Below, one piece after another: positions 1-64,000 of a stretch of DNA of 64,000 nucleotides. The stretch comes from Chloranthus sessilifolius (lineage: Eukaryota; Streptophyta; Magnoliopsida; Chloranthales; Chloranthaceae). The position numbers and the translations under genes are program-made. The notes under the pieces were generated by a model. It worked only from the letters and a program-made list of their open reading frames with translations, was not told the DNA's origin and did not search any database. The stretch lies in contig CM037596.1 in the NCBI GenBank assembly GCA_021018995.1, forward strand, positions 14,831,501 through 14,895,500. The letters run 5' to 3'. Numbering within the stretch: the first letter of the stretch is position 1; each line of letters begins with the position of its first letter.

Positions 1-2046
1 AGGATTTGAAAAATAGGATCGTTCCCGAAAATTTAGGTTCGATCAGATGGCTCTCTAAGCCAATCTGAATTTGCTAAATACAACGATACTCGGTGAATAT
101 GGTAGTACAGGCAAGCGACTCGTGTCGATTAAATCAATAGGATGGACCCAAAACGAGACTACGATGGATCTGGGACTAACCTAGAATCATCCCGGACCGA
201 GACCCGAAATATCTGGTATGAGATGGACCACTAGGTGGACCCCATTGATGGCTCAAGTCTGTTATAGGCCTTATAGCCCACAACAATTTGCTCCCAGACC
301 AAAGAACAAAAAAAATTGAAATAAATTTCAAAAATTTTCTGAAAAAATAGATAAATAATTTGACAGGTTCTCGATACCCAATTAAATTTTCAGACCCAGA
401 ATCCTCGTAGAATAAAAGTTACGATACTCGGAGCACAAGGCAACATAGCTACCTTGTTGTACTAGAAATCAAAGCCCTCGAAGAGCTATGATTTCCGTGA
501 CCAAGACCCCTTCAGAAAAATTTGAGATAAATTAAGGTCAAACCTTGACCTGTCCCTAGGACTTATGTAAAATTTCACGCTTTAATTCTATCAGGATTGT
601 CGATTGAAAAATATGAGAAATGGTAACTCGAAACTGCGTTTCGTGGCAACCAGCTAGTAACCAGACCCGACCTCTGATCGGATGGACCTGATTCTATCAT
701 GATATTTTGACATTTGACCATTACAATATAAAAAGAATTTAAGATAATCCACTAATATTTTCAGAAAGCCGCTGAGTGCCCAATTTCGATATCGGCACTA
801 AGAGTTACAGTTCTGACACTAAGGCCTAATAAATATGGCCCAATAACTTGACAAAGGAGGACAAATCTGAGTAATTTGTGAACCATGATCAAGTCTGATC
901 ATATTTTTAGGTGCAACTACCTGGGAAAGATGCAACTACCGACACACTTGTGGACAAATCTGCAATTTGAAGATTTTAGTCAAAACCTTGACTTTACCCC
1001 AAAGCCTGTGACCATATAAGAAATACCAAATCGCAGTAGTTACTGTGAGAACAACCTATGATGAGACTTATGTTGACCTGGTCAATTGAGTAATTGGATC
1101 AAGCCCTTAGATGGCCCCAAAGGCCCAAATACTAAGTAATTGGTAAATAGAATTTTGTTAAGAACCGACTACCCAGCCCACAACCCGGTAAGCCTTAGAT
1201 GATTTTCTAAGTTGTGACCCAACCTAAAAGTTTTTTTAAAAGAAAAATTTTAAAGGCACCCCTTGAATAATAACAGCACCCCATTTTTGGACCGGACCTT
1301 GAAAAGGCTCGTATACCAAGAATTGGATCTAGTAAGACCCAAACCATATAAGAAACGACCCATGGACCTTAAACCCATAGGATTGGACATGACTAAGTCC
1401 AAGCACCCGACCCAGAGACTTGATATGGACCAGTGGTTGGCCCAAAGCCCAATCACAAAAATAAATGAAATAAGACCATGACCCATTCGACCCAAGACCC
1501 AAGTGAGTCTTTAATAAGAAAGGAATGGACCCAAAGGTCATATCCGCAAAACATAAAATGAGTAAATACTCTCTTGATCCACTGCTGAGCCTTACCTTGC
1601 CCAAATGAAAAAGTTATCGAAGCCATAGGATATTCACCTAACATACCCCTAGGCCGTACATAGGGTATTCCAAGAATAGTTACAGTGGAGGCATACTAGA
1701 ACATCCCTCTAGGACACTGTTAGGCCTAAGCAATATCGGCCCATTGATGAGTGGTCAATCAGTTGACTTAACTCAAATAAATTCATAGAATTATTAGAAC
1801 AGGCACTCCGATACCTTAAGTCTTGTTAGAGATGATCGAGTTTTATTCTTCCCGGCGACAATAAACAAAAGTCCTTAATTAACCTCTAAACTGAGGGAAC
1901 GCTTAGTATAAGTGTAAATCGATGAGATCCTTCCTTGGGATCAAATCATGAAACTTGAAAACTCGACTTAGACTTCTGATTTGAATGTTCTACTTGAATT
2001 GAATGATTAATGAAATAGATTGATAGATATAAGTCGGTGACATGCT
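1..2046. other. Non-coding DNA, unassigned
   Basis: No coding region with a recognisable domain is seen on either strand. The sequence is AT-rich with scattered GGACC/GGCCCA-rich words, the texture of old LTR or MITE debris. I find no terminal repeats or target duplications that would delimit an element. Confidence 0.5.
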
Positions 2047-2240
2047 TGACCTTGAACTTGAACTTGAACTTGAATGTGAAGTTGAACTGGTACTTGAACT
2101 TGAATATGAATTTAAACTTGAACTCGTACTTAAACTGGAACTTGAACCCGAAATGGGATTTTGAACTTGAACTTCTAAGAAGAAGTATCTCTGAATCTTG
2201 AACCAGGAATGGGAACTTGAACTTGAACTTCTATGAAGAA
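2047..2240. repeat. Degenerate CTTGAA hexamer array
   Basis: About 190 bp in which the hexamer CTTGAA recurs many times with point changes and short interruptions (variants such as ATGTGAAGTTGAA and AATATGAATTTAAA). It is a decayed simple-sequence tract with no coding value. Confidence 0.75.
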
Positions 2241-2652
2241 GTATACTTGAATACTGAACTTGTATATAGAAATCCTGAATTTATACTGAATCCTGAATAT
2301 TAATTATTTGATAGCAAATCCTGAAATCTCGAAAGTAAAAAGAGGATACTATCTTGAACTTGAAAACCTCGCATAGTTAATCGTTGTTCTCACGAACAGG
2401 CTCGTATGAGCACCTCGTACTTGAAAAAGTTATTGAAATGTCAGCTGGGGATTAGGTCTCGTTAGACCAACAAGGTGATTGATCCTTGTCTTGATTGACT
2501 AAATGATGGAGAATGTCAGCCTTTGTCTGCTCAACATTTGCATTTTGAATCTTTGAATCTTGGACCATGCATGGCGTCTAGTATCACGCCGAATTAATTT
2601 AAAAGACATTAATAATAAATAAATGAATCAAATAATTAAACAAGGTGAAATT

Positions 2653-2827
2653 AATCAGTAAATTGATACATAAATAAGTCTAAAACGTCGAGGCTCGCCG
2701 TGAATATATCCACAGTGGTTGCAAACTGTGGATAGCCACAACTGTGGCGGCAAACGTTCCCACGACGCCCTCTGGTCTATAAATTATGTTTTGGTATTAG
2801 ACTTATTTATGTATCAATTTACTGATT
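2653..2827. repeat. Foldback with 31 bp perfect arms
   Basis: Positions 2653-2683 and 2797-2827 are perfect 31 bp inverted copies of each other (arm begins AATCAGTAAATTGATAC). They enclose a 113 bp loop. The loop itself is nearly repeated as a direct copy downstream. Perfect arms in otherwise diverged DNA suggest a recent foldback or palindrome-forming event. Confidence 0.85.
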
Positions 2828-2970
2828 TAGCGTGTCAATCACACGAAGGCAAAAAATATCCAGACTTATTGCTGCTACTGTAGATAGCCACAGCTCGCCG
2901 TGAATATATCCGCAGTAGCTGCAAACGTTCCCACGATGCCCTCTGGTCTGTAAATTTTGTTTTGGTATTC
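2693..2970. repeat. Direct duplication of foldback loop
   Basis: The segment 2693-2797 (begins GCTCGCCGTGAATATATCC, ends GTTTTGGTATT) recurs at about 2893-2970. The second copy has a few substitutions and lacks ~25 bp, the part carrying the ACTGTGGATAGCCAC words. Only the first copy has the 31 bp inverted arms. Confidence 0.8.
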
Positions 2971-3430
2971 ACAGCTCGTTGCTGTGATGTGACAGCGAGC
3001 TGTCATATGTCCATAGCGAGCTATCATATATCCACAGCGAGCTGTGGCTGTTATTGTTTCTCATGATGCTTTTTTATCCATCTCCACAACGCACTGCTAT
3101 CTCTTGACAGTAAGTTGTGGTATTTTTATTTCTCCTCTGTTTGCATCCACAACGAGCTGCGATTTCCTGGCAGGGAGCTGTGTATTTTGTTTCTTGATTC
3201 TGATCGAATACGCAGCTAGCTGTCGTGTCGTAACAACTAGACTAGGTTCTATTTCTTTTGTCCTTGGACGACAGCTCATTATCCTCTTGTAACAATGAGC
3301 TGTGCTGCGTGACAGAGAGCTGTGAGGTTTGTAATAGCTTGTTGTGACCTCGGTTTGGATGCGAATCAATTTGTTGTAACGCCTTTTCAGCAGCGTTGTT
3401 TTTCTTTTAATAGCAGCGAGCTGTCATAGT
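2960..3430. repeat. Diverged AGCGAGCTGT-type array
   Basis: The word AGCGAGCTGT and variants (AACGAGCTGC, AGGGAGCTGT, AGAGAGCTGT, AATGAGCTGT) recur at 30-60 bp spacing, often followed by CATAT-TCCA or preceded by GACAG. The core holds the palindrome AGCT. It looks like an old tandem array. I see no gene in it. Confidence 0.6.
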
Positions 3431-4429
3431 TGTTTTCAGTGATTCAAAATTCCTGTACCCTCTAGGGTTTGAAAATAAGGTCCAACATCAACCCTAACAA
3501 TTCTAAGATTCAATTTGAGATCCGAAATTAACACAAATGATTCTAGGATTCGAATTAAGATTGAAAAACAACATAAATGTTTGATATTTACCTCTTGAAG
3601 CATGAGCAGTGATTCTATGGTGATCTAGGCTTGAGGAGATTGACGATCAATGCTATCGTCCGTCTGATGTTCCTATCTTCTCCTCCCTTGATCTTGAGGA
3701 TGGAAATAATCAAGGTGAGTCTTGTGGAAGAAGGCTCAAGAGATGTTATATGGGTTGAAGAAGAAGGTAGTGGCAACTAGGGTTTTTCTTAAGAAGAAGA
3801 GAAAAGATAGAGACGGCTAGGTTTTCTTAGGTTCTACTCTTAAGAAGAATTCTTAAAGGGATTATGATTAGGTTTCTCCGTAACCCACCTTACAAAAGTT
3901 TGACCCTTAGACCTCTTGTCTCTAACTCGAGCCTTTAACCAATAGGCTACCACATAACTTATGTCAATTAATGGGAGAAATAAGTCTAAGAGCTTTGTAA
4001 GCCAGAACATGTACTTTTAGTCAAAACGTTTTGAGAAATCAAGGCACGCGGTGTATATGTTATTAAGCACATATAAGATTCTAATTGTATTAACGACATG
4101 AAAATCCAAATTGTTACATTTATGTACCCAACGTAAACTATCGGGTTGAGTTAAGCCTAAATTTTGGCTGTCCACTGGGAAATCAACATATGCCTAACCT
4201 GGCCCAATGGTGCAACCGACTATGCCCAACTAGACCCGATGCCCGATCCGACAAACAAACCCAACCCGGTTAAAAACCCCTTATTTTCGTTGATATTATA
4301 TAAAGCATTGGGTCAGGTTGACCCAACCCAACCTGATCGGTCAAACTTAAAAATACTCGGCTCAGGCGAGTCGAGTATCAGGTCGAACCGTACTTATGAT
4401 AGCACTGGGTAACAACTTTTTATTCACTA
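3431..4429. other. Non-coding DNA, unassigned
   Basis: No gene or delimited element is seen. 4190-4400 is rich in CCCAAC/GACCC words like those of the hAT MITE at 36603-36901, so it may be a relic of that type, but no terminal repeats could be fixed. Confidence 0.4.
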
Positions 4430-4655
4430 AACATAACCAATTATATGCTGATGTAAGATTTGGATTTTCAAATAACGCATAGGAGGTGTTATTTACAAAT
4501 CCACTTTTTACATTACAGTCATGGATTTCTAAATTCCGGTGGATTTACCAAATCCAAATCCAAACACAAAAAGGTGGAAACAAATGGTGGATTTGGATTT
4601 AGGAGATCCAAAATCAAATCCCCATATCCAAATCCACATTCCCAAACACAGCTAA
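4430..4655. mobile_element. MITE-like sequence rich in AAATCC/GGATTT
   Basis: Contains many opposed GGATTTGGATTT and AAATCCAAATCC words that can pair, ending in CCCAAACACAGCTAA, a type of end common in plant hAT/Harbinger MITEs (GTGTTTGGG). The left boundary and target duplication are not clear. Confidence 0.4.
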
Positions 4656-5174
4656 GGGTATGTTTGGCAATTTTTTGGAAAATATAGGAAAATGATTTGT
4701 AGATCCAATGCATTCCAACTCTTTAGAAATTAATTCTTATGAATTTATTATTTTTCGGTGTTTGGATTAAGTAATTACATATAGAAAATAAAAAATGAGC
4801 ATCATCGATAGTGTATATCTCACACACCCAATAAATTCAACTTTTTATTGTGAGGGAGATTCCATGAGAGAAAAATTAGGAGAGAGAAAGAGAGATTAGG
4901 AGAGAGAGAGATTAAAAGAGAAACGAATAGAGAGATTACGAGAGAGAAAATATAGGAGAGAGAGATTCGGAGAGAGAAAGAGAAATATAAACAAGGAAGA
5001 TTAGGAGAGAGATATTTAAAAAGATAAATTAGGAGAAAGAGATTAGGAAAGGAAAAGGAGAGCACCATCTTTGGTGTACACAACCCACATCAAATAAAAA
5101 ATTAGAGAGATTGAAAATGGAGAAAAGAGTGCGAGGAGAGAGAGAGAGATTATGAGAATGGTAAAAGACAGATA

Positions 5175-5215
<41 letters not shown>

Positions 5216-5557
5216 CGGAGGGAGAGAGTGAGAGAGAGAGAGATTTTTATTTTTTTATATTCTTATATTATATATATATATATTTATTATTATTTATTAT
5301 CTTTATTTTTTTTTATTTTTTTCATTTTCTTATTTTATTTTCTAAATTTTTTGTTAATTTTTTATTTTTTATTTTATTATTTTTACTATTTTTTTAATTT
5401 TTATTCTTTTTTATTTTAATTTAATTTTATTATTTTTTCTATTTTTTTATTTTCATGTTATGTTTTTTTTATTTTTTATTTTATTTATTTATTATTATTA
5501 TTTTTTGTCAGTTGATTTTATTTTAATTTACTCATCGAAGGAGAGAGAGTGAGAGAG

Positions 5558-5594
<37 letters not shown>

Positions 5595-6240
5595 CACGTA
5601 ACAAAATGATGGGAGGGGAGGGAGGTAAAAGATTTTCGATGAAATCCCCCTATTTTATAGGGATTTTTCTTTTTCCAATGGAAAATAAAATTTTAAATTT
5701 TTCTATTATTTTCAGTGGCACAACTTTGTTGCCAAACATAGGAAATTAATATATTTTATTTCATTTCTCACGATTTCTTTTCCTTTCCACCTATCCAAGG
5801 GTCTATTTGGCAATTTTTTGAAAAATATAGGAAAATGATTTGTAGATCCAATAGATTCCAGCTCTTTGGGAATTCATAGGAATTTATTATTTTTCGGTGT
5901 TTGGATTGAGTAATTACACATAGAAAATATAAAATGAGCACTATCGATAGTGTACATCTCACACACCCAATAAATCCAACTTCGAGGGAGATTTCATGAG
6001 AGAAAAATTAGGAGAGAGAAAGAGAGAGAGATTAGGAGGAGAGAGAGATTTGGTGTGTGAGAGAGAGGGAAATTAAAAAAGAAAGTAGAGAGGGATTAAG
6101 AGAGAGAGAGAGGGAAATTAAAAGAGAAATGTAGAGAGGGATTAAGAGAGAGAGAATGTAGGAGAGAGAAAGAAAAATCTAAAAAAGAGAGATTAGGAGA
6201 GAGAAATCTAAAAAAGAGAGATTAAGAGTGAGAGAATATA
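4655..6240. repeat. Two direct copies of a GTATGTTTGGCAA element flanking GA/T-rich DNA
   Basis: About 430 bp starting near 4655 (GGGTATGTTTGGCAA) is repeated from about 5806 (GGGTCTATTTGGCAA), including an AG-rich tail in both. An opposed end (TTGCCAAACATAGG, near 5730-5745) could close the first copy as an inverted-repeat element. Between them lie long AG-rich and T-rich stretches. The superfamily is not settled; the end sequence resembles Harbinger or hAT MITEs. Confidence 0.6.
5172..5245. repeat. (GA)n microsatellite
   Basis: An uninterrupted run of GA dinucleotides of roughly 36 bp, followed by more GAGAG words. It abuts a ~280 bp stretch (5246-5530) that is almost only T and A with strong T excess, giving an abrupt purine-to-pyrimidine strand switch. 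Confidence 0.9.
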
Positions 6241-6664
6241 GTCTATTGATTATAGATTATTGTTCTGGTGAAGAATTAGATCTTAATTAATGAGCTTATA
6301 TTTTGATGAAGAAAGCAGACTCCAAATAGACGGGATAAAGATGTGATGATGATATTTTGATGAAAAAAAAAAATGTTTCGAATTTGTATAGGATAAGTAG
6401 GCCATTCAATCTTGAGAGTGAATAGTTCAATACTTTTGTTCATGTGACACCAAAATGGTGCCTTGTCGTACAGGGATGACCATCTAAATTAGAGTCAGTC
6501 TAAGATTTACACCATGTGATTAAGGTCCCAAAAGCGTCACAACTATCAATATTACAGTGTGAACATTGGACGGCTCAAATCGTCTGATGGGTGTCCTTGT
6601 CCAAAGGTACTAGGAGCTGTCACTTTGATAGATTGGCTTAATAAAAAGATATACCATTTAGCAT

Positions 6665-6922
6665 CATAGTCACAAAATTCGTCAAATTTTTAAACAATTC
6701 ATGAATTTAAGGTTTTGTGAATTAATACTTGGGTTATTCGAGAATTTTTTAAAATTCTTGAATTATTCCCGAATTTTTCAATTTTTTATTGTGATTTAAA
6801 AAAATAAAATTATACTTTTAAATATTATTTTTTCCCCGAATATTTCCCAAAACTTGTCAGATTTTGTCGAATTTAATTTTAACCTCACCGAATTATTGTC
6901 GAACCCTGACTCAATGACTATG
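6665..6922. mobile_element. hAT-type MITE, copy 1
   Basis: A 258 bp AT-rich element with ends CATAGTCAC and GACTATG. It is flanked by TTTAGCAT and CTTAACAT, a degraded 8 bp target duplication (6 of 8 identical). It is related to the element at 8648-8954, which has the same ends and an intact 8 bp duplication. No coding sequence. Confidence 0.7.
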
Positions 6923-6972
6923 CTTAACATAAGGGTTCCCAATGGGTCAAGCATGGACCAAGCCTTAAGCAG

Positions 6973-7134
6973 CACTACAAAAATAAGAATATTAGCGGCA
7001 GCCAAAAACGGCCGCTATTAACAAAAAAATTGCCGTTAATACCTTTGCCGCTAATAGTCTTAATAGTTTTTTCGTTAATAGCGGCAGTTTTTTGCAGTAA
7101 AAAATTGCCGCTAATAGTCTTATTTTTTATAGTG
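6973..7134. mobile_element. CACTA-type MITE, copy 1
   Basis: A 162 bp element beginning CACTACAAAAATAAG and ending CTTATTTTTTATAGTG, an inverted CACTA terminus. It is flanked by the 3 bp direct duplication CAG on both sides, the En/Spm signature. Sub-terminal GCCGCTAATA motifs repeat inside in both orientations. Non-coding and non-autonomous. Confidence 0.9.
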
Positions 7135-7410
7135 CAGGCTGATTATACCTAAGCTTCTCGGAAATTCCTGGTCCAATTATTGATCGGGCCTCAGGCTAGT
7201 TCTCCAACCCATATATTACTCAGGCTTACCCACCTTAGCCTAATTTTAGGTAGGCGTCTCAACCAGTTGGGCCGGGTTTGCACTCAAACCCACCCTAGGC
7301 CCTACCTAAAATTGGGCTGGCATGCTCCACTCAATAAAGAGGGAGTCCCGTCCTCTTTATTCTTGAGAGAATTATTGGACTCAAATGGACTTCCAATATT
7401 TGCTCACAGC

Positions 7411-7542
7411 CAAGGTGTCAAACTCGGTATCAGTATCAGATATCGGTCCATAGAGGACTGATATAAATCAACTGATACGTATTGGCCTATTTTTTATTTT
7501 TAAAAAAATAGAGGTATCAGCGCGCCGATATTTAATACCATG
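7411..7542. mobile_element. Small hAT-like MITE, GTATCGG-rich
   Basis: A 132 bp element from CAAGGTGTCAAACTCGG to the opposed end TTTAATACCATG. The interior is made of GTATCGG/CCGATA words. The ends match those of the MITEs at 29104-29333 and 39589-43576. The target duplication is not clear here. Confidence 0.6.
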
Positions 7543-7769
7543 CAGTCGCACCATATTTTCTTAAACATAAGAAGTATATAATTTACTCTAAGACCAGATT
7601 ACTCACAAGTCGTCACTAAAGAGATGGGATAATTCTACCGTTATTCTGTCATGAAATCTTTTGAAAATGTTCTTTCCGCCCTTTTATGATTGTGATGCAT
7701 GTTTAAATCATATTTTCTACTACTTTCTACGATTCATATTTTCTACTATTTTCTACGATTGTAAATTGT

Positions 7770-7893
7770 TTAAGAGCTGCAAGACAAAAGAGGTAGACGG
7801 TATGCAGCCTTAGCCCCTTTTTGGAGAGGCCGATTCCGAACCGACGACCTAACATTTTGGGCAGACAACACTTACCATCACACTAAGATGTGA
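7770..7893 (-). mobile_element. tRNA-derived SINE, Au/TS-like
   Basis: On the minus strand a box A-like TTAGTGTGATGGTAAG (7871-7887) is followed at tRNA-like spacing by a box B-like GGTTCGGAATC (about 7831-7842). Next come GCCTCTCC and GGGGCTAAGGCTGCATAC, very like the conserved body of plant Au/TS SINEs. The 3' end is uncertain. It is not a functional tRNA gene: no acceptor stem closes around the boxes. Confidence 0.7.
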
Positions 7894-8190
7894 ATGTGAC
7901 CTCTGCATTTAGACTATACATTTCACGAATTTTATTGTTTAAGATATTACTTTAACTATAAGTAAGTTACAATATATTTTTAAATATTTTAATAATTCAA
8001 TATTGTTGTTATAATTCTCATAAAAAAAATTGAAATATTCAAATTTTTTCCATAATCTTTTGGATACCATTATCGCTATTGTTGTTTTAATGGAGAACTT
8101 GACTTGTACTAAACATTGGAGTTGATCACCCATACATTAGGGGTTCAACAAGATGTGCAAGAATATAAGAAAGAGCACTTTGAAAAGAGA

Positions 8191-8610
8191 AGTGTTACTG
8201 CCACACTATTATTTGTTTCAACCACATCATTTAAGGAAAGTAAAAAATTGTTGGCTACTTTGAATCTGACGATGAAGCTCATTTTTTGTTCAATCTTCCA
8301 CAAAATAGATCTTAAGATCATGGGTCCACCATCAGACGATGAGCTGTTGATTTCATGTGATACACATCCCAAAAGGTGAATGTGAACTACGTTTAATGAT
8401 ATGCCGTGATGACGTTCAATTTTTGGGTTGTGTTCCATGAGGAATCAACATCTGATCGTTCGATGGTAGTCCCATGATCTCAAGATCCATTGTGTAGAAG
8501 ATTGGGACAAAAAGATTATCTCCATCATCGGAATCAATGGAGTCAATATTTTTTTTGCTTTACTTAAGTGATGTGATTGTAACACAAAATAGTGTGGCAG
8601 TAACACTTTT
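8191..8610. mobile_element. Long-hairpin MITE
   Basis: A 420 bp element whose two ~170 bp halves are imperfect inverted copies (left arm begins AGTGTTACTGCCACACTAT, right arm is its complement ending near 8607). Shared blocks include the TCTTGAGATCATGGG region and the CATCATTTAAGG-type region. It could form a hairpin RNA if transcribed. Non-coding. Confidence 0.85.
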
Positions 8611-8647
8611 CTTGAAAAAAGTCATTGCCTAATGCTGCTCCCATAAG

Positions 8648-8954
8648 CAGTCACAAAAATCACTAAATTTTTTAATAATCTGCAAACTTTTTAATAATCC
8701 TATGAATTCTTCGCGAATTTTTCGAAAATTCGCCTGATTGCAAAAATTCGTAAATAATTCACAAATTATTCTTGAATAATTCTCAAATTTTTCAAAAAAG
8801 TTGTAACTTAGTAATTTTTTTATAATTTTATATCATTTTATTTATAATTTTAAATTTTTCTTAGTGATTTTTCTTACGAATATTTCCCTGAACTTTTCGG
8901 AACTCTCGAAGTCCTCCGAATATTTCGTCGCCAAATTTTAGGCTTGTAACTATG
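8648..8954. mobile_element. hAT-type MITE, copy 2
   Basis: A 307 bp AT-rich element with ends CAGTCAC and GTAACTATG, flanked by the perfect 8 bp duplication CCCATAAG (8640-8647 and 8955-8962), the hAT hallmark. Same family as 6665-6922. The interior is rich in GAATT/AAATTC words. Non-coding. Confidence 0.85.
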
Positions 8955-8962
8955 CCCATAAG

Positions 8963-11072
8963 TACAGATTCTAGGAAGGGTGGACTTGTTACAAGCTTAA
9001 TCTTTGACTTTTTATACAAAGTCCTCAAACTCGAATGCCATCTTCACACTTGACATCCTACACCTTTTACCATTGCACAAGCAATGGCGCCCCTAAGAAG
9101 AGCCCTTTATTTAGGCTCTTTTGCCTAAATAGGATTAATTTGGAGCAAAAGAATGCTCTTGTTGGCCAAAAAGCCATATGAATTCAAGGTAATAGATGCA
9201 TTCATTCAATTAGTAGGCTCTAAACAAGTCAAATTAATAACAACGCATAAATTAACATTACTAATCACTATTTGAATGTGAATTACATCTAAATAAAGGT
9301 CTTTTCTAAACATATTTATATAAATGATGTTAATTAGGAGGTCCCCAGCCGGGTCATGGGGGCGGAGCAGATCAGGTTGAATCATCAAGTCATGTCCTTG
9401 GGTCAAGTCGGGGTGAGTTAACAGGTCTAGTTTGGCGTTGGGTTAGGTTGAGTATGCATCAAAACCCGACCAAATCCAATGGTCATATATTTCTGCCAGA
9501 CCTGATTAACTTGGGTCTGGCTGGTTGAGTATTGGGTCCATCTGACCTGACCCGTTGAGAGCCCTACGTGAAACCTCCCCTTTGATACAATGAGAAGAGT
9601 TTCATCTCCTTAGCTATGAATGAGATGAATTTTGGTTATGGGTTTTAAGTGGTATAACCATTGGGTAGGTGGTACTCTAATGCAAATGAATGGACACCTG
9701 TTGAGGGCAGTTTTGGTATCTTAATTAAATGAAATACAAGAGGATAGGTTAATTCAATGGTTTTATAGATGACATTACGGTGGGTCCACCTGACCATGCA
9801 AAAGAGGATTTATTAGTTTGGAGGAAAATTACAAATTTGTTGAGGACAAACTTGCAAACTACAGGCTGCTGATGTGGCGTGATATAACTGGTTGCATTGA
9901 CCTGTATTAATTGAGCTCTCCTGTACTTGCAGCCAATTGTCACGCCACATCAATCGCTTGCACTTTGTATCCATAAAATCTGCCCTTCATATAACCCTGT
10001 CCTTAGTTTGGATATCTCTACGATAATGAAAAACATGGAGCTGTATATATAAAAGAAATTAAAAAAATACTAATCTTAAAAAAATACTAAAAAGACCAGC
10101 TATATCAATTTTGTTCAAATGATAAAAATATCGCTAATAAAAATATCCCTAAGGTTTAAGTGTCCTATGGCATCTCTCACCCTTCATTAATTATTTAAAC
10201 AATTACTTGTAGATACCCATTTTTTAAACTTTTATTTAAGTCTTCTGTCTCTCAAGTATGTCTTAAGCACCATAAGATATGTTTATTTTTTATTAAATGT
10301 CTAAGATTACTCATCTCCCTCCATCTTCATGGACAAAAAAATTTAAGGATTTATAAAACATTTGATAGATGACTGACATTAGATATGACCATGAGATTAA
10401 TTCAGGCCTTTGATTGGCCATCCATATATAAATTAAATGGATTTCTAATTGATTCCCTTCGATATTTGCATGATTGAATAAATGAGCCCAAAATAAAATA
10501 AAAAATAAATCATTGCAAAACATCAATTGTTGGTGAGTTGAAGGTCATCATCGCAAGAAATTCGGGCCTTTGATTGGCCATCATACCGGGCATGAAGGTG
10601 CCTAATTTATAGGGTAAATAGGGGAGCCCAAAATGAATACTTATCCCTAAAGTTTAATTATGTGCTCCCACTTTCGCCCGTAATTAAATTTTGGAAGAAG
10701 GGAATTTGAATTGTGCACATTTATAACGTGAGTGCATAATCAATCTTCCAAAATTGAAAAAAATATGATTATACGTTTAATCTACCTTCAAAAAATGGAT
10801 TGACTCAGATTATGGGCGTGTAATTGTCATAATAATCTTTCAAAAATTATGTGCTCTATACAGAACGTGTAATAATATTTCTTGAATTACATGCTCTGGA
10901 ACGAACGCATAATCAAAATGTTCAATTTCAGTTTCATAAAATAGAAATCGATAGTTCTCGGTTCGATTTCGGTTTTGCATGAAAACCGACCCTAATCGAC
11001 CCGATAACACCCCTAATAGCTCCCAACGATGCACCCATTCCAATGGTCAAATTAAAATTTTAAACTTAATAT
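8963..11072. other. Non-coding DNA with small inverted repeats
   Basis: No gene is recognised. 9330-9570 is rich in GGGTC/GACCC words and ends in GAGAGCCCTA, like a hAT MITE of the 36603 type. 9862-9953 holds a ~25 bp inverted repeat built on GATGTGGCGTGA/TCACGCCACATC. 10387-10405 and 10565-10583 share the direct repeat GGCCTTTGATTGGCCATC. Confidence 0.5.
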
Positions 11073-11229
11073 CACTACAAAAAATAAGACTATTAGCATC
11101 ACAAAAAATTGTCGCTATTAATTGAAAAACTGTCGTTACTAGTTTTGTCTCTATTGAAACAACAAACTTTTTTTTGTTAATAATGACAGTTTTTGGTGCC
11201 ACTAATAATCTTATTTTTTTTTTGTACTG
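11073..11229. mobile_element. CACTA-type MITE, copy 2
   Basis: Begins CACTACAAAAAATAAGAC and ends near CTTATTTTTTTTTTGTACTG, so the right terminus is mutated from the CACTA form. It belongs to the same family as 6973-7134 (shared TAAGACTATTAGC start). A 3 bp target duplication is not clear. Confidence 0.75.
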
Positions 11230-11479
11230 AATGAATTCATATCCCAATGATCTCAAAATTTTAAGGACACATTTCAATGCACTTCAGACTCATTCAAAGT
11301 CTCATCTGTGTATCTCGGATTGAGCATTCATACATATTCGGGGCACTACACGCATTATTTTGGACATGACAAGCTGTCATAAGGGATGAAAATGAGGTAG
11401 ATAAATAGGGAGGAAAAATACAATGTTTGGTTCCTGTTTTTATGAGTGATGGAGGAGTTAGCTGCATATAGAAACAATA

Positions 11480-12720
11480 TGAAAATATTAAACATCCTCA
11501 AAAAATGCAATATTTATAGAGATAAACTTGCTCCTAAACTTAGGTTATAATATTAATATCCTTTAGATGATGCAGAGTACCTAAAGAAAATCCAATGAAT
11601 GGCTTTTTCATCAAGTTCATGTATCTAAGGATGACAGTCTTGGAAAAACATGTGCATCCAAAGACTCTGAGTTCAATCTCAAACAAAGTGGAATTTGGCT
11701 TAAGGAGATGAAATAGGCCTTGTCATTTGAAACATGACCTGAGATACAATTTTTTTGTGTTTTTGATACGGCCATTCGGCCGAGAAAATTTAGAGAACCG
11801 AGCAGCAGACACGTATACACATATGACAATTGCAGAGCAACATGAGGGAGCACCAACTACAATGGTAAGAGTTAACTAACAGAATCCAACGCATACCTTG
11901 TAAAGACAAGAGTGGGAAACAACATGAAGGACGAGTATCGAACCCACGAGCTACTCCGTCACAATGGAGAGAGTGTACCAACTGGGCTAATGCATCTTTG
12001 GTTACTTGGAATACAATTAATCATATGTGTGATAGTAAACAAAGCAACAAACTAATACAATTGGGAAATATGCATCCTATGAAGAAGAAGAAATCTCACA
12101 CTATCTATAAGATATCTATTTTTGCGCTTTATAACACCATTTTGTTGTAGAATGTACGGCCAAGAAAGTTTATGTATGACTCTCATATTTTTAGGATATG
12201 ATTTGAAAACAATGGAATTGTACTCTCTATCATTATCCCAGAGGAGAGCTTTAATCAACATGCTAGATATAGGTTGGACCATTGTAATAAAATTGGTGAG
12301 GTGAAAAATGTATCTTCGCGAAAAGATATACCCAAGTACAACATGAGCGATCAACAAGTGAGATAAGAAAAAATTAAAAAAATCAACAAAAATTTTAAAT
12401 GTTTTCATTAATTTGGATGAGACTTTATTTCTAGGTCTAACATACAAAAACAACCCAATCAGGTAAGGGTTGAACGAGTTCCTAAGATCCTCGCAGCCAA
12501 TGATGCTAAAAATGACACTAAAAATCCTCTTCCAAAAAAAAATCAAATTGGGTTCATCACGTTGATGCCCTTATTTTGGTCAATTATGGTCAACAATTTG
12601 ACCTAACTGAGGGTAACATAACATCACGTTGATGTCAGTATGATAATGGTAATATAAGCATTTGATTAGGTTTGGAAACTTCACTCTTATACCAATTTGA
12701 CTTTAGTGAAGAGATCAGGG
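11480..12720 (-). pseudogene. Ty1/copia integrase relic split by a SINE
   Basis: On the minus strand 12350-12010 encodes integrase-like sequence: a DNDREYNS block (second catalytic Asp region), HKLSWPYILQQNGV and RKNRYL. This continues after the SINE with a block containing VFGCTCF (about 11700-11650) and a diverged block after it. The position of the third acidic residue reads IKRKNR, so Lys stands where the family has Glu. Stops and frame changes are frequent. A relic of a tRNA-Met primer site (TTGGTATAAGAG, 12683-12694) lies to the right, but the regions between have been lost. Non-functional. Confidence 0.75.
11752..12004 (-). mobile_element. tRNA-derived SINE with target duplication
   Basis: On the minus strand there is a box A TTAGCCCAGTTGG (11978-11990) and a box B GGTTCGATACTC (about 11933-11944). 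The ~250 bp body ends in an A-rich tail (AAAAACACAAAA). The flanks AATTGTATTCCAAG (12005-12018) and AATTGTATCTCAGG (11738-11751), read on the minus strand, match at 11 of 14 positions and form the target duplication. The host copia reading frame resumes after one copy of the duplication. It is not a tRNA gene. Confidence 0.85.
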
Positions 12721-13754
12721 TTAGAAAATTAGAGTGAGTTAAGTTAGATGAAAGAAGAAGACAGTGTACGTGTGGAGATAGAGAGATGTCCTAGTCATAG
12801 CTTAGTCCTTGGATCCTTTATGTTAAATAAAGAGAGAGAGAGAAAAATTATCTAGTCGGGTTTATAAGTCGGGCTAGATAGGGTCAGATTAGGGCCAGAT
12901 GGTTTGTAATATATATATATTTTTTATGAAATTAATATAAATATAATTCATATAATATGATTCTTAAAACACCGTTTTTTATCGGATGTGAGAAATACCC
13001 TCAATTAGCCGCTTACACAGGTTATATAACTAATTGAAAGGGTTAGAATACCTATAAAAAAAGAAAGGGTTTAGAATAAAAATAAATACATTAAAAAAGT
13101 GATAATGTGATTTATTATTGTGTTATGTTCATTGTATTATGTGACACACATCTATGACCAATCTAAATTCTCAAGTGATAATCAATTATTAGAACATGTC
13201 CTAGCCAAAAGATGATGCTTTTAAGTGGATTTAAACCATTCGACCGGTAAACTTAAATATCAGTCATCATAATTAAGAACAACCATTAGTATTAAAGTGC
13301 ACAGATTGAATGATTCGAATCTCTCAAAAAGTGTGATTTTTGGACTCATAGTCATTCAATTGATGATATATCATTTTGACGGTATGCATTTCCAATATCA
13401 TAAGCTAATAAATAGTCTAAGATCATTTAAACACCATTTGATATTTAAATGACGATGAGGACTTAGGAGAGTCGGACCCACTAAAAAATAATTATCTAAA
13501 TAAAGAAATGACCCGCAACGTGGCCCCACGGGCATGGTGTGGCTTAGGGACAGGCTAGGGCTGAGTATATGTTGGCCCGGCCTAGGGTTGGTCCTTTGCA
13601 GATTGGCCTAGGACCAATCTTGGCGTGGCCCATTGATAGCCTTACCATTTTTTCAAGGGCAAATAAAATTTTGGCCCTGACCCAACCCAACCCGTTATAT
13701 AGCGGTTAAGAATCACCTTTTACCTTGGATGGGGGACTTACCAGGCTTACTAAC
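12721..13754. other. Non-coding DNA, unassigned
   Basis: No gene is recognised. 12827-12842 is a short GA run and 12908-12921 an AT run. 13500-13690 is rich in GGCCC/GGGCC words, and TAGGGCTGAGTAT with an opposed ATAGCCTTA could be the ends of a hAT MITE, but no target duplication was found. Confidence 0.4.
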
Positions 13755-13763
13755 TAATAAAAA

Positions 13764-13872
13764 GGGAATTTTGCACTTTCGGCCCTATACGTTTGCGTAT
13801 TTGCAGAAACGCCCCTATAGTTTCAATCCTTGCATAAATGGTCAGCTCCAAGCCTAGTCGGCTCCACGTCAG
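13764..13872 (+). repeat. MULE left terminal inverted repeat
   Basis: Starts GGGAATTTTGCACTTTCGG. It is matched by the complement of 22004-22112 with only scattered mismatches over about 107 bp, including the shared core TAGTTTCAATCCTTGCATAA and a GCTCCAAG..TAGTCGGCT block. Confidence 0.93.
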
Positions 13873-14048
13873 CAAGGGCCTCTTTTATGCAACATGCGAA
13901 ATTTTGCATCGCCCTTTAACTAAAGTATAAAATCACTTTATTACTTTTCATTCTTTACTTTTACTTTCACTTTTAACTTTTCTGAAAAAACCAAGAGAGC
14001 GGCGGCTTAGCGGCGGCAAAGCGGAAAAAGGTCACAGCAAATTTTCAG

Positions 14049-14413
14049 GTAATTTATTTTTTTACATTTAAATACATTTAGTCATCCGCAATGTTTCCCA
14101 CCTAATCCGCTAACTTATCGATAACTTAATTTGTCGATCGATAACTTAAATTATCGGGCGATAACTTAAATTATCAATCGATAACTTAAATTATTGGGCG
14201 ACAATTTAAATTATCGATCGACAACTTAAATTGTCGACCGATAACTTAATTTGTCGATCGACAAATTAAGTTATCGCCCGATAATTTAAATTATCGATCG
14301 ACAACTTAAGTTATTGATCGACAAATTAAGTTGTCGACCGATAACTTAAATTGTCGGTAGTTTTTTGAAAATGACCTATTTTATTAATTAATTGGGTTTT
14401 ATTTTTATCGCAG
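14049..14413 (+). repeat. Palindromic minisatellite array 1 in 5' intron of Ulp1 gene
   Basis: About twelve 20 bp units at 14106-14356 of the form TTATCGATCGATAACTTAAA. Each alternates a CGNNCG-centred palindrome with a TTAA-centred spacer. The core varies (CGATCG, CGGGCG, CGACCG, CGCCCG). The array fills a likely intron (donor CAG|GTAATTT at 14049, acceptor TTATCGCAG at 14413) between a non-coding first exon and the coding start. The call span is that intron. Confidence 0.85.
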
Positions 14414-15790
14414 TTCCTACTAAGTGATTGAAAATGACCATGACTCTAAAGCCCATCGGGAAATGTTCTGGAGTTGGTGTTAAGAAAATTTACATGCACT
14501 GTAACGAAGAGAGAAAGAAGATACTAGATGATTCAATATTTGGTCATCTATTTAGGATTAATGAGAAATTAGAATTCGTTGGAGACTTGGTTGACGCTAT
14601 TTTAAGTTTTTGGATTAAAGATAATGTTTTCAAGGTAAGGAACACCAATGTACTCCTGCAAGAGATCGATATAGCCTTGATTTTAGGCCTCAACATGGTG
14701 ACGGAACCTGAGTCTGAGAAGGTGGCCGTCCCAGAGGAACAAACTATTCGATACAAATTCTTTCGGGGGAAGCCAGCGAAAAGATCTCGTATTGAAGAAA
14801 TTATTGATAGTGCTGATTTATCGAACGATGATTTTTTGAAACTATCATTATTGTTTTTCGTATATTCTTTTTTACTTCCGAACACATACCAGGAAGTGGA
14901 TACACGGTACTTGGAATTAGTAGATAACATTAAAGAGTTCAACAAGTTACGTGGGGCCTGATAGTTTACAATAATTTATTAGATAGCATATCAAAAGCGA
15001 GCGGCAGAAGGGAAATTGCAAAAAGATCAGAAAATGGGCAATATAACATCTACGGATGCACTATCGCCTTACAGATTTGGGTGTTTGAGCACTTTCCTGG
15101 AGTCGCCACCGCTCCTATTGGGCTCAAAGAACCATTTCCCAGGCTAATGAAATGGGAAGGCCCGAAATTCAGCCATAATTCAAATTTATATCGAGAAAAA
15201 TTTCTTAAGTCTAAAGTTATTTTAGAGCTTGAAACTGTAAAGTACGAATTACAGTATAAATCGATTCGATACTTTTTTATGCGAAGAGAGATAGAAAAAG
15301 AGATGAAAAGGGAGAAGGAACTAACCGAGGAAAGAGAGGAGCCTTACTCCCAAGAAAATATATATGAATATGATGATATCCCAAGTTATGCGACACGTCC
15401 GGAAGAAAGAGGCGAAGAGCCGAAGAGCCGAGATGACGACGATGACGACAATGAGGATGATGATGATGACAGCAACGAAAATGACCATTTTGAGGTCGTT
15501 GTACATCAACATATTGAACCAAAGGGAAAACCGGATATTAGGCCCTAGCCAACAAGAGAACAGTCGGTTAGGCAACCGCATCTAACCAAAGAAGTAACGG
15601 AGCTTAGAAAAGAATGCAATACGCTCCGCATGGCTGTAAAAGAGAAGAAAAAAGAATTTCGACGTGCATTTACACTGCTGAAAGGGCAAGCACTCACCGT
15701 TGAACAACTCCGGAGAGATAAGAAGACCCTAAAAGAAGAAATGAAGCAATACGGAAGGATCTTGATGCGGTCATCTCTCATTTGACAAAG

Positions 15791-16105
15791 GTACTAAACC
15801 AAGCCTTTTTAAATTTAAAAAAAAATTAATTTTTTACATATTAATGCAAAATTAGCTTGTCGGCCGACAATATAAATTATCGTCCGATAATGTAAGTTAT
15901 CGGACGATAATTTACATTAACGATCGATAATGTAAATTATCGATCGATTATTTACATTATCGACCGATAATGTAAATTATCGGCCGACAATGTAAATTAT
16001 CGATCGATTATTTACATTATCGATCGTTAATGTAAATTATCGGCCAATAATGCAGTTAATTTTTTTATTTATTGTAAAATAATGAAAGTTTTTGAAATTA
16101 TGCAG
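15791..16105 (+). repeat. Palindromic minisatellite array 2 in intron of Ulp1 gene
   Basis: About ten 20 bp units at 15855-16050 of the form TTATCGGACGATAATGTAAA, alternating with the inverted spacer ATTTACATT. The CGNNCG core varies (CGGCCG, CGTCCG, CGGACG, CGATCG, CGACCG). The array sits in an intron with donor AAAG|GTACTAA at 15791 and acceptor ATTATGCAG at 16105. The spacer dialect (TGTAAA) differs from array 1 (CTTAAA). The call span is that intron. Confidence 0.85.
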
Positions 16106-16149
16106 GATAATATTCTAACCTCTGTGCTATTTGACACGTTCGTTCCTTC

Positions 16150-16420
16150 CGCCACTCATCCTCAATCCACTGCTCCTCAACCAAGCCATCAATCTACTGC
16201 CCCAAAACCCACTGCTCCTCAACCAAGCATTCAATCCACTGCCCCAAAACCCACTGCTCCTCAACCAAACCATCAATCTATTGCCCTAAAACCCACTGCT
16301 CATCAACCAAGCCATCAATCCACTGCCCGAAAACCCACTGTTGCTCAACCTATCCTTCGATCCACTGCCTCTAAACCTATTGCCCCAAAACCCACTGCTC
16401 CTCAACCTATTAAACAACCC
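16150..16420 (+). repeat. In-frame Ser/Thr-Pro repeat in Ulp1 gene
   Basis: A coding minisatellite: six to seven degenerate units of ~45 bp giving a repeated QSTAPKPTAPQPS-type peptide (15 residues, with variants ending QPI). It predicts a disordered, proline-rich linker ahead of the protease domain. Frame is preserved through the repeat. Confidence 0.85.
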
Positions 16421-17805
16421 TTGGTGGATGTGGGTGATGATGGTGCTCCTCTTACGGAGCCTTCTCGTGAGTCACAGCCGTCATCACTAAAATCAATTAT
16501 AATGAAACTATCAACTGCAAAAAATGAAGGCGAAGGATATGACTTGCGTGCTTGTAAGAAGAGAAAGTCTCCGACCAGTAAAGTAATAATAAAAAAACCA
16601 AGATTGGTTGTGGAGGAGGAGGAGGATGAGCCAAAATCAATGGAGCAAAAATATATGCTCAGTTTTTGGAACCGGCCGGAGAACGAGGACAATGTGATCG
16701 TCAATACTATCATGGGTGTTGAGATCACAATTGCTCTTTTAAAGGTTCTCAAAGGACGCTCGTGGCTCGACAATGAAGTCATCGACGCGTATTCACGAGT
16801 CCTTGAAGTTATAAACGATTCAATGTTTACGGCCAATGCCGAAAAAAGCTGGTTCACTTGTGCGTCTGCCCTGGTAAGGTTTCAACTATTTATTATTTCG
16901 TTTGTTTCTTTTATTTGTCTTTTCAATCACAACTCTTAATTCACTTCTTCTAATTTATTTACTTACTACATTATCCTGTTTCAGACCTTGTTTATGACAG
17001 ACGAGAAAAAATTTGAAAAGTTTATCGACAATGAAGGTATAGAAGTTTCGACTTGATAAGAGGTGCCTATTGTGACGAATGGAAGGTTCGTCACAATTCA
17101 AAGCCGCTGGAACCAGTACTGACAAATAATAACCGCGGAATTCACTCGATTGACTGTGGAACGGTACGCTTTTTAATACTACACTTCGCTTTATTTAACG
17201 TTAACGGCTTTTAAATAAAATTTATTATTTAAAATTTCGGTTCCGTTTATGTGCAGATTTATCTTCCGATGCATAGCTAAAAACATAGCCACTAGGCGTT
17301 AGCTATAATTTCATTAGTTGATCGAGAAATTAAGTTAATAGATCCAGCAGACCGAGAGTGCTAAAAAGGTTTGAAGCGCATAAAAGATGTCTATTGAATC
17401 ACCTTCCGCGCCTTCTTTACACTATCGGTTTGAAGTCAGCTTTCGATCAACAGTGGAAGGTATCGGCGTTCAACAGTGTCGTTCTCTCGATCTAAAGAAA
17501 CGGTTGGGATTGCGGTGTATACGTTTTGAAGTATATAGAATACTTCTCCCAACGGCGGCCTATTGATTTTGAAGAAAAACATATGTAACAATTTAGAGCC
17601 GAAATCGAACATTTAATGTGCACGTTTGAGAAGAAGAGTTAAACTTTCATATCTTTGTAAAATTTTATAGACTTTTGTAAATATTTTTTTTGATAAAATT
17701 GTAAATAATTTATATCCACTTGTATAATTTTCGTTGTTATCAATTTATCGTAATTGTCTAACCATTCCTTATAAATAATTCTTTATCTAATGTTTAGATT
17801 ATACC

Positions 17806-18068
17806 ATAATCGATAAATTAAGTTTGCGGCCACTAAATTATATTAGCATCCGATGACTTAAGTCATCGGACGATATATTAAGTCATCGATCGATGACTTA
17901 AGATATCGGCCGATATCTTAAATCATCGGACGATATCTTAAGTCATCGTCCGATGACTTAAGATATTGGACGATGACTTAAGTCATCGGCCGATATCTTA
18001 AGTAATCGGCCGATATCTTAAGTCATCGGTCGATATCTTAAGATATCGTCCGATGACTTAATATATCG
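17806..18068. repeat. Palindromic minisatellite array 3
   Basis: About eleven 20 bp units such as CTTAAGTCATCGGACGATAT, alternating a CTTAAG palindrome with a CGNNCG-centred palindrome. It lies just past the 3' end of the Ulp1 gene, in the space between the two convergent genes. A third spacer dialect (GACTTAAGTC / ATCTTAAGAT). Confidence 0.85.
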
Positions 18069-18921
18069 TCCATTTGAAATTGTGAAGCTGGATATCTTTG
18101 GTCACAATCTCCTTAATCATCGGCTCTATGCCAAAAACAGCATAACATTTTAAACCTTCCTTAAAAAACGGTTGAACTTCACAATCTCCAAGCCCTCAAT
18201 AAGAGTCAAATATTGGAGAGAATGCTAATCCTGACCAAAACATGATTGCTTCGAGAGAGGAAGGCTCCGTTGATTTACTAATAGATTAGAGGCGAATTTG
18301 GCAACTTCCAATCCTTTTTGAGTTAATGATTTATTAAGCCTAGTAATCTATCTCAATCACAGTTCTAAAAGGAAATTATTAGTCTAATAAAAAAATAAAT
18401 ATTAATCAATTGGCGGCGAAATCGATTAATAAATTCTCACCCCTACAAAGTGGAATAGAAAACGAAGAATCAGAATTTAAAGATGATGATATTGGCAAGG
18501 ATGTTGATCATTTTTTTCTTAAGGTCCAATCTATTGATGTTGAAGGAAAGAAAAAGAGAAAAAAAAATACTCTTCGATAATGGGATCATTTAGAAGCTCG
18601 ATCGCCACCTAGGTCCAAGGTTCGCTCAGACCAACAAGGTCAAATAAATAAATTTATTCCTTTCCCCGATGACTTAAGATATCGGCCAATGACTTACATT
18701 AGCAGACGTAAATTTAAGTTATCGGCCAATATCTTAAGTCAGCGGCCGCTGATTTAATATTAATCTAAAGGCTATGACCGTATTTGTTATATTATAAAAT
18801 AATATGAAATGCTTTAGAAATCTGATCTCAATCTCAAACTTTGAAGTAATATAAGTTAATTTCAAATATTAACAAATTTACATGAGCGACGGTTATGACC
18901 GTACTTGTTACAATTTTTACA
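18069..18921. other. Intergenic space between convergent MULE genes, with array 4
   Basis: No clear gene. 18490-18660 can be read as short peptide pieces but no domain is recognised. 18666-18757 is a short, diverged continuation of the palindromic array (GATGACTTAAGATATCGGCC, CAGCGGCCGCTG). The rest is AT-rich and probably serves as the 3' regions of both genes. Confidence 0.6.
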
Positions 18922-21545
18922 TCATAGTGGTCGAACTTCGCCTTTAGATCTTATTCTCCTTTTCTTCGGACGGCCGACTTGACGTATTTTGTGGGGAGGT
19001 AAAACTTGAAGGTCGTCTCTTTGCGAAGTTCATTGGCGCTTGTCAGCGGTCGGGACAAAGTGCTCTTTATAAGTTTCTCTAAATAAGTTACTGGTAAACC
19101 AGTGTTCACAAAATTGAGGGATCTCTCTTTCTCTGTTTCAGCGCGATAATGCGGCGATCGCATGTGAACATTGTAATCCAAGAATAGCCCAACGTCTCCA
19201 TGTACATGTTCGCGATTCTAGATCGACACTGTGAGTGTAATCACCACGTTTAACTTGAAATATATCACGACCATATGGTATAACATTTTTTCGATGGGCC
19301 CATCCTGAATTTCGTGTTATGTATTTTTCGGCCATCGGTGTTAACACATATGTCATTTTATTTTCTTCCTCCTGATGACGAAGATAAAATTCGGCTACCT
19401 TTGTGCGAATAGTTTCTAACATGCTCATAATCGGTTCCTCTCTGGCTATTTTCAACACACTATTTATGCTTTCAGCTATATTAGTTGTCAACATATCATA
19501 ACGCCTCCCTTGAAAATAAGCGCGCTCCCGGAAATGATCACCAATTTTTTTAATCCATTTTGTACATTCCGGGGGGGCGTCATCTTCTATTTTTCGCATA
19601 ATTCTTTTAAATTTTGCTTCCGAAAATGCACGGGCAGCAACTCAAAAAAGGGGTCTAGAGATTGTATCCTTATATTTATCAAACAGATTTAGAGCTAGGT
19701 GTCGTATACAGTAGTTGTGAAAGGCGTTAGGAAAAACTTTTTCCATAGCTTCCATCCAACCTTTCTGTCTGTCTGATATCAATACAAACTATTCTTTAAA
19801 GTCACCGATTACACGTCTCCCTAATAGATCAAAGAACCATGTCCAATGATCTTCATTTTCTTTCTGTATAATGTCTATAGGGAATAAATGTCTATTCCCG
19901 TCTATCCTCGTAGTTATTAATAACACTCCCTTGTATCGTCCACTCAAATGCGTTCCATCTACCGTAATTATTCTTCGTAAAGTATTACGAAAGCTTCGAA
20001 TGCAAGGTCCGAATGCCACGAAGAATTTCTGAAATGCATTATCAAGCTTGAAACACAATTCGGTCTGTACGTCTGGATCGACCCGCTGTAATTCGGCAAC
20101 ATATGACAGTAACATCTTAAATTGCTCCTTCCAGCTACCTCGGATGTCATTCAATGCCATTTCTTTTCCTCTCCATGCTTTCCAGTAACCTACTGTTATA
20201 CCGTATTTTTTTCAATATAAAAAATTATTGAAGCAGGAGTCTCGTCAAAGCCCTTTAATAGATTATCTCTCATGAATGAAGCTATTCACGATGTCGTACA
20301 TTGGCGATGTCCACTTCCAAAAGCTGGCATTCCGCACGTATGTTCCGGGTGAAAAGTTTTCACAGCAAACGTGTCCACGCCTACTAATTTTGATGCATGT
20401 ATTCGCCAAGCATATCCTACTTCAACACACCTCACCGTAACTCGAAGAGGACTGATTTTTATTGGTTTAATCTGAAAATTATTTGTCATTGCAAATTCTT
20501 TAAGAACTTTTTGAAAGGATTTCTTATTTCTAAATGCCTGACCAATGGTAATTGTTCCCCCTTCATATAGTTCCTTATCGTCTGAATCCATATACTCTCC
20601 TTCCGAGTCATTAAGCTGATAGTCTTCGTCCACCAGAGGTTGATCAATTCCTCTATTAGTATCAACACGCGAAGTGGGAGACGGTGGTGCTTCATTATTT
20701 TCAGGATCACTATCACCGTCATCGACTGGATGGTTATTACATGATTGGGATTGAGCCCGTCGATGTACGCTTGGTTGAAGTGCAGTTGTTTGGATTGATG
20801 TTGGCCGATGCGGGAATGTTTGATGTACGAGAGGCTGTTCTGTTGAAGGCTCGATTATTGTTGGCTCCGAAGCTATTTGTTCGGAAGGCCATTGATATGG
20901 ACTAAGGCCGACTAAAAACGTTTCCCACTAATTTACCGAATCGGAGTTGAACTGAGATGTATCATGCATCAGATTCATTTGATGACAATATCCTTGATCT
21001 TCATCGCCTTCACTCATTAGAATGTTTGAAGAGGGTTGCTCTAGAGGCCTACGGTAGGGGCGAAATCCTATATTCATATTTCTATCATCGTTGACTATCA
21101 TCGGTGCAACAATGTTCTCTTCTTCAAATCGTATTTCTTGATTTTTAATCAAATGTTCTGTTCCCACACCATGATCATCTTCGTTTGTTTCCTGGAACGG
21201 TTGAAATATTTCTAAAGACCGTAAAATTTCTGCTACGATAGTGACTAATGATTTTTCGATATAAATATTTATTACACCATCACCGATATGATATGCTCTG
21301 AATAAGTTTGTAAGATCATCAGAGTCAGACAATTCGGCAAATACAAGCTCATTCCCTATGCGTAATTAAATAGTTAGTGTAATAGAATGTTCTTCCGGTC
21401 GTGTCTGACTGACTTTGTACATTTTCTCTATAAACTCATCAAATGATATGTTCTCCGTAACAGTGACAATCCTCCGATGTCCTCCGTTGTAAGTATTATC
21501 TCCCATGCGGACAAAATCAAAATGGCAAAGAAGGGGAACATCCAT
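18922..21545 (-). pseudogene. mudrA: mudrA-type MULE transposase, decayed
   Basis: The likely start ATG is at 21545-21543, just after a 5' intron. The N-terminal third (to about 20640) is acidic and poorly conserved. 20600-20300 encodes the MuDR DNA-binding region (GQAFRNKKSFQKVLKEFA, then AWRIHASK and FHPEHTCGMP). The MULE catalytic core follows, with DGTHLSGRYKG (first Asp, about 19955) and ISDRQKG (second Asp, about 19780). Then come NIAESINSVLK and a SWIM zinc finger CTWRRWAILGLQCSHAIAAL (about 19190-19140). The C-terminus reads VGRPKKRRIRSKGEV, a GRPKKRR tail seen in this family, ending at a TGA (18922-18924). Stops: one just before FVLISDRQKG, TGA in place of a conserved Trp near 19633, one after the N-terminal acidic part, and one near 20285. 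The region shows a full-length gene inactivated mainly by nonsense changes. Confidence 0.88.
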
Positions 21546-21551
21546 TTCAAC

Positions 21552-21869
21552 CTACAATATTTACAAAATGAAAATTGGTTGTTTAGGGCTGTTTAGCGCT
21601 ACAATATTAAAAAATGAAAACTTTAGGGCTAAAAGTCCATCATAAGAAATCACTCGATATCCTAAGATATCGGGCCGATATCCTGTTACCGGGCCGATAT
21701 CCTAAGATATATGGCCGATGGACTTTTAACCTAAACCATAAATCTAAACCCGTAAAACAAACCTTATCATAAGATATCGATCGATATCTTACATAACTTG
21801 GTCTACTTACAATATTTTGAAAATTTGGGAAATCAATAACTTAAAAAGATAATGTACTCGATATCTTAC
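21552..21869 (-). repeat. Palindromic minisatellite array 5 in mudrA 5' intron
   Basis: On the minus strand a donor CTAG|GTAAGATATCG (21869) and acceptor ATTGTAG (21552) bracket a 318 bp intron just upstream of the mudrA ATG. It contains five to six units of the type CCTAAGATATCGGGCCGATAT (21645-21730 and 21770-21795). The call span is that intron. The array design is the same as in the Ulp1 gene introns. Confidence 0.75.
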
Positions 21870-22003
21870 CTAGCCTGTTGTATTCTCTATGTTATACGAA
21901 CTGTAGTCGAATCTCGAAATCGCTATCCAAGAGAGAAAGAAAGTGTTAAAAAATGTTAGAGAAATTATAGTTTCAATCCTTGCATAGAGAAGCATATATA
22001 TAT

Positions 22004-22112
22004 CTGACGTGAAGCCGACTAGACTTGGAGCTGGCCATTTATGCAAGGATTGAAACTATAGGGCCGTTTCTGCAAATACGCAAACGTATAAGGCCGAAAG
22101 TATAAATTTCCC
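22004..22112 (-). repeat. MULE right terminal inverted repeat
   Basis: Read on the minus strand it starts GGGAAATTTATACTTTCGGC and follows the left terminal repeat base by base with few differences. It is directly followed by the second copy of the 9 bp duplication TAATAAAAA. Confidence 0.93.
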
Positions 22113-22139
22113 TAATAAAAATAAATAGAAGTACTTTTG

Positions 22140-22532
22140 GGGACCCATTACTTCGATACACTTTTTAAGTGATTGCACCGAATTTAAAGAAAGACTTAGT
22201 ATTTAGAGACATGTGATATGTAAAAATGTAATGTGGACCGTCTGATTTGAAGTTTATGATCAATAAATTTCTAATACATGAAATTGAAGCAAAACACAAT
22301 ACTTGTCATATGATTTATTGTAGTTTGAGTTATATAATAACCTTTGACTCTATTTAATTAAATGATAAAAATTATATTTTGTTTTAATCTTTTGTAATTA
22401 ATATCTTTAAATCACCGCCTTCCAATTAAAAGGCGAAGGCGGTGTTTTCATAGAGTAGAGGTCCTAAACTTATAAGTCTTTCTTTTAAACTCGGTGCAAT
22501 CACTTGAATAATGTCTGCAAGTGATGGCTCCC
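22140..22532. mobile_element. MITE in the EMB2654 promoter
   Basis: A ~393 bp element with inverted ends. The left end reads GGGGACCCATTACTT, then AAGTGATTGCACCGAATTT and AAAGAAAGACTTA. The right end is the complement of GGGAGCCATCACTTGC plus the same AAGTGATTGCACCGAGTTT block. It shares ends with the larger element at 37667-38824. The flanks (TACTTTT / TATTTTC) may be a degraded duplication. It starts 18 bp after the MULE duplication and ends 10 bp before the TATA box. Confidence 0.8.
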
Positions 22533-22542
22533 TATTTTCAGG

Positions 22543-22549
22543 TATAAAA
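22543..22549 (+). promoter_or_regulatory. TATA box of EMB2654-like gene
   Basis: TATAAAA lies 52 bp upstream of the start codon. That would place transcription start near 22570-22580 and give a 5' leader of only about 25-30 nt. It is the only good TATA match between the MITE and the ATG. Confidence 0.7.
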
Positions 22550-22600
22550 CAGAAAAGTAACAGAGGAGGAGGTCACTGAGTCTCAAACTAGAGCTTACAG

Positions 22601-22990
22601 ATGGCCACCATCCTACCTCTAAACCCAAACCCACACTTCTACACTCAAAACGAAACCAATTTAACGACGAAGAACAAGAAGAAGAAGATCAGAAAAACCA
22701 AAACCCTAGTTTCCTGCAACGGCAGCAATGTCGAGAAGACAACAAAAATTGCTTCTGTGGATTACGATAAGGGCAAACACCAAGTCGAAATTCAAGTAAG
22801 CGGTCTCGGAAAAGACGATCTCCCGAAGCGGTTTCGATTACGAGTCGAAGGCGATTCGAGGCAAAGAGATTGGAAGATCTCTGAGGTCGTCGAGAGGATT
22901 CTGAAACTTAATCACTGGGGAGACATTGCAGGCGTTCTTAATCGTTGGGCTGGTCGGTTTTCGAGGAAGAATTTCCCCATTCTTATTCGG
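22601..22990 (+). CDS. EMB2654: EMB2654-like chloroplast PPR protein, exon 1
   Basis: The host gene. The exon gives 130 codons in one frame from ATG 22601 (context CAGATGGCC) to the donor CGG|GTACATT. The first ~50 residues are rich in Asn, Thr, Lys and Ser, like a plastid transit peptide. Then come DYDKGKHQVEIQVSGLGKDD, LPKRFRLRVEGDSRQRDW and ILKLNHWGDI, then NRWAGRFSRKNFPILIR. This succession is the conserved N-terminal region of EMB2654 (At2g41720 type), a P-class PPR protein. In Arabidopsis that protein is essential for embryo development and is needed for trans-splicing of plastid rps12. Recognition is from memory of the family, not a search. The first intron is phase 0, and the next exon is 21.8 kb away at 44808. 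TATA box at 22543. The gene looks intact here. Confidence 0.88.
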
Positions 22991-24058
22991 GTACATTCGA
23001 AATTTTGGTTTTTGTTCTTTTTTTTAAAATTCCTTTTTTCGAAGCCTGTTTTGAATTTCTGCCACTTTTCTGTTTGAATTTACTCCAAATTGCAATTTAA
23101 TTGGTTGTTTATATGCTAATAAGCCCTGTTTGGATGCTGGTTTTTTAATTGGTGCCACTGCTCTGTTTGGATTCCCGCCAGAAAACAATGTAATCAGTCG
23201 TTTAATTTGTATTTCCGTCGCAAGATTGTAATAAAGCATTGTTTGGATGCCCATTGATTGGTGAATGGGTCGGAAATTGGATATGATCCCAATTACCAGT
23301 GTGATGATTTTAGCTCAGAACCATTTTTCATCTTATTTACGAATTGGGTTGTGGTGAATTGTGAACTGTTATTTGACAATTGTGCGGGTGTCCAAGCTAC
23401 AATTCGATTGGTCGATTTTGCTTGTGTTTCTTGCTCCAAAATACTAATAAAGCCCTGCTTGAATGCCCACCGATTTGAGGATGGGGTGGTCATTTGATAT
23501 GGTTTTCTGCCACAGATTGCCAGTGTGATAATGATTAAATCACAATTCAATTGTTTGTTTCCCCAATATTTTTCATTTCTCTCAAAATTTTATATTTTTT
23601 TATTACTATGTTTTTCTATTTTATATTTTCCCAAGTTTCCTCTTCTTATTAAGAACCAGGTGACTGAGTTAAACAGTCGTTTGAATTGCACATATGGCAT
23701 GGACATTGTAATGCCCCCCGTATTTCCTTGATTCATAGTTATCAGGTTCTCTCTTAATCTTCGTGAATTATGGATTCATCTATCCAATTAGGTAGCTACT
23801 ATGAGGACCAGTTGGATATCGTATGCTCAAAATTGTGGTTTTGAAAGTTGTAAATTTATTAGAACTATGATTCTGAATATCTGAAATTTTCTTACCGTAT
23901 GGTTGGTCTATAAAACTCATGATCAATTTAAAGTGGTCGGTAAGTGAAGGGTAAGCGAGCCATTTTTTCTTAGGCTTGAAATCTAGATTCGGGTCTGACC
24001 AAAAAATTGGGCTTGACATCCTGTTTATGCTGAAATGAGTTGGGACTGATGGGCATGG
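22991..24058. other. 5' part of intron 1, no element delimited
   Basis: AT-rich, T-rich intron sequence with no recognisable transposon ends. Several GTTTGGATGC words recur (23128, 23166, 23240). No coding sequence of note. Confidence 0.5.
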
Positions 24059-26408
24059 TGTGACGGGGCCAATACTCGAGCTTGCAGCATGGTGCGTGTG
24101 GCACGACATGTGGTGCCAGGAGGGCACGCGATATGGGGCCAAGTGGGCCTGGCGACGTGGTCGTGCTGCGAGGACGCGACACGGTCGCATGTGGGTAGGA
24201 CGTGGAGCGTCACGGTTGCGACACGGACGCGACATAGCCAAGGTGGGCTAGCGATGCAAGAGGCGTTGCGGTATGTCAAACCAAGGGGTTTGAGGTTCTC
24301 CTGCCATTCTGGCTGAATGACTGCTTTACCCTTATATAGGGGAAGGGAGCTTGAGAGCTATTCCCCCGCACACGGGGCCTTGCTTTGCCAGAGGGGGCGC
24401 AAGTGTCTCCTAGGCCTGAAAGGGTGGGCCTAGGACGTCGACGCAGCGATGTCGTGTGGAACTCAAGGTAGGTTGATGTATGGCTCTGGACTACGCGTCG
24501 CGGTGCATACGGCTAGGCAACCTCGCGAGGAGAGCACTATCGCTGCGTGGGACTCAGTTGAGCATGACAGCACGTGGGCCAAGGATAAGTGGTGCTAGTA
24601 ATTCGGAACACACATGAAGGCAGACTGCGTGGGACTCGGTTGAGCACTCGAGTGCGAGGCACAAGGCTGTGGGCTTGGTTCGGTATGTGAGCATGACATG
24701 GTGGCATGGGGAGCTGCATGCCAAGACTGTTGCGAGCGAGGTACTAGTGCATTGCACAGGGTGAAGCTTGAGCAGGCCAAGTTTAGCACAGTGGTGCAAG
24801 TGGCGTGTCGTAAGGGGCACGATGAGTTGGATGGTAGGCCGTGAAACAGAGGTAACGATGTTGGGGGAGTTCCCGTCCTCTAGGCGGGTGGTATCAGAGC
24901 TGATGTGTAGAGGGGTTGGCTTCATTGCATGCGGTAGCGAAGCACCGCGCGGGTTAAAAGCGCGTCGAAGGACGCTCCATGACGTTTGGTATCGAGTAGT
25001 GACCTGGCAAGCGTGCGTTAGGTGCCGCATGGGACTGAGGTTGCGGAAGTGCGACCCTGTGACATTTTGGTATCAGAGCCAAGTTCGATTCAGAAGCGAT
25101 GATGCTATTGAGCAAACTGGTGCGGAGGCACGCCATGTGGTGTCAAGAGGGCACGCGACATCCTTGAACAATTGGTACAGAGGCACGCGATGTGGTGTTA
25201 AGAAGACACGCGACATCCCTGAGCTAGTTAACAGGTGAGGGCCTTGTGACAGCAGAGCTAAGTTGACCCTGCCGAGGTGACAGTGGGGAGCTAGTGGGAA
25301 GGTGCGGACCTAAGAACTAGAAACGAGATGCGAACAAGCTGGCAGGAGTTGGCGGGGTCAGTTCACTATGATCATGCGTCAATGAGGACGTTGACATTTA
25401 TGGAGTGGTGGAGGATGTGACAGGGCCACTACTCGAGCTTGTAGCATGGTGCGTGTGGCACGACATGTGGTGCCAGGAGGGCACGCGACATGACGCGACA
25501 TGGGGCCAAGTGTGCCTGGCGACGTGGTCGCGCTGCGAGGACGCGGCACGGTCGCATGAGGGTAGGACGCGGAGCGTCACGGTCGCGACACGGACGCGAC
25601 ATAGCCAAGGTGGGCTAGCGATGCAAGAGGCGTTGCGGTATGTCAAACCAAGGGGTTTGAGGTTCTCCTGCCATTCTGCCTGAATGACTGTTTTACCCTT
25701 ATATAGGGGAAGGGAGCTTGAGAGCTATTCTCCCGCACACGGGGCCTTGCGTTGCCAGAGGGTGGGCCTAGGACGTCGACGCAACGATGCCGTGTGGAAC
25801 CCAAGGGAGGTTGATGTATGGCTCTGGACTACGCGTCGCGGTGCATACGGCTAGGCAACCTCGCGAGGAGAGAACTATCGCTGCGTAGGACTCAGTTGAG
25901 CACGACAGCACGTGGGCTAAGGATAAGTGGTGCTAGTAATTCGGAACGCACATGAAGGCAGGCTGCGTGGGACTCGGTTGAGCACGCGAGCGCGAGGCAC
26001 AAGGCTGTAGGCTTGGTTCGGTATGTGAGTATGACATGGTGGCATGGGGAGCTGCATGCCAAGACTGTTGCGAGCTAGGTACTAGTGCATTGCACAGGGT
26101 GAAGCTTGAGCAGGCCAAGTTTAGCACAGTGGTGCAAGTGGCGTGTCGTAAGGGGCAGATTGAGTTGGATGGTAGGCCGTGAAACAGAGGTAACGATGTT
26201 GGGGGAGTTCCCGTCCTCTAGGCGGGTGGTATCAGAGCTGATGTGTAGAGGGGTTGGCTTCATTGCATGCGATAGCGAAGCACCGCGCGGGTTGAAAGCG
26301 CGTCGAAGGACGCTTCCGTGACAGTTGGTATCAGGAGTAGGCTGACCTAGCGAAGCGTGCGTTAGGTGCCGCACGGGACTAAGGTTGCGGAAGTGCGACC
26401 TCGTGACA
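24059..26408 (+). mobile_element. TRIM-like non-autonomous LTR retrotransposon
   Basis: A 2350 bp GC-rich element. The LTRs are at 24059-25064 (TGTGACGGGGCC to CCTGTGACA) and 25416-26408 (TGTGACAGGGCC to CTCGTGACA), nearly identical apart from a few substitutions and small indels. Between them are only 351 bp: a primer site TGGTATCAGAGC for initiator tRNA-Met 3 bp after the left LTR, two ~60 bp repeats, and a polypurine tract GGAGTGGTGGAGGA before the right LTR. No gag or pol. A 5 bp target duplication is not evident (CATGG left, GTGGG right). Confidence 0.85.
25068..25079 (+). promoter_or_regulatory. Primer-binding site of TRIM-like element
   Basis: TGGTATCAGAGC, the complement of the 3' end of initiator tRNA-Met apart from the terminal bases. 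The same 12-mer also occurs inside both LTRs at about 24887 and 26227. Confidence 0.85.
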
Positions 26409-27442
26409 GTGGGCTGTCTTGAATGGGAAATCACTTGACACCAAGGATCAAAATCTCGGTCAAATTATCGGTTTCGGTGACCGGTAACTTCAAATTTCGG
26501 CCAAAATTGTGAAGATATTGATCATTCAAAATTTAATTTAATTTTTTTTAATAAAAAAACAACAAAACATGTCGGGCCTTTAAAAAAAAAAATTTCACGC
26601 TTATACAAGCATTGTTAAAACTTATGAGTCACAATCTCATATGGAATTTGTCGACGAAATCACAAATCAATACGGAGTAGATGTCAAACCCACATAGAAT
26701 TTCTCACGGGCTCTTCATCTTCTTCATCTCGATCGTTACGGCGTCACGCAGTATATAATATGCAGACCCACCATAAGGATATGGGTATGAGCCGCTAAAC
26801 AATTGAGATACGAAGTCCGTTTGAGGTTCGTAAGTTGGTGGAGGGACTAGCATAGGGGTAATAAAGTATGTTTGGTCATTCTCGTGGAAACCAAACCGAC
26901 CGAAGGAAATCGTAGTTTGAGAAATGTAGTCGCTTTCATCTAGTGGAGTCACTCATGATTCCGCTTCTCCTCTTCCTTCCACCCTTACCCCAACAGAATG
27001 TAGGAGTGTCGAAGAGGGTGCCCACGTCGTCATCTGTCCATTGACGGGGTGATTCTCGTTTCATCACCACCACCATCATCATCATCATTACCACTATCAC
27101 CATGACCACCCTCATCACCATCTCCTCCATCACCATTGTCATCTAAAGGCTAACCAAGTCCTCGTAGCCTTCTTTTCCTTCGAGGTTGTGATGGTCTCGA
27201 TAGACTCTTCCCGGCTTCGACTTTGGCTCACCTCTTTAATCCCTCAAACCATTCTCTTCCTTGACTATCGAGTAATGCCTCTTCTCTCTCTTGAATCCAC
27301 TCTCTCAAAGGGTTGACTTCATTGAATATGTGGTCCAATTCGATGAGATTGAATGACTCATCACCCGTATATGAATACGGATAACAGTTTTCATTAGTTT
27401 AGATTTGGATTAATATATAAATCAAAATTAAAAACAAATACT

Positions 27443-27700
27443 CTACTTAAAACTTCGCATCGCGCACTTCGCCCTGTTGATCTTTCTCACCCTCAATCTC
27501 ATGTTGTAGTAGCAAAAGATTAAGTTTTGTAGCCTTTTCATAGTGAGTCTATTATGGAATTTGTTGTGCATGAGAGAGAAAATACTCCAATTTCTCTCAC
27601 AATTTGAAGAGAAGGTGGTTTGGGCGAGAACACGCATTACAACCTTCCTCAATATAGGAACGTCATCTACATCCACCAATCAGCTACATATGATTTATGA
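27443..27700 (-). pseudogene. Inverted copy of hAT dimerisation domain
   Basis: On the minus strand: VDDVPILRKVVMRVLAQTTF, then SSNCERNWSIFSLMHNKFHN and RLQNLIFCYYNMRLRVRK, the hAT C-terminal dimerisation motif. It is part of the left inverted arm. The residues SNCERNW are better preserved here than in the right arm, so the two arms have diverged separately. Confidence 0.85.
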
Positions 27701-27779
27701 AATTTTAGGTTAATCTAATGACATGAGAGTGAATTATTCATAATTAAAAATCATAAAATTGAATTCCTGGGTTTAGCGT

Positions 27780-29780
27780 TATAGATTTCCCTTAAGTGGT
27801 TTGGTGTACAACCATGTGTCGGCTAACGTGGTTGAGTCCCGATATTTCACGTCTATGATGGACACCAAAGCAGAGGCCGGTCCAGGGGTGAATCTACCAT
27901 CAGCCTATCAAGTCTATGAGCCTCTTCTTAGAGAGGAAGTTGGGAGGTCGAAGCATATGTCAAGACCTTCCATCTAGTATGGGACGAGAGAGGTTGAACC
28001 ATCATGTGTGATGGGTGGACGACTTAAACCAGTCAGTCCCTAATAAACTTTTTGGTTTACTACGATGAAGGGGACTTATTTTTTAGGCCATCAATGCATT
28101 GAAAAGAGTTAAAACCGCTAAATATTTGTTTCGTCTCATGGATAAGGTTGTAAAATAAGTAGGGGAAGAAAGGGTTGTCCAAATAGTCATCGATAACGCC
28201 CGCTAATTATAAGGCGGTCGACATCAAACTGATGATGAAACACCAACATCTCTACTAAATAGTGTGTGCGGGACACTGCTTGGATCTTATGCTCAAAGAA
28301 CTTTCGGATCTTACTTTCTTCAAAGAGGTGATCGAGAAGAGGAAGATGGTCACTAGCTTCATTTACTAGATAGTAGTTTGGTTAATCTGATGAATTCATT
28401 CACCGATAATGTCAATCTTGTAAGACCCGCAATCACCGCTTTGCAACCAACTTTGTTGGTATGCAAGACATGTTAAAACACAAAAATGGTTTGAAAGCTT
28501 TGTGTGGGTCATCAACGTGGAATGAATACGAAAAGACTCCCAAAAAAGAAACGACCATTAGCAGTAGAGGTATCAGACACCATTATATAGCAACTCCTTT
28601 TGGAATAGGATGGAGAGTGTGTTGGGCATCTCTGAGCTGTTGGTCCAGGTCTTCAGATTAGTGGATGGGGACGACAAGCCTATGATGACCTATCTATACG
28701 AAGCGATGAAGAAAGTTATGTTAGTCATCCAAGAAAAATTCCCCAAAAGCTATAAACAATATTGGAAAATCATCGATGAAAGGTGGGAGAAAAAATTTCA
28801 CAAAGACTTGCATGCAACAATACATATTTATTTATTTAGTACATTAGTGGTCAAATAATATACTGCTTTCTTCGTTATAGTTGTATCGCATGCTAATTAA
28901 TCCTTTCAACAAATCACTTCATCAATCCGATCTATCAGTATAATAGGACGTTCACTATGGAATATGAGGAGTATGCTGATACATGCAATATCATTAGGCG
29001 AATGGTGCCAAATTTGGCGGATCAATGGAGGGCCATGAGGGAGGCAAGTATCCTATTTAACCCTTGGACAATTTCGTTATAATATGTTGAACTTCGTCGA
29101 AACCATGGATCAAAATATCGTCCGATACCGATACGTATCGGACGATACGTATCGGTGTCGGAGGTGGACGATACGGTACATTAAAAGTACCGTATCGCCC
29201 TTTTATATGTGTAATACCGGACGATACATTCAATGTATCGTCCGGTTTTTTACTGTTCCGGTACGTATCGTCCGGTACGTACCGGTTTTTTGACCGGACG
29301 ATACGTACCGGTTTTCCGGCATTTTAACCCATGGTCGAAACAATCGAACGTTGCAATTATGTACAACTCGACATTTTCAGGAAGAGGCAGGAGAAATTTG
29401 TGACCCCGCTCGCCTTAAGGGAAATCTATAACGATAAATCAGGTAATTTAATTTTATAATTTTTAATTATGAATAATACACTCTCATTTCGTTTTAATCT
29501 AACATTTTAGAAATCATATGTAGCCGATTGGTGGAAGCACTATGGGGATGTAGATGATGTCCCTATATTGAGGAGGGTTGTCATGCATGTTCTCGCCCAA
29601 ACCACCTTCTCTTCAAATTGCAAGAGAAATTAGAGCAATTTCTCTCTCATGCACGACAAGATCCATAATAGACTCACTATGAAAAGGCTACAAGACCTAA
29701 TTTTTTGCCACTACAACATGAGAGTGAGGGTGAGAAATCTCAACTGGGCGAAGTGCGGTAAGCGAAGTTTTAATTAAAGA
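27780..29780 (+). pseudogene. hAT transposase (DUF659 / dimerisation type), decayed
   Basis: Pieces in order: FPLSGLVYNHVSANVV and AYQVYEPLLREEVGR (27790-27950), then VVQIVIDNARNYKAVDIKLM near 28170-28230. Then come AGHCLDLMLKELSDL (28275-28320), FATNFVGMQDMLKHKNGLKA (28440-28500), and LVDGDDKPMMTYLYEAM with YKQYWKIIDERW (28660-28790). After a MITE come ADWWKHYGDVDDVPILRRVV and SSNCKRN (29520-29630), the C-terminal dimerisation region. Numerous stops (for example in the block at 28000-28110) and frame changes make it inactive. This is the C-terminal two thirds of a plant Ac/Tag1-like transposase. The 5' coding end is missing. Confidence 0.8.
29104..29333. mobile_element. hAT-like MITE nested in the hAT element
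   Basis: A 230 bp element with ends CATGGATCAAAATATCG and the opposed CATTTTAACCCATG. It is flanked by a perfect 8 bp duplication GTCGAAAC (29096-29103, 29334-29341). The interior is a run of palindromes such as CGATACGTATCG and ACCGGACGATAC. Its ends resemble those of the surrounding hAT (CCAAGGATCAAAATCTCG). Confidence 0.9.
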
Positions 29781-30811
29781 TTTGTTTTCAATTTTGATTT
29801 ATATATTAATCCAAATCCAAACTAATGAAAACCGTTCTCTCTACTCATATGACGATGATGAGTCATTCAATCCCATCGAATTGGACCACATTTTTTATGA
29901 AGCCGACCCTTTGAGAGAGTGGATTTAGGAGAGAGAAGAGGCGCTGCTCGATAGTCAAGAAAGAGAATGGCTTGAGGGATTAGAGAGGTAGGCTAAAGCC
30001 GAGAAGGATCTATCGGGACTATTACAACCTCGAAGGAAAAAAGGCTATGACGACTTGCTTCACCTTAAGATGACAATTGTGATAGAGGAGATTTTGATGA
30101 GGAGAGTCATCGTGATAGTGGTAATGATGATGGTGGAGGTGTTGAAGCGAGAATCAACTCACCTGAGGGACAATATTATGGTGAGATTTCTATAGGACTC
30201 TATCAATGGACAGATGACGACGTGGGTAACCTCTTCGACTCTCTTACATTTCGTGGCCCGGGGGGGTGTGGAAGGAAGAGGAGAGAGGAAATCATGAGTG
30301 ACTCCACTAGATGAATGCGCCTACCTTTCTCAAATTGCGACGGTCGGTTTGGTTTCCACCAGAATGACCAAGCATACTTCATTATCCCTATGCCAGTCCC
30401 TCCACCAACTTACGAACCTCAGATGGATTTCGTATCTCAATTGTTTGGCGGCTCATACCCATATCCTTATGGTGGTTCTGTATATTATAAACCGCGTGAA
30501 TGCCGTAACGATCAAGATGATGAAGATGAAGAGTCCGCGAGGAAATTTTATGTGGCTTTGACATCTACTCCATATTGTTTCGTGATTTCGTCGACAAATT
30601 ACATGTGAAATTGTGACTCATAAGTTTTAACAATGCTTGTATAAGAGTGCAAATTGATTTTTTAAAGGCCGGACATGTTTTTTTTTTTTTTTTTTTAGAG
30701 TTTTTTATGAAAAAAAATAAAGTTTGAAGGACTGATATGTTCAAAATTTTGGCCGCAATTTGAAATTATTGGTCAAATTAATTTTATCGAGATTTAGATC
30801 CTTGGTCATAG

Positions 30812-32613
30812 GGTCTGAGGCGCCTGAGTCAACTACCCAAATAGTAAAAGTAGAGGATATGGTTGCATGGTAAACTAATGAAGTTCTTGGTGACGTAGGA
30901 GAAGAAGTAGGTTGGGTTACTTGAAGTCGTCTTCTGAGATTAACAGCCTCATCATAAAGGGTGGCAAGATAATAAACAGTATTAGTGGGAGCAATGGATG
31001 CAAGTATAGTAACATATGAGCAGGTAGCATCAACAGTCGCAAAAACATGTGTGACAGGGGAAAACCTTGGGTGAGGAGGATAGCCACGAACCTTGAAGCA
31101 TTTGTAACAATTATGTCCTGATCGATCACAAAAGGAAAAAATAACAGTGGGATCTCCATTGCTACCCTTACATCCACTACCACTCACTTACCCTGAGAAT
31201 CAGAGACTAAAATTGTGTGCTTCGTAGGAGTATAGAGGAAAGAGGATCTGCAATGTTCGATGTCGCTCATCACCATCAATCATAGCTACATAGTTCTTAA
31301 AGGAGGTAAAGGAAATGTTGCAAGAATCTGTTTGTGCAACTGCTCAAACTCAAGCCGAAGTCCCATCAAGAAACAATATATCTGCTAGCACTCAAGATGA
31401 TGGGAAACAATCTTGTGACCCTCACTAGCATACTCAGAAGGGGGCCCATCCTGACTGAGACCATCATATTGCCTCTGAAGGTGACCAAAGAACTTAGAAA
31501 CTGACCGGTCTCCTTGGTCTGCATGAGATCTCTCTCAAAATAACTGGTAAACATGTGTGTCATTCTTTGCATGCACATACATTTGCATCAATGCATCCCA
31601 TAGTTGCACTACAGTCTCATGAAACATAAACATATTGTAGATGGGGTCCTCCATGGAAATAAAAAGTCCTCCTAAGACAATACAGTTATCAATTTCCTAC
31701 TGCGCATTAGAGGGATAAAAAGATAGACGGAGCAGTGGCAAATCCAAAAATGTGGCCAAGCTTCCCACGATTTCCCAAATATAATTTAACAGACTGTGCC
31801 ACGGAAGAAAACTTGTTCCAGTTTATTTCGCACTAGTAACACCATGAGATGCAATTGGGTCTGAAGACTGAAGAGACATTAAAAATAGTGATTTTCAGTT
31901 CTGTAGTAGAGGCTGAAAAAAAAACAAGGAACACAATAATCCAAAAATAGGTGGATGAGTAAGAAAGACTCACCACAGGCCAAAATAAACTAAAAACATA
32001 ATTTAATAGGAAAAATAATGGGTTGCTAGGACAAAGATCAACAAATCGTGTGAGAGGCTAGAATTGGTACCCCCAAAAGTCACACTATGCCATCAAATGT
32101 CCTCAAAGAGGCTTCAATCGTATGCCAATCAACAATAAACATGTAAAGTTGGTACCCTCAAAGAATTTTAATACAGAAATTACTTAATACAGGCCTGGGA
32201 TCGGATCTGCTCTAGATCTTAGCAGTGTACACGAGAAAACCACAGACAGAAAAATCATCAAACTTTTCAATGAGAGTTTCAATTAGCCTTTGGATAGGGT
32301 GATTAAGCATGGAAAATTGGACAAAATCCCAGAGCTTACTTGTGTTCATCAGCTCAAGGAAATTAGAGGCTCAGGAAACCGTGAAATGAAGTTTTTGAAG
32401 ATATCTCATCTCTTTGTGGAATGCTCAAACCACCGTAGTGTATTTAATAAAATTTGAAGTGGAGGACAATCAGTCTGGTACCAATTTTTGGTTATCGAAG
32501 GTTAAAAAGTTGACTTGGCTAACTTCAGCAGCATTATATGTCGGATTAGAAGGCTCTGATACCAACTTGACTTTGGTTTCAGATGAGGGTTAGGTTTCTA
32601 GGGTCATGGTAAC

Positions 32614-32667
<54 letters not shown>

Positions 32668-33480
32668 CTTGTTACTGGTAGATATCTACTCACACACCAT
32701 GTACAAAACGTAATGCATATACATCAATAGGAGGTCAACTTAGATTGAAATTGAAGCACACAGTTGGCAAGTACAGTCTCAACTTGTACTATGTGGAGAT
32801 TGATGCGACATTTAGCTAATACGATTGGGAAGTTGTTGCTTGAGATGATTTCTTGCAGAGATTGGATTTTCTAGACAACCACGACAATTGTTCTTGTACT
32901 TGATGTGCCTCCTCATTCTTTTTCGCAAATGGCCTTCTTTTTGCTTAATTATCAAACTACTAGCTGCTATTTCCTCTTTTTTGGTACTTGCAAAATTGTT
33001 GGATATGGCTCCTTACTCAACTTTGGTAAATGTGTTCTCAAGTCTTAACCCACTAGAAAATTGTCATGGCTGTACTTGGCAATATCTTCTTTTTTTTTGC
33101 CAATAATTAAGCAGGGTTAATGTGTCCCCTCCCTTCGTTAAGATGAAGGAAAGAATCTTGCAGTCAGTTCATAGATTGCTCAAAAAAGCATCCAAAGCAA
33201 TACTAAATGATGATCTATCCGTTGAATGACAGTAGAAGCATTTAGTTGAGAGCTAAAAGGTTGGTGCATTTGTTCCCATCTCTCTTAATATGACTGATGG
33301 AAAAAACACTGGAGACTGCAATTAGAGACTTGAAGTCTCCAGAGTCATGATAAAGATGAATCTGATCGCGAAGTAGCAAGTATTCAAAGAATTGAGTTCA
33401 TTATCCACTTCAAAACACTGTCTAGAGATAGCTTCATTCAACCTGGCTTCACAATTTCTGCATCATCATCTCCGTCGCCT
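30812..33480 (-). pseudogene. Ty1/copia fragment: LTR, primer site, gag, start of protease
   Basis: Read on the minus strand: an LTR-like region (about 33480-32575) ends before the initiator tRNA-Met primer site TTGGTATCAGAGCC (32552-32565). A gag gene with many stops follows (31900-30950), with LWDALMQMYVHAK, FMGLRLEFEQLHKQILATFP-type pieces and a CCHC-like knuckle region (FCDRSGHNCYKC). Then comes the start of the protease with WVVDSGASDPMTK (about 30840-30800). The element is cut there by the hAT end, and integrase and RT are absent from this copy. A (GA)n run lies in its LTR (32616-32665). Confidence 0.75.
32616..32665. repeat. (GA)n microsatellite in copia LTR
   Basis: About 50 bp of uninterrupted GA repeats, within the LTR-like region just outside the primer site. 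Confidence 0.95.
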
Positions 33481-33579
33481 ATTCCCAACCTTTTGGATTA
33501 GTTAGTCATGGATTCACAAACATGATCCGCAAGGTAGTTAAGGCGGTGTGGTGAGGTCATGGCGAAGAGGCTCTCATCG

Positions 33580-35763
33580 TGTGACATCCCGGATTTCGGC
33601 ACCCCAATTTCCGAACCGTCAGATCACCCGTTAGGGCGATCCCACGCTTACTCGTACACTTGGCACATCCACAAACTAATACACATAGCTATCTCACAAA
33701 GAAGATAGATTCTCAAAATGCATTTCTACATATAACTTACTCAAAATAACGGTTCTAATCCTCATGCCAATTGCATGAATGGAAGAACCGAAACGAACCA
33801 TCGGTGGTAGACATCTATCACCAACCAATGGTTCACAAAAATAATATCCAAAATAAATATCTTACATAACCAACATAAACTCAAAAGTGGCTGGACATAC
33901 CAAGCCAATAAAATAATTCCTCTGACAGCTCACACAACACAATCTACTTAGGAAAGAACTCCTTTGGAAGGGGCTCAATCTCTTCTTCAGGCTCGTATTC
34001 TGGATCGCTTTCAATATCCAGATCCTTCTCTAAATCCTCACCTGTGACGTATAGTTGAAAGGGTGAGCTTACATCCAAGATCAATAGGGGAAAACGTTAG
34101 TCGCATTTAAATCTCATATCACAAGTATAAAGTCACATAACTGAGTTTCATTGCACATTTCACATTTATCTTATTTGAATTCCATATGAAAAACTTAATC
34201 ACATACATGCTTGAATCTCAACTTTGTTTTAAAACATTTGTCATAACTTAAAGCATTAACTTAAAGACTTTTCTAAGCAATTATAGCCTTAGAAACCACA
34301 TATAATACCGATGGGAATCCAAACCATCTTCGTTCAATGAACCCTTTCACAAACACATATTACTGTTGGCCGGTAAATGAAATTGAACGGATATCCCGCC
34401 GTACCGGAGCACAATGGATTCGTTTTATTAAACCTTAAATAAATGTGCATTTTGTAACTTATAGTTCCACACCGTGTAAAGTGATACATTATAATATTTA
34501 TGGAAAACTAGTGTTCTTACACATTTTCGGAATTCTCACATACACGACTCATATCACATTGCTTCTTTCACATCACATATTCTATTCAAAACTTGTTTGA
34601 ATTTAAAGAATTTCACATGCTTGTTTCACACATATCTCATCACATAATTGTATTCAAAACTTGTTTGAAAACGTATAAAATCACATGCTTATTTCACAAA
34701 ACTTATTCATGGCTTATCACATCATATTACTTAACTTACACATAGCGTATTTAAATTAAATGATCGTATGTTTCCTTTACCTCGAGTCATGTTTAGCACA
34801 CATCACACATAGCTCTCTTGGGAGTCCACACACATGCTCAATACGATAATCCTACATTCAAAATGTCCAAAAACCCCTTAAGAATGCTTAAGAAGAACTT
34901 GAAGACACATTTCTAAAGAATTCACATCGAAAGAGTCAAAACAAATCCGACTTTGTTTCTCGCACGAGGTCTGAAACTCGCGCGAGCGGCTGGATTTTAG
35001 TGCACTGGAGCCAGTCACACGAGGCCTCGTGCGAGCGAGCCTCTAAGTCACTTAAGTCTCGCTCGAGCGAGTCTCAGGGCTTCATGGGTACTTATGCTTT
35101 ACTGAAGGCTTCTCGCGCGAGCGAGCTCTGGGGCTCGGGCGCGCGAGAACCAGTGTTTTTCCAGATCTGAGTTTTTTCTCAACTTAATCTTCTTCATTTT
35201 TCTTGCACACTTCTTACACATTATATTAAGCACTTTATTATCAAAATTCACACATGAGAGTATCGATTTCTCACCTTTAACTCAACGGTTGACTCGTCGA
35301 TTGGATCGTCTTCTTTCCTTGAAAGTAAATGAGTTTCAAAAACCCATTTTTGATTTCTCCAAGTTCCTCGATCACCACAACTCCAACAAAATCATATGGC
35401 GATCCTTCGCGCACAAGTTGCACAAGATTCACTATGATTTAGTGGATCATAACACAAAGATTCAAGAAATTCTTTTCTCTTCAAACCCTTCTTCCTTCTC
35501 TCTCATAACTCTAATTTAGTAAACCCAAGGAATGGGTCTCACACGTGGGTATCACTTCTTATCCAAGCAATTGACTTTGCTTCCTTGCAAAGAACAAACA
35601 CATTTTCTTGTGTGTTACCCTATCCACTTAACTTACTTGGTATGAAACACATATACACAAAAGTGTGTATTACTTTTCATGGTTTCCCTTGTGAACCACA
35701 CACACTACATTCACACACATTTTATTTGACTTATGCGTTCGCCCAAAATTTGGAGATATTACA
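33580..35763 (+). mobile_element. Ty3/gypsy-type solo LTR 1
   Basis: 2184 bp from TGTGACATCCCGGATTTCGG to GGAGATATTACA, flanked by the perfect 5 bp duplication CATCG (33575-33579, 35764-35768). No internal region, primer site or second LTR, so it is a solo LTR left by LTR-LTR recombination. The ends and the shared CCTGTGACGTATAGT block are of the same family as 60185-62680. 34960-35150 is a local CpG-rich patch of CGCGCGAG-type palindromes. Orientation is by convention only. Confidence 0.92.
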
Positions 35764-36172
35764 CATCGCCATTGCGAGACTATTTATTAATTTTTTGAAA
35801 AATAATTTTATCTATTATAATTAGATGTATTCTTTTTTATTTTTTATTTATTTATATTTTTTATATAGGAAGAAAAACATATATATAAGAAGAAAAAAAT
35901 TCAACTACTAAAGCTTCATACTTTGATTTTAATTTTGAGGATTTCATGTTTTAGGCATAAACAAACATCAATAAGTACAAAATCAAATATGGAACATCAA
36001 CAAATTTGCAACGTGGTAAGTATAAAAAAATTAATATGAAATATCAACAAATATAGAATATTGAAAAATATGAAATATCAAGTACACATACAGCAGTGTC
36101 GCCAATGCTGAGGTTCCGTCGACCGGTAGCCTGCTGAGCTGTCGTTGACGCTGATGTTGGTCGCTACTGTGA

Positions 36173-36175
<3 letters not shown>

Positions 36176-36233
<58 letters not shown>
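36176..36233. repeat. (GA)n microsatellite
   Basis: About 58 bp of GA repeats after GCTACTGTGACAC. It is at the same place in this element as the run in the second copy at 59895-59959. Confidence 0.95.
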
Positions 36234-36235
<2 letters not shown>

Positions 36236-36602
36236 ATTGTAACTTATAAGTTGGGGTTTTGTAACTTATATATTTTAAAATGTTATAACTTAATAAGTAT
36301 TATAAGTTATAACAATGTCATACTTATAACTTATCTATTTAATAACTATTATATGTTATTATAAAAAAAAAAAATCAAATAGCGTGCATAGCAACACCAT
36401 AGTGCTATTTCACCATGGCGATGCTATGACGTCGCTATTTAGCCATCATGACTATTTGGTTGTATATGGCGTGTCCTATCACCATTCGTCATGGCGAGGC
36501 TATAACATCACCTTGACAACCATGATGATTCGTCATGAGATTTTTTACAATTGGCCGTCTACTTAATGCTAACATTCTTTTCATCCAAACTTGGGATTTA
36601 CA

Positions 36603-36901
36603 TAGTGCTGCAAATGGGTCAGGGTGACCTGATGGGATGAGAGACCCAACCCGCATGGGATTGGATTCAGATAAAAAATCAGGACCCATAGGGTTGAAAA
36701 TCTCGACCGGGTTATGAAATGGGTCATGACTCATGACCTGAACCGTACCTGACCTAACTGGCACAACCTGCTCCGAACCAACCTGAGTTTTTGCAAATTG
36801 GGTCAGGTCGGGTTCAAGTTGAGGCCTGAAATAATCAGGTTGGGTTGATGTAGACCATAATTGGGTTGGCCTGACCCAAACCTAACTTGTTTACTGCCCT
36901 A
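36603..36901. mobile_element. hAT-type MITE, GGGTC-rich
   Basis: A 299 bp element with ends TAGTGCTGCAAATGGG and the opposed TTTACTGCCCTA (hAT-like TAGGGC.G.AAA). It is flanked by GATTTACA (36595-36602) and GATCTACA (36902-36909), an 8 bp duplication with one mismatch. The interior is made of GGGTC/GACCC words. Non-coding. Confidence 0.85.
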
Positions 36902-36909
36902 GATCTACA

Positions 36910-37666
36910 TATAGGGCGTGTGAAGATGGGACACATGCAGAAATCACAAAAAATGTAAGGCCTATTTCTGTGGACTATTTGCAGTATTTTGAATGTTATG
37001 CTGGCAGTGAGTTCAGTTGCTTGCTGAATTGAGCCATCTGTAGGTCAGTCACTGGCAGAAATTCACAATTTGTGTATTCACGGTTGGAATTAATTTTGTG
37101 AACTTTTACTAGGATGTGTTGTAGTTTCCTTATTTGATAAACTCACTTGTTTACTGCCATCTCCATCTCTAGTGTCATTTCAGCTCATACAATTGTGACC
37201 TGTATGCGCTTATAATGCAGGAAAAAAAACGCTAAAAACACTGGTTATGCAATTTTGAAATCAATTTGAGATTTAATTGAGCAGCGGAGATATCGAAATT
37301 ATTTCCAAAACACATAAAATATTTAATAATTTTATTAGGGCAATTTAATTGATTCGATTTAGCATCCGTTAGCATATGAATTTCCCGATCTAGAAAATAG
37401 GTCTAAAGATAGACTCTAGTTTCGATCTAGTTTAGGGCACCAAGCAACAATCTCGATATTGGGTCTTGACTCCTTGCTAGGATTTGAATAATTTAAGGCC
37501 CCACGGGTTTAAATTGTTCAAAGGGAATCAACAAACAAGGTTAGGAATTTAGGAACAAATCCCAGCATTGATATAACAAAGAAAAGATGTTTTGAATTTA
37601 TGGGTTTTCAATGGAAGAAACAAACTAGATAAATTACCTGACAATAATCAAAAGATAAAATAGAAA
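36910..37666. other. Unassigned AT-rich DNA
   Basis: No gene. It may be one half of an older repeat that continues after the MITE (38833 onward), because both sides share the character of a non-coding LTR-like region, but its ends could not be found. Confidence 0.4.
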
Positions 37667-38824
37667 GGGAGCCATTACTTGCACACAAGTTTCAAGTTCT
37701 TGCACCGGATTAAGAAAAAAGTAGATGTTATAAATTTTTTTATAATGACTACTATACCCTCATAGTTGCACCTTACCAAAAAAGTTAAAACATGCCGAAT
37801 TCATTAGAACGGGAGTAGGAAGATGAGAGATCGCTCAAGTTGAAACCACTATTTACGGTCGCTGAAGCTCGGACTGCAATTAACAATCGCTTAACCTCCG
37901 GTCGCCATTAACGACCACCAAAACTTTAAACCTCTCATTCCCTTCTGACCTCAAAAACTAAACTCGATCATCTGCACAAATCAATAAAATCACCCGCCGC
38001 TCCTAAATCTTTTAATGCTTGGATTCATTCTCCTGAAATTTAATGAATCCAATCTTTTTTTATTTTCAAAATTATTTTTTAATTAGGCGTAGAATTCAGT
38101 CCTTATTTACTTTTCTAATGTCCTTGTTTTGCTCTTTTATCAAATCTAATAAAAAAATCATGAATGGAACCATGTCTATCTTGAATCTCTAGAGGTAGAG
38201 GAAGAACCTCCAACAACGGGGCAAGGGTCCCATTTCTTGATCACCGTCAATGTTTGGTGTAGGGGATTAAAAAAATCAGATCCACTAAGATTTGATTTTA
38301 TGGGTTTCAGAGTTGGCTTAGGGGCATTTTAGATTATGAGGGAATCGAGAGAGCGATTAACGATGACAATGATGATGAGTGGCTACCATGGTTGCTTATG
38401 TTGTAATAAGTTTTGTGTCAAGCTCAATTTGTAGAAAATCGTAAGGTATAATCCACACCGTCAGATTTACTGAGACTGATGATGGAGATCAGACAGAAAG
38501 GGTTGGAGATTGCACTGAGCTCTTTGAAGAAGAAGGTGAAGAGGAACTCCTCAAAATAGGACTGCAGAACGATGAGATCCTCCAATGGAATGAGGAGTTT
38601 GAGAGCATATGCAATATAACAATGTGAAATCGCATTTACCATGTGTAAAGACAAATTTATCTAAGTCTGGTGCAAAGACGAGGTTTTCATGTGCAACTAA
38701 CGGATCTCTATAATTAGGTGCCATTTTTTTTTATTTTAGGTGCAATCACATGACGTATGTGCAAGGACAAATTTTAGTAAGTTCAGTGCAATTACTTAAA
38801 ATGTGTGTGCAAGTAATGGCTCCC
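37667..38824. mobile_element. 1.16 kb MITE/non-autonomous element of the GGGAGCCATTACTT family
   Basis: Inverted ends GGGAGCCATTACTTGCACA (left) and its complement (right), followed by TTGCACCGGATTAAG / TTGCACTGAACTTA-type blocks. It is flanked by a perfect 8 bp duplication AATAGAAA (37659-37666, 38825-38832). It shares ends with the promoter element at 22140-22532 but is three times longer. No transposase is recognised. The 8 bp duplication points to hAT or Mutator superfamily. Confidence 0.85.
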
Positions 38825-38832
38825 AATAGAAA

Positions 38833-39580
38833 AGCGATAAAATATCCAAGGAATCACTCCAAAGAAGATAGTTGGCCTCACACCAAACCGCACGCGGGAG
38901 AAGAATCACTCTTCTAACGAAAACTCATTTCAAGTTCTTTGGAATTCACACAAAGCAAAACTCATAAATTTTATTAATCATCCATTCAATATTCTCATAA
39001 GAGATTGCAATGTGTATTATAAAGAAAAGAGCCCTAAAAATACTACTAAAAATAAAACTCCTAATCGACCTTTAAAACTTTCTAATCTAATGGTCATAAT
39101 TAATTTCACCACTAATCCCTTTTTTTATTATGCGATTACTTTTAAAGGGTCAAATGAAGTCCGAATGACGTGAAATTGGTCTTGTTTGAAAGCTTATCGA
39201 AGTAGCTTTCCAACGAGACAAGAATCACATAATTCCAACATATATTAATAGACTTATGACCACTTTTTTTATAGTTACACTGAATGTGATGAAATTAACA
39301 GTTACATATCACATATATGTGCCTAACCCCTAAGTAATTCAAATAAAGAAACTAATTCTAAAGCAACCTACTTATTAAAAGAATCCTAATAAAAAAGGAA
39401 ACTAAACGTAGATAAAAAAGCCTAAAATAACGTGCACATGGGTCTTTTAAAAACCATTGGCGGATCTACTTTCTCTTTCGATGTCTCCTCTTTATCCAGC
39501 CACTATCTCGTCATGTAGGCTTCAATTCCGCATCAACTTAGGTTGCTTAGATATGACCGTATTTATTTCATATGATTTAT
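38833..39580. other. Unassigned AT-rich DNA
   Basis: Non-coding. Contains GAAGTCCGAATGACGTGAAA-like sequence and TTTCCAACGAGACAAGAATCAC, words I associate with plant gypsy LTR or untranslated regions, but no element ends are seen. Confidence 0.4.
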
Positions 39581-40626
39581 CACTCATAATCATGGTATCA
39601 AAACTCGGCCGATAGCGTACTAACGGGGAACGCCAAAATAAAAAAATAAAAAAGTTATTGTTCACGATGAATAGTGATGGACGTCCGTGATGAAGCGATC
39701 TGACGTCGTGATTTTACCCCTCATCGTCAGTAGGTCACGGACGTCTGTGGGGCACTCAGACGTCTAAAAGGCCATGAGGTTTTCTAAATCTTGCGAAAAT
39801 TGCCTATTTTAGTGTTTTATTAGTATTAAGACTCTTTATTTCGAATTTTAATTATTGGTGGCCTATATATAGAGGCTTGTAAACACTTTTTAGTTAGTTT
39901 TTGATTAATGAATGAAAGAGAGTTGCTTGTATGCAAACCCTAGAGAGCTTGTGAAGAGTTTTCAACCGAGGGAGTGAATCCTTCAAACCTTGAGGAGTGA
40001 GCAATCGTTTCTCGTGCGACTTTGTGCGAAGCCGACGTACAGCCGTGGTGTGAAGCTTCGGACAATCCTTGGAATCTATCCTTTTATTTTGTCTTTTCTC
40101 TAGTTATTGTCAGGTATTATCCTTCTTTAATTTCGTTGATAAAATCAAAATCCCAAATTGTTCCCCTTCTATTAAATTATTTTAAGCCTTATTTCATTTA
40201 AAATCCTCGAGGAGTCAAGAGACGATATTGCGATTGTCGATTGATGCCCTAAACTAGAACGAATCTCGAGTTCCCTCATCGGAGCCGTTTTTCTAGATCG
40301 AAAAATTTTACGCATGCGACTCTAAAATGAATTAATCTAATTGTTTTATTAATTTCATTGAATTAATTTTATGTGTTGCTTGATTTTGAATATTTCCGCT
40401 ATTCAACTCATTTTAAAGTTAATCCCAAATTCGCATATTAGGGTTTTAGCGTTTGTCCCGCATCAGTTTTGGTATCAAAGCACAGTTTTAGTTTAGGGTC
40501 CGTGCCATATAGATTTTAGGGTTCACTTGATTTTAGTATATTTTGTCTTGCATAATTCCGTCGTGGATACCAATACCTTAGAGGCCTTGAGATCTTGTAT
40601 CTAAGGTGACCACTAGTCAAACCCGA

Positions 40627-41526
40627 ATGGATGAGCACATCGCTGATCAACAAGCTAGGTATGAGGCTTTAGAAACTCGTTTTGAAGAGATCAACGAGTT
40701 CATCGCTGAGAATCATAATAGGGTCAACAACCGTGACCGTAGGAGAAATGTTCCTCTCCGACGTGAGGTCCAACTCAATCTGGACGATAAGGTCATGAAA
40801 TCTGTCAAAATGGACGCCCCTACTTTTGATGGGAAAAGACAACCCAAGGTCTTTCTTAAGTAGGTCGCCAGCATGGAAAATTACTTCGAGTGGTAGTCCA
40901 TGTCCGAAGAGCGCAAGGTCAGATTTGCCAAAGTTAAGCTTATGGGTCAAGCTAGACTTTATTGGTTGGGAGTAGAGCATCGTAGGCAAATCCAGGGTCT
41001 TCATCCCATTTCCACGTGGGCTGAAATGAAAGTCCAACTGTACGAAAAGTACGTTCCCGTATCATATGATGAACATATTCTTAATCAGTGGTAGTGATTG
41101 CATCAAGGAGATTCCCCAGTCACAGAGTACATCGATCGGTTTGAAGACCTGATGACCCAGGCCGATGTCGATGAACCAACAAAAGTTATCCTCTCCCAAT
41201 TCCGAATGGGTCTTCGACCAGAGTTACAGAGGGAACTCATTCCTTATCTCGTTGCGGATCTCGAAGAATGTTATGCTAGAGTTGAAGAATTAGAACAGTA
41301 TCTCGACACCTCCAGTCATGCCCGATCTAAGTCTTCCAAATTTGAGCATCAATCTAACCCTATCGAAAAGGGAAATAATGTCTCTAGTCAATCCTCAAAA
41401 TTCATAATTCCCCAAGTTGACAAAGGAAAGAGACCAATGGTCGAAAGTTCAAAGTGTGCCCCACAACAATGTTATAAGTGTCAAGGTTTTTGTCACTTTG
41501 CATCCCAATGGCCTAGTAAGAGTTAG
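40627..41526 (+). pseudogene. Retrotransposon gag of TR-GAG element, decayed
   Basis: Reads from about ATG 40627 in one frame broken by stops at 40861 (TAG after VFLK), near 40895, and at 41092-41097. Contains a coiled N-terminus, then MDAPTFDGKRQPKVFLK and the gag core: ARLYWLGVEHRRQ, STWAEMKVQLYEKYVP, GDSPVTEYIDRFEDLM, QFRMGLRPELQRELI. It ends with a zinc knuckle CYKCQGFCHFASQW (41470-41511), in which Trp stands at the last ligand position. A stop follows (41524-41526). Gag would form the particle and supply packaging. This copy cannot make a full protein. Confidence 0.85.
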
Positions 41527-41529
41527 ACT

Positions 41530-42318
41530 TTGATCATTCAGGAGCATACTGAGAAAGAGGACAACGAGATACCCGAAGAAGTATACGAACCATGTAGCAC
41601 TCCAAGTGATGAGGAAGGTGAGGTTCCGGTCAGAGCCATAGGTTGCGTTAGGACAATTCCCATTGCCGAGGACGGTGTTGATAATGTGTCCATCTCAAGT
41701 GAGTCATTAGAGTTGGTAGGATCACGTCATCATTCTGATTTGCATGGGATTAACAATCTGAATTTATTGAGCACTGAAAATACACATGATCGGACTAACA
41801 CATTGAATATATTTAATGAATTTGATACTAACAATTTTGTGTTAATTCCTTATGGTTCTGAGCATGTGGAATCTTTCCCAATCTTGGAAAGAGGTAAGGG
41901 TGAAGGTCTAGATCTTCTTCTAGGCAAGGGCAATCATCCGGTAGTTGTCATAACAGTTCTTACACCTATTCTTGATCCTACTACCCTGCCCTTTGATCCA
42001 TTCCTTATTGATCACCCAATCCAACCGCACCCATTTACCCAATTTCTATATCGTGCCTTACCTGTGCAATATGAGCAAGGGTCGAATGAGAAGGTCAGAG
42101 AATTTCCAAGCTTCCATGCTAATGAAGGTAAGAATCAGAAGTATCTCACAGCGTGGAAAGGCAAACCAAGAATTAAGCTCCCGAAGTGTGGCATCCATGG
42201 ATTCCCTAAATCATTGGAGATGAGTTTTTCCAACCCGGGGAGTATTGATGGGGACATCACACAGAGGAAGACAGATGAAAGAATAAAGAGAAAGGAGGTA
42301 GAAAACGTCAATGGATGA
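41530..42318 (+). CDS. Unknown 3' region of TR-GAG element
   Basis: About 260 codons open without a break after the gag stop, in the same frame. It is acidic at first (EKEDNEIPEEVYEP) with no protease DTG/DSG motif, no RT and no integrase signature. It may be the remnant of a gag-pol linker or a conserved but unnamed part of such elements. It ends 93 bp before the right LTR. Not recognised. Confidence 0.5.
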   Translation: MIIQEHTEKEDNEIPEEVYEPCSTPSDEEGEVPVRAIGCVRTIPIAEDGVDNVSISSESLELVGSRHHSDLHGINNLNLLSTENTHDRTNTLNIFNEFDTNNFVLIPYGSEHVESFPILERGKGEGLDLLLGKGNHPVVVITVLTPILDPTTLPFDPFLIDHPIQPHPFTQFLYRALPVQYEQGSNEKVREFPSFHANEGKNQKYLTAWKGKPRIKLPKCGIHGFPKSLEMSFSNPGSIDGDITQRKTDERIKRKEVENVNG

Positions 42319-43584
42319 CTTGCAAGGAGTTCCATTGTACGAGTTTCGATACACTTGATCAGTACCACGTGCGTGTTTCATCGGTGATGAAACATTTTGA
42401 GTGGAGGAGAATGACGGGGAATGCCCAAAAAAAATATTTAAAAAATTACTGTTCACGATGAATAGTGACGGACGTCCGTGATGAACAGTACCGGATGTCC
42501 GTGAATAGTGACGGATGTCCGTGATTTTGCCCCCTCACTGTCCGTAGGTCACGAACGTCCGTGGGCGTCGTGACGGGGTTTTCTAAATCTTGCGAAAATT
42601 ACCTATTTTAGTGTTTTATTAGTATTAGGACTCTTTATTTCGAATTTTAATTATCGGTGGCTTATATATAGAAGCTTGTAAAAACGTTTTAGTTAGTTTT
42701 TGATTATTGAAGGAAAGAGAGTTGCTTTTGTGCAAACCCTAGAGAGCTTGTGAAGAGTTTTCAACCGAGGGAGTGAATCCTTCAAACTTTGAGGAGTGAG
42801 CAATCGTTTCTCGTGCGACTTGGTGCGAAGCCGACGTACAGTTGTGGTGTGAAGCTTCGGAAAATCCTTGGTGTGAAGCCTTGGAATTTATCCTTTTATT
42901 TTGTCTTTTCTCTAGTTATTGTCAGGTATTATCCTTCTTTAATTTCGTTCATAAAATCAAAATCCCAAATTGTTCCCCTTCTATTAAATTATTTAAAGCC
43001 TTATTTCATTTAAAATCCCCGAGGAGTCAAGAGATGATATTGCGATTATCGATTGATGCCCTAAACTAGAACGAATCTCGAGTTCCCTAATCGGAGCCGT
43101 TTTTCTAGATCGGAAAATTTTACGCATGCGACGCTAAAATGAAATAATTTAATTGTTTTATTAATTTCATTGAATTAATTTTATGTGTTGCTTGATTTTG
43201 AATATTTCCGCTATTCAACTCATTCTAAAGTTAATCCCAAATTCGCATATTAGGGTTTTAGCGTTTGTCCCGCGTCACGTACGTATTGGCGATATGTATT
43301 AGTTTCATCGAGAACTGCTACCGATACCATCCCGATACAGGTATCGGGGTGGTATCAGTATCAGTATCGGCGTCGGACCGATACGGTTAGTATCAGCCGA
43401 ACTGCCTCAGTATCGACCAATACTTAACCGATACAAATACGTCTTTTTTTTCTATTTTCTTTTTTCAAAAAAAAAAAATTGGCTGGTACAGTATCGGCCA
43501 TACCATATCCGTATCGGCCGATAAGTATTGGTCCCAGATGAATGGATACCCGATACCGGTACCGAGTTTGATACCTTCCTCATA

Positions 43585-44807
43585 ATGCTAATAAATGCAT
43601 ACAATACAACAATGATAATAAGAAAACTAATGAACAACGGTAGCAAAGTGGAAGAGTACTGGAGAGTTCTATGATTAGAGACAATAATAGTATGAGAAGC
43701 GAACCTTATAATCATTCTAATTTAAGTAGGCAACCAATTGACACTATACTACATCAAATAAAGACCGCTTAGAAAATCATGGAAATCAAGAATGTAGCGA
43801 ATCATCTGCTTCATTAAACATTGAGAAGTTTTTCATAATAAATTGATGCCAGATTTAAAGTTTAGACAATACATTATCGAAGCAAAATTTGAGATAAAGC
43901 TATTAAAATATATTATTTCTAGCATATTCAGGAAACAGTTGCTTAGAATTTATATAAACACACATGAGTAAAAAATTATAGATACAATCTTTAAACTGAC
44001 ATAAAAAATCTTGATAGAAGCACACTGAAAATAATATAGCTTTTGGTCTACAGTGAGTTGCAACCCTTGTTCGCCTACGTATTTGCTTCATGGAGAGCTG
44101 TTCCTTTTTTGGAAAGGGATCTCGTCCTCTAAAATTTTTCCCTGTCAAACTCTGTGAGGAGTTTGGAAGGATAAGAAACGACATAGTCTTCAAACGCCAG
44201 AAGGTTTTCGACTCCAAGATGTTATGGAAAGTAAAATACGACTTTTCTCTTTGGCTCTTGTAACAGAAGGTTCTGTTTTTTGAGCAGTGAGAAGGAGTTG
44301 AGAAAACTCATGCTGGTTGACCCCTTTTGCTTTTGTTTTTTGTTGGCCTGGCTCCTCACTATGTCCTTTGATTCTCTGTTTTTCTTGAGGGAGACTCTCT
44401 AAATGCCTTAATGCCATCCACTGGATTAGTGAGGACTCCATAGGAATTAAGGGTGTTTAAGTCTCATCCTTCTAGCTGTTGGAAGCTAGAAGGTATCTCA
44501 TAATCTTAGAGAAGGCAACTCAAAGGCATATGAGTGTGAGAATGATGGTTCTATCTTGAATGAACTAGTGGGTGATGTTTAATCTTGCAATAGGCAGTGT
44601 GGCTAGTTGTAGGCCACTTATGAGTGCATTGTGATTGGTTGGAATACATTAACTTAGTGAAGTGGTTACTTTGCTATAAAAGCAAAATTTATAAATTTGT
44701 TAGTGTAGATGTCTTCAATGTTTTATAGATGTTAGAGAAAATTCTTTTTCTATGACAGATCCAATTAAAAATAGAGAAGGCTCTTATTCTATTGGTGTTT
44801 ATTGTAG
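43585..44807. other. 3' part of intron 1
   Basis: AT-rich intron sequence leading to a T-rich stretch and the acceptor ATTGTAG at 44801-44807. No coding domain or delimited transposon is seen. Confidence 0.5.
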
Positions 44808-44980
44808 GAGATAACCAAAACTGGTTCCCTCGAACATAGTATTGAAGTTTTTCAGTGGATGAAAAATCAAAGGAACTATTGTGCTCGTAATGATATCTAC
44901 AATATGATGATTAGGTTGCATGCCAGACATAATCGAACAGAGCAAGCACGTGGTTTGTTTTTTGAGATGCAAGAGTGGAG
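44808..44980 (+). CDS. EMB2654: EMB2654-like chloroplast PPR protein, exon 2
   Basis: A 173 nt exon after a good acceptor (ATTGTAG|GAG) and before a donor (GTGGAG|GTATGAG). It begins EITKTGSLEHSIEVFQWMKN, which continues exon 1 (..LIR) without a break in the EMB2654 family. It then gives CARNDIYNMMIRLHARHNRT and QARGLFFEMQEW, a PPR motif with its two helices. It ends in phase 2 inside an Arg/Ser codon. No stop. The following PPR repeats, normally more than a dozen in this family, are not found before the window ends, so exon 3 lies beyond 64000. No cellular gene other than this one is seen in the second half of the window. Confidence 0.88.
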
Positions 44981-45239
44981 GTATGAGTTGTGATATCTAT
45001 ATTTGAAGCTTTTTTTGTTATTCCAGGAGATTTTTTTTTTCCCTTCAGATTGTACGTATGGAATTCATCGAATAGACTATCTAATTGAATACATTTTTTC
45101 TATTATCGGTATTATCTAATTGAATAAATTAATTGGATTATTTAATTTATCTAATTGAATAAATTAACATATTAGGCCAATTTTAATTGAAAACTGTTAA
45201 CTCATTTCCACTTCATAATATCAGCATCCTTTTAGTTGC

Positions 45240-46260
45240 CATTATTGATAAAGAGCTAATGTATAAAAAATATATGGTTGGAGCTTGAGGACTTAAAAGT
45301 TTGGTACATGGATGGTGGAGACCATGGAGTATGGGCGGATCAGGGGAACATCGCATTACTATCAAACTAAAGAAACTCAAACTTGAATTTGAAAAATAGA
45401 GCAATGAGGTATTTGGTGATGTGGGGAATGTGAAAGAGGAGATGCTAGCAAAATTCCGATCCTTCAATAGAATAGAGGAAAGTAGGGAGCTTTTTTATTT
45501 AGAATCAGAGATACGATGTTCCCAACATGCAGAAAGGAGATCCTTCAAAACAGATGCTTCTGGCGGGCTATAAGAATACCACATTAGTCCATGTGATGGA
45601 AAAATGTTAAGCGAAAGGTGAAATCAATTCAACATCTTGTTGTTGATGGAAGGATGGAAGTTAGGGAGGCGATAGAATTGGAGATTGTGAACTACGAAAA
45701 TCTCTAAAAAGTTGACGGGTGGTCTAGGTTGGTGGCTGATGGGACTCCGTTTTGCTCTCTATTGGTTTAGGAGGTGATAGGTTTGATAAGGGACTTTGAT
45801 AAAGAGGGAAATAAAAGTTCAATCTTCAATTCTAGTGGGGACCGGGCACCAGGCCCTCATGGTACACTATGGAGTTCTAGGAAGTGTTATGACCACTATT
45901 CGAAGTGAGTACAAAATTTTTTGTAATGAATTCCACAATAATGAGCATGTCGGTAACGGACCTAACTCCACAGTCATAACTCTCATCCCTATGGACAGTG
46001 TGGAAGCCATGGGTGCCTTTTGGTTTATAGGCTGATAAGTCCTCTTGACAGCTTGTGTAAAATCATAGCGAAGATGTCAACTAAAAGACTTCCCCTTTTG
46101 ATCAGTTTCACAAGGATTTTGTTTTGGACAAGCATTTAGATGGAGTTGATCTTGTGCATGACGCCTTAGATTCATGATACAAGTTGAAAAAATCGAGTAT
46201 CATTTGTAAGCTAGATATGAAGAAAGCATATGACAGAGTAAGGTATCATATGAATAAATG
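45240..46260 (+). pseudogene. LINE ORF2 fragment (pre-RT and RT)
   Basis: Plus-strand, heavily broken. RITIKLKKLKLEFEK and NEVFGDVGNVKEEMLAKF (45350-45460) match the linker between endonuclease and RT in plant L1-type LINEs. Later come LISPLDSLCKIIAKMSTKRL (46030-46090) and a block giving ICKLDMKKAYDRV-like sequence (about 46200-46240), RT motifs. The 5' and 3' ends are missing. Inserted in intron 2 in the same direction as the gene. Confidence 0.75.
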
Positions 46261-46574
46261 TTAAGCAGAATGAGTTGTGGTGGATGATGGAGGTCATGAT
46301 TATGTTTTGGTGTAAGAAAAAAGTATTTTGGCATTTATAGGTATAGAATTTAGTGGAAGTATCCGTATCAAAAAAAGAATTTAGTGGCAATATTTTGCAT
46401 TCCTTTGAAGGGTATTAGTATAACAATGTAACATGAATATAGTAATAGATCAAGGGATTGTGGCAACATAACTCTAATTCTAATTCGCTTATTTTCTCCT
46501 CTCTCCTCTTCGTTGTTCTTCTTTTACCTATTCTTAAACCCTGCACTGGAGTTTGAAACCTTACTTTTCCATGT

Positions 46575-46918
46575 GACTAAGTTCCCGCCAAGGAAGGTGC
46601 AGTATCCGAACTAGGTCTGCTGTCACTTAGAGATCCAGTAAAAACTTTGACATCAAACTGTCTGTGATTGCTCCAAAGTAACCCTCACCTGGAGCTGCCT
46701 TTTAGATATGTCAGAATTCTATGCACGACATCTAAGTGAGTAGTCCTCGGAGCCAGCATATGCTAGCTCACAACGCTCATGCCATTAGTAACATCCGTAC
46801 TTGTCATAGTAAGATAGTTAAGCTTCCCACAAGTTGTTGGTACATTCTAACATCCTTGAGGAGCTCACCATCCTTTCCATTAAGCCGATGATTTTGCTCC
46901 ATGGGAGTTACAATAGGT
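46575..46918 (-). pseudogene. Ty1/copia RT-RNase H junction fragment
   Basis: On the minus strand: TPMEQNHRLNGKDGELLKD, then MYQQLVGSLTILT and VVSQYMLAPRTTHLDVVHRI, then LTYLKGSS, the conserved end of copia reverse transcriptase. It stops at the TGTAACGTCCCAAATC sequence at 46918, which looks like the start of an unrelated LTR. Confidence 0.8.
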
Positions 46919-48150
46919 GTAACGTCCCAAATCTATACGCGAATTTCAGAGGTTACACAGAAGGACTTGGCAACAAGGAATTAGAAATAGAAACGAAAAG
47001 CAGAATTAATAAAAAATTTAAACGTAAAACGTCCTAACCAGAATTAACTAACTTGGATACAACTGGAGTCCACTATCATGTACTGTGTAGTGAATTCATT
47101 AATTAGTTTGACTTTGCATTTTCTTGTCCTTTTGTCATTTGACTTCTTTGTATAGATAAATAAGGAATGAGTGAAAGAAAACAACTCAACTAGTCCTACC
47201 TCCTCTTATCCAACAGTGATACAAATAAAATTGGAGGTATAACCATGTTGATTATGCCTAAAGTTAATCATTGTTCATTCTGTTGCATATAGCTTGTGAA
47301 TATATTAAGATAAGGAGTTTGAAAGAAAATATGGAATGACAAGGCATAATGTAGGATTTATTTTGAAAACTTACTTTCTTTTCTTCCTTATATATTTTTT
47401 TTATCGGTAAAAAACGTAGATATATTGAAAAGCCAGCAAGATGCTGGAAACAACAATACAATGGAATGGCCAAAACAGTTGGGCCACGAAGCATATCTCC
47501 TTTTTCATTTCTTTTACTTTACTTGGTTTCTGTCTTCTTGAAATCCTTCGTGTTTCTTACTTCTTGAGGCCGTAGAAACTTTATGCAATTTCCTTTCTCC
47601 ACTTTTCTTATCTTTCTTTTTTCAAGTCTCCTAGCTTTTTTTGTTTCTTTTCTTCCAACCCTTAAAATAGCTCCACTTAAATACCAAACCGTCTAATGGC
47701 AGTTGGGTTATTTGTATAGCTAAAGTCACCTTGTAATGAACAAGCTATTATATAACTTGGCACAAACTACCCCGTGACTGGAGCATTGTACACAGGCACC
47801 CTATATAGTGACTAACGCACCACCATAACAGTGACTTACACGCCACCATAATACACAAACCCATGTACATATCTAATACTATCTTCCTTCTTAGAAATAT
47901 TTTCCTTGTTCCAAACTTATCAAAGGTATCCATTCTCCTTTCAATGGTCACTTCTCCGTGTTCTTCTTTCGTCTCAACATCGACATCATTATCATCATTT
48001 CAAGGATAAGAAAACACAACAATGCTCTCTTCCTTCGAATTCTCCCACTGAAGAAGGCACTTGGGAGGAGAGGAGTAGGTATTCGACTGAAAAACACGAC
48101 ATCCCTTGTGAATAAAACTCGTCAAGATGATGGATCATAGTATTTATATA
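46918..48150. other. LTR-like start and LINE 3' scrap, otherwise unassigned
   Basis: TGTAACGTCCCAAATC at 46918 resembles a gypsy LTR start, but no matching end or duplication was located. 47391-47490 (TTTTTTTATCGGTAAAAAACG, then CCAGCAAGATGCTGGAAACAAC) is the 3' end of a LINE on the minus strand, with poly(A) at 47391-47401. The rest is T-rich and non-coding. Confidence 0.5.
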
Positions 48151-48159
48151 CACTCTGTG

Positions 48160-48330
48160 TTGTGTTAGTGGACAGCCAATGAAGATGCACCTGATAGCTT
48201 TGAGATCTAGTTATCTCGATTGGCAGTCGAAACATGAGCAAAACAAAGAGAGTAAAAAACACGAGGAGGCACTAGAAACAAACGTTTTGACATAACAATT
48301 GCCAATGAAGATGCACCTGTATACTCATAG
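48160..48330 (-). pseudogene. Ty1/copia integrase scrap
   Basis: On the minus strand, CFAHVSTANRDN and a KAIRCIFIG-like block resemble the integrase C-terminal region CFAHIPAGYR..LDLKATRCIFVEY of the large copia at 50630-50700. A 17-18 bp direct repeat GGTGCATCTTCATTGGC occurs at both ends of this fragment. Confidence 0.6.
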
Positions 48331-48639
48331 CAAAATGAGTATATAGTTGATTTATTTAGAAACCAACAATAAGCACACCGTCCCCTAGTTAATTATTAGG
48401 GTTAGAATTAGGTAGGAGAAGGAAGAGAGAGAGAGAGAGGAGAAAATTAAGGTTGAGAATTATGTTCACTCTTCCCAATGCATAAAAGTATATATATGAT
48501 CTTACATGAGATACGGATTACGTAGTCAACCGTAATTTGGAGAATGTAAGTTTATTTTACTTATCCAACACATCACAGTATACTACGCACACACCCATAT
48601 ACAACAGTAACAACTCTACACTCCCCATCAAGTTGGGGC

Positions 48640-50900
48640 ATATTTTTATCATCCCTAACTTGTTCATAATGTCATGAAGTCGACTACCACTAACTGCTTT
48701 GGTAAGGATGTATGCCAACTGATTCTCTGATCAGACTTGGGGAATGCACATCTCTTTAGATTCCACCTTTTCACAAACAAAGTGGCAATCAACTTCTATA
48801 TGCTTCATTCTTTCATGATAAACTGAGCAATGTGGTGTGCAACCTCGTTATCTCCATATAGAACCATAGGAAGTTTTACCTCAACTCCCAAATTTGCAAG
48901 TATATGTCTGATCCACATACCTTCTCTAGTGCCTTGAGTCATAGCTCTGAACTCTCCTTCAACACTCGAGTTGGAAACCACATGTTTCTTGGGCCTCCAT
49001 GTAACCAGGTTGCCTCCTAAAAAAGTACAGTACCCCATGGTGGATCTCCTCTCATCAAGTGGTCCAGCCCAATCTGCATCAGTAAAAATCTCAATATCAT
49101 GATGCCCACGATCTCTGTATAGGAGTCCTCGCCCTGGACTCCCCTTTAAGTATCTCAGAATTCGGTAAACAACACCCAAATGAATATTTCTCGATGAATG
49201 CATGTACTGGTTGACAACACTGATAACATATGCTATATCTGGGCGTGTCATAGTGAGGTGATGAGTCTTCCCACAATCTGCTGATACATACGAGTATTCT
49301 TGAGAGGCTCTCCTTCACTCCCCCTGAGTCTGATTTTGTTCAATGGGTGTAGTTGTTGCCTTGCAACCTAACATCCTTGTATCTAAGCACATCCAATGTG
49401 TACTTTCTTTGCGACAATGCGATTCATTTAGTTGACCTGACAACTTCAATTCCAAGGAAGTACTTCAACGGGCGCAAGTCTTTGATCTCTAATTAGATAT
49501 CCTTTCAGCTGGAGTATCTCATTACTCTCATTTCCAGTGACAATGATATCATCCACATGTACCAATACTGTTGTAAGGTGTACACCTCACTTTACAAACA
49601 AGTTGTGATCACAATGGCTCCTGTGGTAGCCAATCCTCATGATAGCCTCACTAAACTTCTGAAACCAAGCCCTCAGGGATTGCTTTAACCCATAAATTTA
49701 CTTCTTCAGCTTGCAGACTCTCTCAGGCTCCCCCTAATTTACAAACCCCGGAGGCAAAGACATATAAACTTCTTTCTTTAAATCACCATGGGGGAAAACA
49801 TTCTTCACATCCAGCTGATAAAGAGGCCATTGCTTACAGGCAAAACCAAGGATAATCAGACCCGGATGGAGTTAGACTTTGCTACAGGAACAAATGTCTC
49901 TTGATAATCCACACCTTGTGTCTGTGTATAACCTTTTGCCGCAAGCCGAGCTTTATACCTCTCAATGGTACCGTCAGGTCTATACTTCACAATATAAACC
50001 GACTTACATCCAACTATTGTCTTGCCTGGAGGGAGATCTACGACATCCCAAGTTTGACCGATTCAAGAGCATCCATTTCCCGTAACATAGCCTCCTTCCA
50101 CTTTGACTGAGATAAAGCATCAGACACAAAAGTAGGAATATAAATAGAATCCAAGGAACTAAGTAATGCATGATGAGAATCTGGCATGTTCTAATAGGAA
50201 ACATACTTACTAATGTGGTGGTGTGTACACGACCTGGATGACTTCAGAAGAGTGAGCTCATTTTGTGTGCCTTCCTTTGGGAGAGGACTTTGGTCAATAG
50301 TCATTGAAGGAGGTTCATGTGGTACACTAGTAGCCTTGAATTTCTTCTTCACATAAAACTTCCCCTCCTTTACTTTCGCGAACTTGTCAAATAGAGGAGG
50401 TACTTCTTCACTTTCAGGAAACACATCCTCCACATTCACCGTTGCTAACACACTTGCGCTCTCTTCATGACCATAATTCTCCCCCTGAAGAGGGCACTAA
50501 GTCTTCTCACCTTGACTCGTGTAAAAGGGAGTATCTTCAAAGAATGTCACATCCATACTCACAAAGAATTTCCGGGAAACCGGATCGTAACACTTATACT
50601 CCTTTTGAGTAGGGGGTACTCAACGAAGATACAACGAGTAGCTTTAAGATCAAGTTTGAACCTATATCCTGCAGGAATATGAGCAAAGCATAATGATCCA
50701 ATTACACGAGGTGGAGTAGAAAACAATGGACGATCAAGAAACACTAATTTGCACAAAGATTTTCCTTGGAGAACTGGAGTAGGCATGCAGTCGATCAAGA
50801 AAATGGAGGTAAGAATGGCTTCCCCCCATAAGTACTTAGGAACATTCATTTCTAAGAGAAGGGAATGAGCAACTTCAAGGACATGAAGATTTTTCCTTTC
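48640..50900 (-). pseudogene. Copia RT and RNase H (with end of integrase)
   Basis: The best piece is 49251-48805: MTRPDIAYVISVVNQYMHSS, then LGVVYRILRYLKGSPG and IFTDADWAG (RNase H first Asp), then SSVEGEFRAMTQG and MVLYGDNEVAHHIA. 49318-50200 carries weaker RT blocks with many stops, including sequence for the conserved region around [14 protein letters not shown]. 50849-50559 is the integrase C-terminus: NVPKYLWGEAILTSIFLID, then GSLCFAHIPAGYRFKLDLKA. Decayed, but recognisable over its length. Confidence 0.85.
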
Positions 50901-51198
50901 CTAGATATCCTATTTTGCTTAGGGTACTTAGGACAAGTAGTTTGCCACTCTATTCCTTGCTCGTGAAGGTATTGTTATAGATGGTGAGAGGTATACCACC
51001 CCCCCACCCATAACGTAACACCTTAACATGAGCATGAAATTGGGTTTGTATCAAACGATGAAATGTAGGAAAAATCGTTTTTAGCTATAAACAAATAAAG
51101 CATAATATAACTAGTGCAATCATCAATGAATGAAACAAAGTATTTATAACCATGTCCAGAAGTAATTCGAGAAAGACCCCAAACATCAGAATGAATGA
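50860..51198 (-). pseudogene. Copia integrase core, 3' side of LINE insertion
   Basis: On the minus strand: SDVWGLSRITSGHGYKYFVS and FIDDCTSYIMLYL, the first catalytic Asp region of copia integrase. Coding is lost downstream by frame changes, with a C-run at 50999-51008. The upstream HHCC region is at 58660-58860, now 7.5 kb away because of the LINE. Confidence 0.85.
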
Positions 51199-51376
51199 TT
51201 TTTTTTTTTTTTTAATCAGTAAAAAAACATTATATTGCAACACAGCAAGGCGCTGAGAACCTAATACAACAGACACCACAACATGATCAAAACAAACAGG
51301 GGAACCCCAACAACAAGAAAAGATAAAAAAATAAAGGAGAAAGAAACTCAGCCCCGGCCAGCACCTAGCCCGGATC

Positions 51377-54300
51377 TCACAGCAAAGAAGTTTGCCCTCT
51401 CCCCTTCGCAGCTCCCCCCTCCCAAAAATCAACAAGGTCCATGACCGATTTGATTATAAACCCCGTGGACCTGCTAATATTCTCAAAAACTCTGGAGTTG
51501 CGCTCAAGCCACAGACTCCAATAGACCGCAAAGATCACAAATCTAGACTGCGCCCGTCTGTCAGCGTCTCCCATCCCATGGACCCAACTCAGCATATGCT
51601 GATATGGGTCTCCGCCATAACCCAACTCAGGCCCAAATATTTGCAAACCATATTCCAAACCGCATAGGCCGTCCGACAATGAAGGAAAAGGTGTGTCGCA
51701 GTCTCCTCCCCCTCAATGTACATAACACAGGAAGCCGCAACCCCTACGCATTAACTGGTCCCGCGTGAGTATTCTATCCTTGCAAAGCGTCCACACAAAA
51801 AACCTGATCTTATGGAGGATAGGAATCTTCCACAGCCATCGCCCCTCGAACATAATTAGCAGGCGACGCTTCTCCAACTTATATAAGCTTTTGATCGTAA
51901 AGCTGCCATCCCTACTCGAAGCCCACACCCTCTGATCAGCCCCCCTTTGATTACGCTGTTCCGCATACAGTAGCTGAAGCAGATTAGAGAACTCCTCCAT
52001 CTCGCAATCAGTCAACGATCTATGGGTATGAACAGTCCAGACCACAGTCCCATTGACAAGCGATACAAATTGGTCTATCATTCCCCCCGGATTTATCGAC
52101 AGTGCATAGATGCCAGGGAAGCTGGATTTAAGAGGATCGTGGGCCAACCAGACATCCTCCCAAAACCGAATTCTGGTTTCGCACCCCCAACTAAAGCGCA
52201 ATCCCCTTGCAAAGCTGGACCAAACCCCGCACAGCCCTTTCCACCATGCAGAAGAATTTCTGCGTGCGATTGTACAAATACCCCAGTCACCCGAGGCCTG
52301 CCCATACTTCTCAACCAGCACGTTTCTCCAAATCCCCTCCCTCTCCTCATCCCTACCAGCTCTCCAGAACCATTTCCCAAGAAGTGCGTGATTGGTCTAA
52401 TTAAGACTGCGTATACCCAGTCCCCCACCGGCAACTGGCAACTAACAAACCTCCCAATTTACAGATGATATCTTCGTCCCAAGACCGACCCTTCCCACTA
52501 GAAGGAACACTGGATTCTCTCAAGGCAGCAAATCACCTTCGTCGGGCAGTAAAACATTGACATATAAAAAATGGGCAGGGAAGAGAGAACCGCCTTGATG
52601 AGGACCAATCTAACAGCGTAGCTCAAAAGCTTACCTTTCCAAGCGGAAAGACGTTGCTGAAAACGCTGAACGACGGGTTGCCAATCTCGGGCCGTCAACT
52701 TCTTGATACCCAAAGGAAGACAAAGATAGGTAATGGGCAAATTCTGAGTCGGGCAACCGGCGAAGAGAGCAAGCGACGCCAAGTTGTCCTCGACGACCCC
52801 AATCCCTGTAATGGCCGATATAAGGAGGTTAATTCGCTGCCCCGAGGCAACCTCATACACCGACAACACATCCCCTAACACCCTGAGCTCAGAAGCCTCT
52901 GCCCTCCCAAAGAGAATGGTATCATCCGCGTACTACAGATGAGTGATGCACCTGCCCTGCGTCCTCACCTAAATGTCGGAAATGAGCTGACATTCCTTAG
53001 CCTGATCGATTAAACGAGAAAGCATCTCGCTCACCACATTGAAGAGGAAAGGGGATAGAGGATCCCGGATACCCTGAGAACTCTTGAAATAACCAGCCGG
53101 AGTGCCATTGACCATTACCGAGAACCACGCGGAAGAGTAACAGCCACGCTTCCATTTTCTCCAGATGTCACCAAATCACATCCTTCCCAATATATGGTCA
53201 ATACCCTCCCAACAAACACGGTCATAAGCCTTTTCCATATCCACCTTCCAAACCGTCGCCAGACATCTCTGAGTATGAGCGGAATGGATGGTCTCATTGG
53301 CCACCGCAACAAGATCCACCAACTGTCTACCACGCACAAAAGCACCTTGATTCCCAGAAATTATTTTGTTCATTAGCGGTTTTAATCTATTAGCAAGCAC
53401 TCTTGCCATAATCTTATAGAGACAGTTGGCCAAACTGATCGGCCGGTAGTCGGAAATATCTTCAGTGCCCTCGCGTTTCGGGATGAGGGTAATGAATGTG
53501 GAACCAAGCGCCCTCTCGACAAAACCATCAGTGTGAAACTCTGACATGACCTCCATCAGCTCAGCCCTGATCAGCCCCCAAAACGCCCGAAAAAACTCCA
53601 CAGTGAACCCGTCAGGGCTTGGTGCTTTATTCCGCCCACCAAATCTGATTGCATGCCACACCTCATTCTCCGTAAAAACCTGTTCCAACACTTCCCTCTC
53701 CGCCACGGAAATTGGTTGAAAGGACACCCCATCCAACTGTGGACACGTAAAGCCCTCATCCGTATATAAGGATTTGTAGAATGCAACAATTCGCTCCCGA
53801 ACCTGATCATCACCCTCAGCCGCGACCCCATCTACCACGACCCTCCCCAGATACTTAGACTGGAAGCGAGTGTTGGCCACAATATGAAAGTACTTTGTAT
53901 TCGCATCCCCCTCCTTTAGCCACTTAACCTTGGCTTTTGGCATCCAACTGACCTGCTCCGCCCTACAAACGTTGTGAAAATCCATTTTTTTCCTCAGCCG
54001 CTCCTCTCTTTCCTCCCCATTTAGACCTCTCTCTTCCTCTAAATCATCAAAATCCTTCAAACTACTAAGCAGGTTCTCCTTCCTGGCCTGCACCCTCCCA
54101 AACACTTCCCGATTCCACCCCTTAATCCTACCCTTCAAATAACGGAGTTTGGAAATAAACGGTACGCAGCAGTCCCCGTGCAGCTCATTTCTTTCCACCA
54201 CACCGGAACATTTTCGCGGAACGCAGCAACCAACAGCCACATATTCTCAAACCGAAAGGGTGTAGGCCCCCTCCCTTTCGAGTCACACGTGCAAAGCAAA

Positions 54301-54978
54301 GGGCGGTGATCGGAGATCGGGCGAGCAAGAGCTTCCAACCTCGCCCCCGGAAACACATCTAACCAATCAACCGACACGAGAAAACAGTCCAATCTGGAGA
54401 GCGCGATGGGTTGTCCTGCTGATTCGACCACGTGAAGCGTGCCCCCGAAAGCGGAACGTCCATGAGCCCCCAGTCAGAAATAAAGGAATTGAAGTCCCGC
54501 ATCACCTCGACATTAGGTGGACCGCCTTTCTTCTCATAGTCCCACCTAATAGCATTGAAATCCCCCCAAGGCAGAGAGGATGGTTCCACCTTGCCGCCAA
54601 AGCCACCAATTCGAACCAGTAGTCGCCGCGTTCGAAATTCACCGACGGCCCATATATACCCGCAAACATCCACCGGGTCCCCGAATCCTTATTTCGCAAC
54701 ACTACCGAGACCGAGTACTGTCCCACCTCCTCTTTATCGAAGAAATCATGTTTCCAAGCCACTAAAATACCTCCTCCCGAGGCACCAACCGAGTCAGCCC
54801 CAAGCCAGTCCCAACCAACCCCTCCCAAAACTGAGTTGACCTTCCTCCGATCATAGCAGCCCCACTTGGTCTCCTGGAGAGTGACCACCGCCGGGTTAGC
54901 AGTCGCAATAACCTGCTTAACCTCTGCCCGCTTGGATCGGTTGCATATTCCTCTAACATTCCACGATAATATTCTCAT
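51377..54978 (-). pseudogene. LINE ORF2: endonuclease, reverse transcriptase, zf-RVT
   Basis: Starts MRILSWNVRG (54978), an APE-type endonuclease with TLQETKWG, GGILVAWK and FAGIYGP. The linker RYLKGRIKGWNREVFG follows (54150-54100). RT blocks: NKAPSPDGFTVEFFRAFWG, STFITLIPKREG, DYRPISLANCLYKIMARVLA, NQGAFVRGRQ and VWKVDMEKAYDRV (53640-53210). The catalytic YADDTILF is at about 52940-52915, directly preceded by a TAG codon. The C-terminal zf-RVT region is at 52321-51713 (WLWKIPILHKIRFFVWTLCK). About 1200 codons, normal for plant L1 ORF2. Several frame changes (near 54500, 54400, 53180) and stops make it inactive. Confidence 0.92.
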
Positions 54979-55015
54979 TATCAAAACCTTTGAACCCGCC
55001 CACTTAGCACCCCAA

Positions 55016-57398
55016 TTACAGACCTCCCGTACCTCTCCCATCCGACATACCCCATTGCAATCTTGCAAGTTCCCTCGAGCCACCCCGCCGCTTCTTTCTG
55101 GCATCCTGGCGAGAGGAAATAACTGATCTAAACACCGCTCGCAGCTCGTCCTGCGATCCTACAAACGACATGCCGAGATTTTCCCCCACAACGATCAACC
55201 TATCAATTTCCAATTCATCCCCAATCGTCGAATCCGCGACATCCACAGAGGCCTCATGAAGATCCAACACCTGCAACAGCGATCCCATCTGATTTCCCCC
55301 ATCATCAGAGTCCATCTGTTTCCCCTCGTCATCAGAGTCAGAGTCCGGCATCTCCCCACCTGCGCAGCTGAATGAAGCACATCAGAAATCGAGAGCCGCT
55401 GATCAGCAGATCCGGCCTCGACACCCCAGGAGCCGTCTCCATGGCTCAAGAGTTCCTGAGGTCCGCAATCTCCATATAAATTGGATCCTCACCAGCAAAT
55501 AAACCCACGATTCCATCCTTCCTCAAAATATAGCCCTAAGTGAGCATCCGGGCCAGCCCACAACCGGCACCAAAGATCCAGCATACCATCCCCGGAAGCG
55601 ACTTCAGTCAGACCACCCCCAAGATCCTAGCGAACAGGACCCGTCAATATAAGGCCGCCCACCCCCACTTGGGAAGTCCGAAACCCGTCAGACCCAATCA
55701 CAGACCCACCCCCCCACGTCTCATCCCAATACAACTTCACCGAACGACACGTCAGCAGGCCACGTGTCCCCATCTTAAAATCAGATCACACCCTCCCCTT
55801 CTTCCTCTTATAAACCCTTCGGTCAAAACCCACATCCAGTAGGGAAGACGAGCGAGAGCTTTCCGGCGGAGCTCGACGTGTCATCCCCACGGGCCCCCTC
55901 GCTCCTTGAGATAAAAACCCTCCCTTTCTTCTTCAACGATAAACCCTAAAGACCTTTTTGGGGACAGAAGAAACTTTCCGCAAAGGGAAACCGGCGGCCT
56001 CGTACTCCATAGGATCCCAGGTACGCCCTCCAACATCGTCCTTCCCATCCGACAACTCCCTAATCTCACCTAACCTCTGTATGAGCAGGTGTACCATCTC
56101 TGGCTCAACATACGAAGAGATCTGAGCCGTAGATCTGCTCGTTGGTGTGAGATCCATCTCCGGCCCACCTCCGTCGACACAGCCGCATCGCCGACCTCCA
56201 ATCCCTCTACCAGCAAAGAATGAGTGAGCCGGAGCCGGAGCAACCGGGAACCGACAGCAGCAGCCGTCGTCGAGGCCGGAGAGCCGTGAAAGCCCCGGTC
56301 GATCGCCGTGTGCGTTGCCGAGTACCCCTGCTCACCTCCCGTCGGTATCCCATCTGGCGTAGCCCCTCCATGTCCGACTGGATCCCGCACCGGCTGAACT
56401 TCTACTACTGGACGATCTATGAGGCCACCGTCAGAGGGAACGAGCCCCGAACCAACTTCGATTGGTTGATGCTCGACGACCGTCCGCTTGATACGCGCAA
56501 TTTCTACAGCGAGCTGACATCAATGACCTCCAATCAGCAGGTCAATGGTGCGGGGGATGCAAGCGAGAGAGTCAACAGCGACGAGGATGCGAGCGTGAGT
56601 CGTATCCCAGAGGTTCGCGGATCGCCGGTCAACACGAACAAACCGACCACATCGGTTCCCGATCCCGGAGAAGACCTCCGGGGACCACGCGTGTAACGGG
56701 AGCCCGAAGATGTGCAACCAAACCCCCTCTTTCTCCTCCTAAACACGTGTCTCGCCAACCGAAAGCTCCCACCGTAGAAAATCTACCTGACATCCGTTGA
56801 TATAGAATCTCTTTTTGAGGCAAAGAGCCGCTGCACCTTCCTCCGAGTTGAAGCGCAAGAGAAACATGGAGGGAGAAATAGTAGATAGCATAGGTCTAGT
56901 TGTAAATTCCCAGTTGTAATTAATCCAGCAATGATAAACAGTCTTTGTTAGTCGTAATAACCACCCAGAAGTGCCGGAGGTTTGTAGCGAGAGAACGCAG
57001 CTGCAGGAGGTCAAAGGTCAGTGGCCCGGGACAAGAGAGGTCATCATAAGCCTGGGGCCCCACCGGTAGTGAGCCAATCCTGCTCATGCCCACAGCACCG
57101 GCATACGATGAGCCGGGTCGATGGCTGAGATTTGTCGCAGCGGACGTGATCACTGGCCTGTTCTTTCTCGCGGCAATCGACCACCCCCGGTCAATGTCAC
57201 GCCATTGTGATTCACTTAAAAAAGTCTGCCTCCCCATCCTCTCCCTCGCAATCCCATCATCATTAGATGTAACGCACTTGCCCTGAGCCCGGGTGGCCTC
57301 GCAACCAATGCGATGGCAAATGGACCTCCGGCGAAAATTAATCGGCAACTCCCACAAATCCAGTCACCAGCCCTAAGCTCTTGGACCTTAGTCACCAT
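55016..57398 (-). pseudogene. LINE ORF1 (gag-like) with RanBP2-like zinc finger and DUF4283-type domain
   Basis: The start ATG is at 57398 (MVTKVQELRAGDWICGSC). The N-terminus resembles a RanBP2-type finger (GDWICGSC..NF.RRSIC) with a frame slip near 57350. A linker follows, then an RRM/DUF4283-like domain: LRHFWVVITTNKDCLSLLD, MFLLRFNSEEGAAALCLKK and FYINGCQVDFLRWELSVGE. Then IFGLPLHAWSPEVFSGIGNR and GRFVRVDRRSANLWDT with ARILVAVDS (56710-56580), typical of plant LINE gag. The C-terminal half is rich in charged residues and ends at 55016, overlapping the region before ORF2. Frame changes near 56760 and 56400. Confidence 0.8.
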
Positions 57399-58385
57399 TC
57401 TTTTTTTCTTTTTTTTTGAGGCAAAGAGCCGCTGCACCTTCCTCCAAGCCGAAGCGCAAAAGAAACATGGAGGGAGAAATAGTAGATAGCATAGGTCTAG
57501 CTGTAAATTCCCAATTGTAATTAATCCAGCAATGTATAGACAGCAATGATAAACAGTCTTTGTTAGTAGTAATAACCACCCAGAAGTGCTGGAGGTTAGC
57601 AGCGAGACAACGCAGCTGCGAGAGGTCAAAGGTCAGTGGCCCGGGACAAGAGAGGTCATCATAAGCCTGGGGCCCCACCGGCAGTGAGCCAATCCTGCTC
57701 ATGCCCACAGCACCGGGATACGATGAGCCGGGTCGATGGCTGAGATTCGTCGCAATGGACGTGATCACCGGCCTGTTCTTTCTCGCGGCAATCGACCACC
57801 CGCGGTCAATGTCACGCCATTGTGATTCACTTAAAAAAGTCTGCCTCCCCATCCTCTCCCTCGCAATCCCATCATCATTAGATGTAACGCACTTGCCCTG
57901 AGCCCGGGTGGCCTCGCAGCCAATGCGATGGCAAATGGACCTCCAGCGAAAATAAACATTTAGGCAACTCCCACAAATCCAGTCACCAGCCCTAAGTTCT
58001 AGGACCTTAGTCACCATTCTTTTTTTTTTTTTGAGGCAAAGAGCCACTACACTTCCTCCGAGCCGAAGCGCAAAAGAAACATGGAGGGAGAAATAGTAGA
58101 TAGCATAGGTCTAGCTGTAAATTCCCAGTTGTAATTAATCCAGCAATGTATAGACAGCAATGATAAACAGTCTTTGTTAGTAGTAATAACCACCCAGAAG
58201 TGCCGGAGGTTAGCAGCGAGAGAACGCAGCTGCAGGAGGTCAAAGGTCAGTGGCCTGGGACAAGAGAGGTCATCATAAGCCTGGGGCCCCACCGACAGTG
58301 AGCCAATCCTGCTCATGCCCACAGCACCGGCATACGATGAGCTGGGTCGATGGCCGAGATTCGTCGCAGCGGACGTGATCACCGG
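56817..58385 (-). repeat. Three tandem copies of the 5' end of LINE ORF1
   Basis: Units start (plus strand) at 56817, 57418 and 58033 with GAGGCAAAGAGCC. Spacing is 601 and 615 bp. The third is truncated at 58385. The units are nearly identical. Each joint on the minus strand is TTTGCCTC followed by 11-18 mostly A bases and then GAATGGTGACTAAGG, the ORF1 start. In the innermost unit the same site reads CTCAAAAAGAGATTC and goes on into ORF1. Confidence 0.92.
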
Positions 58386-58429
58386 CCTAATTTACAAACC
58401 CCGGAGGCAAAGACATAAACTTCTTTCTT
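58386..58429 (+). repeat. Filler copied from the copia element
   Basis: 44 bp (CCTAATTTACAAACCCCGG..ACTTCTTTCTT) identical to copia RT-region sequence at 49733-49778 except for a 2 bp deletion. It joins the minus-strand LINE array to the inverted LINE piece. Confidence 0.9.
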
Positions 58430-58659
58430 GTCCCCGGCCATTGACCGTTGACCTCCCGCAGCTGCGCTCTCTCGCTGCTAACCTTCGGCACTTCTGGGTG
58501 GTTATTACTACTAACAAAGACTGTTTATCATTGCTGGATTGATTACAACTGGGAATTTACAGCTAGACCTATGCTATCTACTATTTCTCCCTCCATGTTT
58601 CTTTTGCGCTTCGGCTCGGAGGAAGGTGCAGCAGCTCTTTGCCTCAAAAAAAAAAAAAA
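58430..58659 (+). repeat. Inverted LINE ORF1 fragment
   Basis: The same ORF1 segment as in the tandem units but in plus orientation, from CATTGACCGTTGACCTCCCG to LFALRFGSEEGAAALCLKK-coding DNA (as seen, GCGCTTCGGCTCGGAGG), ending in a run of 14 As (58646-58659) directly against copia DNA. Confidence 0.92.
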
Positions 58660-59460
58660 GTAGGAATCTTGTCCATCGACCCGGCTCTTATTTTCACTAA
58701 CATGATAACTATTTCTTTGAAGTTTTGCAAACTGACACACTTCTCACTTAAAAGAAGACAAATCACAATATTATTTTTTTTCTTCTAAAAACAATAATGA
58801 AAGACGTGAAACAGGTAAGTGGCTACATCGAGCATGCCACAACTGAAGCTCCTCTACTCTAGAACTCGGGCCTATCGGTCTCTGAATCTGTTGCATGTCT
58901 GACACCTCAAACAAGTAGAGTCAATGCTCCTCACGACCATGACCAAATATCCTCCCCGAAGTTAGGTCCTGAAACACAATGGGAACGATAAAAGGGTACA
59001 CAATTGTTCAAATATTTTTTTAAACAACTAGCATAAAGAAGATTCAGAGGCATTTTTAATACGAGAAGAGTGGAATTTAGATGTAAGGTATTCAACTGGA
59101 TGGTCCCTTTCCCCTGTACAGGAACAAGTGATCCTTTCGCAACACGAATTTGATAGCTACCAGAAACACTTGAAAGAGATGGAAATAAATGTGACATACA
59201 TGTCATGTGATCTGTTGCCCTTGAATCGATGATCCATGAAGAGGAAACATGCGCGAAGCCTTGGGTAACTACTCAGCCAAATGGGAAGAACTAGATGATG
59301 GTCCTGGTAGTGGTGCTGAAGAAATTGAAGCACATTGAAGACTCTAGAGATCTTGGTACTCCTTTTAGGTAAAGAGTGACCTGCCCGGCCGACGATGCAG
59401 GGCCTGGAGGAGCCGGAGTAGGAGTAGCAGTAATCGGCATACCTGCCCCCTCATTACTAG
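58660..59460 (-). pseudogene. Copia protease and pre-integrase region
   Basis: On the minus strand: WIIDSRATDHMT (about 59236-59200), the protease active-site block with Arg where the family has Gly (codon AGG). Then SHLFPSLSSVSGSYQIRVA, and the GAG-pre-integrase part LWHARCSHLPVSRLSLLFLE (about 58855-58795) and CEKCVSLQ. Broken by the LINE at 58660. Upstream of the protease (59460-59290) is a Pro/Ala/Ser-rich linker. Confidence 0.85.
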
Positions 59461-59462
59461 TT

Positions 59463-59891
59463 GTCAAGGTAATTAAGGCGGTGTGGTGAGGTCATAGCAA
59501 AGAGGCTCGCTACGCCATGGCGTGACCATAGTGAAGTCATGGCGAGGCTATTTATTATTGTAATTTTAAAAAATAAATATTCTATTAATTAGTTGTATTT
59601 TTTAAAATATATTTTTCATATAATAAAAAATATATAGGAAGAAAAAAATTCAACTACTAATGCATCATACTTTGATTCTAATATTGAGGATTTCATGTTC
59701 TAGGAATAATAAATATCAATAAATACAAATCAAATATGAAACATCAACAAATTTGTAACATGGTAAGTATAAATAAATACATATGAAATATTAACAAATA
59801 TAGAATATTAAAATATATGAAATATTAAGTACACATACGGTAGTGTCGCCGACGCTGAGGTTTCGGCCACTCAGGTGTTGATAGCTACTGT

Positions 59892-59961
<70 letters not shown>

Positions 59962-60130
59962 GAGGATTATGTAACTTATAAGTTAAGGTTTTGTAACTTG
60001 TAAGTTAACTTTTGTAACTTATATATTATAAAAAATGTCATAACTTATAAGTATTATACACTATTATCCAAAAAATAAAACAGCGTGCATAATGACGCCA
60101 TAGTGCTATTCCTCCATAGCGATGCATGAC
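59463..60130. mobile_element. MITE-like TTGTCAAGG element, copy 2
   Basis: About 668 bp starting TTGTCAAGGTAATTAAGG, with the block order of copy 1 (33525-36520). It contains a (GA)n run at 59895-59959 and AACTTATAAGTT repeats. The right end ..GCATGACCCTTGAGGGG is not as clear. It is inserted in copia between gag and protease. Confidence 0.75.
59895..59959. repeat. (GA)n microsatellite
   Basis: About 65 bp of GA repeats after GCTACTGTGAC, at the same place in its element as the run at 36176-36233. Confidence 0.95.
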
Positions 60131-60184
60131 CCTTGAGGGGAAATTCCGGCTTGCTATGAAGATCCCAACACATATCTGTAAGGT

Positions 60185-62680
60185 TGTGATAGCCCGGCCG
60201 CAAAATCCGTGCCATCAGATTGCCGCTAACAACAATCCCTGAATCGGATCACTTGGCATGTCCTCATAGAGAGCGAAAATCAAAGCAAACATACACATGA
60301 CAAAAGGAATCTCCAATTCTATATATAACAAGACAAAATGACGGTTCTATCCTTATACAAATCATAAGTCTGACAGAATTGAAACGAACTACCGGTGATG
60401 GCCGACCATCACCTAAACAGTGGTTCACAATATAAGCTTACATTGCATAAATCCAAAGTTCTAAACTAAATGTGAAGGCCGGACGTACCAAGCCTAAGTC
60501 TCACAACTCAAAATGACCAAATATTCCCTAAGGGAAAAACTCCTCTGGTGGAGGCTCTGATTCTTCCTCCAGAGTGTACTCTGGATCACTGTCTTGCTCC
60601 TGATCCTTATCAAACTTTGTACCTGTGACGTATAGTCGAGGGATGAGCTAACAGCCAAGCTCAATAGGGATTGTTAATCAACATGCATATCATATAACAA
60701 ACATAGATTTCATGACTGATTTCGAAGCATATTTTATCTCACACAAAAAACTGAATTTTTCAAGAGGTATGAGTTGAACAAATCACAGTTTAAATACATA
60801 TTTTTTCACACAAAGTTCACATTCTTAACACAGTTCACATTCGTGCTTATTTCGGAGTTCCTTGCTGCTTATCTCAAGTTAACTTAAGACCATAACTTAA
60901 ATAAACTTTCAAGTATAATATAGCATTGAGAGCCACACATATACTAATGGGAATCCCCGAACTACTGTCGTTCAATTGAACCATTTTCGAAGTACCATGC
61001 CAAGCCCCTGAGCTACGTTAGCAGGGTCACTTGTGCTGGAGTGCCAAGCCCTTGAGCTACGTTAGTAGGGTCACTTGTGCGACTAAAGTCACTGTTGGTC
61101 TGTGTAAATGTACGGATATCCCGCCGTATCGGTATACGATGGGGATTCGTTCTATGTGAACCTTAAAATCTTCATGCAAGTTCTAACATATAGTTTAACA
61201 CCGTGTATTGTGATAATTACATAGCTAGATTTGGAGATCTTACACAGTTCGAATTCGGAGTTCACACACATGCTTATCACATTTCGTATTCTGAGTTCAC
61301 ACACACACACACACACATGCTTATCACGTTTCGTGTTCTGAGTTCACACACTTATCACTTTTGTTTCACATTACTAATCTTACACACACATGCTTATCGA
61401 ACTTATCACACCATCTATACAAATCACATCACATGTAACGTTATTGAATTTTCCTACCTCATGGGTCACGAAGCACGCTAATCGCACGAAACTGAGCGAA
61501 GATCCTCACGCACATACCTAATCCATATCCTACATTCCAACGTATTAAAAGAGCATGTGTTACTGCTTGGAAGAACAAAAGGATAGGAGTTTCGAAGAAT
61601 TTTCCTAAAAATAATCAAAACAGCCCAAACTTGCTCAGTTGCGTGTGCAAGCTCCAAAGTCGTGCTAGCGACTTTGCCAGGCACTCCGATCGCGGCCTCA
61701 CTCGATCTGTGCTCTCACATTAACGGTATACATCGCGGCGCTTCCACATAACACACCCTCGATCATGGCGAGCAACTGATCGAACCTCATTTTTATGCCT
61801 ATTCTGAGGCTCCTCTCGCGTGGGCTACTTGAGGTCGCGCACGTGAGACTCAAAGTCGTGCGAGCGAGTTTCGGGATTTTGGGGTTTTCTCTCAAAATTG
61901 AATTTTCTTTTTTATCCCCTTTTCACCTAACTCGTATTCACATTAAATGTAACATGTTTAGGGCATTAAATGTCTTCATTTATTACCATTAATTTACATT
62001 TAGCGCACTCAAATCCACAAAATCTTACCTCATTAGTTCGCGGGATTCTTGTGTGATCGTTTGATCCAAAACTCGAGATCCACAACGCTGTTATCCCTTG
62101 CGTCAGAAGGGCTTGAAGACCTGACCTCTCGCGATCTTAACGCGGTGCGCATGAAGGTTTTATCCTTCCTAGTGTACACAATCAACTCATTAAAACTCTT
62201 GGCAATCACACTAGGTTACTCCCTCTCAGGAGGTTTCTCACCAAGCTTACACATACGTTCCCACTTCGATGAATTGATACTTCCAACATACACCCACAAT
62301 GTGTGGTCTTGCGTGAAAGAGCGAGTGTGAACTCGCGTCTTCGGCGGCAATGGTTCACATGGAAACAAGAGTTCTCTTCTTCCGTCTCTCTTAGCTTCTA
62401 AATGCAAGGCAAGGTAATGGCTTCCCTAACAAGCCATTGCCTTTTATACCTAGTGTTAGCTTCTATGAGAAGCACATACACACATATATGTGTGTTTGTC
62501 AAGTTGTTTTGGTTCCCTGTGAAACCCCACACACCTAACTTCGGTGTCTGTTCCATCCACACATGTTCGAATGAACTTTAAACAGTCTAAGATCTCTATT
62601 AAATCCGGAACGGCATAGTGCGCCGCACCGACACGCATACCAACTGACTTACACGGTTTCCAAAATTTGGGGATATTACA
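60185..62680 (+). mobile_element. Ty3/gypsy-type solo LTR 2
   Basis: 2496 bp from TGTGATAGCCCGGCCGC to TTTGGGGATATTACA, flanked by the perfect 5 bp duplication AAGGT (60180-60184, 62681-62685). No internal region. Same family as 33580-35763. It contains a 45 bp tandem duplication at 60998-61082 (TGAGCTACGTTAG..AGGGTCACTTGTGC) and a short CA run near 61302. It splits the copia gag zinc knuckle. Confidence 0.93.
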
Positions 62681-63495
62681 AAGGTGCCCTCTTCTGCCAC
62701 AGTGGGAGCACTTAAGTTTGTGTCTTTCCTCTCTGGAAGAACTACCACGACCACCTCGGACACCATGACCTCCACCAGATCTGCCTCCTCATCTACGATA
62801 CTCTGAGAAGGACGGGAGCGCTGATCGCTCTGGAGTATCACTCGGGGGCCCCACATGCATATACTGTCTACAGCTCTCCTCATGTAATAGCTGGGCAAAG
62901 ACTGCTTAAGAGAGGACACTCCCTTCTCCTCCATAAAATATTGGCCCGGATGGCTTCATATTTCGGGTTCACACCCCTCAACAAATTAAACAACTTTTTC
63001 CTTTCATCATTTTTTGAGCCATGTCACTGCAAGCAGTACACATATCGATCAACTGATACTGGGCTAATTCATCCCACAAAGACCGAAGCTGAGGATGATG
63101 ATACTCAAACATCTCTCTCCCTGACGAAGATTGTTGATCTTATCACTGAGGTGAAACATCTTCGCTAGGTTCTGCTGTTGTAAGTTGGCTTAATGAACAG
63201 CCTCCCATAGCGCATGGGCAGTAGGAATCTGGGAGAACTCATAATGACTCACTGATGCAAGGCTGCATCGAATGGAGAAGAGTCATCCCATAACAATTTT
63301 CAGGCTCCCAATCACCATACTTGGATCTGTAACATCAGGGGGAACATGGTACCATTGAGGTAACAGCAGGGGGAATCACCAAATAATTCTTACCATCGAA
63401 CTTCTTCGTGGTAGTTTGGAACCCATGTGACCCATCGACATCACCACCGATACCAACTTTAGCATCTTTAATTCCAGGATGTTCTTCCATAATTT
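62681..63495 (-). pseudogene. Copia gag, 5' part
   Basis: Minus-strand start ATG near 63490 (MEEHPGIKDAKVGIGGDVDG), then FDGKNYLV-like sequence and a degraded gag core. It ends in the zinc knuckle KCSHCGRRGHLTDMC (62720-62686 joined to 60184-60175 across the solo LTR): a complete C-x2-C-x4-H-x4-C if the LTR and one AAGGT are skipped. Stops and frame changes are frequent at 63400-62950. Confidence 0.75.
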
Positions 63496-64000
63496 CTGGC
63501 TACACAGCCCACCAATCACTGTTCTAATCTAAGAGAGATATACACCTCTCTTCCACGGCTACACAACCCAACAACTACCCAAAAATGATCACAGTCAATG
63601 CCCACCACAAATGAGAGAAACATTAAAAAACAACCACCGCACTACATAGCTCCATCTCCATCAGCCAGTTCATAGAAGCAATTCCAATACAAATACACAG
63701 CCAAAATAATCGAAAAATGATCGAAATAGGAATTCAAAATGCAAAAAACAGGTTAAACAGATTACCCTGCACTGTGAAACAGGTATCTGGAATTTTTTGC
63801 CATAGATGTGACATTTCTGGCTAGTTCCAACGAGGCTATACTATGTCTGGGATGATTCCGGCAACTCAGAGCAACTTTCAGATCATCAACAGATGAGTAT
63901 CCGACAATTTTCTGTGTCTGAGACTATTCCGGCAAGTTGATGCAAGCTTCCGGCGACACAGATCAACTTCAGGATCTCAGATCCTCACAAATCTTTGTGA
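63496..64000. other. Upstream region of copia gag
   Basis: Non-coding. Expected to hold the untranslated leader, primer site and perhaps the 5' LTR end, but no TGGTATCAGAGC-like primer site is visible, so the 5' LTR is probably outside the window or altered. Confidence 0.4.

Follow-up and report, generated by a model that had tools for sequence, protein, structure and literature searches.

Palindromic, CpG-bearing tandem arrays in a TIR-type MULE of Chloranthus sessilifolius as candidate targets of a VANC/Kaonashi-type protein

The window analysed here, a stretch of 64,000 nucleotides from Chloranthus sessilifolius (assembly GCA_021018995.1, contig CM037596.1, positions 14,831,501 to 14,895,500, forward strand), contains a TIR-type MULE of 8.35 kb (13764-22112) bounded by a perfect 9-bp TSD. 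Besides the TIRs and 9-bp TSD that characterize MULEs, the element has the corresponding MURA-type transposase domains, PF03108 at 41.3 bits (cut-off 25) and PF10551 at 27.8 bits (cut-off 27.6). Its two genes are convergent, and tandem arrays of short palindromic repeats lie in their putative introns and between them (Table 1). Exon limits are estimates, and were used as such for the half-site counts, the comparison of copies, dN/dS and CpG decay.

Table 1. Positions of the genes, arrays and terminal features of the element, numbered from the first nucleotide of the window.
Feature	Position	Strand	Details
Left TSD TAATAAAAA	13755..13763		9 bp, same sequence as 22113-22121
Left TIR	13764..13872	+	110-nt arms, 93% complementary; ends refined by copy comparison
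Putative 5'-UTR intron of plus-strand gene	14049..14413	+	GT..AG by eye; contains array 1
Array 1	14117-14356		12.0 units of 20 bp (TRF); half-sites TTAA[A/G/T]TT[A/G]TCG
DUF1985 exon, VANC-like gene	14433..14958	+	PF09331 E 4.6e-5, 23.9 bits (cut-off 35.1); open frame searched 14428-14958
Plant-mobile-domain-like (PMD-like) open stretch, other frame	14934..15545	+	PF10536 E 7e-5, 22.6 bits (cut-off 34.9)
Putative intron	15791..16105	+	GT..AG by eye; contains array 2
Array 2	15860-16052		9.6 units of 20 bp (TRF); half-sites GTAAATTATCG / TTACATTATCG
42-bp coding minisatellite (tandem peptide repeat), linker exon	16163..16420	+	TRF; open frame 16031-16939
Ulp1/C48 peptidase part	17256..17640	+	Stop codons inside; DCG motif in 17496-17585
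Array 3	17806..18072		TRF core 17851-18061; 9.9 units of 20 bp at 17857-18054 (TRF); half-sites TTAAGTCATCG / TTAAGATATCG; between convergent genes
Array 4	18666-18757		Weak, degenerate; 40-bp period, 2.3 units, 69% matches (TRF)
mudrA-type transposase gene	18951..21551 (limits estimated)	-	PB1-like, DBD_Tnp_Mut, MULE, SWIM matches; stop codons inside
Putative 5' intron of mudrA	21552..21869	-	GT..AG by eye; contains array 5 and single dyad 21771-21790
Array 5	21655-21719		3.2 units, 21-bp period, different spacer (TRF)
Right TIR	22004..22112	-	109 bp
Right TSD TAATAAAAA	22113..22121		9 bp

The plus-strand gene is the key to the interpretation of the arrays. A DUF1985 domain is recognized in it at E 4.6e-5, although the scores of the window family (23.9, 21.0 and 21.2 bits) lie below the Pfam cut-off of 35.1; the call gains support from a second locus of the same genome, where a protein 37% identical over 178 aa (E 9.5e-26) has a PF09331 match that, at 38.6 bits, exceeds the cut-off. 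Further downstream, the piece at 17496-17585 matches PF02902 at E 2.6e-6 and 27.9 bits (cut-off 20.7), as well as SENP1/2 and Ulp1 chains, and the MULE thus carries an Ulp1 (C48) catalytic domain, as KIU/Kaonashi elements do; two other searched pieces of this part matched no Pfam family. By its predicted domains, DUF1985 plus Ulp1/C48, the gene has the architecture of VANC/Kaonashi proteins. Searching the gene's open pieces for DUF287, which the Fig. 5 legend of Hosaka et al. 2017 (PMC5735166) shows for VANCs, gave no match at E <= 1. Structure prediction for the DUF1985 exon (four sequences) gave a mean pLDDT of 35.4, a PDB sequence search returned a best E of 0.12 from the single sequence and nothing from a profile, and none of 59 candidate homologues in a large protein set reached E <= 0.001. 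The window copy is decayed and probably makes no DUF1985-Ulp1 protein. A sequence-only reading of this DNA had left the gene without identification, and a VANC-type role was absent from the roles it listed for the arrays (binding by transposase, generation of small RNAs, pairing-aided intron removal and recombination).

Arrays 1-3 consist of alternately oriented, CpG-containing half-sites (TTAARWYATCG) with a 20-bp period. A strict scan of the 64 kb for tandem 20-bp repeats that are also palindromic returned these three arrays only, with no region in 20 local dinucleotide shuffles; the loose setting added array 4 and the region 35801-35910 (two regions in the 20 shuffles together), and array 5 was missed by both. 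The single period-20 design that the sequence-only reading had assigned to five arrays therefore applies to arrays 1-3, array 4 being degenerate and array 5 having a period of 21 and another spacer. That reading also had the CG core varying between units, when it is the CG dinucleotides that are stable, and the NN between them and the bases between TTAA and TCG that vary; the search pattern used to compare units fixes several positions, whose invariance is by construction. With the half-site pattern TA[AC][AGT][AT][TCA][AG]TCG, 64 of the 66 half-sites in the element fall in arrays, one in estimated exon (5309 bp) and one elsewhere (21859); control counts were 3 in the remaining 55.5 kb of the window and 26 in 243.5 kb from loci L009-L035. 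No half-site was found in the TIRs. The arrays thus spare both coding exons and terminal repeats, as had been proposed, and, like those of VANC-type systems, they repeat a short motif in non-coding DNA, within the estimated exon and intron limits. The assignment of arrays 1, 2 and 5 to introns is based on GT..AG boundaries read by eye, and the introns are putative.

Four further copies (E36, E37, E38 and E39) were picked via their match to array 1, and copies with 86-92% identity to that of the window retain the array positions. E37 is flanked by a perfect 9-bp TSD of its own, E36 by an imperfect one; the right end of E38 was looked for and not found, and its right half, being misaligned, was left out of the conclusions, the mudrA dN/dS rows involving it being dropped. 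At corresponding positions, TRF counts 12.0, 11.9, 12.0, 13.9 and 17.0 units of array 1 in the window, E36, E37, E38 and E39, and 9.9, 6.9, 17.1 and 12.9 units of array 3 in the first four of these. Arrays 1-3 accordingly hold their positions and differ in the number of units (12-17 for array 1 in five copies, 7-17 for array 3 in four), the very behaviour that the sequence-only reading had proposed to look for; array 4 is absent from E37 and E38, and of array 5, E37 has a shortened version and E38 gave no alignment. The motif itself changes in concert among copies: the half-site TTAATTTGTCG makes up 4 of 22 in array 1 of the window and 4 of 21 in E36, and none of 24 in E37 or of 23 in E38, which we count for a VANC-type reading. 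Genome-wide, scoring covered 40 of 1910 array-1 candidates and 40 of 1236 array-3 candidates, so that the copy number is a lower bound; 8 of these places, counting that in the window, pair at less than 30 kb, always 3.57-3.85 kb apart. Further genomic places were taken from 20 of 150 listed candidates, mostly but not strictly the top-ranked.

Between copies, dN/dS is 0.2-0.6 for the C48 and PMD-like exons, 0.8-1.5 for the DUF1985 exon and 0.4-1.45 for mudrA (without the misaligned half of E38); constraint on the DUF1985 exon and mudrA is not clearly shown. Positive selection on the DUF1985 exon is not claimed from its raised ratio, as counts are small and low dS drives the value. CpGs are kept at 0.86-0.89 in arrays versus 0.70-0.84 elsewhere, and we rejected this as a sign of hypomethylation, the kept-versus-TG/CA comparison being not significant (Fisher p 0.23-0.34).

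At the second locus, GAAGCG/CGCTTC repeats with a period of 21-22 bp flank the DUF1985 gene on both sides, and a FAR1-type transposase stands in place of the mudrA type; this element shows a layout similar to that of the window MULE, built from a different palindromic repeat. The GAAGCG loci have a two-turn spacing similar to that of arrays 1-3, with unrelated sequence. Pooled over seven loci, their geometry is not strictly alternating, with 10 same-orientation pairs at 10 bp. DUF1985 was found in one of the seven GAAGCG-cluster loci (stretches retrieved; 67 of 146 ORFs of at least 95 aa scanned), which counts against a VANC reading. Clusters of the palindrome CGATNATCG at loci L024 and L027 were considered as further examples and set aside, being irregularly spaced, with DUF1985 not found alongside them.

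From these analyses together, we consider it reasonably likely that the arrays cluster the sites at which the DUF1985-Ulp1 protein of the same element family binds, this protein being an anti-silencing factor of VANC/Kaonashi type. The best reading of them is as VANC-type anti-silencing targets in palindromic, CpG-bearing form, for which we infer binding, dimerisation, demethylation and specificity. The argument is that the plus-strand gene combines DUF1985 with an Ulp1/C48 domain over cut-off, that the layout matches VANDAL21 (PMC5735166), that nearly all half-sites fall in arrays whose unit number varies at corresponding positions, that arrays 1 and 3 recur as pairs at a narrow range of distances, that the linker exon has a 42-bp coding tandem repeat, as the variable regions of VANCs often have tandem peptide motifs (PMC5735166), that a related DUF1985 gene is joined to GAAGCG/CGCTTC repeats at the second locus, and that the C48 and PMD-like exons have low dN/dS. 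The DUF1985-Ulp1 protein would bind at the 10-bp half-sites and would probably do so in dimers or chains, given that adjacent half-sites point toward each other with a repeat of two helical turns. Protein bound in this way would accumulate at the 5' introns of the two genes and at the gap between them, countering host DNA methylation across the element so that both genes could be expressed. The arrays would expand, contract and change motif together, and each element family would therefore relieve the silencing of its own members and leave other parts of the genome untouched.

A more specific form of this proposal, in which facing DUF1985-Ulp1 dimers sit on half-sites two helical turns apart, binding is methylation-sensitive and the arrays act as bistable switches, seems to us rather doubtful. 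Unmethylated arrays would recruit the factor and stay open, and methylated arrays would lock it out; such sensitivity is possible in that a CpG is present in all half-sites of the two unrelated motif families, and the lack of strict alternation in the pooled GAAGCG spacing slightly lowers the odds. Were it true, one genome would hold two motif families, linked to related DUF1985 genes, that had come to the same build with unrelated sequences.

It is unlikely, in our view, that the arrays are neutral minisatellites, slippage-prone repeats carried along by the element and surviving in introns and gaps, where selection is weak. Differing copy number between copies, near absence of half-sites from exons and CpG decay not significantly unlike the rest all suit such an origin, but three arrays of one element share a half-site class and the alternating 20-bp geometry, their positions persist in the diverged copies, and the GAAGCG loci have similar two-turn spacing in unrelated sequence. 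Service as mudrA transposase binding sites or transposition enhancers appears very unlikely: Mutator transposases bind TIR sequence and array 1 begins about 350 bp from the element's left end, but the TIRs lack half-sites, arrays 2-4 are interior, and the second DUF1985 locus has arrays of the same general build with a FAR1-type transposase. Least probable of all is a role through hairpin transcripts, as a source of small RNAs or as an influence on splicing. RNA folds of arrays 1 and 3 are far better than those of shuffles (z -17.7 and -16.9), and RdDM targets in Arabidopsis show an overlap with those of VANC1/VANC6 and a less obvious one with those of VANC21 (PMC10398659); palindromy alone explains the fold, however, a self-made silencing trigger would harm the element, and no Rfam family reached threshold in 13000-23000. 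Hairpin folding may be what the arrays cost the element and not what they are for.

If the arrays are VANC-type targets, the sequence-specific anti-silencing of Arabidopsis VANDALs would also operate in TIR-type MULEs of another plant, in a genome where array 1 has at least 40 scored places among 1910 first-look candidates. The target code would be readable from sequence, as non-coding, helically spaced repeat arrays adjoining a DUF1985 gene. According to Sasaki et al. 2022 (EMBO J), specificity is reportedly set by motif sequence, density and helical periodicity, and eudicot VANCs are said to gain and lose DUF1985, DUF287 and Ulp1. Two motif families in one genome would permit a direct test of protein-target coevolution, and palindromic sites that carry a CpG would offer a compact means of targeting demethylation.

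The sequence-only reading knew of no described MULE with such a layout; VANDAL elements of Arabidopsis, however, carry short-motif tandem arrays, both intronic and intergenic, to which VANC, the DUF1985 protein that they encode, binds (PMC5735166). According to that source, Arabidopsis VANCs bind short motifs arrayed in non-coding stretches of the elements that encode them and lift silencing; in VANDAL21 the motif arrays lie in introns and elsewhere outside coding sequence, and repeats are gained and lost between copies. The window MULE resembles VANDAL21 (Hiun)/VANC21 and VANDAL6/VANC6 in its DUF1985 gene, non-coding motif arrays, unit number that varies between copies, motif units that diverge together and tandem peptide repeats in the protein (PMC5735166). 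Some VANDALs carry VANC genes with an Ulp1 domain (KIU) that recognize non-coding motifs (2026 review, PMC13317346), and an Ulp1/C48 gene opposite to the transposase is shared with Kaonashi (KI) MULEs/KIU and with ULP-bearing MULEs of grapevine, melon and rice (PMC13317346, PMC2528002). In the available portions of these descriptions arrays are unmentioned, and "tandem" and "minisatellite" occur zero times in PMC2528002. Unlike KI-MULEs, described there as non-TIR, and unlike VANDALs, the window element has 109-bp TIRs.

The known VANC21 and VANC6 motifs had no significant match in the window arrays, and motifs differ between VANC families (PMC5735166). An apparent identity of AGTTGTCG with the VANC6 motif AGTTGTCC at 7 of 8 positions was dropped, being equalled by 36 of 300 column-permuted arrays; either VANC6 type was matched equally by 78 of 300, and VANC21 matches by 226-299 of 300. 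VANC21 motifs have a single orientation (PMC5735166), which is not known to define all VANC targets, whereas the half-sites of the window arrays alternate, each with its CpG. It is this palindromic, alternating, CpG-bearing form that stays unusual against the arrays of VANDALs.

The genome searched comprises 2.17 Gb in 32 contigs and, judged from its genes and elements, is that of a plant. At window positions 13764-22112 lies a MULE whose terminal inverted repeats are 109 bp long; a perfect 9-bp target-site duplication, TAATAAAAA, flanks it on both sides. Its minus-strand gene encodes a mudrA-type transposase, with DBD_Tnp_Mut, MULE and SWIM above or near their Pfam cut-offs and a weak PB1 match. 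In profile searches the plus-strand gene opens with DUF1985 (E 4.6e-5, under the Pfam cut-off), shows no match to DUF287, continues with a plant-mobile-domain-like stretch, also scoring under the cut-off, and a proline-rich exon made of a 42-bp tandem repeat, and ends in a Ulp1/C48 peptidase. A 30-residue DCG-motif piece of the peptidase is above the Pfam cut-off and also similar to SENP1/2 and Ulp1 chains; for two other C48-region pieces no Pfam family was found. Stop codons or frame changes break both genes, and the window copy is therefore decayed.

The sequence-only reading had attributed one period-20 palindromic design to all five arrays (numbered left to right); this holds for arrays 1-3, but not for array 4, which is degenerate, or array 5, whose period is 21 bp. 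Arrays 1-3 consist of 10-bp CpG-bearing half-sites of alternating orientation (outline TTAARWYATCG), such that each 20 bp contains two dyads, at TTAA and at CGNNCG, the exceptions being units with a mutated half-site; with four copies pooled, successive half-sites are spaced 8 and 12 bp. A strict scan of the 64-kb window returned arrays 1-3 only, and nothing in 20 shuffles. RNA hairpins predicted from the arrays are very stable because the arrays are palindromic. The proposed placement, three arrays in introns and two between the convergent genes, agrees with the putative GT..AG boundaries. The claim that coding exons are avoided is supported: 64 of the 66 half-site matches in the element are inside arrays, and one falls within the 5309 bp of estimated exon.

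Features of the window MULE (window coordinates)
Feature	Position	Strand	Basis or character
Intron with array 1 (putative)	14049-14413		GT..AG, by eye
Intron with array 2 (putative)	15791-16105		GT..AG, by eye
Intron with array 5 (putative)	21869-21552	minus	GT..AG, by eye
Arrays 3 and 4	gap between convergent genes		by eye
42-bp coding minisatellite, linker exon of DUF1985-Ulp1 gene	16163-16420		proline/threonine-rich peptide repeat

Genome searches with array 1 (40 places scored among 1910 candidates) and array 3 (40 among 1236) place at least 40 matches for each; the scored places include eight same-contig array-1/array-3 pairs (window included), 3.57-3.85 kb apart, and no further pair within 30 kb. 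Four further copies of the family were chosen through array 1, so their comparison is not blind; E36, E37 and E38 were read across most of the element and E39 partially. Arrays 1-3 occupy corresponding positions in E36, E37 and E38, as do arrays 1-2 of E39, a copy fetched only up to a point before array 3. TRF units number 12.0, 11.9, 12.0, 13.9 and 17.0 for array 1 (window, E36, E37, E38, E39) and 9.9, 6.9, 17.1 and 12.9 for array 3 (window, E36, E37, E38); array 2 spans 193, 174, 93, 178 and 116 bp (window, E36, E37, E38, E39). Array 4 is absent in E37 and E38, and array 5 is retained in E36, shorter in E37 and unaligned in E38; the expectation of fixed positions with varying unit number is borne out for arrays 1-3. 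Motif variants within arrays turn over together, since TTAATTTGTCG accounts for 4 of 22 array-1 half-sites in the window and 4 of 21 in E36, but for 0 of 24 in E37 and 0 of 23 in E38. E37 has a perfect target-site duplication of its own, consistent with arrays that move along with the element.

Searches by tblastn find the DUF1985 exon in all four copies and the C48 piece in the three long ones. For the DUF1985 exon (window 14433-14930 and copies) dN/dS is 0.8-1.5, near or above 1 because dS is low (0.03-0.06, versus 0.04-0.23 for other exons of the same copies); window-family DUF1985, whose Pfam scores are under the cut-off, is not clearly constrained.

Of 150 MULE-domain places elsewhere in the genome, 20 were fetched, one of them being extended leftward. 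This extended locus, L029+L022 (C4:11587270-11595560), encodes a DUF1985 protein, above the Pfam cut-off, 37% identical over 178 residues to that of the window. There TRF gives no window-type array; it gives 21-22-bp repeats bearing GAAGCG/CGCTTC, with sites 5' of the DUF1985 exon, 3' of it, and past a FAR1-type transposase. Gene, transposase and arrays may form one element here; a search for terminal inverted repeats at this locus found none. Seven of the 20 fetched loci, this one included, carry GAAGCG/CGCTTC clusters, with 10-20 sites in their densest kb; in the remaining 13, where tblastn gave no DUF1985 match, 20 such sites were counted across 128.7 kb in total. Around FAR1-type transposases, L034+L020 and L035+L025 have 61 and 75 sites over ~13 kb, with no detectable DUF1985 gene. 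When the seven loci are taken together, same-orientation pairs most often lie 22 bp apart (32 pairs, with 9 at 21 bp), facing pairs 10 bp apart (14) and back-to-back pairs 12 bp apart (22); alternation is not strict, given 10 same-orientation pairs at 10 bp and 10 back-to-back pairs at 22 bp. The six cluster loci besides L029+L022 carry FAR1-type transposases 79.6-84.1% identical to its own. DUF1985 is detected within 15.5-18.4 kb at only one of the seven, which weakens the link between DUF1985 and the arrays; the other six may be non-autonomous, decayed or overly diverged. Irregularly spaced clusters of the palindromes CGATTAATCG / CGATCGATCG also occur near FAR1-type MULEs, at L027:560-1160 and L024:8290-8420 (CpG o/e 3.7-4.5).

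We read the arrays as candidate targets of the DUF1985-Ulp1 protein that the family itself encodes, because the window MULE resembles the VANDAL/VANC systems of Arabidopsis in its genes, in where its arrays lie and how they change, and in its coding tandem repeat. Two-turn periods and facing half-sites suggest that the protein would bind as dimers on one helix face; Sasaki et al. reportedly described a helical periodicity of VANC motifs in 2022. Several results speak against this reading. Array CpGs are not retained significantly better than others. Kinship of the half-site with the VANC6 motif was also considered, and the resemblance is within chance. The missing DUF287 match, a DUF1985 that scores under the Pfam cut-off and is not clearly constrained, and half-site orientations that differ from the uniform one of VANC21 sites also count against it. 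Among the titles listed by literature searches, in a collection that lacks many subscription papers, none concerns palindromic arrays in MULE introns. What appears new is a TIR-type MULE with palindromic, CpG-bearing candidate target arrays, and two array motif families within one genome; the overall kind, VANC-type target arrays, would be already known.

In Arabidopsis, VANC proteins, the anti-silencing proteins of VANDAL elements, carry DUF1985 and bind arrayed short motifs in non-coding parts (introns, intergenic and terminal regions) of the VANDAL family to which they belong, upon which DNA methylation is lost; array number differs among copies and units diverge together (PMC5735166). According to a 2026 review, there are VANC genes that bear a Ulp1 domain (KIU), and these target motifs in non-coding sequence (PMC13317346). 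The linker exon varies in length among window-family copies (772, 743, 706 and 700 bp), as is described for VANC variable regions. VANC21 sites share a single orientation (PMC5735166), whereas those of the window family do not.
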